Source: Paenibacillus antibioticophila
Lineage (GTDB): Bacteria; Bacillota; Bacilli; Paenibacillales; Paenibacillaceae
DNA length: 64,000 nucleotides
Direction of reading: 5' to 3'
Assembly (NCBI RefSeq): GCF_000455265.1
Contig: NZ_HG005139.1
Location: 2,911,554 to 2,975,553 of the forward strand
Numbering within the stretch: position 1 is the first letter of the stretch; every line of letters starts with the position of its first letter. The translations under genes were made by a program, and so were the position numbers. The notes beneath the pieces are model-generated. The model was not told the origin of the DNA, searched no databases, and was given only the letters and a program-made list of their open reading frames with translations. This document shows positions 1 through 64,000 of this stretch, piece after piece.

Positions 1-138
1 GGCTCAGCGGCCCAAAAGTGCGAATCTCAAAAATAGCGCTTTAAAATCTAGCGAAAAAATCGCTTAAATCCCGCGAGCCCTTACGGGGCGCGTGGTGCGA
101 ATCTCCCAGGAAAATCATGTTCGCTTGGGGTTCGCACC
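1..138 (-). promoter_or_regulatory. CRISPR leader of an array lying off the left edge
   Basis: This stretch is a diverged copy of the leader at 2437-2574. Both start with ggctcag, share aaaagtgcgaatctc, gagccctta(c/t)ggggcgcg and tggtgcgaatctccc, and end in ggggttcgcacc. In the right-hand copy the CRISPR repeat begins about 30 bases beyond the ggctcag end. The matching array here should therefore start just left of position 1 and be read on the minus strand. No repeat is visible inside the window at this end, so the array itself is inferred. Confidence 0.65.
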
Positions 139-173
139 AGCGTATTTACTATAAGGTTACACAGATGCGTCGT

Positions 174-605
174 CTATATCCTCTCTTTTCCGTAGGTCAA
201 GTCGCTAATAAGATACACTTCAATATCGGTACACTGGAAAATATCCGGATAGAAAATCGCCATATTATATCCGTCCAACTTAACCGTGCTGTTGTATTCA
301 ATCCCAGCATACTCCGGCTTACCTTCATACCTAATACTTTGGATAAAGTCGGCAATATATTGCGTTGGGATATAATCCAGTATACTATCATATCTTCTCA
401 AGGGTCGACCAATTTCTAAGTTAATTCGCTTCAAATGTTCTTTATTGATTGCATGTTCCAGCGGGGGCAGTTGCTCAATAAACGGGCTGATATGATCGAT
501 AGCTTTCAAATCGATAACGGCGATATCCTCTGCTAATTCAAAGTGTCCTATTGTAATATAGTCAAACACCCCAGCCAGAATTTCTACACTAACGTCATCT
601 ACCTG
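174..605 (-). pseudogene. RES-domain protein, C-terminal remnant
   Basis: The frame reads about 144 codons after an in-frame TGA at 606-608. It resembles the C-terminal half of RES-family NAD+-degrading toxins: a DYIPTQYIADFI segment, then YAGIEYNST, then GYNMAIFYPDIFQC near the end. Full RES proteins with their N-terminal partner domain are much longer, and the N-terminal part with the NAD-binding arginine is missing. The first possible start is a GTG at 569 without a convincing ribosome binding site. It lies between an off-window CRISPR leader and the abiF terminator, consistent with decay in a defence island. It is probably not functional. Confidence 0.6.
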
Positions 606-625
606 TCAGCAAGCATTTGCTCGCA

Positions 626-653
626 TATAAAAGAAACCTCCACATGGGGAGGT
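626..653 (-). terminator. Intrinsic terminator of the abiF gene
   Basis: On the minus strand ACCTCC and GGAGGT pair around a six-base loop and are followed by TTTCTTTTAT. The hairpin begins five bases after the abiF stop codon. Confidence 0.8.
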
Positions 654-657
654 CGTC

Positions 658-1539
658 TTAACTCCGTTTAATTAGTATGGCTTCCCAATCTTCAGGGAAT
701 CCGATTCGTTCTAACTCTATGGCATCATTATATTCGGAAAGTAGCGTTTCCAACCGAGTCACAAAATCACTCCATTTTTTTCGTTCGGGAATCAGTTGCT
801 TGAGAACATAAAGGTGAGCAAATATTCGGTTTTGTTGAATGCCCAACTGTTTGGCTTGATGATCCAGTCTTGGCTTGCTTGTAAGCGGTCGGTTATACAG
901 TCTGCCATAGTGAGCGCATATGTTGCGAACATAAGAAAGGCACTTAAGCCAACTTTCAAGATAGATTGCCGGTGCTTGATAATTGCTTCTTGCAATATAG
1001 TTCTTATCTTCGTTTTTCATATTGGAGAACAGCTTCGAAAGTGTTCCAAACGAGAGCACTTCAATTGCTACCCAAACAGGGATGTTTCCTTCATATTTAT
1101 CGAAATGGTGCTTGATGAATATTTCTTGAGATCTTCTGATTTCTTTATCCAATTCAACAAGAAAAGCTTCATGATATTTCTCGTTTTCAAAATGTGCTGA
1201 TTCCAAATGCCCCAACGCGCCGTATGTATGAGCAATACGATAAGAAATATGAGTGCGAAAAGCAATTTCTACTTGCTCGGTCATGTCCATAATCAGGTAG
1301 CGAAAGCGATGGTCAAATTCATATAGTGCATGGATTTGCGTAAATGTTACTCCCGTGTGAAACCGATTATTGTTTTTTAGGCTCAATCCATATGCGCTCA
1401 GACGATAATAATTAATTCGCTGCAATGTTCGAAAAGCAACATCTTCATCATCAATCACAAGGCCGCGCTTTTTTAAAGTTTGAATTTGTTCTTCAAAAGT
1501 AGCAGGGGATTTCAGCAGAGGTGATGGTTGCTGACCCAT
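658..1539 (-). CDS. abiF: Abi_2/AbiF-family HEPN abortive-infection protein
   Basis: A 293-residue protein of the Abi_2 (AbiD/AbiF) family, whose members are HEPN ribonuclease-like proteins of phage defence. Family landmarks are an N-terminal INYYRLSAYGLSL segment, a central AFRTHISYRIAHTYGALGHL block, and the HEPN signature RNICAHYGRLYNR, in which R205 and H210 form the Rx4H catalytic pair. The start is the ATG at 1539 because GGAGG stands eight bases before it; the longer open frame to 1641 runs through the promoter and a structured leader RNA and cannot be its true start. A strong promoter and hairpin leader precede it and a clean terminator follows, so it is monocistronic. It sits between two CRISPR leaders. 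The RNA antitoxin role of the leader is inference; the family call is firm. Confidence 0.9.
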   Translation of the reverse strand: MGQQPSPLLKSPATFEEQIQTLKKRGLVIDDEDVAFRTLQRINYYRLSAYGLSLKNNNRFHTGVTFTQIHALYEFDHRFRYLIMDMTEQVEIAFRTHISYRIAHTYGALGHLESAHFENEKYHEAFLVELDKEIRRSQEIFIKHHFDKYEGNIPVWVAIEVLSFGTLSKLFSNMKNEDKNYIARSNYQAPAIYLESWLKCLSYVRNICAHYGRLYNRPLTSKPRLDHQAKQLGIQQNRIFAHLYVLKQLIPERKKWSDFVTRLETLLSEYNDAIELERIGFPEDWEAILIKRS

Positions 1540-1549
1540 AGAATTCCTC

Positions 1550-1606
1550 CGAATAATAAAAGGCCCACCTTGGTACGCATTGTTAAGAGGCGTGGTGGGA
1601 TCTGTT
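1550..1606 (-). ncRNA. Structured abiF leader RNA / candidate small RNA
   Basis: Downstream of the promoter at 1613-1641 the transcript forms a compact hairpin. CCCACC (1594-1599) pairs with GGTGGG (1564-1569), and an inner ACGC (1590-1593) pairs with GCGT (1575-1578). The loop is 11 bases and the 3' side carries a five-base bulge, ACCAA. The hairpin is followed directly by CCTTTTATTATT, so a short terminated RNA of about 50 nt, with partial read-through into abiF, is likely. A conserved RNA upstream of abiF genes (the abiF RNA motif) is known; membership here is judged from position and fold only. Confidence 0.65.
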
Positions 1607-1612
1607 AATTTA

Positions 1613-1641
1613 ATCTTACAGGAGCTATGTTGCGATGTCAA
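1613..1641 (-). promoter_or_regulatory. Sigma-A promoter of abiF and its leader RNA
   Basis: The minus strand has a consensus -35 box TTGACA (1636-1641), a 17-base spacer and TAAGAT as -10 box (1613-1618). Transcription should begin near 1606, giving a leader of about 65 bases before the abiF ATG. Confidence 0.85.
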
Positions 1642-1695
1642 ACCATTTATGAAAAATTTTCCAACAGGACTTCATTGCCTTTATCTTTTAGTATC

Positions 1696-2166
1696 TCAGC
1701 TTTTGATGATATGACGATATTTGTCGAACATTTCATCCAGCTTAGCGAACTGCTGCTTAATCAGAACTAACGCACTCCGTTGCTACGTTCTGGAGCGCTG
1801 CATGCTCCCCAACACACACGGAGGAGCGGGCATGCTGAAACATTGAAATATCATTGGCATCATTTCCAAAAGCGGTATAGCTCCCAGCTACTATGCCTAG
1901 CTTCTGCAAACCAGACCATTTGTCGAGTCCGGTTGGGCTAATATCTAAAATCTTTCATTACCATGTGTTGACACAACCAGCGGCCATTGGGCAAGCTCGG
2001 CGGATAGCTGCTCAAAGCTTTTGCTTTGCAATACTACTATTTTCACAATTAAGGATAGTTCATCTATCGTCAAATTTCTGGCCGAGCCAGCAGGATCCAA
2101 ATTTCTGCGGATTGGATGTTCATCGCTTCCCGTATAGCAATAATCCCAAGCACTGTCAATCAGCAT
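1696..2166 (-). pseudogene. Cof-type HAD hydrolase relic
   Basis: Minus-strand fragments in shifted frames join into the C-terminal half of a Cof/YkrA-type HAD phosphatase. The first frame (from 2166) ends at STHGNERF. A one-base frame change then gives KILDISPTGLDKWSGLQKLGI and AFGNDANDISMFQHA, the motif IV region with the metal-binding GNDAND. A further frame change precedes the last stretch, KLDEMFDKYRHIIKS, with stop at 1696-1698. At least two frameshifts and loss of the N-terminal half, including the nucleophile DxD, make it a pseudogene. Its truncated end lies ten bases from the first CRISPR repeat. Confidence 0.75.
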
Positions 2167-2175
2167 CTGGGCATC

Positions 2176-2406
2176 ATTTCAATCCACGCACCTGCGTAAG
2201 GTGCGACGTTATGCCTCCGATTAACGCCCGCAGTTTATACGATTTCAATCCACGCACCTACCTAAGGTGCGACCACGAGCTTTGTCACCCGGCGCATTTG
2301 ATCGCTGAATTTCAATCCACGCACCTACATAAGGTGCGACCATACAAATATAACTGCATATCTGGCTCCTGGTTATTTCAATCCACGCACCTACGTAAGG
2401 TGCGAC
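2176..2406 (-). CRISPR. Type I-C-like CRISPR mini-array, four repeats
   Basis: Four 32-bp repeats lie at 2176-2207, 2242-2273, 2309-2340 and 2375-2406, with spacers of 34, 35 and 34 bp. In transcript orientation (minus strand) the repeat starts GTCGCACCT and ends GGTGCGTGGATTGAAAT, the form typical of subtype I-C, with a GCACCT/AGGTGC hairpin. The repeats differ from one another only in the loop (tacgta, tatgta, taggta, tacgca). The leader lies to the right. No cas gene is in the window, so function depends on genes elsewhere. Confidence 0.92.
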
Positions 2407-2574
2407 TCCGCCCCAAATGAGCCCGCGCCAAGCAAGGGCTCAGGGCTTCAAAAGTGCGAATCTCGCAAAAGGCTGTCTTAAGCATAGCAAAAAAGGGGCT
2501 AAAATGCGATGAGCCCTTATGGGGCGCGTGGTGCGAATCTCCCGGGAAAATCGTGTGAGCTTGGGGTTCGCACC
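2407..2574 (-). promoter_or_regulatory. CRISPR leader of the mini-array
   Basis: It adjoins the leader-proximal repeat and is read on the minus strand. It contains two imperfectly repeated blocks with GAGATTCGCAC and GGGAGATTCGCACCACGCGCC, an arrangement of repeat-like half motifs commonly seen in I-C leaders. It is about 70-75% alike by eye to 1-138. Confidence 0.75.
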
Positions 2575-2593
2575 AATCAAAGCATTCCCACCT

Positions 2594-2878
2594 TTACTTA
2601 CTATTCCCTTCTTCCATTATACCAATAATCAGTTGAATACCATCCTTCACGCCTTGGGTATATAGCCATTCATTTTCCACAGCTCGTCTGAATAGATGCT
2701 TGTCCTCCCATTCCATATAATCTGCACCCTTCGTTTTATCCTCACCAGGAAACATCCCTGCAAAGGCGCTTTGCTCTTCAGCCCGAATCTTATGCCATTC
2801 TGACTGCCGTTCAATATCCAGCATGATCAACTCCAGCCTTTGACGAATCGCATTAAGGAACCATAATGGAACTGGCAT
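2594..2878 (-). CDS. Small protein of unknown function
   Basis: A 94-residue acidic, soluble protein with no signal peptide, membrane segment or motif that I recognise. It begins with MPVPLWFLNAIRQRLELI and has a mid-section rich in Glu, Lys and Trp. A ribosome binding site, AGGAGAGATAGA, precedes the ATG. It is transcribed divergently from an XRE regulator 159 bp away, and its stop lies 19 bases from the CRISPR leader. Such pairs are common in mobile or phage-derived islands, but nothing in the sequence tells its role. Confidence 0.65.
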   Translation of the reverse strand: MPVPLWFLNAIRQRLELIMLDIERQSEWHKIRAEEQSAFAGMFPGEDKTKGADYMEWEDKHLFRRAVENEWLYTQGVKDGIQLIIGIMEEGNSK

Positions 2879-3037
2879 TCTATCTCTCCTTCTTCAAACA
2901 GCGTATTTCTTCAACCTTTAGAGGAAAGACTATGGAATCTTAAAAATACTTTAAATAGTACCTTTATAACTCATTAAAGTCAATTTAAAACTCCTACATA
3001 ATAGTAATTGAAAACTATGATTCAGGAAGGATTTAAC

Positions 3038-3373
3038 ATGAGCCATTATGATAAATTAGCTATCGGTGAACGCATTCGTTCCCGCAGAAAAGCGTTAGGT
3101 CTTTCTCAAGAAGATTTTGCAGAGCGGATAGGACGTGTACCTAAGTTTTGCGCTGATATTGAGCGTGGAAAAGTCGGTATGTCCATTGAAACCATGCTTG
3201 CAGTCTGTTCCTTGCTAAAATTATCTCCTGATCAGCTTCTTTTAGGCCATTTGGACAAGTCCCATAATAATGATGAAACAAAGCTAATCTTTGATGCTCT
3301 AAATCAATGTACAGATATGCAACGTAAAGATGCATACGCGCTATTACAGCTTTTTCTTAGAGCCATAAAATAA
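3038..3373 (+). CDS. XRE-family transcriptional regulator
   Basis: A 111-residue DNA-binding protein with an HTH_3 domain at about residues 9-63: GERIRSRRKALGLSQEDFAERIG, a recognition helix around VPKFCADIERGK, and IETMLAVCSLLKLSPDQLL. The C-terminal 40 residues are probably a dimerisation tail. The start is the ATG at 3038, eight bases after AGGAAGG; a TTG further upstream lacks a site. It probably regulates itself and the divergent small gene, as compact XRE repressors of islands often do; the target is inference. A hairpin terminator follows. Confidence 0.85.
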   Translation: MSHYDKLAIGERIRSRRKALGLSQEDFAERIGRVPKFCADIERGKVGMSIETMLAVCSLLKLSPDQLLLGHLDKSHNNDETKLIFDALNQCTDMQRKDAYALLQLFLRAIK

Positions 3374-3388
3374 TATCTTGATCTTTTA

Positions 3389-3430
3389 CAAAAAGATGAC
3401 GCTCGATTCATTTAACCGTGCGTCTTTTTA
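3389..3430 (+). terminator. Terminator after the XRE gene
   Basis: GACGC and GCGTC pair, flanked by an A-rich left arm (AAAAAGAT) and the tail CTTTTTAT. Confidence 0.7.
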
Positions 3431-3702
3431 TGTTCTTATCCACCTTCCCCCATCCCACTCAATCCCCCTGCTTATGCTAAAATGAACCATCCTTACCCAC
3501 TACGAACAACCTGAGGCCAGGCTATGATTTCAAAAACGGACGGGCCATGAGGAACAGGATGTGATTCTACGGTCCAAGCGATTGTTGATACGCTTGCTCA
3601 AGAAGATTTGAATCGCATCCCAACACTGCCCATAACGGTCTTCCCCTACGGGGTCCGTGGCTTCCGGGGTTTGCTCAGAGTTTATACGAGGTGTAAGTTA
3701 AA
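3431..3702. other. Intergenic stretch without a recognisable gene
   Basis: Between the XRE terminator and the cellulase terminator I see no intact gene. A plus-strand frame from about 3547 runs some 55 codons after an in-frame TGA and could be a relic, but I cannot name a family. GC-rich inverted bits such as CCCCTACGGGG occur near 3645. Confidence 0.4.
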
Positions 3703-3752
3703 ACATAAAAACAGCAGGTCCCGGCGCAATCAATCTAGTGCCAGGACCCACC
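3703..3752 (-). terminator. Terminator of the cel9-cel48 operon
   Basis: On the minus strand GGTCCTGGC pairs with GCCGGGACC (one mismatch) around a loop of about 14 bases, followed by TGCTGTTTTTATG. It lies 38 bases after the GH48 stop. Confidence 0.75.
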
Positions 3753-3789
3753 GTTTTTTCACCCTATCAAGAGTTAGCGTCGCGAAAGA

Positions 3790-6777
3790 TTAGGGCTCTA
3801 TCCCCCACACCAGGCTGCCGCCAAGATAGGCGGTCACCTTGTCCCAATCCGCATAAGAAGTCTTCGACGCATCACGGGAATAATCATCCGCTTCCGCATA
3901 ATTGGACCAATCCGATTTATTGATACGAATCTGGATCTCCCCGGAATCCTCTCCCGGTGCCAGAGTCCCGGCAGTTGGGGCAAAGGCTATTTCAAAATAA
4001 TAGTCTGCTCCAGGTAACGCAGGTTCCAGCTTCACGAAGCTGCCGCTCACGTTCCCGCTGCCCACGACCGCGTAATCCACATTAAACTGCTGAGAGGCGT
4101 CTCCATCAATCGTATAGTAGTAGCGCACCTTCACATCGCTCAGCGATACCGTCTCGGTTCCGTTATTCACGACCTTGAATTGCGCCCGAATCTGGTTATC
4201 ATTCTCTCCCGTGTCATCCGTTCGGTACTGAACCTTCAATTCACCCGTCGGGATCGGCTTGGAGTTCGGCGTGGCACTGACCTCGGCCGAATCCGGGCTG
4301 GTTCCTACCGCATTGGTGGCACTAACCACATAGTAATAGGTGGTATCATTGACTACGTCAAGGTCCGTGTAGGCGTTCGTAGTCACCGTAGCGATTGGGC
4401 TATAGGCCCCGCCGCTCACCTCGGCACGCTTGACCGTATACTCCTCCGCCCCAGAGGATTTGCTCCAGCTTAACTCCACTTGGGCATCCCCGGAGACGGC
4501 CTTCAAATTGGTTGGAGCTTTGGGAGCCACCGGCTCCACGGGACCTCCGCCTCCCCCCTGAATCAAGCGGGCATATTCAGCATAAGCCGTTGCCATATCC
4601 ACTTGAGACCAGAAGCGGTGGTAGACGAATTCAGGAGCTCCGTCGTCCCAGGTTTGGGTTTGCGGATTCCATGAGTTCGTATACTTGTCCAGCAGATATG
4701 CCCACTGCGAATCATTGACAATGTTTGGACGAACGTCAACGTAGCTGGCATAGACACCATTGCCGCCTTTCGATGGATCGGATGGTACGGTGTCATTGCC
4801 CGGAATGGTATTTCCTTGACCAAATGTACCCGTCCAACCATCAGGGAAATAGATTTCTTTCGTGAAATAACGGTTGTAATCGCCACGCTCTTCTGTCGTG
4901 ACAATGCCGATGCCGTCATTGTAGTTCCATGCCGTATCCAGCAAGGCTTTGGCGAGCCCTTCCGCCTGCGAGCCCAGCGCTGTGAAGCTGCCTTCTTCGG
5001 CCTTGGTGGCTGCTGCGTAGAAGGTAAGCGCCTTGATATAACTGCCGAGCACGCCGGTATCTTGGCCCGGATTTTTTGTCACTACATGAAGATTAGCATT
5101 GCCGGTGTGATTACTAAAGCCGCTCCAGGTGTCGGGCTGGCCGGACCATTCCAGATTGCTAGGAATCCAGAATTCGCCCGGAGCCGGGACGGTAGCGATT
5201 TGCGGATCGTCTCCCCAAAGCACACGATTGCCTTGCTGATCCAGATAGTAGCCATCGCTATCGGTGACAGGACGCTGGTCAGTAAAGACGTAATCCATCG
5301 ACCAATCAACCCAGTTCTCCGTGATTTGCTTGGCCATCCGGAAGTTATCCGAGCTAGTATCTCCGCTGGAGGCCAGGATATAATAAAGCTCGGCGATCCG
5401 CTCTACTCCCCAGGCCTGCATACCAAACCAGTTGTTGGATGGCGGGTCATGATATACCGGGGCATCGTCGTAGGCCATGCCATAGAACGTGCTTGTCCCG
5501 GCTGGGTAGGACTTGTAAGCGCCATCATAACTGTTGGTAGCACCGCCGGCTATCGCTCCCTCGCTGGATTGCAGCCAGGTATAGAATTCCAGTTGGCGTG
5601 AGAGTGAAGTCGCCCAATCCTGACCGGCTGTTGGCGAGTTCGGGATCAATCCGTTGTCGGGATCGGAGAGTGCATACGCAGCCACCACGTTCTGGTAGCC
5701 CTGATGAGCGTGGCTGGCCCCGATGCGCCATGCCCAATTGCCTGTATTGCCGAGGCCTCCACCCCAGGCCGTATACCAGGCCATCAGATAATGGCTGGCA
5801 TTCTTGCCGTTGCCTGCGGAGGGACTTCCGTCCGCAGCGCTGCCGATTTCCTGAAAGTACTTGTCATACATACCGTAGCGCAAGTAATCGCCCATTTTTT
5901 TCGCTTTTTCAAAATAGACCTCATTGTCATAACCGAGTGACTTGGCCCAATACATGGCCTGAATTGCACGCGCGTCAGCATCGGTGGCGTTGGTGTAACG
6001 CCATTGTGCCGCCGGAGCATTCGCCTCCTTGGTGAACAGGGACATGAAGCCTTCCCCTGCCTTGCCAAAGGTCTTACCATCCTGGGAAGGATGCGGCACG
6101 GCCTCCCATACCGATTCCTGTTCCCCTCTTTGGAAGGTATTCACATAGGTAGCGGTATGATCCGGATTGAGCAAATTGCCGTATTCGTACCAGTCGTCCA
6201 CGTCGAGAAGCCAATGCATCAGATACGTCTGGTTATTCCCGTATGTGGCCTTAAGTTCAGCATCCAGCGGGTCTCTCCCCGCTGCATATTGTCCGCTGAG
6301 CTGGCTCGGATATTGATCAGGTTGACCATATTCCGCAGCATAGGTGGCCGGGCTGTTCGGATTGTAGTAGCTCATGGTCGGCTGCTCTTCCTTGCCATCG
6401 CCTTCATTGACCGGGATGATGTATTTCTCCATGTTATCCCAAGCGGCCTCTAACGGCTCCCAATCTCCCGTGTAATGCCCATACAGGACCTCCAGCCACA
6501 GCCAGTAGCTATAGGCCTCGGAGGTCGTCATATGTCCGTAATCGGGTGCTTCGCTGATCAAGGTCTCGATAGAGTGATAAGGTATGCCTTCCGAAGAGAA
6601 ATAACCGTTGCCTGGATCTTTCAGTTGAGTATACAACTGCAGAAAGCGAGTCTCTTCAGGCGAAGCGGCCTGAGCCTGCGTAGCCGCTCCGAACATCCCT
6701 CCTGTAAAAAGTGAGAATGTCAATGCTGTCGATAATAGGAATGAAGCTGGTTTCCTGAAAGCCTTGGACAGTATCAA
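3790..6777 (-). CDS. GH48 cellulase (reducing-end cellobiohydrolase) with FN3 and CBM3
   Basis: A secreted, processive exocellulase releasing cellobiose from cellulose chain ends. Residues 1-40 form a signal peptide ending TQAQAA. The GH48 catalytic module spans about 41-740 and includes APDYGHMTTSEAYSYWLWLEV, whose TSEA glutamate is the family's proton donor. An FN3 module follows (about 752-845) after a Gly-rich linker, then a C-terminal cellulose-binding CBM3 (about 848-998) ending SLVWGIEP. There is no dockerin, so it is a free enzyme. It follows the GH9 gene by about 15-24 bases in one operon, the classic GH9/GH48 synergistic pair. GAGAGG abuts the ATG at 6786, so I prefer the TTG at 6777 (spacing nine); an ATG start would add three residues. 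Confidence 0.93.
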   Translation of the reverse strand: MILSKAFRKPASFLLSTALTFSLFTGGMFGAATQAQAASPEETRFLQLYTQLKDPGNGYFSSEGIPYHSIETLISEAPDYGHMTTSEAYSYWLWLEVLYGHYTGDWEPLEAAWDNMEKYIIPVNEGDGKEEQPTMSYYNPNSPATYAAEYGQPDQYPSQLSGQYAAGRDPLDAELKATYGNNQTYLMHWLLDVDDWYEYGNLLNPDHTATYVNTFQRGEQESVWEAVPHPSQDGKTFGKAGEGFMSLFTKEANAPAAQWRYTNATDADARAIQAMYWAKSLGYDNEVYFEKAKKMGDYLRYGMYDKYFQEIGSAADGSPSAGNGKNASHYLMAWYTAWGGGLGNTGNWAWRIGASHAHQGYQNVVAAYALSDPDNGLIPNSPTAGQDWATSLSRQLEFYTWLQSSEGAIAGGATNSYDGAYKSYPAGTSTFYGMAYDDAPVYHDPPSNNWFGMQAWGVERIAELYYILASSGDTSSDNFRMAKQITENWVDWSMDYVFTDQRPVTDSDGYYLDQQGNRVLWGDDPQIATVPAPGEFWIPSNLEWSGQPDTWSGFSNHTGNANLHVVTKNPGQDTGVLGSYIKALTFYAAATKAEEGSFTALGSQAEGLAKALLDTAWNYNDGIGIVTTEERGDYNRYFTKEIYFPDGWTGTFGQGNTIPGNDTVPSDPSKGGNGVYASYVDVRPNIVNDSQWAYLLDKYTNSWNPQTQTWDDGAPEFVYHRFWSQVDMATAYAEYARLIQGGGGGPVEPVAPKAPTNLKAVSGDAQVELSWSKSSGAEEYTVKRAEVSGGAYSPIATVTTNAYTDLDVVNDTTYYYVVSATNAVGTSPDSAEVSATPNSKPIPTGELKVQYRTDDTGENDNQIRAQFKVVNNGTETVSLSDVKVRYYYTIDGDASQQFNVDYAVVGSGNVSGSFVKLEPALPGADYYFEIAFAPTAGTLAPGEDSGEIQIRINKSDWSNYAEADDYSRDASKTSYADWDKVTAYLGGSLVWGIEP

Positions 6778-6801
6778 TGTGATCATCCTCTCAAATATAA
6801 T

Positions 6802-9589
<2,788 letters not shown>

Positions 9590-9712
9590 AGCTTCTACTC
9601 ACCTCCTTGAATTTAAAAATAGCGGAGCAGCTCTGTTAAATTTTAGTAGAATCAGCTCCTGTCCCTAATATATCATATAATGCTAATAAATTACATAAAT
9701 AACAGTAAATTT

Positions 9713-9726
9713 ACTGGAAATTTTTT
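9713..9726. promoter_or_regulatory. 14-bp perfect palindrome upstream of the cellulase operon
   Basis: CAGTAAATTTACTG lies in the AT-rich region between the response-regulator stop and the cel9 leader. It may be an operator for the adjacent AraC-type regulator or another factor; the assignment is inference. Confidence 0.35.
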
Positions 9727-9771
9727 TATCAGTTTTATTGATGATAGTCATAGATCGCGATTTCTACGAAT

Positions 9772-11289
9772 CTATCCCTGGCTCTGATGCCTCTCCTTAT
9801 ACTCCGTGGGACTTAATCCGGTATATTCTTTGAATACTTTGGAGAAATAATGCTGGTCGCTAAAGGACAGGGCGTCCGAAACCTCCTTCACCTTCATATC
9901 GCTTCTGTCAGCCATCAGCCTGCAGGCTTCAGTGATTTTTAAACGGGTGTAATACTGCACAAAAGAGCTCTGCGCACATCTCTTCATAATTCTGCTGACA
10001 TAGGAGGGGCTCACATGAAACTTTCGGGCGATATCCGTAATCGAAAGCTGGGAGTATAAATTGCTCCGGATGTACTGATCAATCTGCCGGAACAGCTCCT
10101 CCGCACTTTTACGCCGAAGGGATTGCAGCTGCTCGAAGACCTGCTTCAACCAGGCCTCGAATCGGCTGCAGAAATCTTCATAACTATCTGCGTTCAACAG
10201 ATGACTGGCCTCCTTTTCAATCCTTACCCGGATGTCGGCGTTCAGTTCTGCGCCTGCTTGCAGGAAGGCTCCCTTAAGCGTACGGATAAATCGCTCCAGC
10301 TGAGCCAGCCGAGCGTCCTCCTCCGCCCATCTGGATAGTTGCTCCTTTCCCTTCAGCAGAAGCTGCTCCTTGCGATATCCCCGCAGCATCTCTGTAAAGC
10401 TTGCCAGAAGCTCTCTCTCCATGCTTTCCTGATCCGTGTCGGCGGCCGATTGAAGGACCGCATGGTCTCCATCCACAACGATACTTTGCTTGATTCGCAG
10501 ACGCGCCTGAAGCAGATCCGACATTTGGTGATAGACTCCCTTGAGCATGCCCGGCTCCAGCGACTGGCTCCGCCCTGCTATAGATACGGACAGCCCGATC
10601 TGCTCCAGATGCTTGCGCAGATTGTTCATGCACTCATTCAAAGAGCCATAACCCTCCATCGCCGCCTTTGGAACGACAGCCAGCATCTGCTTGGGATTCC
10701 AGGACGGGTAAACCCAGCAGCCATGCGGTTTAAAGAATTCAGCCGCATGTTGCTGAACAGCTTGTCTGCTCCAGTCTGCGCTCCCCTTGGAAAAAGGCTG
10801 CTTTTGCAATATCAGCAGGATATTTCCGTAGAGCTGAAGCCCTTTCCAATCTGGATCCGGCACTTCCCGCAGATCAACAATTTCCTTCCAGCTCTCAAGC
10901 TCTTCATGGCCTTGGCTGTTGAGCTGCTTCATTGCCCGCTCCATCACCTCCGCAAGCTGCTTACGCTCCACCGGCTTCAGCAAATAGTCGAAGACCTGCA
11001 GGTTAATCGCTTTACGGGTGTACTCAAAGTCATTATAGCCGCTAATAAGAACCGCAAGCAGACGAGGATGAAGCTGTTTAGCTTGCTCAATGAGTGCGAG
11101 ACCATCCATTTTAGGCATGCGGATATCCGTCAGCAGCAGATCAAAGTGCTGTTTACGGATCATTTCCAAGGCTTCTTCTCCATTTGCAGCCTTGGCGGCA
11201 AGCTCCAGCGGCAGCTCTAGGGAAGTGAGCAGAGACTGAATATTCCGCAATATCGGCTTGCTGTCTTCCGCAATGAGTACTCGATACAC
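9772..11289 (-). CDS. AraC-type response regulator, YesN family
   Basis: A 505-residue two-component response regulator. The receiver domain (about 1-125) has the acidic pair ED at 8-9, phospho-acceptor D55 (LLLTDIRMPKMDG) and the KPVE lysine. A central helical linker precedes a C-terminal AraC DNA-binding domain (about 400-500) with two HTH motifs, LSITDIARKFHVSPSYVSRIMKR and VKEVSDALSFSDQHYFSKVFKEYTGLSPTEY. The GTG start has GGGGG-type upstream purines. It lies 15 bases after the kinase gene and directly before the cellulase operon, so it probably activates the cellulase and/or the divergent sugar importer genes. Confidence 0.93.
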   Translation of the reverse strand: MYRVLIAEDSKPILRNIQSLLTSLELPLELAAKAANGEEALEMIRKQHFDLLLTDIRMPKMDGLALIEQAKQLHPRLLAVLISGYNDFEYTRKAINLQVFDYLLKPVERKQLAEVMERAMKQLNSQGHEELESWKEIVDLREVPDPDWKGLQLYGNILLILQKQPFSKGSADWSRQAVQQHAAEFFKPHGCWVYPSWNPKQMLAVVPKAAMEGYGSLNECMNNLRKHLEQIGLSVSIAGRSQSLEPGMLKGVYHQMSDLLQARLRIKQSIVVDGDHAVLQSAADTDQESMERELLASFTEMLRGYRKEQLLLKGKEQLSRWAEEDARLAQLERFIRTLKGAFLQAGAELNADIRVRIEKEASHLLNADSYEDFCSRFEAWLKQVFEQLQSLRRKSAEELFRQIDQYIRSNLYSQLSITDIARKFHVSPSYVSRIMKRCAQSSFVQYYTRLKITEACRLMADRSDMKVKEVSDALSFSDQHYFSKVFKEYTGLSPTEYKERHQSQG

Positions 11290-11304
11290 GATCCCCGCCC
11301 CCTT

Positions 11305-13065
11305 CTAGTAGAATTCTCTTGTAAGGGAGCCGATAATCTGAACCGTAGCTCCCTCTTCTCCATCCGCATGATTAAAGATATTAAAGAACAGCCGATTCTG
11401 GTACATCAGCTTCAAGCGATGAACGCTGTTGACGATGCCCATATTGCCGATCGACACATGGTCGTCCCTTCCTTCAAGGACTCCTGAATCCGTTATCCCG
11501 AGACTATCCTTGATCTCCTCGAGCTTGTCCGGATGGAATCCTGACCCGTTATCCTTAATCTCCAGCACCCACAGTCCATTAAACTGCTTGACCGTAATCT
11601 TGATCTGCCAGGGAGGGCTCTTTTCCAGAAAAGCATGCTCAATACAGTTTTCGACGAAAGGCTGAATCGTCAGCCTTGGCAACTGAATGCTGTGCGACAA
11701 GGCGTCCGCATGAATCTCCCAGACGAGATCCTCTTCATACTTCTGCTGCACCAAAGACAGGTAATGCCGGGTATGCTCCAGCTCCTCCGCCAAGGTGACA
11801 TGAGCATAAGGGGAGGACACAATATACCGCAGGCTGTCTGATAAATGCTTGCACATGTCCGATACGAGATGACTCTTCCCCTCTTGGGCCGCGATACTGA
11901 TCAAATAAAGGACATTGTGAATAAAGTGAGGGGCGATCTGGGCCTGCAGCGCCGAATTCCTCGCCTTCACCTCTTCATGCAAGGCCGCCTTTTCCCGCTC
12001 AATCGATTCCTGCAGCCGGTTCATCAAGTCCTGAAAGGCCTCATTCAGCAAAATCAATTCATTATTTTGACGCCGGGAGTAATCCTGCTTAATATTCATA
12101 TTGCTGTAGCTAAGCCGCCATATCTGACTGCGCAGCCTGCGAATCGGGAGCAACAGATTGCGGGTAGACAGATAAATATATACGAACGAAACCAGCATTA
12201 ATAACGTAATGAGCAGAACGGATACTTTGATAATCGAATTGATAGGCCCGGTTACATCCTGCTTGGGAGTAACGAGATAGGCCGTCCATCCAGTGCTTGG
12301 AGATTGGTGATAGGAAATGTAGTTCTTATACGGGTCCACATATACGCCTTGTCCGTCCGTAACGGCTGTCAGTTGAATATGTTCATCATCAGAGCTGCCG
12401 GATATCCTGTTCCCGCTTCCATCAAGCACATACACCGCACCGAGGGCTGCACCTTCCGTAATCCGCTCGATATAGGCCTCATCCAATTGAATCGATAAGT
12501 ACCCGTACACCCGGCCATTCTGATTCGAAATCGCACGGATAAAGGACAGATCGCTGTCCTGATGACGCAGCAGAAAGCCGACACCACTCCAGGCCGTATC
12601 TGCTCTTCCGTCAGCCAGCGGCAGCTCAAGGGTCTGCGGGTTCGTCTGCAAGCCGATATAGGCAACAAGCGGATTGCCCTCCAGATCGTAAATGGTCATA
12701 TCCTTGATATTCATTCGCGGTCCAATGGCCTGAAACATAATATCCAGCAGCCTTCGGTTCTGCTGCAATCTTTCCACCAACGGCACAGACTGATTCCTCT
12801 TCTCAAGAATCGCGAATACATCCTTGCTCGCCAAAATTCGCTGTGACAGCTGATTTTGGCTGTCGATATAGACATCAATCTGCCCGCTTATCCCGGCGGC
12901 CGTCTCGACTTTTTCCTCCAGGGTCCTCTCTTTCAAGGGGGAGATCACCATCTGGTTCACATAGATCATGAAGCACCCCAATACAAACAGCAGCAGGATG
13001 ACAAGCGTCAAAAACACTCTTGTTTGAAGACTAATGTGAAATCGGTCCATCATCCTCTTGATCAT
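11305..13065 (-). CDS. Sensor histidine kinase, YesM family
   Basis: A 586-residue membrane kinase. It has an N-terminal membrane helix (VFLTLVILLLFVLGCFMIYV), an extracellular Cache-like sensor (about 40-280), a second helix (SIIKVSVLLITLLMLVSFVYIYL), HAMP, a His_kinase module with QAQIAPHFIHNVLY carrying the phospho-histidine, and a HATPase_c domain with ENCIEHA (N box) and DNGSGF (G1). The ATG at 13065 is chosen for the GAGGGG eight bases upstream. It forms an operon with the response regulator and diverges from a sugar ABC transporter. Such YesMN pairs often sense extracellular oligosaccharides through the adjacent binding protein; cello-oligosaccharides are the likely signal here. Confidence 0.92.
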   Translation of the reverse strand: MIKRMMDRFHISLQTRVFLTLVILLLFVLGCFMIYVNQMVISPLKERTLEEKVETAAGISGQIDVYIDSQNQLSQRILASKDVFAILEKRNQSVPLVERLQQNRRLLDIMFQAIGPRMNIKDMTIYDLEGNPLVAYIGLQTNPQTLELPLADGRADTAWSGVGFLLRHQDSDLSFIRAISNQNGRVYGYLSIQLDEAYIERITEGAALGAVYVLDGSGNRISGSSDDEHIQLTAVTDGQGVYVDPYKNYISYHQSPSTGWTAYLVTPKQDVTGPINSIIKVSVLLITLLMLVSFVYIYLSTRNLLLPIRRLRSQIWRLSYSNMNIKQDYSRRQNNELILLNEAFQDLMNRLQESIEREKAALHEEVKARNSALQAQIAPHFIHNVLYLISIAAQEGKSHLVSDMCKHLSDSLRYIVSSPYAHVTLAEELEHTRHYLSLVQQKYEEDLVWEIHADALSHSIQLPRLTIQPFVENCIEHAFLEKSPPWQIKITVKQFNGLWVLEIKDNGSGFHPDKLEEIKDSLGITDSGVLEGRDDHVSIGNMGIVNSVHRLKLMYQNRLFFNIFNHADGEEGATVQIIGSLTREFY

Positions 13066-13211
13066 GGGCAGCCCCTCTCTCTCATCCTGCACTTTGCATC
13101 AAATGTACCATTATTCCACAAAATTTGACAATGGCTTCAAGTTCAGAATTTTACACATCATTTGTCATGCACAAACATGTACCCTGTCGGCAATCCATTC
13201 TATACTTTACC

Positions 13212-13225
13212 TGTAAGCGCATTCA
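13212..13225. promoter_or_regulatory. cre-like site upstream of the ABC binding-protein gene
   Basis: TGTAAGCGCATTCA differs from the cre consensus TGWAANCGNTNWCA at one fixed position. It lies 26 bases before the start of the lipoprotein gene. Confidence 0.6.
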
Positions 13226-13250
13226 AATAGAGGTTAGGGGGATGTTCTTT

Positions 13251-14570
13251 ATGAGAAAAGGAAGGAAAGCAGCAGGAATACTCACCGCTGGATTATTGAT
13301 CCTCGCATTGACCGCCTGTGGTTCCGGAGGCTCCAAATCCGGGGGTGCGGGAGACAACTCGACAGCTAAAGAGAGCAGCGGAAAAAAGGTAACGATTGAG
13401 TTGGCTATTTCCAAAAGCTCGCAGGACTCGGCCTTTATTCAACAGGATCTGCTCGATGAGTTTGAGAAGCAGACCAATATCAAGGTGAATCTGCAATTGA
13501 TTCCTGCGGAACAGACAACAACCGTGCTTCAGACCAAACTCGCCGTTGAGGAAGCGCCTGACATTATCCAATACAACCTGGCCAGCGCTACCACGGATCT
13601 GAACCTGGAGCGCAACTTCGAGATTCTTGATGACGAGCCTTGGGCCAGCCGCCTATTAAACAAGGATGTGCTGTCTGCCTATGGACACATTTACAGCTTC
13701 CATGTCAGCCAAGATACCGGGATGCAAGGTGTCGTCTATAATAAGGACATCTTCGAAGAACTGGGTCTCTCCATTCCAAACAACTATGAAGAATTTCTGG
13801 CCGTATGTGAAAAGATCAAAGAGAGCGGCACCACGCCTGTCTTTATGCCGTACAAGGACAATTGGGCGATTAACATCTGGCCGGCAGCTGCATTTGCAGA
13901 TTTTGTCTCCAGAACCGACCCGGCCTTCTTTGACGAACTGAACAACAACAAGCGGAAATGGTCGGACATTCCTGAATTCCAGACCTTCCTGCAGCAGCAA
14001 TATGACATCTATAAAATGGGGTACACCAACACCGACGTCCTCAGTGACAGCTATGACATGGCCGTAGGCAAATTCCTCAACAAAGAAGTCGCTATGATGT
14101 TCATGGGGGATTGGCTGATTGAAGGGGTTGCGCAGCAAGATCCTGACATGAGATTGGGCGTCTTCCCGATCCCGGCCATCGATAACCCTAGTCTTGGAGC
14201 CAGTCCGCTGGGCGGACAGCTGTTCATTCCGAAGACAGCCAAGCACATCGAGGAGGCTAAGAAATTCCTGGACTTTATGGCTTCCAAAGAAATTGCTCAG
14301 CAAATTGTAGATTCTAAAGGCTATGTATCCAACTTTAACGATGTAACGACACCGGCTTTGCCAGAGTACAAGCAGGAAATCGTAGATCTCTACATTACCC
14401 CGAAGAGAACGGTCCTGACCACAGATGCTTACATGCTGGTTGACCGTAACGAATTGTACCGGATGCTTCAAGATCAGTTCGCGGGAGGCTTGACGCCGGA
14501 AGAGCTGCTCAAGGCATGGGATGAGAAGTTTAATCAACTGATGGCAGACAAGCAGGTTCCTGGCTTCTAA
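13251..14570 (+). CDS. ABC sugar transporter, solute-binding lipoprotein
   Basis: A family 1 extracellular solute-binding protein of 439 residues. The signal peptide ends in a lipobox, LTAC, followed by a Gly/Ser-rich tether (GSGGSKSGGAGDN), so it is membrane-anchored by lipidation. The SBP_bac fold covers the rest, with typical VAMMFMGDW-like and FLDFMASKE segments. The ATG at 13251 has GGGGG nine bases upstream; an ATG at 13242 is possible. It heads an operon with two permeases and diverges from the sensor kinase. No ATPase gene is nearby, as usual for systems sharing an MsmX-type ATPase. Cello-oligosaccharides are the likely substrate by context. Confidence 0.9.
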   Translation: MRKGRKAAGILTAGLLILALTACGSGGSKSGGAGDNSTAKESSGKKVTIELAISKSSQDSAFIQQDLLDEFEKQTNIKVNLQLIPAEQTTTVLQTKLAVEEAPDIIQYNLASATTDLNLERNFEILDDEPWASRLLNKDVLSAYGHIYSFHVSQDTGMQGVVYNKDIFEELGLSIPNNYEEFLAVCEKIKESGTTPVFMPYKDNWAINIWPAAAFADFVSRTDPAFFDELNNNKRKWSDIPEFQTFLQQQYDIYKMGYTNTDVLSDSYDMAVGKFLNKEVAMMFMGDWLIEGVAQQDPDMRLGVFPIPAIDNPSLGASPLGGQLFIPKTAKHIEEAKKFLDFMASKEIAQQIVDSKGYVSNFNDVTTPALPEYKQEIVDLYITPKRTVLTTDAYMLVDRNELYRMLQDQFAGGLTPEELLKAWDEKFNQLMADKQVPGF

Positions 14571-14586
14571 AATAGACAGTGCAATG

Positions 14587-14622
14587 GCAGCATAATTTCT
14601 GCGGAAGCGGAGCTTGTGCTGC
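14587..14622 (+). other. Intercistronic hairpin between binding protein and permease
   Basis: GCAGCA and TGCTGC pair around an inner segment containing a further CTGCGGAAGCGG-type fold, with no U tail. Hairpins at this place often stabilise the 3' end of the binding-protein mRNA and lower permease expression; the role is inference. Confidence 0.4.
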
Positions 14623-14647
14623 CCCTGGCACAAATGGGGTGTGAGAA

Positions 14648-15520
14648 ATGAAAACAACCAAGCAACTCTACTCTTATTATCTAGTGTTGCCTGCTTTGTT
14701 GATTTACTCGATTTTCTTCGTCATACCTGCATTTGCAGGCTTCTACTACTCCTTTACGGATTGGCGGATGGATCGGTTGACCCTGGAATTCATCGGCTGG
14801 AACAATTTCCGGACCATTTTTTCAGATAAAACACTGATCCTCGCCCTCAAGAACACGTTGATCTTCGCAGTAGTGACCGTGCTCGGCAAAAATTTAGTCG
14901 GAATTGCGCTCGCGGTTGCTTTAAATATGAAGCTGAGAACCCGCAATCTTCTGCGCGCTATTTTTTACTCGCCATCGATTCTTAGCATTCTTGTGATCGG
15001 AATCATCTTTACGCCGATTTTAAGAACAGAAGGTACGCTGAACCATGTATTCGATACGCTCGGGCTTCACTCTCTATCTCAAGCCTGGCTGACCAACCCG
15101 AATATCGTCGTCTTCACCATTGCTATGATTTCAATATGGCAGCATGCCGGATTCCAGATGGCGATCTATTTGGCTGGCCTGCAGTCCATTTCCAACGAAT
15201 ATTACGAGGCCGCCACGATTGACGGTGCAGGCTCCTGGAAGAAATTCACGAATATCACGCTTCCTTTGCTGCTCCCTGCCATCAACATTAACGTGATGCT
15301 CACCCTGATCGGCGGACTCAAGGTGTTCTCCGAGGTCTTCGTCCTTACCGGCGGAGGACCGGGCAACGCTTCCCAGGTAGTGGGCACCATTATTTTGCGT
15401 GCCTTTGGAGAAGGCAATTGGGGCCTGGGCACGGCCATCAATACCTTGCTCTTCGTCGCCGTCACCATTATTGCGATTCCGCTGTTAATCTTCATGCGGC
15501 GAAAGGAGGTTGCTGAATAA
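14648..15520 (+). CDS. ABC sugar permease, MalF/LacF type
   Basis: A 290-residue inner-membrane permease with six predicted helices and the EAA loop YYEAATIDGAGSWKKFTNITLPLL that docks the ATPase. The length and the C-terminal RRKEV end are normal for the carbohydrate uptake transporter-1 family. Its stop codon shares one base with the next permease's ATG, so the two are translationally coupled. Confidence 0.93.
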   Translation: MKTTKQLYSYYLVLPALLIYSIFFVIPAFAGFYYSFTDWRMDRLTLEFIGWNNFRTIFSDKTLILALKNTLIFAVVTVLGKNLVGIALAVALNMKLRTRNLLRAIFYSPSILSILVIGIIFTPILRTEGTLNHVFDTLGLHSLSQAWLTNPNIVVFTIAMISIWQHAGFQMAIYLAGLQSISNEYYEAATIDGAGSWKKFTNITLPLLLPAININVMLTLIGGLKVFSEVFVLTGGGPGNASQVVGTIILRAFGEGNWGLGTAINTLLFVAVTIIAIPLLIFMRRKEVAE

Positions 15521-16350
15521 TGGGATTCTCACGTAAACTCACAATCCGCAATTATATCGTTGAAGGGTTCTTGCTGCTTTCTTCCCTGCTGATCTTGCTG
15601 CCCGTAATGATCATGATTATCGGCTCCTTCAAGACCAGTGCTGAAGTATTGGACTTCTCCTTGAAGTTCCCCAAGAAATGGATGTTCTCCAACTATATGA
15701 CGGTGTTTAGAGAGGGAGGCATCGGAAGGGCCTTCTTGAATAGTGTTGTAATCACGGGCATCTCATCCGTCATCAATATTGTTGCTTCCTCGGCTGCATC
15801 CTTTATTTTGGCGCGGCGGGAGACCAAATTCGCGAATACCCTGTATATGTATTTCTTTATGGGGCTGATTGCCCCGATGTCCACCATCACTACGATCCGC
15901 ATCGTCCAATGGATGGGCTTCTATGGCAGCGTAACCAGTGTTATTCTCATTTACGCCTCGTTAAATACGGCCTTTAGCGTATTTCTGTACAGCGGATTTA
16001 TCAAGACCATACCGAAGGCACTGGACGAGGTTGCCTTTCTGGAGGGTGCCGGCGTCTTCAGTGTATTCTTCCGGATTGTTACCCCGTTGATTCTGCCCGT
16101 CAATGCCACTGTCGCAATCATGGTGTTCATGTCGGTCTGGAATGATATTACGATTCCGCTCTACTTCTTGACCGACAGCTCGACCTGGACCATGCCGTTA
16201 TCCATCTACAATTTCTATGGCAAGTTCAGCCGGGACTGGAATCTGATCTTCGCAAATCTGGTGCTGACCTCGCTACCGGTCTTTATCCTGTATTTGTTTG
16301 GTCAAAAGTATATCGTCAGCGGCTTAACCGCAGGTGCTGTCAAGGGCTAA
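15520..16350 (+). CDS. ABC sugar permease, MalG type
   Basis: A 276-residue partner permease with an N-terminal helix, ILLPVMIMIIGSFKT, then helices typical of MalG-like proteins, and the EAA motif KALDEVAFLEGAGVFSVFFRIVTPLILP. It ends the importer operon; a strong terminator follows 11 bases later. Confidence 0.93.
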   Translation: MGFSRKLTIRNYIVEGFLLLSSLLILLPVMIMIIGSFKTSAEVLDFSLKFPKKWMFSNYMTVFREGGIGRAFLNSVVITGISSVINIVASSAASFILARRETKFANTLYMYFFMGLIAPMSTITTIRIVQWMGFYGSVTSVILIYASLNTAFSVFLYSGFIKTIPKALDEVAFLEGAGVFSVFFRIVTPLILPVNATVAIMVFMSVWNDITIPLYFLTDSSTWTMPLSIYNFYGKFSRDWNLIFANLVLTSLPVFILYLFGQKYIVSGLTAGAVKG

Positions 16351-16360
16351 GCAGCATAAA

Positions 16361-16418
16361 AGAGGGGCCCAAAAGTCGGTCAGCTTAGCTGATGAACTTT
16401 GGCGCCCCCTCTTTATTT
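16361..16418 (+). terminator. Terminator of the sugar importer operon
   Basis: AGAGGGG(c)C and GCCCCCTCT pair over a long stem with an inner AAAGT/ACTTT, followed by TTTATTT. The left arm is A-rich. Confidence 0.85.
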
Positions 16419-16419
16419 G

Positions 16420-16485
16420 ACAGCGATCGTAAGCACACTTCACACGTTGCCTCCAGTGTACAATCTTTAGTTCAACTTATATAGA
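16420..16485 (-). repeat. MITE-like element, partial copy B
   Basis: The minus strand reads GGCAACGTGTGAAGTGTGCT then TACGATCGCTGT, and the right end carries the terminal repeat TTAGTTCAACTTATA seen in copy A (50411-50512). The left end is missing and abuts the importer terminator. Confidence 0.6.
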
Positions 16486-16593
16486 TATTTTACTGCTCCA
16501 AGAATGTAACAAAATAACCACTGTACGTACTCCTGGTTGTCAGTTACAATACATCCATATGTCCATTCCGCGGTATCGGAGGAATGGCTGCAA

Positions 16594-17244
16594 ATGAACT
16601 ATGGAGGCTCAACTTACACTATGCACAACGCAACATCTACACAAGTAAAAATCGTTACAGCTGATCCGAGCGGAATCGGCTTATTCGGGTTGGCGATCGT
16701 TACCCTGGTCGCGTCCTCGCAAAAGCTGGGATGGACCGACGGTCTTAGCTACGCCATTCCATGGGCTATCTTCCTCGGAGCCTTCGCTCAGTTATTTGCC
16801 AGTATTCAGGACGGCAAGCATAACAACACCTTCGGTATGACCGCATTCGGCGCATACGCCTTTTTCTGGTTTGCTATGGGGACAAGCTGGTTGATCAAGC
16901 TGGGCGTATTCGGGGCTGAGCTTGCTTCCGGGGTGGACGGCAAGCAGTTGGGATTCGCCTTTCTTGGCTATCTTATTTTTACGATATTTATGACCATCGG
17001 TGCGATGGAGACGCATAAAGTACTATTCTTTATTTTTGCGCTGATTGATGTCCTGTTCCTCGGTCTAAGTCTGGATGCCTTCGGCATTATTCCTGAATTC
17101 TCCCACGCTCTGGCAGCATGGGCCGAGCTCTGTATCGGACTTCTCTCGCTCTATGGAGCCGGAGCTGCGGTGCTGAATGTCCATTTCGGAAGAAGCTTTC
17201 TTCCGGTAGGGCGTCCGTTCGGGATCTTCAAGCCTCGGGCATAA
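16594..17244 (+). CDS. GPR1/FUN34/YaaH-family acetate transporter
   Basis: A 216-residue membrane protein with six predicted helices, of the AceTr family that moves acetate or succinate with protons. The N-terminal signature region reads ADPSGIGLFGLAIVT where the family has NPAPLGL, a diverged form common in Firmicute members. The ATG at 16594 is preferred because GGAGG lies 11 bases upstream; the longer frame begins inside the repeat-bearing leader. Monocistronic, ended by a bidirectional terminator. Confidence 0.88.
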   Translation: MNYGGSTYTMHNATSTQVKIVTADPSGIGLFGLAIVTLVASSQKLGWTDGLSYAIPWAIFLGAFAQLFASIQDGKHNNTFGMTAFGAYAFFWFAMGTSWLIKLGVFGAELASGVDGKQLGFAFLGYLIFTIFMTIGAMETHKVLFFIFALIDVLFLGLSLDAFGIIPEFSHALAAWAELCIGLLSLYGAGAAVLNVHFGRSFLPVGRPFGIFKPRA

Positions 17245-17263
17245 AATTTCACATTATATAACA

Positions 17264-17311
17264 TAGCCGTCCTGCTGCGCTCCGATACGCGCGGCTGGAC
17301 GGCTATTATTT
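17264..17311. terminator. Bidirectional terminator between the transporter genes
   Basis: ATAGCCGTCC and GGACGGCTAT pair around CGC-rich inner bases. T-rich sequence follows on the plus strand (TATTTTTGT), and an AT-rich tail lies on the minus side. Confidence 0.75.
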
Positions 17312-17343
17312 TTGTCATTTTAGATAAGCTGAGCCAAAGAAGC

Positions 17344-18516
17344 TTACTGATTTCTTCGTCTAGAAAGATAGTGCGTTCCCAGGAAGAGCACTCCCCCGAT
17401 GAGCGAAACCAGGGATGCGAACAGGTACATACTCTCACCCCCATACAAATCGTTGAGACTCCCCCCGATCAATCCGCCTGACATGCCTGCCAGACCCAGA
17501 TATACCATGCTGAGCAAAGAAAAGCCTGTCGCTCCCAGCTCAGGCGGGAGAACCCGGGCGACGTAGTGCATCGCAACCAGCCAGAAAATGGCAAAGGTCA
17601 GTGCGGCTCCCGCCTGCAAGAACAACAGCACCCACGGCTCATCCGTTACATAGTAGATCAACCATCGTAATGCATATAAAAGACCGACTATGCCCAGCAG
17701 GGCAAACTCATGAATTTTGTGCAAATATCTGCCCAGCAAAGCGAACACCGGAATTTCCACGGCAGCTGCAAGCGCCCACGCCCAGCCTACCATCGAATCG
17801 GTTGCGCCTAATTCTTTCATGTACAGACCGAGCATGACATCGTTGAGCCGGTGCGGCACCGAAATGATAAAGACAAGCGCAAGAAACCAGAGAAACGACT
17901 TATTCTTGAAAATGGCACCCAGCGACTTAAGCGTCATACCGCCGCCCTCAGCCGGCTCATCCTTCAGGAAGATGAGCAGCAGCAAGGGAATCGCCCACAC
18001 AGCCCATAACAAGTAGGGCAGACGGGTAATCCCGCCCAGCAAGGCCAGAATTGCGCCTCCTGTCAGGGATATCATCGTATATCCCATGGAGCCGAACAGC
18101 CTTACCGAGCCATAAGAAATTCCTCTTCGCGACGCGGACTGAACCGATATACTGTCCACCAGCGGCATGGACGGCTGAAAGAAAAAGTACAAGGCCAGCA
18201 CAAATACCAAGGTAAGAACGTAATTAGAGCCTGCATGAAACAAGACAACACTGCTGGCAATAGCGAGGATCCATAGGACAAAAATGATCGCCTTCACCGC
18301 CTGAAGGCGGTCGCTAACATACCCCCACATCGGTTGAACCAGACTTGCCACAAACGGGCCGATAACCATAAGAAACCCGATCTGTGAAGAGGAATAGCCC
18401 TGGTTCGAGAAATAGAGCGGCAAAAAAGGCGCCACCACGGCCAGAATAGCGTACTGCCAAAAATTTAACCATCGGAGAACCAGGACCTGCTTATCCTTGC
18501 GATCCCCATCCTTCAT
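17344..18516 (-). CDS. MFS transporter, MFS_1-like (sugar/nucleoside symporter-like)
   Basis: A 390-residue major facilitator with 12 predicted helices. The first half has WGYVSDRLQAVK as the conserved loop 2-3 motif and MPLVDSISVQSA, typical of the MFS_1_like (LacY/NupG-related) group. The ATG at 18516 has GAGG six bases upstream; an in-frame TTG 18 bases earlier lies within that site. It follows the acetyl-xylan esterase on the same strand after about 50 bases, so it may import a deacetylated oligosaccharide; the substrate is inference. Confidence 0.85.
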   Translation of the reverse strand: MKDGDRKDKQVLVLRWLNFWQYAILAVVAPFLPLYFSNQGYSSSQIGFLMVIGPFVASLVQPMWGYVSDRLQAVKAIIFVLWILAIASSVVLFHAGSNYVLTLVFVLALYFFFQPSMPLVDSISVQSASRRGISYGSVRLFGSMGYTMISLTGGAILALLGGITRLPYLLWAVWAIPLLLLIFLKDEPAEGGGMTLKSLGAIFKNKSFLWFLALVFIISVPHRLNDVMLGLYMKELGATDSMVGWAWALAAAVEIPVFALLGRYLHKIHEFALLGIVGLLYALRWLIYYVTDEPWVLLFLQAGAALTFAIFWLVAMHYVARVLPPELGATGFSLLSMVYLGLAGMSGGLIGGSLNDLYGGESMYLFASLVSLIGGVLFLGTHYLSRRRNQ

Positions 18517-18565
18517 CTCTGTCCTCAACCTCAATCTCTCCGCTCCGTTATGATGGCCTCATTTC

Positions 18566-19525
18566 TTACAGTCCAAGCATGAATTGCAGGGTCCGGTCGC
18601 CGAATCCCGGAAGGTATTCATGTCCAAAGTCAGGATAGACCTCGAGTTGCTTCGGCGCTTGAATCTTATTATAGGCTGCAAATTGGGTTGATGGCGGGCA
18701 AATCGTATCCATCAGACCGACCGCCATCAGCACCTCGCCTTGAATCCTGTCAGCTAAGTGCTGGATATCAATATAGCCCAGCTTGTTGAATATCTCCTCC
18801 TCCCGCTTATGCAGCGGGTCGTGAAAACGGAAGAAATTGCGAAGCTCTTCATAAGCATCCTTAGCCAGATCCATCTCCCATACCCGGCGGTAATCACTAA
18901 GGAACGGGTATACCGGAGCCAGGCGCTTGATCCGTGGCTCCAGCGCTGAGCAAGCAATGGTCAAGCCGCCGCCCTGAGAGCCGCCCATGGCCCCAACACG
19001 CTGCTCATCCACTTCGGGGAAGCTCATCACAATTCGAGCCAGCTGTACAGTATCCAGAAAAATCTGGCGGAACAAGAGCTTATCCGGATGATCATCAAGT
19101 CCGCGAATAATATGTCCCCGAAGCGTTGTGCCCTTTACCTGCCCAGCATCCTCAGACCTGCCTCCCTGTCCCCGGCAATCCATTGCTGCAATGGAATAAC
19201 CGATTGAAGCATAGGCCAGCTTGTCATTCCAGTCGCCGCTGTTCCAGGCATATCCATGGAACTGCAGAACGGCAGGATGCGGAGTCGCAGCCGCTTTGGG
19301 CCTTACATACTTCGCATGGATTCTCGCCCCCTGCACCCCTGTAAAATATAGATCGAAGCATTCCGCCTGCGGAGCCTGAAACTCGCTTGGCACCAGCTCA
19401 ACCTTGGGATCTACAGCCTCCAATTCCGCAAGTGCTCTGGCCCAGTACTGATCGAAATCCTCCGGTTTGGGACTGATCCCTTGGTACTTCAGCAATTCGG
19501 GCATCGGCATATCAATAATCGGCAT
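18566..19525 (-). CDS. axe: Acetyl-xylan esterase / cephalosporin-C deacetylase family
   Basis: A 319-residue cytoplasmic alpha/beta-hydrolase of the AXE1 (CE7) family, which removes acetyl groups from xylo-oligosaccharides. The sequence has the RGQGG motif of CE7, the nucleophile elbow GGSQGG, the acid aspartate in GLMDTICPPST and the catalytic histidine in FGHEY. The length equals that of characterised CE7 enzymes. There is no signal peptide, so it acts on imported oligosaccharides. AGGAG lies eight bases before the ATG and a cre-like site 25 bases before it. Confidence 0.94.
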   Translation of the reverse strand: MPIIDMPMPELLKYQGISPKPEDFDQYWARALAELEAVDPKVELVPSEFQAPQAECFDLYFTGVQGARIHAKYVRPKAAATPHPAVLQFHGYAWNSGDWNDKLAYASIGYSIAAMDCRGQGGRSEDAGQVKGTTLRGHIIRGLDDHPDKLLFRQIFLDTVQLARIVMSFPEVDEQRVGAMGGSQGGGLTIACSALEPRIKRLAPVYPFLSDYRRVWEMDLAKDAYEELRNFFRFHDPLHKREEEIFNKLGYIDIQHLADRIQGEVLMAVGLMDTICPPSTQFAAYNKIQAPKQLEVYPDFGHEYLPGFGDRTLQFMLGL

Positions 19526-19549
19526 CGTTACTACTCCTTATATGTAAAA

Positions 19550-19563
19550 TGAAAGCGAAAACA
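19550..19563. promoter_or_regulatory. cre-like site upstream of the acetyl-xylan esterase
   Basis: The minus strand reads TGTTTTCGCTTTCA; one mismatch to the cre consensus. It lies just upstream of the esterase start, placing it under likely CcpA control. Confidence 0.55.
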
Positions 19564-19627
19564 CATGGTAATCATAGAACAATTGCCTGAGTGCTTCAAG
19601 TACATTTCTTCGCAATTTGACGTGTTT

Positions 19628-19666
19628 AAAAATAAAAATACCTCCGGCCAAATGGCGGAGGTATTT
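19628..19666 (-). terminator. Terminator of the MFS efflux gene
   Basis: AATACCTCCG and CGGAGGTATT pair around a nine-base loop; the minus strand continues TTTTATTTTT. Confidence 0.88.
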
Positions 19667-19688
19667 CATTATGTTGAAGATCATTTCC

Positions 19689-21305
19689 TTATTCCGATGC
19701 TGCAGGCTCCCCTGTCACTTTTCCCGATTCCACGGGTGCACCGGCAGCCTGATTCGACGTGCGCAGCGGCAGCTCCTTCAGGAAGAAGACCAGGAAGAAG
19801 GCGATGACCAGAACCAGAGTCCCTGTCAAGAAGACAAGAGACAAAGTGTCACCCAGAATATCGCGGATGCTTTGAATCAACTGAGCAAATATCGGCTGAA
19901 TTTCTGTTGGCAGACTCGCTTGTGTCTGTTCGATCAGCGGCTTGTTCATCAATTGATTCGGGTTCGCGAAGGAAGCCATCTTCTGGGCGATCTCCGGATT
20001 AAGGCCGCTGAGGTCGGCACTGGCTGAGCCCATTGCATTTTTCAGGTTACGAGTCAGGCTGTTCGACATGACCGTTCCCATCACTGCGATCCCGATTGTA
20101 CCGCCAAGATTACGGAACAACTGGGAGGATGCTGTAACAACGCCAAGCTCCTTATGTGGTACGGCATTTTGCGTTGCCAATGAGAAGACGGGCATGCCCA
20201 GGCCAAGACCCAGGCCAAATATGATCATGCTCACGATTGCCATCCACACACTGTTCATGAATACCATTAATGCCATCCCTGCAATCATAATCGGCATGCC
20301 GATCAGGGCGAAGCGTTTGTATTTGCCGGATTTGGCGATTAATTGACCGGTCAATGCACTTGTTATCACCATGAAAATCGACATCGGCATAGTCACATAA
20401 CCCGCATAGGTTGGGGAGATTCCCATGACCCCTTGCACGAAGAACGAAATGTAGATCAATGCCCCCATCATTCCGAAGTTCATAATAAATCCGATAAGAT
20501 TGGAAATGGTAACTACACTGTTCTTGAACAGATGCATAGGCAGGATCGGGTTGCTTGAATACAATTCAACAATAACGAAGATAATTCCGGAAGCAATCGT
20601 TGCTGCCAGCAGCCCCAGAATTTGCGCTGAGCCCCATGAATACTGGGTGCCTGCCCACGAAAAAGCCAGCAACAATGGGACAATCGTTGTTGTCATGAAC
20701 AACGAGCCCAGAAGGTCGATCTTCTCGCCTGGCTTGCGCTCCACCTTCGGGAACAAGGTCAGAATCATAATGAAGGCAACAATACCAAGCGGCAGGAAGA
20801 TCCAGAACAGCCAGTGCCAATCCAGATGATCGACCAAGTATCCGCCTAGTGTCGGACCAAGTACACTGGAGAAGCCAAAGATGGCTGTCATAAAGCCCAT
20901 CCATTTCCCGCGCTCGCGCGGCGCGAACAGGTCGCCTACTGCCGTGAAGGCGGTCGACTGGATAATCCCCGCTCCTATCCCTTGAATCCCCCGGTAAGTA
21001 ATAAATTGAAATACATTATCCGAGGTTCCTGTCAGGAAGGCCCCGATCATGAACAATAATATACCTAACAGAATAAATGGCTTCCGTCCGAACATATCGG
21101 ACAGCTTGCCGACGAGTACCGTAGCAATGGTTGAAGTCAGCAGATATATATTGATGGTCCAGGTATAATAATCCATACCATCCAGTATTGAAATAATACG
21201 CGGCATTGCCGTACTGACGATCGTTTGGTTGATCGCGGCAAAGAACATGGCGGCCATAACGGCTACCATAATTGATAGTTTGCGTTTCTGTGTTAAATGT
21301 TCCAT
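19689..21305 (-). CDS. DHA2-family multidrug efflux MFS transporter
   Basis: A 538-residue drug:proton antiporter with 14 predicted helices, of the EmrB/QacA type. Motifs seen are AAINQTIVSTAMPRI (helix 1, motif D1), GKLSDMFGRKPFILLGI (motif A) and GVMGISPTYAGYVTMP in the second half. The ATG at 21305 follows GGTGGAGAGAGAAG and is preferred over the frame extension into the MarR gene. It lies 79 bases downstream of the marR gene on the same strand, so it is probably its regulatory target and is induced by drug-like ligands. Confidence 0.93.
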   Translation of the reverse strand: MEHLTQKRKLSIMVAVMAAMFFAAINQTIVSTAMPRIISILDGMDYYTWTINIYLLTSTIATVLVGKLSDMFGRKPFILLGILLFMIGAFLTGTSDNVFQFITYRGIQGIGAGIIQSTAFTAVGDLFAPRERGKWMGFMTAIFGFSSVLGPTLGGYLVDHLDWHWLFWIFLPLGIVAFIMILTLFPKVERKPGEKIDLLGSLFMTTTIVPLLLAFSWAGTQYSWGSAQILGLLAATIASGIIFVIVELYSSNPILPMHLFKNSVVTISNLIGFIMNFGMMGALIYISFFVQGVMGISPTYAGYVTMPMSIFMVITSALTGQLIAKSGKYKRFALIGMPIMIAGMALMVFMNSVWMAIVSMIIFGLGLGLGMPVFSLATQNAVPHKELGVVTASSQLFRNLGGTIGIAVMGTVMSNSLTRNLKNAMGSASADLSGLNPEIAQKMASFANPNQLMNKPLIEQTQASLPTEIQPIFAQLIQSIRDILGDTLSLVFLTGTLVLVIAFFLVFFLKELPLRTSNQAAGAPVESGKVTGEPAASE

Positions 21306-21384
21306 TCTTCTCTCTCCACCTCGTTGTTCTTGAATCCTGTTCTGATTTCTTTTTCTCTCTGTCTTATAGAATGATCTGAACGTG

Positions 21385-21825
21385 CTACAGTTTATCCAGA
21401 TTTCCAAGCAAAATGGAGTAGATCCGCTTCAAATGATCAATGTCCTCATCGCTAAGGTCAGAAAATACCAACAGAAGCGTCTCACGCTGACTTTCGCTTA
21501 GCTTGGCGACCATCTCGCGGCCTTTCTCGGTAATCGAGATCATAACCACCCGTCGATCCTGTTCCGTGCGGGCTCTCTCCACATACCCATCCACCAGCAG
21601 CTTGTCAGTCAGTCCGGTTATTGCCGCCGAAGTAAGGCCCTGCCGCTCTGCGAGCTCGGACACCTTCAGAGAGCCGCTCCGGTCCAGCATATAGAGCATC
21701 TTGAACTGGGGAAAACTGATGTTATCGTTCTTCTGTCTATTCCACAGCTGGGTTATCCCCTTAACCAGCGTCCTGAACATCGATGAAACTTCAAATATGG
21801 CCTCCCGATCTGCCAATGACAGCAA
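21385..21825 (-). CDS. MarR-family transcriptional regulator
   Basis: A 146-residue winged-helix regulator. The wHTH covers about 35-105: FPQFKMLYML, LKVSELAERQGLTSAAITGLTDKL and the wing RARTEQDRRVVMISITEKG. AAAGGAGGAGG precedes two possible TTG starts, 21825 and 21816; the second has the better spacing (ten bases). A palindrome 20 bases upstream is its likely operator, giving autorepression and control of the efflux pump behind it. Confidence 0.92.
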   Translation of the reverse strand: MLSLADREAIFEVSSMFRTLVKGITQLWNRQKNDNISFPQFKMLYMLDRSGSLKVSELAERQGLTSAAITGLTDKLLVDGYVERARTEQDRRVVMISITEKGREMVAKLSESQRETLLLVFSDLSDEDIDHLKRIYSILLGNLDKL

Positions 21826-21844
21826 ACCTCCTCCTTTAAATTAG

Positions 21845-21856
21845 TTAACTAGTTAA
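21845..21856. promoter_or_regulatory. Candidate MarR operator
   Basis: TTAACTAGTTAA is a perfect 12-bp palindrome inside the longer dyad TTAGTTAACTAGTTAA, just upstream of the marR ribosome binding site in a very AT-rich promoter region. MarR sites of this form are common. Confidence 0.6.
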
Positions 21857-22060
21857 TAATTTATAACTAAATAAATTAATACTGAATTATTAAAGCATTT
21901 ACTAATATAACGCCTTCTGCTTCTGCCGTCAAGATAGAATAAATAGAAAAATCTCCAAGCCATTAAAAGACTAGGAGATGAAAAAGAGCTGTTTATTCCG
22001 TATCTATTTCCGTTACAATTATATAGTAGAAAAATATAGTAGTTATTGGGAGGTTCCATT

Positions 22061-22891
22061 ATGCTGACTTATCTCGCTTATCCTCATGTCCTCCGTCTAG
22101 CAGCTCTCGGTATGGCGCTAACCATGCTCGCCTCTTCGTCCGGCTTCGAGAGCAAGGTTGCAGCCGCAGCAGCTCCTGCAACGGCAGCTTCCGGCACCGC
22201 AGCAACAGTGACTTCACCTGCACCTGCACCCACGCCCACACCTGCACCCGAAGCCTCGGCACCCGCGGTAGAACGCGGTACACTGCCCAAGGGATTTGTC
22301 TACGTAGATGAAGTCATTCCGAGTGCTCTGTACGATATTCGTTATTATAGTGAAGAGAATTTTATCGGCACCCAAATCGACGGGTATGAAGCACCGCTGG
22401 CTATATTGACCAAGGAAGCCGCAAATGCCTTGAAGAAAGTCAATGAGGATCTGGAGAGTCAAGGATACCGCCTCAAGATCATCGATGCCTATCGCCCGCA
22501 AAAAGCAGTGAACCATTTTATTGCATGGTCCAAGGATCCGAAGGACACTTTAATGAAGGAAATTTTCTATCCGGATGTAGACAAGAAGAACCTGTTCAAG
22601 TCAGGATACCTCTCTTCGAAATCCGGGCACTCCCGAGGCAGCACGGTGGATGTGACCATGGTCTTTAAGCGGACCGGTGAGGAAGTCGATATGGGAAGCC
22701 GCGTCGATTTTCTTGGACCGATCTCTAGTCATGGTACGGATCTGATCAACAAGGAGCAGCGCAAGCACCGCTATATTCTCAAGACCGCCATGGTCAAGCA
22801 GAGCTTCAAGCCGTATACCAAGGAATGGTGGCACTACACGCTAAAGAACGAACCGTTTCCGAACAAGTATTTTAATTTTGATGTGAAGTAG
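22061..22891 (+). CDS. Exported D-Ala-D-Ala dipeptidase, VanX/DdpX (M15D) family
   Basis: A 276-residue zinc dipeptidase. An N-terminal signal/anchor helix is followed by a long Ala/Pro/Thr linker (about 35-75), then the M15D domain. Zinc and catalytic residues are visible: [13 protein letters not shown] gives the first His and Asp, and EWWH gives the catalytic Glu and third ligand. The RPQKA segment matches the family. Transpeptidase-resistance VanX enzymes are cytoplasmic; this one is exported, like peptidoglycan-recycling homologues. GGGAGG seven bases upstream fixes the ATG at 22061. No vanH or vanA neighbours. Its last 20 bases overlap the convergent radical SAM gene. Confidence 0.88.
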
Positions 22892-23915
22892 GGAATAGCG
22901 CCTCATAGGCAGGACAAGGCTCCCGATCCAGAAAGTCGCGTAAAGGCTCCGGCATCTCTTCGTAAAGACGGGTCAGAGAGGTTCCTTGATAAATGTTGCC
23001 GATGATGACGGGATAGCATAGCTCCGATATCAAGATATCCCCGTTGCCATGAAGATGAAGCTGCTTCTTTCCTTCAATGCAATGGGGAAAATACACGCCC
23101 GGCTGTTCCTTGAATCCAAGCTCGGTCATGAAACGGTCCATGCAGGTAAAGTACAGGGTTGTATCTTGCTTTTTTCTCGCAATCAGGCTGTTCACGGCTT
23201 GCTTGAGCGCCTCCCGGGCAGCAATGGATTTCCAGCCGGTATGATCCATGATGATGCTGTTCTGAATCTCATGGGTCCTTACGCCAAGCTGATACACATG
23301 GTCGCTGATCTCATCCATCCGGTGCTCGGTCTCACTGAACAGCAGGGTCTCAAGCACCGTATCTATTCCCGCCTGGACACACATCGAGATATTCTCCCGA
23401 ATCTTATAATAGATGCTCCGGTGGATTCCGTAATAGGCGGAGAACTCACCGGCATCAATGAAGTTAAATGAAATATGGATATTCGTCAGTCCGGCTCTAG
23501 CCAACTGATGAATTCGTTCTTCGTTCAGAAGACTTGCGTTGGAATTGAGCTGGGTATGAATCCCCCGCGAAGAGCAGTAAGCAACCACATCAACACAGTC
23601 CTGAAATTTAAGCGTCACTTCCCCGCCGGACAAGCGTACTCTTTTCAAACCGGGCAGTTGATCAAGCACTTCGATAATTTGAGCCGCCCCAATGCTGTTT
23701 CCGTCATTTCGTTTATATGCACAGCAGTAATCACAGCGAAAATTGCAGCTTGAGGTTACGCCGACCTCCAATCCTTCCAACGAATAAATATCCGGCTTGT
23801 TCATTTCCAATGCTTTATAGACCATTGCAGCAGCATCCTTCCCTATGTAATCGCCCGAAGGTGTCATTCCGGCATTTGCGATTATACGGTTTTTCCTTGG
23901 AGATGAATATGACAA
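22872..23915 (-). CDS. Radical SAM protein with SPASM-like C-terminus
   Basis: A 347-residue radical S-adenosylmethionine enzyme. C57, C61 and C64 (SCNFRCDYC) bind the 4Fe-4S cluster, and RLSGGE is the SAM-binding GGE motif. The C-terminal part contains several further cysteines ([24 protein letters not shown]) and the HLHGNGDI pattern of SPASM/twitch domains, so an auxiliary cluster is likely. It starts with a TTG preceded by a weak AGGA site. It is divergent from a cupin gene and overlaps the dipeptidase convergently. The substrate is unknown; no precursor peptide was found beside it. Confidence 0.85.
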
Positions 23916-23981
23916 AATTGATCCTGATCAAGTTTCGTTTTTGGATATGCAGGTAAAATACAATCAAGGAGGGATTTAATC

Positions 23982-24323
23982 ATGGAAAAAAACATGCTGG
24001 GCTCCCTGCAGGAATATCAGGAAGCCCGTTTTACGAAAAGAGTAGCTTTTCAAAAAGGAGAAAGTGTCGTATTTGTGCTTAACTTCATGCCGGGGCAGCA
24101 ATTGCCGGCGCATCAGCATCCAGGTACGCATGTCTTCATTCTGGCTCTTGAAGGTACAGGAACGGTTACCGCTGACGGAACCGCCTATGAGCTTCGCAAG
24201 GGAGATATCATCCACCTTGAAGGGGACGAAACCTTTGCCTATGTGAATGACGGGCAGGAGAATGCTTCCCTGTACGTAATTTTGACGAAAACACCAGGAC
24301 CTGAATACGCGCAGAACATTTAA
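23982..24323 (+). CDS. Small cupin-domain protein
   Basis: A 113-residue single-domain cupin. Motif 1 is GQQLPAHQHPGTHVFILALEG with the metal ligands HxH and a downstream Glu; motif 2 is GDIIHLEGDETFAYVND, where the usual motif-2 histidine is not clearly kept. AAGGAGG stands nine bases before the ATG. Its stop is five bases from the convergent yhaM stop. Cupins of this size serve as small metal-dependent enzymes or ligand sensors; the role is unknown. Confidence 0.85.
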   Translation: MEKNMLGSLQEYQEARFTKRVAFQKGESVVFVLNFMPGQQLPAHQHPGTHVFILALEGTGTVTADGTAYELRKGDIIHLEGDETFAYVNDGQENASLYVILTKTPGPEYAQNI

Positions 24324-24328
24324 ATCGT

Positions 24329-25285
24329 TTAGATCCGAGTCTTGTAAATCGCCTTATTTTCCAATCCCCTAATCATAGGGGTCCATTCATCCTTGTCCGG
24401 GGTAGTGTTCATCGCATCCTCCACCATTTGCATCTTGGCATCGAGTGCATCGATGTGATGGAGCGCCACTGCCTCGGCCATTTGTGGTTGAACCGGACTT
24501 CCCCATTCCCCCAAATTATGATGAGACAGCACCAGATGCTGCAGTGCAATTACCTTCGGGGAATCAGCCGCGATTCCCAGCTTCAGAGCCGCTTCCGTAA
24601 TCCAGCTTGAAGCCATGGCGATATGTCCCAGCAGCTTGCCGGGTACGCTGTATTCAGAGACAATGCCCAGCCGGGCAACCATTTCCTCCGGCTTCGCAAT
24701 ATCATGCAGAATAATCCCCGCCTTTAACAAGTCGGCGTTCAGGAACGGCCGCTGCTTGCAGAGGAACTCCCCAAGCTCAAGCATGCGAACCATATGGTAA
24801 GCCAGTCCGCCGTAATAGTTATGGTGGTGAGTCTTGGCCGCCGGCGCCTGCTCCAGCTGATTCTCCACCTTTTGAACACAGAACTCTACGATTTCTCGAA
24901 GCTCCGGATCTTTAATTTCCTGAACAATCTTCGTGATAGTCTGAACCAAAGTATCGGACGGAACCGGCGCAGAACGAATAAAATCGGTAAGCTTAACCTG
25001 ATCCTCCTCTTTTGCAGGTCTGATCTGAAGAATCTTGATCTGGAGCTTTTCCCGGTAAGTCTGAACAAGCCCCTTCACCTTTACCAGCCCCATCGGGAAG
25101 AAGGTTTCCTTGTCCAGCGCAGAAGCATCCCACAGCTTGGCTGGCAGTTCACCGCTACTGTCACATAATATGATATCCAAATAGTCCTTGGGAGGCGTAT
25201 TGTTTGTTTGCTTGATCTCAACCTCCTTCAACAGATAAAAACCTACGAACTCATCCTGGCTATTTAATTGATTAATTAATGTCAC
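24329..25285 (-). CDS. yhaM: 3'-5' exoribonuclease YhaM
   Basis: A 318-residue exoribonuclease that trims RNA and DNA 3' ends. An N-terminal OB-fold (about 1-100: DYLDIILCDSSGELPAKLWD) binds nucleic acid, and the HD domain (about 140-280) shows YHMVRMLELGEF, the HD pair in AGIILHDIAKPEE, and HLVLSHHNLGEWGSP. The GTG at 25285 has GGAGG eight bases upstream and matches the size of B. subtilis YhaM (about 314); the longer frame to 25342 has no such site. The transcript begins with a leader segment shared with glcT. Confidence 0.94.
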   Translation of the reverse strand: MTLINQLNSQDEFVGFYLLKEVEIKQTNNTPPKDYLDIILCDSSGELPAKLWDASALDKETFFPMGLVKVKGLVQTYREKLQIKILQIRPAKEEDQVKLTDFIRSAPVPSDTLVQTITKIVQEIKDPELREIVEFCVQKVENQLEQAPAAKTHHHNYYGGLAYHMVRMLELGEFLCKQRPFLNADLLKAGIILHDIAKPEEMVARLGIVSEYSVPGKLLGHIAMASSWITEAALKLGIAADSPKVIALQHLVLSHHNLGEWGSPVQPQMAEAVALHHIDALDAKMQMVEDAMNTTPDKDEWTPMIRGLENKAIYKTRI

Positions 25286-25344
25286 GGGCGATTCCTCCAC
25301 ACACTTCGTAAGATTCGATGCCGAGTCAACCTCTTGAACCACTT

Positions 25345-25380
25345 GTGATCAAAAGATGACTTTTTGAACTACCTCTATTA
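25345..25380 (-). repeat. Shared 5'-leader repeat, copy 1 (yhaM)
   Basis: On the minus strand AGAGGTAGTTCAAAAAGTC, then ATCTTTTGATCA, follows directly on a TATAAT-like -10 box (TGTATAAT). The same sequence precedes glcT at 35993-36026. CAAAAAG and CTTTTG can form a small hairpin. Confidence 0.65.
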
Positions 25381-25383
25381 TAC

Positions 25384-25432
25384 AGCAAAAAAACAAGCTT
25401 GCTCCGCTTCTTAAGGAAGGGAACAAGCTTGC
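25384..25432 (-). terminator. Terminator of the FMN-protein gene
   Basis: On the minus strand CAAGCTTGTTCC pairs with GGAGCAAGCTTG (one wobble), followed by TTTTTTTGC. It lies 40 bases after the stop and overlaps the yhaM promoter. Confidence 0.88.
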
Positions 25433-25472
25433 ATTGCTCAATAGTCCCGTTTCAACCCGCTATGATCAGCTA

Positions 25473-27686
25473 TTAAATTCCGGCATTTTCAAGCGCTGAT
25501 TTAATCGCTTCTACGACATTGCTGGAGACTGCCTTCACTCCATCGCTGTCTCCGAAGGCAGCCGGACGGTATCCATATTTATGGAGTCCATTCGTGGTGC
25601 CTTCTTCAATCTCTTGTCTAACCGCCAATTGGTCGGCGGAGAGCTTGTCGTCCGCGATAATCTTGCCGGCTTGATCCAGGAAGTAGACTTGCATTTTCAC
25701 AGGAATATTCTTCTCGATTGTAGCCATGACATAGACCGATTTGTCGGTGTTCGTACCCGGAAATACGCCATTAGCATAGGCCGTTTTATACGATTCCGAA
25801 ACCTCTGCTCTCTTGTAGGCCTGACTTACCGCAGATTTCAAAGCTTCGCTGCTGCTGGTAGCGCCGGATACGGCATCGACTTGTGCAGCATTCTCACGGG
25901 TAGCTCCATTGATGAAGCTTGCCTTCAGAATCGGAATCGCTCTGATCACATCCGCATAGGCGGAGGACCCGCGGTCAACCATGTTAACGCCTACACGGTA
26001 CAGATCAATCGCTACGATTTTTCCGTTGCGAAGAGTGACATCCGCCTGATTCGCACCCTTATCATAAGCGCCGCCATAACCGGTGAATTTACCGTCTCGG
26101 TAATTGCCTTGCGTCTTGGAGGCGTTGTTCAGCGCATCCTGCAAAGCAGCCTTGGCAGCGAGCGTCAATCCGCCCTCACCGCCGATGGAGCCCAAGTTTG
26201 CGCCCTTCAGCACGAGACCCTCATTGGCCGCTGCCACAAATGCTTGTTGAGCTTCGGACAGGTCTTCATTCTTAATCAGCTTGCCTGCTTCATCGAAGAG
26301 ATACGTCGTTACCTTGGCAACCTTATCATTCTGAATATCTGTAAGAAGGAGTACGCGGGACTGGTTATCTACCCCTGCAAATGTACCTTCAAAGTATTTC
26401 TTGCCATCCTGTACAGCCAGCGCTTTCTCAAACGCTCTCTCTACGGCTTCATTCCAGCTGTGGCTGCTCTCGGTTGCTCCGGAGATCGCATCCGCATCAC
26501 TGTAATTATTAAAATAGGAGCCATTTGCAAGCAGCTTGGCAGTCATTGGCGCATTGGCTTTGACCACGTCGGCATAAGCCGTGTCTCCACGGTCCAGCAG
26601 ATTCGCTCCAAGTCTGTACAATTGAACGTCTACGAGCTTGCCGTTGCGGATATAAATGTCCGCTCTTTCTACGCCCTTATCTCTTGCCTCGCCATAAGCA
26701 GAGTAGAATCCGTCAATATACTTCACGCCATTATCAATCATGGCATTTTGTTCGGCATCCCAGAAAGCATTAATTGCAGCCTTGAATTCCGCTTCCATTC
26801 CCTTCACTGCCACAGCCTTTGTGCCTTGATAGAGCAGGGCATTAGCCAGTGTGTATACCTCTTTGGCCTGTTCAGCAGTCATGGTTGCTTCATCAATGGC
26901 CTCGCCCTTCTCAGTCAGCGGATATACCTTAACGCCGAGCAGGCGGTTGGCATCATAATTCGCAAACACCATATATTTGCCTTCAGGATCGACACCCATG
27001 TGCTCACCTTCGAAGTAAACCTTGCCAGCAGGTTTCTCTACAAGCGCTCTTTCAAAGGCACGGTCCACGGCAAGCTTCCAGCCATCACACGAACGGGTTG
27101 CGCCGGAGACCACATCAACTTCAGCAGCCTGTTCCCGGGTCTTGCCGATGATGCTGTTTGCCACTGGCTCATAGGCTTGCCAGAGTCCGCTGTAATTGTT
27201 GCGAACATCGCGGTCGATCAGCTTAGGACTGGTACGCAGCAGTTCCAAATCCGCTACCTTGCCATCCTTAATGGTGACCTTGGCTCCTTCAGTTCCCTTG
27301 GAATAGGCGTTGCCGTAAGTAACATAGACGCCATCCTTGTACGGATTGGCCGGTGTTACCACGGGCTCAGCAACAGGTTCTGTTTTTGGCGTTGTTGTTG
27401 TCTTTGCAGGAGTGGTTGTCTTGGCTGGCGTTGTTGTCGACTTCGCCGGGGTTGTTGTCTTGGACGGCGTCGTAGTCGTCTTGGATGGTGTAGTGGTCTT
27501 TGGTGTAGTGGTCTTTGTTGGTGCAGTGGTCTTGGCAGGCTCCTTGGCCGGGGCGGTTGAAGCTTCCTCTGATGCTGCAGAGACTGCATCGATGTTATTG
27601 ATTTTCAGCGGTGATAAATCTACGGTCAGCGCAAGCGTTGACAATACCATTGTCGCACTAAGTGTAACGGCAATAAATTTTTTCAA
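25473..27686 (-). CDS. Exported protein with three FMN-binding (ApbE-site) units
   Basis: A 737-residue secreted protein. A signal peptide (about 1-38) is followed by a low-complexity Thr/Pro/Lys linker (about 45-108), then three tandem units of about 205 residues. Each unit carries one FMN_bind domain with the ApbE flavinylation motif: DVVSGATRS (191-199), DAISGATES (399-407) and DAVSGATSS (604-612). The threonines are the predicted covalent FMN sites. Each is followed by a second module without the motif (for example YFEGEHMGVDPEGK). Related multi-FMN proteins such as Listeria PplA serve extracellular electron transfer. It has no lipobox, so it is anchored through the linker or released. 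An Fnr/CRP-like dyad lies upstream. Confidence 0.9.
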   Translation of the reverse strand: MKKFIAVTLSATMVLSTLALTVDLSPLKINNIDAVSAASEEASTAPAKEPAKTTAPTKTTTPKTTTPSKTTTTPSKTTTPAKSTTTPAKTTTPAKTTTTPKTEPVAEPVVTPANPYKDGVYVTYGNAYSKGTEGAKVTIKDGKVADLELLRTSPKLIDRDVRNNYSGLWQAYEPVANSIIGKTREQAAEVDVVSGATRSCDGWKLAVDRAFERALVEKPAGKVYFEGEHMGVDPEGKYMVFANYDANRLLGVKVYPLTEKGEAIDEATMTAEQAKEVYTLANALLYQGTKAVAVKGMEAEFKAAINAFWDAEQNAMIDNGVKYIDGFYSAYGEARDKGVERADIYIRNGKLVDVQLYRLGANLLDRGDTAYADVVKANAPMTAKLLANGSYFNNYSDADAISGATESSHSWNEAVERAFEKALAVQDGKKYFEGTFAGVDNQSRVLLLTDIQNDKVAKVTTYLFDEAGKLIKNEDLSEAQQAFVAAANEGLVLKGANLGSIGGEGGLTLAAKAALQDALNNASKTQGNYRDGKFTGYGGAYDKGANQADVTLRNGKIVAIDLYRVGVNMVDRGSSAYADVIRAIPILKASFINGATRENAAQVDAVSGATSSSEALKSAVSQAYKRAEVSESYKTAYANGVFPGTNTDKSVYVMATIEKNIPVKMQVYFLDQAGKIIADDKLSADQLAVRQEIEEGTTNGLHKYGYRPAAFGDSDGVKAVSSNVVEAIKSALENAGI

Positions 27687-27976
27687 ATTCTTTCCCTCTC
27701 CTTTACATAAATTAAGAAGTATGTAGCACCTTTGATGTACGGAGATCAGTCATTGTACATCTTTCCCCTCTTGAACCATCCTCCCCCTCGACCATTTCCC
27801 AACCGCCAGCCTCTCACATAAAACGTGATTTTTTTCACATTTAATGCTATACAGAAAAATCCGGCATTTGGCGTTGATTTATGATACTAAGAAAAAAAAG
27901 AAGAATCTGTAGAAAAAATCACAGCCCCAGCAACATTTATCACTCTTGTGTGAAAAATGAGCCAGGGCGCATGCCA
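27687..27976. other. Intergenic region upstream of the FMN-protein gene
   Basis: AT-rich promoter region holding the CGTGA-N6-TCACA dyad at 27824-27839. No gene is seen. On the plus strand a few short frames occur without ribosome binding sites. Confidence 0.4.
27824..27839. promoter_or_regulatory. Fnr/CRP-type dyad upstream of the FMN protein gene
   Basis: CGTGATTTTTTTCACA has the TGTGA-N6-TCACA spacing of Fnr/CRP-family boxes with one half-site mismatch. It lies about 140 bases before the start of the FMN protein gene, so oxygen-linked control is possible. Confidence 0.4.
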
Positions 27977-28003
27977 GCGGCTCCCGACAGCGCTGGGAGC
28001 CGC
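27977..28003. terminator. Possible terminator of the decapeptide-repeat gene
   Basis: GCGGCTCCC and GGGAGCCGC pair around a nine-base loop. No U tract directly follows on the minus strand, so it may act only as a 3' stabilising hairpin. Confidence 0.45.
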
Positions 28004-28015
28004 TTCATTACACCG

Positions 28016-37714: not shown

Positions 37715-38260
37715 TTACATCCTCTCCTTCTCTAGTTCATCAGATTCGTATAGCTCCGATACATGTACCACGCCGTCCTTCATTTCAACAATGACAACCA
37801 GCGCTCCGGCGGGAATACTGCGGCGGTCCCAGCTTGAAGCTGTGTGCAGCGTATTTCCGCCCACCATCTTGACCATGATCTCTCCATACCCTTTAGCGGG
37901 AACCGGAACGGTCACTTCACCGAGCTTGCCAGGGAGCTCGGCGTGGGAGAAGCCAACTGAATTCTCGCTGTTCTCCATCGGCTTGACATACACGAAATAA
38001 AGCAGGATGGAGACCACCAGAGCAATCAGAATTGCCAATACGACGACCGTCCCGTGACTTAACGCCGTGTAGCGTACCAGCAGAATGCCCGCTCCGCCAA
38101 AGGTGGTGATCGCGGAAGCGGTGATGACCGGCTTCAAAAAATCTACCGAGAAGATATCGAAGATCCCTTCCAGCCAATTTCCGATAAGGTCACCAAGTAT
38201 AGCGCTAATGAAAGCAAACAATGCGCCGCCGATAAAACAGCTCCAAAATAAAGTCTCCAT
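37715..38260 (-). CDS. NfeD-family membrane protein (YuaF)
   Basis: A 181-residue protein with an N-terminal glycine-rich helix, two further helices (about 70-92), and a C-terminal OB-fold NfeD domain (about 100-175: LGEVTVPVPAKGYGEIMVKM). It is the membrane partner of flotillin. AAAGGAGAAG precedes the ATG. Its last codons supply the ribosome binding site of floT. Confidence 0.9.
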   Translation of the reverse strand: METLFWSCFIGGALFAFISAILGDLIGNWLEGIFDIFSVDFLKPVITASAITTFGGAGILLVRYTALSHGTVVVLAILIALVVSILLYFVYVKPMENSENSVGFSHAELPGKLGEVTVPVPAKGYGEIMVKMVGGNTLHTASSWDRRSIPAGALVVIVEMKDGVVHVSELYESDELEKERM

Positions 38261-38349
38261 CCGCTTCTCCTTTCACTGCAGCCAATTACCTTTCATGTAA
38301 TATTTACGCAGTACGGTTTCCAATGTTTCACTTTTTTGTATCCTTGAGC

Positions 38350-39513
38350 TTAGAGAGAGCTTCTGTATATGTCCAGTACGTCTTGTTTTTCCAGTTGGGC
38401 AAAGTTGCCAAAGGCCCCGAATCGAACTGCCTTGTCCGCCATTAACTCCAGTTTGCTATCGTCAATCTGGTAGTCTGAGAGTCTGCTAGGCGCCCCGATC
38501 GAGTCCCAGAAAGCCCGAAGCGCTTCGATGCCTGCTTCTGCAATTTCCTCGTCGCTCTTGCCTGCCGGATCAACCTCAAAGACCTGAATAGCCAAGCGTT
38601 TAAAGCGGGCGATATCATGGTGCATAACGTGCTTCATCCAGTTCGGGAACAGAATTGCCAGACCTCCGCCATGCGGAATGTCGTATACCGCCGAGACGGC
38701 ATGCTCGATATTATGAGTCGCCCAGTCGCCCGACAGTCCCATATTCAACACCCCGTTAAGAGCCATCGTTCCACAGTACAGAATCGTCTCACGGTAGGTT
38801 TCATTTTCAAGATCATTGATAAGCAGCGGCGCAGTCTCGATGACGGTGCGCAGCACGGTTTCACAGAAGCCATCCTGAACCGGCGTATTAGGGGTGTGGT
38901 GAAAATAATGCTCAAACACATGGGACATGATGTCCACCATCCCGTAGACGGTTTGCTCCTTGGGCAATGTTGCAGTATTAGCCGGCTCCAGAATCGAGAA
39001 TACCGGGTAAGCCAGCTTGCTTCCCCAGCCCAGCTTCTCCTGGGTTTCTTCATTGGTAATGACTGAATTCCCATTCATTTCCGAGCCGGTAGCCGCCATG
39101 GTCAACACCGTGCCCAAAGGAAGCGCATCAACAGGGGCAGCCTTCCGTTCGGCAAAATCCCACATATCGCCATCGTACTTGGCCCCTACGGCAATCGCTT
39201 TTGCACAGTCCAGCACGCTGCCGCCGCCAACGGCGAGCACAAGATCAATCCCTTCGGATTGGCACAGTTCCACACCGCGATGCACCGTTGAGAGCCTAGG
39301 ATTCGGCTCCACGCCGGCAAGCTCGGTAATATTTACGCCAAGCTCCTGCAAAATGGCAACGACACGGTCATACAATCCGCTCTTCTTAATACTACCGCCG
39401 CCATAGACCAGCAGCACCTTGCTTCCATAGCGCGGCACTTCTTGCCGGAGCTGCTCTAATTGTCCTTTGCCGAATATCAGTTTGGTCGGATTGTGAAATT
39501 GAAATTGATCCAA
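38350..39513 (-). CDS. Iron-containing alcohol dehydrogenase (YugJ/BdhA type)
   Basis: A 387-residue NAD(P)H-dependent alcohol or butanol dehydrogenase of the type III family. The nucleotide loop is [17 protein letters not shown], and the metal ligands lie in [11 protein letters not shown] and [24 protein letters not shown] at 39513 is preferred: AGGAGGG stands eight bases before it, and [18 protein letters not shown] matches the usual N-terminus. It is monocistronic; the region upstream is the 1-kb repeat-rich spacer. Confidence 0.93.
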
Positions 39514-39616
39514 GACGAAATCCCTCCTAAATAATTGTGAAGTGAGCAAACCTTCTCATAACTATTCTGATTATACCTTTCTTAGCGTAAACAGCAAAAG
39601 AGCCGGATTCAGCGTG

Positions 39617-39712
39617 CCCGGGGTAACGTGTGAAGTTTGCCTTCGATCGCTGTTGTTCGCGGATTTCTTTGATTAAATAAGCCATAACAAGGGAGAAATC
39701 CGGCATAAAGGC
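39617..39712 (+). repeat. MITE-like element, copy C
   Basis: It reads gtaacgtgtgaagtttgcc, then gatcgctgttgttcgcggat, then ttctttgatt, and shares more than 50 bases with copy E at 62098-62192, including the hairpin formed by CGGATTTCTTT and AGAAATCCG. No terminal TTAGTTCAACTTATA arms are seen. Confidence 0.6.
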
Positions 39713-39784
39713 ACCTGACGATGCTCCTTTATAAACAGTAAATATACATCACTGCACCAGATGCACAGTATCCTGCTTGCATGC

Positions 39785-39822
39785 AAAAAGAGCCGTCCCG
39801 CTGATCAAGCTTCGGGACGGCC
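39785..39822 (-). terminator. Orphan minus-strand terminator in the spacer
   Basis: GCCGTCCCG and CGGGACGGC pair around a 12-base loop; the minus strand continues TCTTTTTGC. The nearest upstream minus-strand gene, galT, ends 700 bases away, so it may end an unannotated RNA or the gal transcript. Confidence 0.65.
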
Positions 39823-39883
39823 CCAGCATTTGTTTGTTCGCACATACGGCACTTGCTTCTCGCATGTGCACACACGTCAATAA

Positions 39884-40090
39884 TTTTATTGCATTTCGGC
39901 ATTTATTTTGCCGCCTGAGCACACGCGCTGGCACTTTTAATGCTTTTAAGCACTTATTTCGCCCGCATGTGCGCCTACGCCAGAAATTTTAATGCCTTAA
40001 TGCACTTGTTTCGCCAAATGCGCTCTCATGCCTGAGATTTTATTGCGTTTTGGCACTTATTTTGCCCAGCAGCAGCTCATATACTCATTC
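39884..40090. repeat. Four imperfect 51-52-bp tandem repeats
   Basis: Units start at 39884, 39935, 39987 and 40038 with TTTTATTGC, TTTTAATGC, TTTTAATGC and TTTTATTGC. Each continues with a GCAcTTatTTcGCC-like block about 14 bases later. Spacing is 51, 52 and 51. The intervening halves are diverged. No open frame follows the period. Confidence 0.65.
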
Positions 40091-40310
40091 TGCACTCATT
40101 ATGCACAAAGAGTTTCCTACATCACTACGTTGTTGCTCATATGAGGAATATGTCCTAACCAATGGTTCCAGTAAGACTCGAGCGAAGTTCAAAGCTAAAC
40201 TGGAATGCCACTCGGACAAGCGAAGTTTGGCGCAAAACCGGAGTATCATGTATTCGGAGTACAATTCAGGCAAGCAGTATCCTGCTTACATGCCGCAGGC
40301 GGCAAGCTTA

Positions 40311-40410
40311 TTGCAGTGCAGTATTTTGCAGTGCAGTATTTTGCAGTGCAGTATTTTGCAGTGCAGTATTTTGCAGTGCAGTATTTTGCAGTGCAGTATT
40401 TTGCAGTGCA
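40311..40410. repeat. 15-bp tandem repeat (VNTR)
   Basis: Six exact units of TTGCAGTGCAGTATT plus a seventh TTGCAGTGCA, then a degenerate continuation gcataatgca. Each unit contains the near-palindrome TGCAGTGCA. The copies are identical, a sign of recent expansion. Frames crossing it translate as LQCSI repeats but lack ribosome binding sites. Confidence 0.92.
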
Positions 40411-40446
40411 GCATAATGCATTGCTGTTTATGGATCAGCTGATCAA

Positions 40447-40492
40447 GAATTCCGCGAACAACAGCGATCGTAAGCACACTTCACACGTTGCG
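40447..40492 (-). repeat. MITE-like element, partial copy D
   Basis: The minus strand reads GCAACGTGTGAAGTGTGCTT then ACGATCGCTGTTGTTCGCGG, nearly the same as the core of copies B, C and E. Confidence 0.6.
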
Positions 40493-40521
40493 CCCTAACT
40501 CACCCTCCGATGTTTAACTGT

Positions 40522-42102
40522 CTATGCTATTGCATGATAACCCATAGCTTGGACAAAGCGTATAAAGGCTTCCCGGCCTGCTGGATCTGTCTTGAATACA
40601 CCTGCATGCTCCAGGATCCGTGCAAACTTGCTGCCCACTTCTTGCCGGAGCAGCTCTTCTGCCTGCTCTGCAGGTACCGAGGTTCCATGCTGCTGAATAA
40701 GCTGCTGGATCCAATCTCCATGCACGGCCAGGGGATGACCGGAGTTCGAGACAGCCGCTTGCAGAAGCTCCGTATTTCCGCCAAGAATCGCAGTGATATC
40801 AGCGAGTTCCTGCTTCAGCCGTCCAGGCAGAATGGCGAGCCCCATGACCTCGATCAGGCCGATGTTCTCCTTCTTGACATGGTGCATTTCCCGATGAGGA
40901 TGGAAAATACCCTCCGGATGCTCCTCACTGGTGCGATTGTTGCGCAGTACGATATCCATCTCATATGCGCCACTTGCTCCGCGCCGAACAATTGGAGTCA
41001 CCGTATTATGCGGCACTCGCTCCCCATTTTCCTCGCTGAAGGCAAGCACTTCGGCCGCAGGATCACTGTATGCCTTCCAGGATTCATACACTTGATCGGC
41101 CGCTTCCAGCAGTACGGAAGGATCATGACCGGACAAACGCAGAACCGACATCGGCCATTTCACCAGGTCAGCGGTTACGCCCGGATAAGCCGAATTCGAG
41201 AACGATGCCTCGGAAGGAGCAAGCTGAAGCGGGAATGTATGTCTGCCTCCCTGGAAATGGTCGTGCGTCAGAATCGAGCCGCCCACAATCGGCAGATCAG
41301 CATTCGAGCCGATAAAGTAATGCGGAAAGGCCTCCGTGAAGCTAAGCAAACGTTTAAATGTCTGCTTGGACAGCTTCATGGGAACATGGTCATGATGGAA
41401 CACGATGCAATGCTCGTTGTAATACACATACGGCGAGTACTGGAATAGCCATGGCTCATCGTTCAGTTCCAGCGGAATCACGCGCAAATTTTGTCTGGCC
41501 GGGTGATTGATTCGTCCGGCATAGCCCACATTTTCCCGGCAGAGCTGGCATTTAGGATAGACCGGCGGCGGAAGAAGCTTCGCCATGGCGATTTCCTTCG
41601 GATTCTTCTCCGGCTTGGACAGATTGATCGTGATTTGCATATCGCCGTATTCGGTCGGTTGATCCCAATAAATATTCTGGGCGACCCGATCCATCCGAAT
41701 GTAGTTGCTGGCAACTGATAATTTATAGAAATCATCCGTTGCGGCTTGAATGCCACGCTCCGCCGCTGTGCTGCGGAATGACGCAATGCATTCCGATGGA
41801 CGGGCCATCAGCAGCCCCATAATCCTGGCGTCCAGCAAATCACGATAGGTATCTGTATTTTCCGGAATCAGACCGATTTCAAGACCATAATTAATCAGCA
41901 CAGCAAGCGGCCCCTGCGGACCTTGCAGCGATTCAGGCTCCAGTGCTTCAAGAAAAGCTTCATCAAACCCGAACAGCTCCAGAAGACGGTTTCGCGAATA
42001 ATCAATATCTGTCTCTTCAATCATTGCCTGTTCCAGCGCGTAATGGACAAGACGTTCAATCGCCTTCCGGGCTTCAGACTTTCTCTGCTCCTCTGTACTC
42101 AC
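40522..42102 (-). CDS. galT: UDP-glucose-hexose-1-phosphate uridylyltransferase
   Basis: A 526-residue class II GalT of Firmicutes; it exchanges UMP between UDP-glucose and galactose-1-phosphate. Visible motifs are the CxxC pair region PKCQLCRENVGYAGR, PWLFQYSPYVYYNEHCIVF and LTHDHFQGGRHTF with the active-site histidines. The GTG at 42102 follows GGAG by eight bases, just after galE. It is the last gene of galK-galE-galT (Leloir pathway). Confidence 0.95.
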   Translation of the reverse strand: MSTEEQRKSEARKAIERLVHYALEQAMIEETDIDYSRNRLLELFGFDEAFLEALEPESLQGPQGPLAVLINYGLEIGLIPENTDTYRDLLDARIMGLLMARPSECIASFRSTAAERGIQAATDDFYKLSVASNYIRMDRVAQNIYWDQPTEYGDMQITINLSKPEKNPKEIAMAKLLPPPVYPKCQLCRENVGYAGRINHPARQNLRVIPLELNDEPWLFQYSPYVYYNEHCIVFHHDHVPMKLSKQTFKRLLSFTEAFPHYFIGSNADLPIVGGSILTHDHFQGGRHTFPLQLAPSEASFSNSAYPGVTADLVKWPMSVLRLSGHDPSVLLEAADQVYESWKAYSDPAAEVLAFSEENGERVPHNTVTPIVRRGASGAYEMDIVLRNNRTSEEHPEGIFHPHREMHHVKKENIGLIEVMGLAILPGRLKQELADITAILGGNTELLQAAVSNSGHPLAVHGDWIQQLIQQHGTSVPAEQAEELLRQEVGSKFARILEHAGVFKTDPAGREAFIRFVQAMGYHAIA

Positions 42103-42114
42103 GCTTCTCACTCC

Positions 42115-43104
42115 TTACTTGTCACCATAGCCGTCTGGATGATGCAAATGCCATTCCCACGCACTGCGGATAATATCATCAAGCTTATTGCGGGAAGGCT
42201 GCCAGCCAAGCACTGTTCTTGCCTTATCCGAAGAGGCGATCAACACTGCTGGGTCCCCGTCTCTGCGAGGTGTGACTACAACCGGGAAATCACGGCCGGT
42301 AACTTCCTTGACCTTGGCAATAACCTCCTTAACGGAGAAGCCTTGGCCATTGCCGAGATTGAATATGTTGCTGTCATGACCTTGAATCAGATATTCAACC
42401 GCACGCAGATGCGCATCCGCTAAATCTCCTACATGAATATAATCCCGCACGCAGGTGCCGTCAGGTGTGTTGTAATCATCACCGAATACTTGAATCGATG
42501 GACGCTGCCCGAGTGCTGCTTGAAGAATCAGCGGAATCAAATGGCTTTCCGGCGTGTGATCCTCTCCGATCTTCCCGCTCTCATGCGCTCCCGCCGCATT
42601 GAAATAGCGAAGGGCCACATACTTAATGCCGAGCACCTGATCGAACCAGGCCATCATCCGTTCCATCGTCAGCTTGGTTTCACCGTAGACATTGGTTGGA
42701 TTGGTAGCATCCGTCTCTTCAATAGGTACCTTTTCAGGCTCGCCATAGGTAGCTGCAGTCGAGGAAAATACGATTTTCCGCACGTCAGCCGCATGCATAG
42801 CTTCCAGCAGACACAGCGTCCCGTAGACATTATTGTCATAATATTTTACCGGATCCTTCATACTTTCACCGACCAGGGAATTCGCCGCAAAGTGAATGAC
42901 AGCTTCAATCTGATTCTCGGAAAATAGCTTTGCAAGCAGCTCTTTATCGCGCAAATCGCCTTCATACAGCTTCCCGCCAAGCAATGCCCCCCGATGGCCG
43001 GTCTGCAGATTATCAACGACTACAACCTCTTTCCCTTGTGCCAACAGCTCCGCTACAGTATGTGAGCCGATATAACCGGCTCCGCCAGTGACCAGAATTG
43101 CCAT
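42115..43104 (-). CDS. galE: UDP-glucose 4-epimerase
   Basis: A 329-residue short-chain epimerase/dehydrogenase that interconverts UDP-galactose and UDP-glucose. The NAD-binding loop is TGGAGYIGSHTV; the catalytic Ser/Thr is in FSSTAATYGEPE and the Tyr/Lys pair in VYGETKLTMER. GGGAGAGAACTAAT precedes the ATG, one base after the galK stop. Confidence 0.97.
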   Translation of the reverse strand: MAILVTGGAGYIGSHTVAELLAQGKEVVVVDNLQTGHRGALLGGKLYEGDLRDKELLAKLFSENQIEAVIHFAANSLVGESMKDPVKYYDNNVYGTLCLLEAMHAADVRKIVFSSTAATYGEPEKVPIEETDATNPTNVYGETKLTMERMMAWFDQVLGIKYVALRYFNAAGAHESGKIGEDHTPESHLIPLILQAALGQRPSIQVFGDDYNTPDGTCVRDYIHVGDLADAHLRAVEYLIQGHDSNIFNLGNGQGFSVKEVIAKVKEVTGRDFPVVVTPRRDGDPAVLIASSDKARTVLGWQPSRNKLDDIIRSAWEWHLHHPDGYGDK

Positions 43105-43105
43105 A

Positions 43106-44284
43106 TTAGTTCTCTCCCTTCATTTCATGGACTCCGTCGCCTACGCCGCATACATAGAAGTCGCCTTCCAGGCCGGTGCGCTCCTTGTAAGCCGCGCCTA
43201 CTTCTTGAACAAAACGCTCTACCGAATCCTCATGAACCAGCGAGACCGTACAGCCGCCGAATCCGGCACCGGTCATCCGCGAGCCGAGCGTGCCCTCAAT
43301 CTTGCGTGCTTCTTCAACCATCACATCAAGCTCCAGACAGCTCACTTCGTACAGGTCGCGAAGAGAATCATGGGAAGCGTTCATCAGGCTGCCGAAGGCC
43401 GCGAGATCATTAGCCGCAAGCGCATCGACCGATTTCAGCACACGGGCGTTCTCTTCAACCACATGAGTTGCACGCTTCAACAAGACTTCACTGTTAAGCT
43501 TGCCCTTTAGTTCCCCGAAGCGCTCCGGTGTCAACTGTGCCAGGAATTCGATCTCCGGCGCTTTTTCGCGGATCAAGCGAAGAGCTTCATCGCACTCGCT
43601 CCGGCGCTCGTTATACTTGGAATCAACCAAGCCTCTACGCTTGTTCGTATTGCCAATGACGAGCTTGTAGGCCCCGGTCTTGAACGGAACATGCTTATAC
43701 TCCAGCGTGTCGCACATCAGCAAGATGGCATGGTCGATAGCCCCGTTAGCCACAGCGAACTGATCCATAATCCCGCTGTTTACACCGACATAGAGGTTCT
43801 CGGCCTTTTGGGACAGAACAGCGATCTCAACCTTATCGGCAGGCTTGCCTTCCATAGAAAGCAGTGCAAAGGCTGTAACCACTTCAATCGAAGCGGAGGA
43901 GGACAACCCGGCCCCGTTAGGAATCTCGCCGTGATAGAACAGATCGTAGCCGCTCGATAGGTTTGTCCCTCTTTTCGCCAGCTCCACAATGACTCCGACC
44001 GGATAATCCACCCACTCCTCCGTTTTCTCCTTGCCTAACTCTTCAACAGGAATTTCAGCGGTGTAAGGAAGATTAGTCGAGGCAAAGGAAACCTTGCCGT
44101 CTTCTCTTTTGCGGACAGCCAGCGTTGTTCCGAATTCCAGTGCAGCCGGAAGCACGTATCCGCCGTTATAGTCAATATGCTCGCCAATCAAATTCACACG
44201 TCCGGGAGCGTTGAATACGCGAACACCCTCCGCATTCCCTCCACATTTCGATATAAACAATTGTTCCATTTCTTTCTTCTTCAT
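43106..44284 (-). CDS. galK: Galactokinase
   Basis: A 392-residue GHMP kinase. The galactose signature is GRVNLIGEHIDYNGGYVLPAA, the ATP loop PNGAGLSSSASIEVV, and the third motif GAGFGGCTVSLV. The ATG at 44284, six bases after GGGGTGT, gives the normal length; the longer frame extends over the divergent promoter. It heads the gal operon, opposite an AraC regulator. Confidence 0.96.
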   Translation of the reverse strand: MKKKEMEQLFISKCGGNAEGVRVFNAPGRVNLIGEHIDYNGGYVLPAALEFGTTLAVRKREDGKVSFASTNLPYTAEIPVEELGKEKTEEWVDYPVGVIVELAKRGTNLSSGYDLFYHGEIPNGAGLSSSASIEVVTAFALLSMEGKPADKVEIAVLSQKAENLYVGVNSGIMDQFAVANGAIDHAILLMCDTLEYKHVPFKTGAYKLVIGNTNKRRGLVDSKYNERRSECDEALRLIREKAPEIEFLAQLTPERFGELKGKLNSEVLLKRATHVVEENARVLKSVDALAANDLAAFGSLMNASHDSLRDLYEVSCLELDVMVEEARKIEGTLGSRMTGAGFGGCTVSLVHEDSVERFVQEVGAAYKERTGLEGDFYVCGVGDGVHEMKGEN

Positions 44285-44413
44285 TCTGTACACCCCATCT
44301 TCATGGAATCTTGAATTTCTTGTCTTCAGTATAAGAAAAAGCGTTCTCTTTGATAATGCAACTATGCGTGTATAATATAGATATATGTGACTTCGAGAAA
44401 TGGAGGATTTCAT

Positions 44414-45271
44414 ATGATTCAAGAATCCTATAGCGCTGCGGCCAATCCCGAAATCAGCGAGACCAGCGAACTGCATGTGCTTTTTGCCGGCGAAAGCCAG
44501 ACGGTGAACAACCATCGCCTGGGTCCGAAGGTTTACGATTACTATTTACTTCATTACGTAGAAGAAGGACAAGGCTCCTTCCAGACAGAGTATGCTCAGT
44601 ATGATCTTCAGGCAGGCGACTGCTTTCTCATTCTTCCTGAGCAATTGGTCAGCTATGCCTCCGATCCGGAGAATCCCTGGCGTTACCGCTGGATTGCCTT
44701 TGCAGGTGTACAGGTCAATCTCCTGATTGAGCGTGCCGGGTTCACTCCCCGCACAGCGGTCTGCAGTCCGGGCACCGAGAGCAGCATTCCTTCTCTGCTG
44801 GAACAGGTCCTGCAGACCTTCCGCAGCAAGAAATCCAACTCCGATCTGGCCTCGCTGGGCTGTCTCTATCTCGTCATGGCGGAGGCAGAGCAGTCGCTCG
44901 TTCAAGCAGGGGCGCTTCCCGCTGGTGAATCCGGCGTACAGCGAATTGTAAAGCAAATGATCCAATACATGGCAAGCCAGTATGCACACCCGATGTCGAT
45001 TGAACAGATGTGCTCCAGTCTTGGCTATAACCGGGCCTACTTGTCCCGGATCTTCAAGAAAGAGACGGGCTTCACACCCGTTACGTATTTACTCAAGCTG
45101 CGAATCGACAAGTCGCGGCAACTGCTGCGCGAGCGGCCAGAGCTATCTATCGAACAAATATCTTCTTCTGTAGGACTGGCAGGTGCCTTGTATTTCTCCA
45201 GACAGTTCCGCCGGTTCCACGGTCAATCGCCGAGTGAATACAGGCGGGATGCCGCGCGTGGCAACAGGTGA
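44414..45271 (+). CDS. AraC-family regulator, probable gal operon activator
   Basis: A 285-residue AraC/XylS-type regulator. The N-terminal cupin-like sugar-binding domain (about 15-150) includes YYLLHYVEEGQGSFQTE. The C-terminal domain (about 185-285) has HTH1 in MSIEQMCSSLGYNRAYLSRIFKKETGFTP and HTH2 in LSIEQISSSVGLAGALYFSRQFRRFHGQSPSEYR. GGAGG lies seven bases before the ATG. It is divergent from galK (129 bp), resembling MsmR/RafR-type galactoside regulators; galactose control is inferred from position. Confidence 0.92.
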   Translation: MIQESYSAAANPEISETSELHVLFAGESQTVNNHRLGPKVYDYYLLHYVEEGQGSFQTEYAQYDLQAGDCFLILPEQLVSYASDPENPWRYRWIAFAGVQVNLLIERAGFTPRTAVCSPGTESSIPSLLEQVLQTFRSKKSNSDLASLGCLYLVMAEAEQSLVQAGALPAGESGVQRIVKQMIQYMASQYAHPMSIEQMCSSLGYNRAYLSRIFKKETGFTPVTYLLKLRIDKSRQLLRERPELSIEQISSSVGLAGALYFSRQFRRFHGQSPSEYRRDAARGNR

Positions 45272-45287
45272 GAAAAATAGTCCATGT

Positions 45288-46058
45288 TCACAGAACAACT
45301 GTTTTCAGGGTATCCATGACCGCCCCGATCGGATCCGTGATCAGCAGATCGGCTCTGCTGTCATAAGGCGTTGAGCTGGCATTCAACAATACGGTGCGGC
45401 CGCCTTGATAATAAGTCACCAGATGGGCAGCCGGCTGTACCGTCAATGAAGTTCCGCCGATTAGCAGCAAATCTGCTTCGGCAATGGCACGAATGGAGCG
45501 CTCAATGGTATCCTCATTCAAATTTTCTCCATAAAGCACTACATCGGGCTTGATCACACCCTGACAGGCCGTACAGAGCGGAACCGGTGCCGGGCTCTGC
45601 ATAACCTGATCCAGAGTGTAGAATTCATGGCAGCTCATGCAGTAATTGCGATGAATCGAGCCATGCAGCTCCAGCACATTTTGGCTCCCTGCCATTTGGT
45701 GCAGGCCGTCGATGTTTTGCGTAACGATTGCTTTTAGCCGCCCCGCCTTCTCCAATGCTGCCAGCAGCTGATGAGCCGGATTCGGCCGGGCTTCCGGATG
45801 GAGCATCTTCGTCCTGTAAAAATCGTAGAATACTTCCGGATGCCGGTTGAAAAAAGGACGGCTTAAAATTTCTTCAGGGGAATAGGACAGCTTGTTCTCC
45901 TGATGATAGATCCCGGCGGCTGAGCGAAAGTCGGGAATTCCGCTCTCTGTAGAAATGCCTGCCCCGCCAAAAAATACAATCCGCTTACTCTCAAGTATCC
46001 AGGTTCCCAATTTCTCGATTTCCGGCATGCACTTAAAGTCATGTTCATGGTTATTCAC
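45288..46058 (-). CDS. cobB: NAD-dependent protein deacylase, sirtuin
   Basis: A 256-residue class U/III-type SIR2 enzyme. The NAD site is [23 protein letters not shown] and the catalytic histidine in ELHGS follow; the zinc site consists of CMSC and CTAC. It removes acetyl groups from lysines, including acetyl-CoA synthetase in Bacilli. GAAGGAGG lies upstream of the GTG start, and the gene overlaps the upstream HAD gene by eight bases (GTGAATAA). Confidence 0.95.
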
Positions 46059-46860
46059 GCTGTTTGTCCTCCTTCAGAGTAATAGAATCCGCATTAGCAA
46101 TCGGCTCCATGACGGTATAATCCGGAATAATCCAATCTGCATCCACTAAATAATGCGCCGCATCAGGCTCTGAGGCAATGCCGATTGTGCCGTAGAGTCC
46201 TGCAAGCTTGCCCATCATCATATCTGCATTACTGTCCCCGATCATCAGGCAATCCTCCGCCTGGATTCCGAGCTCACCCATTGCCAACTCCGCCATTTCG
46301 GGATCGGGCTTGCCATTGATCACCCGGTCTCGGCCCACAATACTTCCAAAATACTTGCGAATTCCTAGCCAGTCCATATGCTTCACTGCCCCTTCCGTTG
46401 TATCTGAGGTGACGACGCCTAACCGGATCCCGGCAGCCTCACAACGGGTCAAGAAACCATGGAGGCCCCGAATCGGAACCGCATTCCGCTTCTCCTCCAG
46501 CTTTTGCATGGCTACGGTATTGAAGGAGCGTATCTGCAGGAGCGCCTCGTTCCAGGGAACACCCGCTACATACAGCTGCCAGGCCAGTATTGCGGTTACT
46601 TCCTCTTCTGTCCCCATCGCCAAAGGACCGGTCTTGTCATAGCCTTTCATTTGCCCGTCTGTATCCAGCATCAGCCCCAGCAGATTCTCCGCAGGAACCG
46701 TTGCTGCCGCTCCCATCACCGTTAACTGGCCTTCCACCAGCCGGGTTAGCGTGAGCGCCCAATCGCTCCATAACGCCATAAAATCAAGCAAGGTTCCGTC
46801 CTTGTCAAATAGAATGCCTCGGCATGGGAAGATCCTGTCCTCTGTTCGTATTGCCGGCAC
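46051..46860 (-). CDS. HAD-superfamily phosphatase, phosphoglycolate-phosphatase-like
   Basis: A 269-residue HAD hydrolase with an alpha-helical C1 cap. Motif I is FDKDGTLLDF, motif II is VVTSDT, motif III uses the lysine in NGKPDPEM and motif IV is MIGDSNADMMMG. The substrate cannot be read from sequence. It starts with GTG after GGAGGTGGCTTC and is translationally coupled to cobB. Confidence 0.88.
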   Translation of the reverse strand: MPAIRTEDRIFPCRGILFDKDGTLLDFMALWSDWALTLTRLVEGQLTVMGAAATVPAENLLGLMLDTDGQMKGYDKTGPLAMGTEEEVTAILAWQLYVAGVPWNEALLQIRSFNTVAMQKLEEKRNAVPIRGLHGFLTRCEAAGIRLGVVTSDTTEGAVKHMDWLGIRKYFGSIVGRDRVINGKPDPEMAELAMGELGIQAEDCLMIGDSNADMMMGKLAGLYGTIGIASEPDAAHYLVDADWIIPDYTVMEPIANADSITLKEDKQRE

Positions 46861-46966
46861 GAAGCCACCTCCTGATAACTACTCTTTTCTTATTTTAACC
46901 CCGCTTCTCTCCTTGCACCAAATCAGAATTCATCACGATTCATGAGTTGGTCACATTTTAAAGCAC

Positions 46967-46980
46967 TGATAGCGCTTTCC
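46967..46980. promoter_or_regulatory. cre-like site in the HAD/acyltransferase divergent region
   Basis: The minus strand reads GGAAAGCGCTATCA, one mismatch from TGWAANCGNTNWCA. It lies about 105 bases upstream of the HAD gene start and 130 upstream of the acyltransferase. Confidence 0.4.
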
Positions 46981-46982
46981 TT

Positions 46983-46998
46983 GGTGATTTTTATCACA
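46983..46998. promoter_or_regulatory. Fnr/CRP-type dyad
   Basis: GGTGATTTTTATCACA has the TGTGA-N6-TCACA form with one mismatch. It lies next to the cre-like site. Confidence 0.35.
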
Positions 46999-47108
46999 AA
47001 GTTAAAGGATCAATTCCAGTATCTTAGAGCCAGAAGCATTTATTTAAATTTTAAATATCCATTTTCAAATCAACCTTATTGGATGTGCAGAAAGGAGTTA
47101 ACGTCATT

Positions 47109-48158
47109 ATGTCAGCATCTACATGGGAACAGCGGGGAGAGACGTTTTTCCTGAATCTGCGCTTTCTGCTCATACTCTGCGTGTTTGTCAGTAATGCCAT
47201 TGAGCCGTTAATCTCACGCATGATCGGGATGAACTCGCTCTATATGTGGATTTTCACATTCCATATGCCCCTATTCGTTTTTGTAACGGGATATTTCGCC
47301 AAGACCAGCTTAACCGGAAGCACAGGACGCAAGGTTCTAGTACAGATTGGGTTGCAATATGTTATTTTCCAGACGCTGTATTCCATTCTGGATGTTACCG
47401 TATTTCAGGTGGATCATATTCATCATTCCTTTTTCGCTCCCTACTTGCTGCTCTGGTTCCTTGCCAGTCATCTGTGCTGGCGCCTGATCCTCCTTCTTCT
47501 GCAAAAGCTGTCGCCGCTGCGCCAGATTGCCGCCGCTGTCATTCTTGGCATTCTAATCGGATATCTGCCGCTTGACGGTACTTGGTTGAGCGTGTCGCGT
47601 ACTTTTGTGTTTCTGCCCTTTTTCATCGCAGGCTACCACTTCTCCTTTGCCTGGATCGGACAGCTGTTGACCAAGAAATTCCGAGTGGTCGGAATTCTGC
47701 TATCACTTACCTTGTTCTTTACACTTATGATCGTAGGAAATGAATTAGTGCCCGGTTGGCTGTACGGCAGCATGACCTATATGCAGTTAGACACAGCTTA
47801 CTGGTACGCAGGATTGATCCGTTTCACTCTTTATTTCCTGCAGTTATTCGCAGGAGCATGCTTCCTGGCCTTTGTTCCGCAGCGGGTCTCAAGACTGACC
47901 GATTATGGACGCCGCACCCTTTATGTGTTCCTGCTGCATGGGCTGCTTATCCGCTGGGCTGCCGCCTCACCGTTATATGATTATATTGATAGCTATGCCG
48001 GTGCGTTTGCAATCATCGCCTCCGCCGTATTGCTCACCCTCCTTCTAAGCCAGCCAACGGTCAAGAAATGGACCTCAGCGGCAATTGAGCCTCCGGTAGA
48101 ATGGGCGCTGCACCTGGAGCGCAGAGCTCTCGGAAATTCCGGGGCTGTCAGCAAGTAA
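47109..48158 (+). CDS. Membrane acyltransferase, Acyl_transf_3/fucose-4-O-acetylase type
   Basis: A 349-residue protein with about ten predicted helices. The family opening is LNLRFLLILCVFVSNAIEPL, followed by FTFHMPLFVFVTGYFAKTS, in which FHMPLF carries the conserved histidine. Such enzymes O-acetylate cell-surface sugars; the acceptor is unknown. AAAGGAG stands 11 bases before the ATG at 47109. Monocistronic with a terminator behind. Confidence 0.85.
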   Translation: MSASTWEQRGETFFLNLRFLLILCVFVSNAIEPLISRMIGMNSLYMWIFTFHMPLFVFVTGYFAKTSLTGSTGRKVLVQIGLQYVIFQTLYSILDVTVFQVDHIHHSFFAPYLLLWFLASHLCWRLILLLLQKLSPLRQIAAAVILGILIGYLPLDGTWLSVSRTFVFLPFFIAGYHFSFAWIGQLLTKKFRVVGILLSLTLFFTLMIVGNELVPGWLYGSMTYMQLDTAYWYAGLIRFTLYFLQLFAGACFLAFVPQRVSRLTDYGRRTLYVFLLHGLLIRWAAASPLYDYIDSYAGAFAIIASAVLLTLLLSQPTVKKWTSAAIEPPVEWALHLERRALGNSGAVSK

Positions 48159-48169
48159 CATACAACCTG

Positions 48170-48198
48170 GTTGCCCTTTTCGGAGGGCTCCTTTTTTA
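48170..48198 (+). terminator. Terminator of the acyltransferase gene
   Basis: GCCCT and AGGGC pair around TTTCGG, followed by TCCTTTTTTATTTT. Confidence 0.7.
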
Positions 48199-48285
48199 TT
48201 TTCGGCACATTTCGAGTTTCATCTTGCTAGCATGTGGTAAATAACACCATACCCTACCAAAAAATCAATCCAAGGAGTGATCTGC

Positions 48286-48549
48286 ATGGCACGGGAAAAT
48301 GGCAAGATGAGCCGGGAAGAAGCCGGACGCCTCGGAGGAAAGGCCACCTCCAAAAATCACGGTAAAGAATTCTACCAGGAGATTGGACAAAAGGGCGGAA
48401 AAGCTACCTCCAGCAAGCACAGCAAGGAATTTTATCAGGAAATCGGACAAAAGGGCGGAGAAGCTACCTCCGAAAAATACGATAAGGACTTCTATCGCAG
48501 CATCGGCCGTAAGGGCGGACGAGCACGCGGCAGCAATCCTAATATGTAG
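48286..48549 (+). CDS. KGG-repeat stress protein (YciG/GsiB-like)
   Basis: An 87-residue hydrophilic protein made of 20-residue repeats with the core GQKGGKATSxKHxKEFYQEI, three full copies and a final GRKGGRARG. Related KGG/GsiB proteins are induced by general stress or desiccation. GGAG lies eight bases before the ATG at 48286, with its own terminator behind. It is rich in Lys, Glu and Gly and lacks Cys and Trp. Confidence 0.9.
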   Translation: MARENGKMSREEAGRLGGKATSKNHGKEFYQEIGQKGGKATSSKHSKEFYQEIGQKGGEATSEKYDKDFYRSIGRKGGRARGSNPNM

Positions 48550-48583
48550 ACGGATCCTGCCAGGCGCGGATTTCCGTATCACA

Positions 48584-48615
48584 GCTCCGGTATCGCGTAC
48601 CGGAGTTTCTTTATT
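48584..48615 (+). terminator. Terminator of the KGG-repeat gene
   Basis: CTCCGGTA and TACCGGAG pair perfectly around TCGCG, followed by TTTCTTTATT. Confidence 0.88.
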
Positions 48616-48724
48616 CTGTTGCTAGAAAAACACGATTACATATGATAGACTTTATAAAAAGCTTTAGCGGTGTAAAGTTACAAAATTTCACCAAGAGCAA
48701 AATAGATATGGAGGGATCATTACT

Positions 48725-50410
48725 ATGGCAGCAGGTAAAATGCGTTCAGATATGATAAAAAAAGGCTTTGACCGTGCTCCTCACCGCAGCTTGTTGCGGG
48801 CAGCAGGAGTAAAGGAAGAAGATTTCGGCAAGCCGTTTATTGCGGTATGCAATTCGTACATCGATATCGTGCCGGGTCATGTGCATTTGCAGGAGTTCGG
48901 AAAAATAGTCAAGGAAGCCATTCGCGAGGCGGGCGGCGTGCCGTTCGAGTTCAACACGATCGGTGTGGATGATGGAATCGCAATGGGACATATCGGCATG
49001 CGCTACTCGCTGCCGAGCCGTGAGATTATCGCAGACTCGCTTGAGACTGTCGTATCTGCCCACTGGTTTGATGGCATGGTCTGCATTCCGAACTGTGACA
49101 AGATCACACCGGGAATGATGATGGGCGCCCTTCGGGTGAATATTCCGACCGTCTTCGTCAGCGGCGGACCTATGAAGGCTGGTGTCGACAGCAAGGGCCG
49201 CAAGCTCTCCCTCACCTCCGTCTTCGAGGGGGTTGGTGCTCACCAGGCCGGTCAGATCTCTGATGGCGATCTGTATGAATTGGAACAATTCGGTTGTCCG
49301 ACTTGCGGCTCCTGTTCAGGGATGTTTACAGCGAACTCGATGAACTGTCTGGCTGAAGCCCTGGGATTGGCTATGCCGGGTAATGGCACAATTTTGGCCG
49401 TAGCTGAAGAGCGCCGCGATTTCGTACGGAAGTCCGCTCGCCAGCTCATGGAATTGATCAAGCTCGACTTGAAGCCTCGCGATATTGTTACTATCGAATC
49501 GATCGACAATGCCTTTGCCTTGGATATGGCAATGGGCGGTTCCACCAATACGGTTCTGCATACACTTGCTCTCGCTCAGGAAGCCGGAATCGACTATCCA
49601 TTGGAGCGCATCAATGAAGTTGCCAACCGTGTGCCGCACATCGCCAAGCTGGCTCCAGCCTCGGATATCTTTATCGAGGATGTGGATCGTGCCGGGGGCG
49701 TAAGCGCCGTACTGCATGAGCTGCTCAAGAAACCAGGCGCCATCTATGGCGATCGTATCACTGTAACCGGCAAGACGATTGCCGAGAACGTTGAAGGCTG
49801 CGAAATTCTGGATCATAACGTCATTCATCCGATCGATCAGCCTCACTCCGAGAAGGGCGGCCTGGCAATTCTGTACGGCAACCTGGCGCCGGAGGGCTCG
49901 GTTATCAAAGTGGGCGCCGTTGATCCATCGGTAGGTGGCTACCATAAAGGACCGGCGATTTGCTTCGATTCCCAGGAACAAGCCTTGGAAGGCATCGCAA
50001 ACGGAAAAGTGAAGGAAGGCTCTGTCGTTGTTATCCGCTATGAAGGACCTAAAGGCGGACCAGGGATGCCTGAAATGCTCGCTCCTACTTCCCAAATCGT
50101 TGGTATGGGGCTTGGCGCGAAGGTCGGCTTGATCACGGACGGCCGCTTCTCAGGCGCTTCCCGCGGTATCAGCATCGGGCATATCTCTCCGGAAGCGGCA
50201 GAAGGCGGTCCAATCGCTTTCGTCGAGGATGGAGATATCATCGAGCTTGATCTGAACAACCGGAAGATTGAGCTGCATGTCGCCGAGGAAGAACTGGCCC
50301 GCCGCCGTTCCAATTGGAAGGGCTTCGAGCCGAAGGTGAAGACAGGCTATCTCGCGCGGTATTCCAAGCTTGTAACGAACGCCAGCTCCGGCGGCGTGCT
50401 TAAAATCTAA
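48725..50410 (+). CDS. ilvD: Dihydroxy-acid dehydratase
   Basis: A 561-residue IlvD/Edd-family enzyme of valine, leucine and isoleucine synthesis. Iron-sulfur and metal ligands are visible: [26 protein letters not shown] and [16 protein letters not shown]. The C-terminal [21 protein letters not shown] is typical. GGAGGGATCATTACT precedes the ATG. It stands alone, away from ilvBNC, and no T-box is seen in the 100 bases upstream. Confidence 0.96.
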
Positions 50411-50512
50411 CTATATAGTTGAACTAAGTTGAACTAATGAATTTTACGTTTTGGGCAACGTGTGAAGTGTTCTTACGCCCTTTCATCGCAGCATATTTAG
50501 TTCAACTTATAG
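50411..50512 (+). repeat. MITE-like element, copy A (complete)
   Basis: A 102-bp element bounded by inverted repeats tatagttgaactaa and ttagttcaacttata, with an internal ggcaacgtgtgaagtgttct. It has no coding capacity. It is the copy that defines the ends of the family. Confidence 0.7.
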
Positions 50513-50525
50513 AATTACTAAAAAA

Positions 50526-50572
50526 TAAGGGTGTCCCAAATCATCTGTGATGATTTTGGGACACCCTTTTCA
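50526..50572. terminator. Bidirectional terminator between ilvD and the deacetylase
   Basis: AAGGGTGTCCCAAA pairs with TTTGGGACACCCTT (plus inner TCATC/GATGA), with A-rich and T-rich flanks on the two strands. Confidence 0.9.
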
Positions 50573-50618
50573 CTGAGTATGACATTAACATTTAAAATCC
50601 ATGAGTTCTATCTGCTTT

Positions 50619-52037
50619 TTAAAGGCTTGCAGTGATTGCAACCGGCTCCGGCTCCTCTATGCTCTCATTCGGCTTCTCTGAAATATTCCGATGTGACCTA
50701 TCTTCCGCATAATGTTCGGCAAGATACTCAAGCGGCATCAGGATCAGTTTAGGAATCAGCAGTTCCGGAGATTGATTCAAGCGTGATCCGCCTTCTGGAT
50801 GGATGACCCGCATTAGAAACTTCAGGTAAATCCGGGATGAGCCGGAGAACAATCCCTTAGGAAGATCTGTAACTGTAAATCCGAATTTTTCCGGCCCCCG
50901 GTTTATCATACTCACCCCATACAATGCCTTTACCTTGGCAAGCTCCGCATGATCGGTTACATAACGGGCAATCAGCGGCATCTCCTGCTCCATTCGCCGG
51001 ACCATCTTAATCGCAAGCTGTACAGGCGACTTCGACTTCATTCCCAGCTCGAACAACAGCTTGTTATCAATATGCAGTTCCATTACCTGGTCACCTGCTG
51101 TAAGTACAGAGCCATCACTCATCGTGACTTGCTGTCCGCGATAGCTTCGGACGCGAAAATGCATCAGCGGGTTTTCCGGGTTAATCGTCTTTAGTCGGAA
51201 CAGCAGATGGAACAGCTTCTCCCATGCCATCCACAATGCAACGATGGTCTTTTTGAACAGACTAATCGGCTTTTTCTTTGAATCGGCTTGCTGAGCTGAA
51301 GAGCTCGGCTTCACTTTTTTTCCCTCCCTGGACACTTCGCTGATCCGAATCATCTCATCGATGCGGATACTGTTCAGACCACGGTCTCTTGCTTCCTTCA
51401 ATACACGTTCGAGCGCAATCAGCATTTCCCTCGGTGCTGTCATATTGGCTCCCAGCGTCGCACCGCAGTCATGCAGCAGAAATACCTCGCCACCGCGCAA
51501 TTTCTTCAGCATCCGCTTCGTCAATTTGTCGGCGCCAAGCTTGACCCGCCAATCACTGAATATCGCCGACCAGAGAACGATCTGAGTTTCATTTCGCTTG
51601 GCAAAATCAAACAGGTTCACAATCCCCCAGGGCGGTCGATAAAAGTGCGTGCGCACGCCGGTTGCGTCCAGAATCACCTTGCCTGTCTTCTGAATCTGCC
51701 TTTTCACTTCAGCAGGTCCCATTAGCCAGTTCGTCTTGTGGACATAATTATGAATACCGATCAAATGTCCCTCTTCGTGCATTCTCTTCAGCAGCTCAGG
51801 ATGTCGTTCTGCATTGGAGCCAACCACGAAGAACGTAGCCTTGGCATCATAACGCTTCAGCAAATCAAGCAATTCCGGCGTATATTGAGGATCAGGACCA
51901 TCATCAAAGGTCAGTGAGAAGTATTCCTTGCTTATGCCGCGCCTAAACACGCGAAACCCGAAGATTCTTGTGATCAAGCCGGGAATAAAAGCATATAGCG
52001 ATGAAATATAAAATAACCACAGCAGCAAAGTCTCCAT
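50619..52037 (-). CDS. Membrane-anchored polysaccharide deacetylase with extra C-terminal domain
   Basis: A 472-residue protein with an N-terminal membrane helix, then a NodB/CE4 domain (about 38-235). It has the catalytic SLTFDDGPDPQYT, zinc histidines in GIHNYVH, RPPWG and the leucine/histidine motif LLHDCGA. After a basic linker a second domain (about 275-440) begins FHLLFRLKTINPENPLMHFRVRSYRG; it looks like the YkoP-type module fused to deacetylases in Bacillales (moderate certainty). It probably de-N-acetylates a cell-wall glycan. The 3' end meets a shared terminator. Confidence 0.85.
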   Translation of the reverse strand: METLLLWLFYISSLYAFIPGLITRIFGFRVFRRGISKEYFSLTFDDGPDPQYTPELLDLLKRYDAKATFFVVGSNAERHPELLKRMHEEGHLIGIHNYVHKTNWLMGPAEVKRQIQKTGKVILDATGVRTHFYRPPWGIVNLFDFAKRNETQIVLWSAIFSDWRVKLGADKLTKRMLKKLRGGEVFLLHDCGATLGANMTAPREMLIALERVLKEARDRGLNSIRIDEMIRISEVSREGKKVKPSSSAQQADSKKKPISLFKKTIVALWMAWEKLFHLLFRLKTINPENPLMHFRVRSYRGQQVTMSDGSVLTAGDQVMELHIDNKLLFELGMKSKSPVQLAIKMVRRMEQEMPLIARYVTDHAELAKVKALYGVSMINRGPEKFGFTVTDLPKGLFSGSSRIYLKFLMRVIHPEGGSRLNQSPELLIPKLILMPLEYLAEHYAEDRSHRNISEKPNESIEEPEPVAITASL

Positions 52038-52173
52038 GTCGTCTTCCCCACTTTTCTATAGTTCATGACTTTGGCATGCCCTAAAGCATAGCATCCCCAC
52101 TATTTTATCATACAGACCTGCCAAGTTGGGGCATTTTTTTGGAAAAGAAGCTGTTGACGACTAAAGCTGCCTA

Positions 52174-53943
52174 CTAAGACACATCCGTATCCTGCGCGAG
52201 AATATCCATCACCCGCCGGAATACGTCGGCCGCAAGATGGTGCGACCCGGCTGGACGGTTCTGGACCAGCACAGCTACGGCATATTGAGGCTCACTCACC
52301 GGCCCGTAACCGATGAACCATTGCTGATTGAGCTTTTTACCCGACTTTATAACTTGGGCGGTTCCAGATTTGCCTGCTAACTCCCATTTTGAGGACCTCA
52401 TTGACCTTCCAGTCCCTTCAGTGATGACACGTCTCATCATGACAAGCAATTGATGTGACGTCTTGGGAGAAATCACTGCTTCACGCCCCAACTTCTTTGC
52501 AGGAAATTCAGCCATCGTGGAGCCATCCTTGTACAGAACCTTACTGACCAATCGGGGGGAAAATAACTGACCATTATGAAGCAGCGTCACTACCAAATTT
52601 GCTGCCTGAAGCGGAGTTACCAGCACATCCCGCTGGCCAAGTGCCGTTTGAGCCAGTACACCACCGTCAACCTGGACCGCTGGATGAAAGACCCTCCCCG
52701 CCTCCTCCTGATCAATCTGTCGTAGCTCCTCACCGCCCATGAAGGAGTCAGCATACCATCCGATCTTGTGAGATAATCCCAGAGCAGATGCGGTTCTTGC
52801 AATTTGGGCCTGTGACAAACGCTCTCCCAGCTCGGCAAACACCACATTACATGATTGCGCCAAGCCTTGCTCCAAGGAAATATCGCCATGACCTCCGGTC
52901 TTCCAGCAGGATATACCGTAGCGGTGATATTCTCCAGAGCAATGAAACATTTCTCCAGGCCTGGTCACGCCGGATTCCAGAGCAGTTGCAGCTATAACCA
53001 GCTTAAATATAGACCCTGGGGCCTCTGCCTTGACTGCTCTATTGCTCCAAGCTCCATCTGCAACTTGAATATGGCTAGGATCATAAAAGGGCCTTGAGAC
53101 CATAGCTATAATATCCCCCTGCCGTGCATCCAGGACGACGATCGCTCCCTCCTCAACCTTCATGGTCTCGCTAAGCTTTTCCAGTTCGCGCTGAATTCCT
53201 TCCTTTATCGTGGTCTGGATCTGGACAGGATAATAAGGATTATCGGTCGTTCGAATTCTGGTTCCGATGCTGGGCATGGAGCGGTATCTTCCGTCGGTGC
53301 CATAAGATACTCTTGTTCCGCCAATTCCTCTTAAGAAGCGATCCATGGATAATTCCAAACCCGAAGCCCCGACCTCCATTTGAATCGGAAAGGGCCTGCC
53401 GGACTCCTGTCCGATCTTCAACCCTCTTATTACATCGGGGCGCTGAGCGACATAACCGAGCCATTGACTCCCGCTTCTCCCCTCCCGATACCGCTTCATA
53501 TAAGGCAACCACTCCGCTCCCTCGGGCAGATCACCGATCGACGGTTTAGAAGACTCCTTGTTCGCTACCTCTAGCGCAAGCGGTGTTTGAATCATCTTCC
53601 ATCTCGCCTTCAACTCATCCGGTGACATATCCACAAGATCAGCAAGCTTCATCAAGCTTTTCGTCTCAGGAAGCCCATGGATTGGGAAAAGAGTAGGCAG
53701 CCATTGAATCCCTCCTGTAAGCTTAACCCCATCACGGTCAACAAAGTGGCCCCGCCCTGAATCAAGCTCAATCCCTTGTTCCCGTTGCCTGACAGCCAGT
53801 TCATTCATAGTTCTTCCTCCAGCTGTTAAAGGGCGCGCAGCAGCACTCCATGCCAACCAGCCCATTCTTACGGCAAACACCGTTAAAAAAAATGAAAAAG
53901 CGAGCAATACGATAAATATCCGTTTTTTCAAGCGCGTTAGCAA
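52174..53943 (-). CDS. pbpI: Class B penicillin-binding protein, PbpI/YrrR-like
   Basis: A 589-residue transpeptidase. An N-terminal helix (IFIVLLAFSFFLTVFAVRM) anchors a dimerisation domain (about 40-230) and the transpeptidase domain (about 255-580). SxxK is in GSIFKLV, SxN is SCN in GLAQSCNVVF, and the KTG box appears as KSG in LAGKSGTAQV. It lacks PASTA domains. The TTG at 53943, eight bases after AGGAGG, is preferred to an upstream GTG. Its size and vicinity to the mltG-U32 block match B. subtilis YrrR (PbpI), used in sporulation or septation. Confidence 0.88.
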   Translation of the reverse strand: MLTRLKKRIFIVLLAFSFFLTVFAVRMGWLAWSAAARPLTAGGRTMNELAVRQREQGIELDSGRGHFVDRDGVKLTGGIQWLPTLFPIHGLPETKSLMKLADLVDMSPDELKARWKMIQTPLALEVANKESSKPSIGDLPEGAEWLPYMKRYREGRSGSQWLGYVAQRPDVIRGLKIGQESGRPFPIQMEVGASGLELSMDRFLRGIGGTRVSYGTDGRYRSMPSIGTRIRTTDNPYYPVQIQTTIKEGIQRELEKLSETMKVEEGAIVVLDARQGDIIAMVSRPFYDPSHIQVADGAWSNRAVKAEAPGSIFKLVIAATALESGVTRPGEMFHCSGEYHRYGISCWKTGGHGDISLEQGLAQSCNVVFAELGERLSQAQIARTASALGLSHKIGWYADSFMGGEELRQIDQEEAGRVFHPAVQVDGGVLAQTALGQRDVLVTPLQAANLVVTLLHNGQLFSPRLVSKVLYKDGSTMAEFPAKKLGREAVISPKTSHQLLVMMRRVITEGTGRSMRSSKWELAGKSGTAQVIKSGKKLNQQWFIGYGPVSEPQYAVAVLVQNRPAGSHHLAADVFRRVMDILAQDTDVS

Positions 53944-54034
53944 TTGAACCGCCTCCTGTCTCTTCCCATTATTTCCTGGGAAAAGATTGTTCACACTTCC
54001 AGGGGCAATTCGAATTAAACGGCTGCTTTTTCAT

Positions 54035-54079
54035 ATAAAAAGCAGGTCCACCCATAGCCTATGACTATGTTGGACCTGC
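54035..54079 (-). terminator. Terminator of the chemoreceptor gene
   Basis: On the minus strand GCAGGTCCA pairs with TGGACCTGC around a TATGAC/GGCTAT-containing loop, followed by TTTTTATATG. Confidence 0.88.
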
Positions 54080-54106
54080 CTTCTCATTCATATCAAATTA
54101 GGATGA

Positions 54107-56284
54107 TTATACCGTAAACTTGGACAATGAGTCCTTCAAGCCTGTCGACACATTCTCTAGCTTCATGGACAGTTGTACCAGCTGTTCCCCAATCGTCTGC
54201 TGCTCGCTGCTTAACGATGCAACTTCTTCAGAAGTGGCAGAGGATTCCTCGGCCACTGCGCTAACGTTGCTCATCGCATCGGACAGAATATTTTGCGATT
54301 CATTCAACTGATCAATCGAAGTGGTAACCTTGTCCAGATGAGTAATGAAGTTATCCATTTGCTGTTGTACAGAGACAAAGATTTGTCCTGTTTCCTTCAC
54401 AGAACTCATTTGCTCCTGGAACAATGGGCTGGCATCAGAGAGCGCCTGTACCGTTTCATTCATTTCCTTCTGAATGTTATCGGTAATCTCTCCTACCATG
54501 GCAATCGATTGCTTGGACTGATCCGCCAATTGACGAATTTCGTCTGCCACGACCATAAAGCCTCGCCCTGCAGCCCCGGCACGTGCAGCCTCAATCGTTG
54601 CATTCAAGGACAGAATATTGGTTTGCTGTGTAATATTCTTCATGACATCCAGTACCTTCATCACCGAAGATGTACTTGTCTTCAATTCATCTACTTTGTT
54701 GGTCAATTGGCTGATCATCTCGGCGGAAGCTTCCGTCTTGTCAAGCAGACCGTTCAAATACTCGGTTCCGCGCTGACTGGACTCGTGAACCTGATGCGCA
54801 GATTGCTCCATCTGTTGGTTCACACTGATGACATGCTCCATTTGACGGGCGATATTATCTGTCAACGAATTGCCCCGCTCCGCTTCATTCGCTAAGCTGG
54901 TTGCGCCATTCGCAATTTCTTCGGTTGCCGAAGCGATTTCTCTCGCGGAGATCGCTGTTTTATTGGAAGCATCCGTCAATTCTGCAGCAGTCTCCAGCAC
55001 ATCTTGAGCGGAATGATTAGTCTGACTAACCAGAGATGTAATTTGCTCCATCATCAGGTTGAAGCTGACCGAGAGCTGTCCGATTTCATCCTTGGCCTTT
55101 GTTTCCATACGGACCTTGAGATTCCCCTTGGCTCCCTCTTCCATTAATTCCTTCATTCTGCCTAAAGGATGAGCAATCATTCGTACCATCCAGACCGCAA
55201 TCAAGGTAGTAATCAAGGCAACGATTAATGCAGACAGAAAAGTGTAATTCAAAATGCTCTTAGCATCCTTCGTCAATTCGGAAGTTGCTACAGTTCCTAC
55301 CAGCTTCCAGCCAGTCATCTCATGCTGTACGAATACAGCCAGGACACTTTCACCGGATTGATCCTTAGTTACGAAGCTGCCGTATGAATCGGTTCCGGCT
55401 TTAGACATATCGATCGTATCTGTCTGACCAACACTCTCTACGTTTGAAGAGCTTACAATAAAATTGTCAGCCGTCAACATCTTGACTTCAGAGCCATCTC
55501 CAAGAGAAACTTCCTTCAAATAGTCTTCCAGCACCTTAATTTTAATATCTGCCACCAGCACAAAACGCTCCATACTGGTTACGCTCTGAACCGAACGGAC
55601 CAGTCGGAAGACTTCGGGTGTGCTGCCGTCTTCTTTCGGAACAGGCATCCATTGGGTCATCGTCTTATCAGAGACATCCTTAAACCATTCCGTATCCCTG
55701 ATTGTGCTCAGGAGCGCTGGATCGGTATTGCCTGCGCTGATATCATCAATAGCCTGCTTGCCTGAAAGCATATAAATCGCTGTGAATCCATCATTTGAAA
55801 AGGTTAGACCATTCAGGCGAGTTCTCATCTTTGTCACCTGCGTAAACCGGTCATAATCAGACAATCCCGGGAGATAAGCTTCCGTAATTGCTTTTTGCAT
55901 CTCATCATCCAAGAATGCCTGCTGCAGATTATCCGCAAACTTTTGGAATACAATATCCAGCTTCTGCGTGGTTTGCAATATGGTCTGTGTATTGGAAGTC
56001 TCTGCGTTTCGTTGAATCGTACTTTTTGCGACTCCATAGGACACAAAACCGATGGCCAGAACAAACGTCATAATTGCTATAAAGAAGATTAAAAACAATT
56101 TTACGCCAACCGACTTATTAGGGTTAATCTGACCTGGCACCATCTTGCCCAGAGATGATCTCCAGCCGCCCCCGGCCTTTTCCAATGAAGGGGGTTTCAA
56201 TTTCTCCTTCAAAGCATTAAGGCCTTTCCGTTTCGATTCCTTGCTGTCCGTGTCTTGCTCCTTCTTCTTAGGAACCATACCCAT
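54107..56284 (-). CDS. Methyl-accepting chemotaxis protein
   Basis: A 725-residue transmembrane receptor. A charged N-terminal cytoplasmic stretch of about 58 residues is unusual. It is followed by helix 1 ([24 protein letters not shown]), a dCache-like ligand domain (about 85-355), helix 2 ([24 protein letters not shown]), HAMP (about 385-440) and a signalling coiled coil with the hairpin tip IAARAG-like [32 protein letters not shown] precedes the ATG. The ligand is unknown. Lone gene with its own terminator. Confidence 0.93.
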
Positions 56285-57055
56285 TCATACTCACCTACCG
56301 CTCGTAATAGTCATCGTACTTTAAGCATGGGATTAAAGTCATACCAGTTTCGATCTGGTGGTACGACATCCTTACGTGCATAATTCGACATGCTCTGACG
56401 ACTTCCTCTATAATATCGGAAAAGTTCATACCGAAAATTACATTTTTTTGATCCAAAAATCAAATAAGGACTTTCGTCCCACACCACCCCTTTCGTGCAA
56501 ACGATTTCCAGAAAAAGAAAAGGGTGCCCCAAAAGCATACTTTGGAACATTCCTACCAACAAAATAGGATGATTCATAAAAAAACCAAGGGGTTAAGCGG
56601 TCTATCTTCGCTTATCTCTTTGATTTTTATCGTCTATGGCTGCTTTTTTAAGCAGATTGTCAACAAGGGGAGGCAGATCCTTACGGAACACTTGAATCGC
56701 CTTCCCCCAAAACAGACTCCTCTTTGGGTGCAACCGATTCTCTGATTAGCATTTGCTGCTCGCTGCCGGATATTTTAAACTCGCTAACGGACATTCTAGC
56801 CTCTTAGCAGACTTTTTCTCATGATTCGAAGGGCTAACGGACATTTCGGACGCTTAGGACGCTCAAACGACTCTGGTTCACTCGATTCTACTCTCTAAGC
56901 AGCCAAAATGTCCGTTACAATTCTGGTTCATCCAAAGGTGGACCGTAAGGAGACATAATGTCCGTTGAACTAGACCAAGTGCTTACTTCCTTAGACCAAA
57001 TGACCGCATTGCTTATATTGAAAACAGAGTTGATCCCTGCTATATCGAATGTGCA
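56285..57055. other. Intergenic region with ACGGACATT repeats, no gene recognised
   Basis: Short frames such as the 88-codon one on the minus strand at 56311-56577 lack ribosome binding sites and family resemblance. The stretch 56783-56970 holds ctaacggacatt twice in direct orientation (56783, 56833) and its complement aatgtccgtt twice (56906, 56957), forming inverted pairs. The fragment gggtgccccaaaa near 56521 resembles the local terminator arms. Confidence 0.45.
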
Positions 57056-57125
57056 AAGAAACCGTCTCCTTGTGGTTTATGGTTGGGTGGTACCTCCATT
57101 TTCCCAGAGAGCGGTTTCTTTTTGC
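57056..57125 (+). terminator. Orphan hairpin with plus-strand U tract
   Basis: AAGAAACCGTCTC and GAGAGCGGTTTCTT pair (one mismatch) around a 35-base loop and are followed by TTTTGC. No plus-strand gene precedes it. Confidence 0.5.
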
Positions 57126-57137
57126 TTGACGAAATGA

Positions 57138-57188
57138 AAGAGGGTGCCCTCAGTTCATCTTATGATGACTTCTGGGACACCCTCTTCT
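57138..57188 (-). terminator. Terminator of the mltG-U32 operon
   Basis: AGAGGGTGTCCCAGAAGTCATC (two mismatches) pairs with its partner arm around TTAT, followed by TTTCATTTC on the minus strand, 15 bases after the U32 stop. Confidence 0.8.
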
Positions 57189-57203
57189 GATAATTTCATT
57201 TTA

Positions 57204-58544
57204 TTACTTCTTTTTTCTCATCATATCAAAATAGGATACCGGCCGGTCTACCTTGAACTTCACTCTTTGCAGAGGGTGGCGTGCTGCATCCAGCTCATTG
57301 CCTTCTTCATCCCAGATCGTTCCGACCGTTTGCTTGAAGAAGGTGCCGCCCGGACCGAAGAACTCCACTTCTTGCCCGGGCTTGAAGTGATTGCGCTGCT
57401 GCACCGTTGCCATGCCTGTCTCGGAATCATATTCCATCACAAGACCGGCAAAATCATAAGGAGCTGCCTTCTCTTCAGGCTCATAGATATGGTCCTCATG
57501 ATCCGGCGTGTCGTAGAAGAAGCCGGTGTTCAGCGGACGATTCGCTGCTTTATTGATCTCTTCGATCCATTCCGGCTTGAGGACATAGTTGTCCGGATCC
57601 GCCATGTATGAATCAATCGCTTGACGGTAAACATTGACTACCGTTGCAACGTAGTGAATAGACTTCATCCGTCCTTCAATCTTAAAGCTGTCAACACCGA
57701 CATCGATCAGGTCCGGAACATGCTCAATCATGCACAGATCCTTGGAGCCCATCGTAAAGGCATTGTCGTCCTCCGTAAATTGCGGCAACTGGTTAACTCC
57801 CAGCTGGAATTTTTGCAGAACCGGATCACTAAGCGCTTCTTCCTCCGAGATCCATGTCTCAGCCTCCGGACGCGCATCCTCAAACAGATCATATTTCCAG
57901 CGGCAGGATTGACAGCACCCGCCGCGATTCGAGTCACGATCCGTAAAATGGTTCGATAATACGCATCGTCCGGAATAGGAGGAGCACATTGCACCGTGGA
58001 TAAAGGCTTCATTCTCGACATCTACATGCCGTTTGATCTCTTCTATCTCTTCCATACTTGTCTCTCGGCCCAGCACCACCCGCGGGAGACCTTCTTCCTT
58101 CCAGAACTGAACAGACTGCCAGTTCACGGTGGACTGTTGGGTACTTAAATGAACCTCGAGGCCAGGCACTGCTTTTTGCGCCGTCTGGACAATAACCGGA
58201 TCCGCTACGATAACGGCTGAAATCCCGGCATTGTACAAGTTGCGTAAATATTCCTCGATTCCGCCCAGATCCTCATTGTGGGCATAAATATTCGTGGCAA
58301 CGAATACCTTCGCCCCGTATTTTTTGGCAAATTCAACGCCTTCGCGCATTTCCTCAAAGCTGAAGTTATCCGCATTCGAACGAAGGCCATATTTTTGTCC
58401 CCCAATATATACAGCATCTGCTCCGTAATGAATCGCGAACTTCAGTTTCTCCAAATTTCCGGCAGGTGCGAGCAATTCCGGTTTGCTGAGGCGATTTCGT
58501 CTGCCTGAATATTTACGCACATGTGTCTTGGTTGTTGTCTGCAT
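57204..58544 (-). CDS. trhP2: U32 family protein, tRNA uridine-34 hydroxylation (TrhP2/YrrO)
   Basis: A 446-residue U32 protein. The family opening is KPELLAPAGNLEKLKFAIHYGADAVYIGGQKYGLR. The signature EAFIHGAMCSSYSGRCVLSNHF is followed by the Cys cluster RGGCCQSCRWKYDL (iron-sulfur binding). Though named peptidases, YrrN/YrrO homologues take part in prephenate-dependent 5-hydroxylation of tRNA uridine 34. AGAGAGGTGAACGAAG precedes the ATG. It is the last gene of the block. Confidence 0.92.
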   Translation of the reverse strand: MQTTTKTHVRKYSGRRNRLSKPELLAPAGNLEKLKFAIHYGADAVYIGGQKYGLRSNADNFSFEEMREGVEFAKKYGAKVFVATNIYAHNEDLGGIEEYLRNLYNAGISAVIVADPVIVQTAQKAVPGLEVHLSTQQSTVNWQSVQFWKEEGLPRVVLGRETSMEEIEEIKRHVDVENEAFIHGAMCSSYSGRCVLSNHFTDRDSNRGGCCQSCRWKYDLFEDARPEAETWISEEEALSDPVLQKFQLGVNQLPQFTEDDNAFTMGSKDLCMIEHVPDLIDVGVDSFKIEGRMKSIHYVATVVNVYRQAIDSYMADPDNYVLKPEWIEEINKAANRPLNTGFFYDTPDHEDHIYEPEEKAAPYDFAGLVMEYDSETGMATVQQRNHFKPGQEVEFFGPGGTFFKQTVGTIWDEEGNELDAARHPLQRVKFKVDRPVSYFDMMRKKK

Positions 58545-58566
58545 CTTCGTTCACCTCTCTACTGGA

Positions 58567-59499
58567 TTAATAAACCTGCTCTTTATAGAAGAAGCCGAAG
58601 GAGAGCTCCCGCTCGGGATCCTGAACCCGGCGAATCTCGTCCATCCACGCCTCATTAAATTCATAGTCTTCAGGACTTTCCATATAAGTATCAATAGCTT
58701 GGCGATACACCTGAATCACTGTCCTGTTGTAGCTCACCGGCTTCATCATGGTTTCGATCTTAAAGCTGTCAAGTCCGGCTGCCAGCAATACATGCAAATC
58801 CTCAAGAATACACAAATCATCTGAGCTCATGATATGCGTGCCATTCTCATCTTCATAAATCGGATACTTTTCATTCGGGCGTTCGGCTTCGATCAGGAAC
58901 AACCCGCGCTTTGGACCCAGGTCTGTTCCGGAGACAGGGCGCCCCTGATGGGTCATATAGCTGTTGACCAGGCGGCGCTTCGAGTGATAGATATTGGTCA
59001 TGCCATGAACCTGCACCTCTGACTCGATACGAAGAGACGGCTGCATTTCTGTTATTTCATCCATATTCAGCTCACGGGCAAGCACTACCCTGCTCGCTCC
59101 TCGGTCCCCCCAATAATTGGCGGTCGAATAATTGGTCGAGGTCATCTCGGCATTCCAATGAAGCGGCAGTTGGGGAGCAATCTCTTTGACAAGTCTAAGA
59201 ACGCCAGGATCACCAAATTGAATCCCGTCTACCTCAGCGTCTGCCAGTTGAAGAATATAAGTCCTGAGTTCCTCCAATTGCTCATTATGAAAAAGCTTGC
59301 TTATACTTACATATATTTTCGCATTGTGCTGATGCCCATAGGCAACAGCCTTCCGAATGTCTTCGATCGAAAAATCACCGGGCAAACGCATCCCGTATTT
59401 TACATTGCCAATCAATACAGCGTTCGCACCAGCGCCCAGGTATTCGCTGATCTCTTCCAGCGACCCTGCAGGTACCAGAAGCTCAGGTTTCTTGCACAT
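58567..59499 (-). CDS. trhP1: U32 family protein, TrhP1/YrrN
   Basis: A 310-residue paralogue of the next gene, with the opening KPELLVPAGSLEEISEYLGAGANAVLIG and the signature VQVHGMTNIYHSKRRLVNSY. It lacks the Cys cluster of its longer partner, as YrrN does, and probably forms a heteromer with it. GAGGTG stands ten bases before the ATG. A normal yrrM methyltransferase gene is missing between it and mltG. Confidence 0.9.
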   Translation of the reverse strand: MCKKPELLVPAGSLEEISEYLGAGANAVLIGNVKYGMRLPGDFSIEDIRKAVAYGHQHNAKIYVSISKLFHNEQLEELRTYILQLADAEVDGIQFGDPGVLRLVKEIAPQLPLHWNAEMTSTNYSTANYWGDRGASRVVLARELNMDEITEMQPSLRIESEVQVHGMTNIYHSKRRLVNSYMTHQGRPVSGTDLGPKRGLFLIEAERPNEKYPIYEDENGTHIMSSDDLCILEDLHVLLAAGLDSFKIETMMKPVSYNRTVIQVYRQAIDTYMESPEDYEFNEAWMDEIRRVQDPERELSFGFFYKEQVY

Positions 59500-59524
59500 T
59501 GCTTGTTCACCTCAATTAATTAGC

Positions 59525-60568
59525 CTATTTCTTGCTAGTCTCGATGTTCTTCAAATGCTCTTTATATGTCTTGGCAAACAGATGCTCTCCGCTTCCATCC
59601 TTTTTGGTTACATAGAACAAATACTCGGAGGCCTCCGGCTCCAGCGCAGCTTCAACGGACTTCAAGCTTGGCGCAGCAATTGGACCGGGCGGCAGCCCGG
59701 CATACAGATAAGTATTATAGGGACTGTCTACACTGCGCAGATCCGAGTTAAGCAACCGCTCCTTGGGCTTGTCGAGCAGATACTGAACCGTTGCATCAAT
59801 TTCCAGCTTCATGTCCGTCTCCAACCGATTATAGATTACGCCGGCCACGAGCCTCCGTTCAGCGTCCGCAACCACTTCACGCTCGATGAGCGAAGCAATT
59901 GTCATAAGCTCGTTCAGAGAAAGACCGGTCTTGGACAATTTGGCATCAAAATCAGCTATTCCGTTAAGCCGCTTGTTTGTCTCCTCTAGCATCCGATTGA
60001 TAATATCGGCTTCTGTACTCCCCTTCTTCAGCTCATACGTCTCTGGAAAGAGGTATCCCTCCAGACGATATTTCAGAGCATCTCCGCTAGGCAAATCACC
60101 TGACAATGAAGAGGTCACCCCATCTCCTTGCTGCACCAGCTCTAAAAATATCTCTTTATCCGCAATCCCTTGTTCTGCAAGCTTATCCGCCATCTGCATA
60201 ACAGTATAGCCTTCCGGAATTGTAAAGCGAATCATCTCCGCCTTTACCACATCGCCTGAATTGAGTTTGGCGATAATCTCGTCATAAGTTACGCCTGGCT
60301 TCAAATCATAGATACCCGCCTGAAACTTGCTCCCTTCGGATTTCCATTTCAGATAAGATACAAAGAAGAATGAATTTTTGATAAGGCCGTTCTCTTCCAA
60401 CAGATCTGCAATGGCGCTCGTTCCGGTTCCCGGCTCAATCGTAATTCGCACATCCTGTTCAGCTGAGTCCACCGGCTGCATGCCGGAATATACATACCAC
60501 CCGCCTGCGGCGGCGCCAAGAATCAGGATCAGAACCAGAATCCCGAGCCCTTTCAATACCTTCCTCAA
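59525..60568 (-). CDS. mltG: Endolytic murein transglycosylase MltG
   Basis: A 347-residue membrane-bound lytic transglycosylase that cuts nascent glycan strands. The N-terminal helix is GLGILVLILILGAAAGGWYVY; a LysM-like segment (IRFTIPEGYTVMQMADKLAEQGI) precedes the YceG domain, with the catalytic Glu in SLIEREVV and the motif ATVQYLL ... SPYNTYLYAGLPPGPI. The TTG at 60568, eight bases after AAAGGGG, is preferred over the frame extending to 60640. Confidence 0.94.
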   Translation of the reverse strand: MRKVLKGLGILVLILILGAAAGGWYVYSGMQPVDSAEQDVRITIEPGTGTSAIADLLEENGLIKNSFFFVSYLKWKSEGSKFQAGIYDLKPGVTYDEIIAKLNSGDVVKAEMIRFTIPEGYTVMQMADKLAEQGIADKEIFLELVQQGDGVTSSLSGDLPSGDALKYRLEGYLFPETYELKKGSTEADIINRMLEETNKRLNGIADFDAKLSKTGLSLNELMTIASLIEREVVADAERRLVAGVIYNRLETDMKLEIDATVQYLLDKPKERLLNSDLRSVDSPYNTYLYAGLPPGPIAAPSLKSVEAALEPEASEYLFYVTKKDGSGEHLFAKTYKEHLKNIETSKK

Positions 60569-60652
60569 CAGATCAACCCCTTTACAGCCAAAAAGAGCGG
60601 TTGTCCCGCCCTTCCCAGTCCGATCTATGATATCACACATTCCAGACCCGGT

Positions 60653-60955
60653 CTATTCCGGGAACGTTAATTCATCATACAGTTCTGCTACATTTTCCCA
60701 CTCTTCATCGTCATCAATCGTAACGAGTTCGAGTCCTCCATCCGGCAGTACAACGATCTTCAGAAGTTCAGGCTCATCTTCATCACGGCCTTCATCATTC
60801 CGCAGAACGGCATAAGAATTACCTGCAACGTCAAATTCCTTTTCCACGGAATAGTAGGAAACCTTACCTGTCTCATCCTGCAATTCAACAATCTCACCGA
60901 AGGCATCCATGACACGGGTAGTCCATACCACCTGATCCGCCCGATACTCAGTCAT
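60653..60955 (-). CDS. DUF1292 protein, second copy
   Basis: A 100-residue acidic protein of the DUF1292 family (YrzB-like), with KVSYYSVEKEFDVAGNSYAVL and a C-terminal ELVTIDDDEEWENVAELYDEL. Its ATG overlaps the stop of the paralogue before it (ATGACTGA), and GAGG lies six bases upstream. The function is unknown; the pair probably arose by duplication. Confidence 0.88.
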   Translation of the reverse strand: MTEYRADQVVWTTRVMDAFGEIVELQDETGKVSYYSVEKEFDVAGNSYAVLRNDEGRDEDEPELLKIVVLPDGGLELVTIDDDEEWENVAELYDELTFPE

Positions 60956-61268
60956 GATCGTCCTCGCTTCCGTCAAACTCATCAATGAGGGTGTTGAACG
61001 TCTCTTCAACAATTTCCCACTCCTCATCGCTCTCTATAGTATACAGCTTCAGGTCATCTCCGTCTTCTTCGTAACGGAATGCGTATACTTCTTCGCTCTC
61101 TTCATCTTCCTGTTCAGTTGAATCCAAAGGAACGACCATCATATACTTGGCATCCGAACCGTCGACTTCGAATTTCATAATCACTTCGAATTCTTCTTCA
61201 TTCCCCTCATCATCAGGGATGTAAATAATTTCCGGTTCTTCTTCATTGCCGATACGATCTTTAGACAT
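60948..61268 (-). CDS. yrzB: DUF1292 protein, first copy (YrzB-like)
   Basis: A 106-residue very acidic DUF1292 protein: EFEVIMKFEVDGSDAKYMMVVPLD, then YAFRYEEDGDDLKLYTIESDEEWEIVEETFNTL. It sits between ruvX and mltG as in B. subtilis (yrrK-yrzB). AAAGGTGAGGGTGATCGCAC precedes the ATG. The function is unknown. Confidence 0.9.
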   Translation of the reverse strand: MSKDRIGNEEEPEIIYIPDDEGNEEEFEVIMKFEVDGSDAKYMMVVPLDSTEQEDEESEEVYAFRYEEDGDDLKLYTIESDEEWEIVEETFNTLIDEFDGSEDDHD

Positions 61269-61280
61269 GTGCGATCACCC

Positions 61281-61697
61281 TCACCTTTGACTCTTAGAGT
61301 CCAAATAATTTTGCAAAATCAGACTTGCGGCCATTTTATCAACGACCCCTTTGCGTTTTTTCCTGCTGACATCCGCCTCGATCAGCGTGCGATGGGCAGA
61401 TACTGTAGTTAAACGCTCATCCCATAAATGAACGGGAAGCTGGAGCAATGCTCTCAGTTCCTCGGCAAAGGCTATGCATAATTCACCACGGGGGCCGATG
61501 GTGCCGTTCATATTCTTCGGAAGTCCAACCACAACCTCCTCGATATGATGCTCCTGCACCAGGGCTGCGATCCGATCAAGCTCGGTTCCCTCTTTGCGGC
61601 GTTCAATAACCTCCAGGCCTTGAGCAGTCCAGCCGAAAGCATCGCTGACAGCTGCTCCGATTCGCCGATCCCCGTAATCCAATCCTAAAATTTTCAT
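61281..61697 (-). CDS. ruvX: RuvX/YqgF-family nuclease (YrrK)
   Basis: A 138-residue RNase H-fold protein, LGLDYGDRRIGAAVSD at the N-terminus with the first catalytic Asp, VVGLPKNMNGTIGPRG in the middle, and HLWDERLTTVSAH with the acid pair, then VDKMAASLILQNYLD. Homologues act in 16S rRNA maturation or as a Holliday-junction resolvase. GTTAGGAGATTTC precedes the ATG. Confidence 0.95.
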   Translation of the reverse strand: MKILGLDYGDRRIGAAVSDAFGWTAQGLEVIERRKEGTELDRIAALVQEHHIEEVVVGLPKNMNGTIGPRGELCIAFAEELRALLQLPVHLWDERLTTVSAHRTLIEADVSRKKRKGVVDKMAASLILQNYLDSKSQR

Positions 61698-61705
61698 GAA
61701 ATCTC

Positions 61706-61966
61706 CTAACGATGTCCGGCAAGATAATATCTGACCAATTCCTCGATCAGTTCGTCGCGCTCCTTCTTCCGAACCAAACTCCGGGCATTGTTATGCCGGG
61801 GAATGTAGGCCGGATCTCCGGACAACAGATAACCAACGATTTGATTAATCGGGTTGTAGTCCTTCTGCTTGAGCGCTTCGTATACCGCAAGCAGGATTTC
61901 CTCCGAGGAAGCCTCCTGCTCGTCGCCAGTGACATTAAACTTGACGGTTTTATCCATGGAGTCCAC
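61706..61966 (-). CDS. ireB: IreB family regulatory protein (YrzL)
   Basis: An 86-residue UPF0297/IreB protein. The conserved core is [48 protein letters not shown]. In enterococci IreB is phosphorylated by the Ser/Thr kinase IreK and limits cephalosporin resistance; the N-terminal Thr in [10 protein letters not shown] is the likely site. The GTG at 61966, five bases after GAGGTG, fits the family length better than the upstream ATG. It follows alaS as in other Bacillales. Confidence 0.94.
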
Positions 61967-62072
61967 GATAACACCTCGCTTCTTCAAACTGCGGCCTGCA
62001 CGTTTGCCTAGTTGAGTCTAATTCTACCTTTACTATATCACATCATGGGCCTCATAAGGAAATATCCGGTTT

Positions 62073-62262
62073 TATAAGTTGGATTACTAATGCCACGTTC
62101 TGCTGGCAACGTATGAAGTGTGGCTACGATCGCTGTTGTTCGCGGATTTCTTTGATTGAACCACCATAAGGAAGAAATCCGCTCACAAAGGCGAACGCTA
62201 CCGCTTCTATCACCACACTTCACACTTATGCCTAATATCCGTATTATCAGTCCAACTAATAT
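62073..62262 (+). repeat. MITE-like element, long copy E
   Basis: A 190-bp non-coding element between alaS and ireB. Its ends (tataagttggatta and ...tccaactaat) and an inner pair, GGCAACGTATGAAGTGTGG and CCACACTTCACACTTATGCC, are inverted repeats. The centre includes tacgatcgctgttgttcgcg and a hairpin CGGATTTCTTT/AGAAATCCG. It lies inside the otherwise conserved alaS-ireB junction, so it is probably an insertion. Confidence 0.7.
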
Positions 62263-62286
62263 TGGATATATTCACATAGCAATTGA

Positions 62287-64000
62287 TTACTTAGCAATCA
62301 GCTTAGCCGGCAGCTTCAAGGCTTCCTCCAGCTTGGAGATATCCTTTCCTCCGGCCTGAGCCATATCAGGCCGGCCGCCGCCGCCGCCGCCGCAGACAGC
62401 CGCAACTTCCTTCACCAGCTTGCCGGCATGCAGCCCGCGCTTCACTTCCTCTTGCGGTACAACAACGACAAAGCTCACTTTGTCTTCTACGCTTGCACCA
62501 AGTACAAGAACTGTATCCGGGAGCTTGACCTTTAGCTCGTCAGCCAGTCCTCGCAGCGCGTCCATACTGCTCGCCTGAACCTGAACCGACAACAGCTTGG
62601 TATTTCCAACCTCAATCACGCGGTCTGTCAATTCGCCGGCCTCGATTGCGCTCAGCTTGCTTTGCAAAGACTCATTTTCACGGGCAAGGTCTTTAAGCTG
62701 CGAATGCAATGCTTCAATACGCTTTGGCACATCGGAAACATTGGACTTAAGCAATGCCGCCGATTGCTTCAACAGCTCAAGCTGACCATCCATAAACAGA
62801 TAAGCGCCTCGGCCCGTTACCGCTTCAATCCGACGAACACCGGAGCCGATACCGCTCTCGCTTACCAGCTTGAACAGGCCGATTTCGGCTGTATTGCTCA
62901 CATGGCAGCCACCGCAAAGCTCCAAGCTATAAGAGCCGACTTGTACAACACGAACGATATCACCGTATTTTTCACCGAACAGAGCCATGGCTCCCATCGC
63001 CTTCGCTTCATCAATCGGCTTCAGCTCAATCTTGACATCAAGCGCCTTCCAAATCTGTTCATTCACTCGGTGCTCAATCGTCGCCAGTTCCTCAGCACTG
63101 ATGCTGCCCAAATGCGAGAAGTCGAAGCGCAGGCGATCAGCCTCCACCAAGGAGCCCGCCTGATTGACATGCTCGCCCAACGTCTCCTTAAGCGCCTTAT
63201 GCAGAAGGTGGGTCGCTGTATGGTTCTTCACCACACCGCCGCGAAGCTCCCGGTTCACCTCGGCCTTCACGCTGGAACCGCTGCGAAGCTCGCCAGCCGT
63301 AACCGTAACCTGATGCACATGCTGACCATGCGGAGCCCTGAACAAGCCTTGAACCTCAGCCGCTCCCGTTTCGCCTTGAAGCATTCCTCTATCGCTGACC
63401 TGACCGCCACTTTCTGCATAGAACGGAGTTTTCGACAGGATCACCTGGCCGCTCTGACCGGCAGTCAGAACATCCACGAACTGATCGTCCGCGATCAAGG
63501 CTATAATTTCGGAGCTAACTTCAAGCTCATTATATCCAATGAATTCTGTTTTAGTCGTAAAGTCGGACAGGACCCCTCCCTGCACCTTCATACTGCCGCT
63601 TTCATGCCGGGCCGCACGAGCGCGCTCGCGCTGTTCCTCCATTGCCGCTTCGAACCCTTCCCGGTCAACGCCGAGCCCATGTTCAGCCGCGAAATCTTCT
63701 GTCAGATCAAGCGGGAAACCATAGGTATCGTACAGCTTAAAGGCATCTGCCCCACCGATCCAAGTTTTCCCTGCCGCTTTAGCTTCGGCACTCATCTCGG
63801 CGAGAATGGCGAGACCATCGCTTAGCGTCTCATGGAAGCGCTCCTCCTCCGAGGAAATAACCTTCTCAATGAACTCGCGCTTTGTAACGACATCCGGATA
63901 GTATCCGCCCATAATATCGCCAACAGTCTCCACCAGCTGGTACATGAACGGTTTATCCAATCCGATCAGCTTGCCGTAACGCACCGCACGGCGCAGCAAA
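62287..64000 (-). CDS. alaS: Alanine-tRNA ligase, C-terminal part (runs off the window)
   Basis: The last 571 codons of AlaRS; the start and the catalytic core lie beyond 64000. Visible are the end of the tRNA-recognition region ([14 protein letters not shown]), the editing domain with [11 protein letters not shown] and the zinc residues of CGGCH, and the DHHA1/C-Ala domain with [17 protein letters not shown]. It is intact as far as it goes. It heads the ireB-ruvX-yrzB-mltG block, from which it is separated by an inserted repeat. Confidence 0.96.

Follow-up and report, generated by a model that had tools for sequence, protein, structure and literature searches.

RNAs of the abiF family occur on their own, with covarying stems and no toxin gene, in phages of several groups, which is well supported as a fact of sequence. 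It is this solitary occurrence that is new, one phage copy, that of cyanophage S-CREM1, being previously in print. The locus in the window (the whole 64,000-nucleotide stretch of DNA that was analysed) is itself an ordinary new member of a published system, one more of a kind already described, and the solitary RNAs matter more. Papers given by PMC number are cited for the parts of their text that were available.

The abiF gene and its leader RNA in the window

The features of the locus are as follows.

658..1539, minus strand: abiF coding sequence, Abi_2 family, 293 amino acids, ATG start (Pfam, PADLOC and PDB sequence matches; translation)
910..927, minus strand: codons of the HEPN motif RNICAH, R205 and H210 (translation, residues counted from the ATG at 1539)
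1546..1550, minus strand: ribosome binding site GGAGG (read from the sequence)
1552..1606, minus strand: predicted abiF RNA of about 55 nt (fold, alignment and pair counts; 5' end placed by promoter spacing), with 5' AACAG, outer stem CCCACC/GGTGGG, bulged A, inner stem CGC/GCG, loop CTCTTAACAAT, 3' loop TACCAA and a U-rich tract at 1552-1561
1563..1599, minus strand: match to Rfam RF03085, abiF RNA (45.5 bits, gathering score 37, E 3.7e-05)
1613..1641, minus strand: sigma-A type promoter TTGACA-17-TAAGAT (promoter scan; register in linked loci)
2176..2406, minus strand as judged from the position of a leader-like stretch: CRISPR array with four pattern-matching repeats, apparently incidental

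The encoded protein matches the Abi_2 family in Pfam with an E value of 2.1e-54 (185.1 bits, cut-off 25.6), is assigned to AbiD by PADLOC (1.3e-108), and has a solved sequence relative in the PDB, PbAbiF (8vz6; 1.6e-36, residues 13-287). The first-pass annotation described an intact HEPN motif, RNICAHYGR with R205 and H210, and this is borne out, RNICAH starting at residue 205 when counted from the ATG at 1539; it is the one HEPN motif in the 293 residues. The gene that was placed at 658-1641 also stands, but not its extent, that range being a TTG-started frame that crosses the RNA and the promoter, with the coding sequence confined to 658-1539. RNxxAH is present in the window protein and in all 11 aligned bacterial relatives, an alignment that excludes L087 (wrong frame) and L016 (a 67-residue stub); six viral rows with the motif were not counted because they had been selected by that very motif.

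The structured leader proposed by the same annotation was recovered by an Rfam search, in which RF03085, at 1599-1563 on the minus strand and with 45.5 bits over the cut-off of 37, is the only match above a gathering score in the 64-kb window; the same family search matched none of 14 control genomes. A 45-nt abiF RNA folds, as was claimed, into a two-part hairpin (-12.4 kcal/mol, z -2.07), and the full 111-nt leader folds no better than its shuffles (z -0.15); the evidence for a conserved RNA structure is covariation, not fold energy. In the abiF-linked RNAs (11, of which 9 are distinct) all nine pairs are formed in every sequence, with eight cells changed on both sides compared to 1.5 in shuffles, and when the partners are slid at most 48.1% of cells are paired. 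Compensatory stem changes, which were to be looked for among homologues, are accordingly present: nine pairs hold in nine distinct sequences with eight double-changed cells, and structure-keeping changes of this kind occur both in the linked RNAs and in the viral copies described below.

The consensus promoter, TTGACA-17-TAAGAT at 1641-1613, is unremarkable by itself, a scan of the window returning 4 promoter-like sites against 4.4 expected. Its register is fixed, the -10 box ending 6-7 nt before AACAG or AATAG in 13 of 13 abiF-linked loci tested (L007 and L035 being left out), as against 1.2% of shuffled upstream stretches, and from this register the RNA probably starts at 1606. The U-rich tract reported ahead of the ribosome binding site is found at 1561-1552, with GGAGG at 1550-1546; since it is interrupted (TTTTATTATT), attenuation at this locus may be weak. 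A terminator scan limited to loops of 3-8 nt, and thus blind to this hairpin, lists nothing at the abiF RNA.

Since the window has the sequence features of the published C. difficile arrangement, apart from a second RNA motif and a separate terminator, the locus is very probably a type III-like toxin-antitoxin and abortive-infection module, the same device as its C. difficile relative AbiF/RCd22. A single promoter (1641-1613) would make the structured RNA of about 55 nt (1606-1552), with the hairpin and U-rich tract halting part of the transcripts ahead of abiF and read-through yielding AbiF. Free RNA would bind AbiF dimers and block the HEPN RNase site, and a drop in RNA supply, for example when an infecting phage halts host transcription or destroys its products, would leave free AbiF to cut RNA and stop growth. 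The gene, its motif, the RNA family, stem covariation and promoter position are observed at the window locus itself; toxicity, neutralisation in cis and trans, and attenuation are taken from the published relatives (AbiF/RCd22 and PbAbiF), and that the window copy acts as these do, and on such a trigger, is presumed by analogy. The available text of PMC12373285 reports that C. difficile AbiF is toxic, that toxicity is lost on changing R202 and H207, that the RNA binds AbiF directly, thereby neutralising it in cis and trans, and co-purifies with the protein, and that it stops transcription before the gene, a terminator lying ahead of abiF. The RNA-antitoxin reading of the first-pass annotation is thus strengthened by the Rfam match, stem covariation, the fixed-register promoter and these published relatives. 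That the RNA might guide AbiF is not supported, PMC12948488 stating, in the part available, that AbiF lacks RNA-targeting specificity.

With AbiF/RCd22 and PbAbiF/AbiFr (type III-like toxin-antitoxin, Abi_2, RF03085) the window shares the Abi_2 HEPN protein with its RNxxAH, the abiF RNA upstream on the same strand, the SigA-type promoter and the hairpin before the gene. Against the single abiF motif of the window RNA, RCd22 carries two and, besides, a separate terminator; the C. difficile pair belongs to a prophage lysis module, whereas the window locus is chromosomal and lies between CRISPR arrays.

A second AbiF, 50% identical to that of the window, is encoded in the same genome (contig C3, 293550-294395; L024), and its RNA has the same shape with a different loop, scoring 22.8 bits, under the Rfam cut-off. 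It is possible that the two AbiF/RNA combinations are insulated pairs. Adjoining abiF, a 131-residue frame at 174-569 (minus strand) matches part of the RES domain (25.7 bits, cut-off 23.2) and is likely to be a truncated gene; between abiF and the CRISPR array, at 1690-2166 (minus strand), lie what by eye are remnants of a HAD-type hydrolase gene.

Solitary abiF RNAs in viral and bacterial records

A core pattern (CGCCTCTTMAYAATGCG) that leaves out the outer stem and the unpaired 3' loop matched at least 120 IMG/VR stretches, and four when reversed. Among the matches listed, 99 are distinct, including five that are abiF-linked, and the outer stem has at least five of six Watson-Crick pairs in 84 of these (12.9 with shuffled arms) and all six in 60 (2.7 with arms shuffled among matches), the 84 stemmed matches presenting 56 different 5' arms. 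When the G-C in the middle of the inner stem was replaced by A-U, both partners being altered, the pattern still gave 77 matches, with the stem in 42 of 54 distinct. A one-sided, mismatched change of that pair gave 11 matches, with the stem in 1 of 7 distinct, and a change of one loop base gave 13, with the stem in 0 of 8 distinct, both controls exceeding the four of the reversed pattern. Of the solitary copies with a six-base 3' loop among the matches listed, all 80 have A or C at the second loop position, 66 have C at the fourth and 57 have A at the fifth. With a single register imposed on all 146 distinct solitary matches listed, each of the six pairs is Watson-Crick in 93 to 105 of them. 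The viral alignment for covariation took 100 of 197 loci (both patterns, among the matches listed), and its count describes a selected, model-fitted set because the loci were chosen mostly for having the stem. The curated Rfam abiF cut-off was passed by 17 of 20 chosen viral loci.

The toxin gene is seldom present. Among the matches listed, AbiF lies behind 7 of 153 distinct viral copies (5/99 and 2/54), and at least 600 nt downstream were covered for 134 of the remaining 146. Whole records were searched for Abi_2 at 50 of the at least 120 loci: all five that had been taken with adjacent abiF contain it, compared to 0 of the 45 without, many IMG/VR records being fragments. Abi_2 was likewise found in none of 14 named phages searched whole, namely Bacillus phages Grass, SPG24 and P59; Staphylococcus phages Stau2, SA11 and qdsa001; Enterococcus phages phiSHEF4 and dArtagnan; Lactobacillus phages SA-C12 and P1; Streptococcus phage Javan129; Sulfurimonas phage SNW-1; and crAss-like phages cr7_1 and cr124_1.

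A model built from abiF-linked RNAs only matched 14 of 15 phage records at E<=1e-3 (2.9e-12 to 8.2e-4), the 15 being 13 of the named phages (without SA11) together with S-CREM1 and sk1; of the 14 matching records, 13 had been selected for their BLAST similarity, and S-CREM1 came from published work. The matches in dArtagnan and in the two Silviavirus records, Stau2 and qdsa001, cover the inner part only and were counted as weaker, and S-CREM1 reaches only 8.2e-4 despite its published Rfam score of 51.6. The Rfam model is stricter, with 3 of the 14 named phages matching at E<=1, all under the cut-off. The one record that failed to match was sk1. A reference title in PMC12737573 speaks of an sk1 DNA region by which another phage is shielded from AbiF; across the full sk1 record no match appears, either with Rfam at E<=10 or with the linked-only model at E<=1, so this protection is not explained by an abiF RNA, a candidate that was rejected.

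Solitary viral copies vary in their surroundings. Among the matches listed, a run of four Ts follows the stem in 53 of 119 and is absent from 66, and 18 of 119 sit within a stop-free frame of at least 100 codons; individual viral RNAs give mixed fold-energy scores (z -0.82, -2.85, -0.73 and -2.63). Two different abiF RNA copies stand in tandem behind a tRNA-Asn at L222 and L258, and a second, weaker match is present at L093, L260 and L267. A tRNA lies within 300 nt of 31 of 119 stemmed solitary copies listed, in 30 cases on the same strand, against 7.5 expected from random positions within the same loci; for listed matches with poorer stems the figures are 11 of 27 against 5.1, and for mismatched or loop-changed matches and for linked copies 0 of 15 and 0 of 7. 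In P59, P1, SA-C12 and S-CREM1 a copy is within a few bases of a tRNA, that of S-CREM1 being located between tRNA-Asn and tRNA-Gly, and the Grass copy has tRNAs about 0.5 kb away on either side. A recognisable in-register promoter is present in 19 of 118 solitary viral copies among the matches listed, against 3.4 expected; since so few have one, many viral copies may come from longer transcripts.

Other RNA families were encountered in the same phages. A sub-threshold, TEG147-like Rfam match lies directly behind the abiF core in three Silviavirus phages (L195, L196 and L206, at 2539-2598), for which the available part of the S. aureus paper PMC5826253 offers no explanation. Skipping-rope RNAs (RF02924) over threshold, at 3600-3670 of L194 and 2417-2486 of L203, share a tRNA-rich region with the solitary abiF RNA in phages SPG24 and P59.

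Solitary copies are also found in bacteria. RF03085 matches occur in 23 of 394 genomes of the source organism's family, and at 11 of these loci AbiF follows directly downstream, at two there are fragments only (L039 and L044) and at 10 there is none, 1.5 kb downstream being covered for this last class apart from one locus that ends at a contig edge. Ten of the 12 genomes with fragment or none loci are without any Abi_2 match genome-wide; the exceptions are G001, with a divergent Abi_2 copy elsewhere, and G201, with fragments elsewhere. The gene directly in front of the solitary RNA encodes release factor 2 (prfB) at L172 and lacto-N-biose phosphorylase at L175, and L176 and L177, judged by ORF sizes alone, appear to share the gene order of L175; at L181 the RNA is at the 3' end of a DEAD-box helicase gene, and at L173 an RNA methyltransferase lies about 760 nt upstream. 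At L174 (7128-7164; G003) it is antisense between genes for an Eco57I-type methylase and PglZ, a BREX-like pair.

Proposed role of the solitary RNAs

Because the RNA stands alone in phages of unrelated groups, it is suggested that phages carry it to disarm AbiF. The likeliest reading, somewhat more probable than not, is that the solitary phage RNA is a decoy antitoxin that silences host AbiF: phages of many unrelated groups would carry the RNA, single or as two different tandem copies, with no toxin gene; in some, it would be made with, and then trimmed out of, tRNA clusters; and in infected cells it would bind and silence AbiF RNases, alongside spare tRNAs that counter HEPN enzymes which cut tRNA. 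Chromosomal copies that stand alone behind housekeeping genes would correspondingly confer immunity against AbiF borne on plasmids or prophages. The joint reading, in which the phage RNA is a general anti-abortive-infection weapon paired with spare tRNAs and the chromosomal copies are immunity, is held with modest confidence. Cas13a, another HEPN RNase, cuts tRNA anticodons (PMC12373285, available text), and a decoy RNA would go well with spare tRNAs if AbiF cut tRNA.

Phages with only the RNA part of a defence have precedents, to judge from the available text of the papers concerned: the pseudo-ToxI of phiTE (PMC10286901), the Racr solitary CRISPR repeats (PMC10651486) and rAcrVIA1 (PMC12948488) are, like the solitary abiF RNAs, present without the protein. 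The abiF RNAs differ from these mimics in concerning AbiF, in occurring in several unrelated phage groups and in lying near tRNAs in about a quarter of cases. In S-CREM1 the phage copy was already annotated, at 51.6 bits, in PMC9964418, where the accessible portion calls it an sRNA that is probably functional in infection, mentions three phages in Rfam for abiF RNA, and discusses antitoxin mimicry for protein antitoxins with no link drawn between abiF RNA and neutralisation of AbiF. The literature searched, in the parts available and with Zilberzwige-Tal et al. (2025) outside its coverage, holds no proposal of phage abiF RNAs as anti-AbiF agents.

At the window, the RNA could be a cis-acting transcription attenuator (a terminator) only, as opposed to a protein-binding antitoxin. 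The hairpin and U-rich tract directly before the ribosome binding site suit such a role, as does the position of some solitary bacterial copies directly behind ordinary genes, e.g. prfB (L172) and lacto-N-biose phosphorylase (L175). However, terminators need no fixed loop, whereas a one-base loop change cuts the viral matches from at least 120 to 13, none of the eight distinct loop-changed matches keeping the stem; the unpaired 3' loop is conserved (A or C at position 2 in 80 of 80 among the matches listed); the run of four Ts is absent behind 66 of 119 stems among the matches listed and present behind 53; and a published study of the C. difficile relative reports direct binding (PMC12373285, in part). 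An attenuator alone is therefore very unlikely. It is even harder to credit that AbiF works together with the CRISPR arrays, guarding them in the manner of CreTA or making use of CRISPR-derived RNA, an extremely improbable reading. Two arrays with leader-like stretches do flank the gene, as the first-pass annotation pointed out, one with four repeats at 2176-2406 and the other, of 14 repeats, immediately outside the left edge of the window, the leader-like stretches at 1-139 and about 2437-2575 aligning with each other; the arrays are putatively of subtype I-C, as that annotation labelled them. Against this, arrays were found in the flanks (up to 6 kb) of 0 of 14 related abiF loci, searched for exact 18-mers at array spacing and several ending at contig edges, and the arrays consequently look incidental. 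Moreover, the sole cas1 match of the 9-contig assembly is on contig C4, flanked by arrays with 9 and 26 repeats, the window being on C1, and abiF has its own promoter and RNA; the significance attached earlier to the CRISPR neighbourhood is not supported, abiF and the arrays sharing a neighbourhood with no further link seen. A CreTA-like guard was rejected, as the conserved place beside CRISPR-cas was lacking (0 of 14 loci with an array, cas1 elsewhere). Type VI membership, which needs a large effector, two HEPN motifs and a crRNA guide, was likewise rejected: the link between AbiF-like HEPN proteins and the ancestry of Cas13 (type VI), brought up in the first-pass annotation, has been published (Zilberzwige-Tal et al., Cell 2025, via the available text of PMC12373285 and PMC12737573), but the window protein has only 293 residues with one HEPN motif, and the nearby repeats form separate arrays with leader-like stretches of their own. 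The cas1 match (C4, 277373-278242, minus strand) reads through one TAG within the matched frame, and this adaptation gene may be broken.

For the solitary copies, the readings to be set against a decoy antitoxin are loss of function and a different ligand. Two of the 23 bacterial loci (L039 and L044) keep only AbiF-like fragments behind the RNA, as would be expected of functionless relics of modules that lost their toxin gene. Relics, however, would lose stem and loop, whereas the stems stay complementary over 56 different 5' arms among the matches listed, with the core and 3' loop fixed, and no stretch of Abi_2 is left in the 45 viral records searched whole (many of them fragments) or in any of the 14 named phages; a relic origin is highly doubtful. 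Binding to another protein, whether an unrelated HEPN or a host RNA-binding protein, with regulation of phage genes and a likeness due to shared ligand chemistry, is rather unlikely. It would suit the varied gene context (tRNA clusters, a terminase gap, structural genes) and the recognisable promoter in only 19 of 118 copies among the matches listed, but the curated abiF threshold is exceeded by 17 of the 20 chosen viral loci, AbiF is the sole ligand named in the available parts of the literature searched, and P59 and a plasmid of its host species have similar RNAs, the plasmid copy with abiF behind.

If the decoy reading is true, AbiF, a reported ancestor of Cas13, would be a barrier strong enough that phages of Bacillus, Enterococcus, Lactobacillus, Synechococcus and Sulfurimonas, as well as crAss-like gut phages, maintain a copy of the corresponding antitoxin. 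What AbiF defends against would become testable with B. subtilis phages, and the naturally varied antitoxin RNAs would be usable to map recognition by AbiF, as the stem may be free to vary while paired and the loop and 3' bulge hardly vary.

Phage RNA and host AbiF agree by group, an agreement that is not a statistical test. AbiF relatives are found on plasmids of Bacteroides, the host group of crAss-like phages, and of Synechococcus and related cyanobacteria, the host group of S-CREM1. In S. aureus, 200 of 1,800 genomes lack abiF/abi_2 according to the available text of PMC12373285, so that about 89% have it. A plasmid of Bacillus amyloliquefaciens was rejected as an example of host AbiF, as it has a copy without annotated abiF instead; this solitary abiF-like RNA (L310, 2501-2557) lies among YopX-type genes of the 216-kb plasmid. 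Plasmid pBO1 of Cytobacillus oceanisediminis has an abiF RNA with an Abi family gene behind it, and P59, a phage of the same species, has a solitary RNA with flanks resembling those of the pBO1 copy; the outer stem differs between the two yet is paired, and one inner pair is broken in P59.
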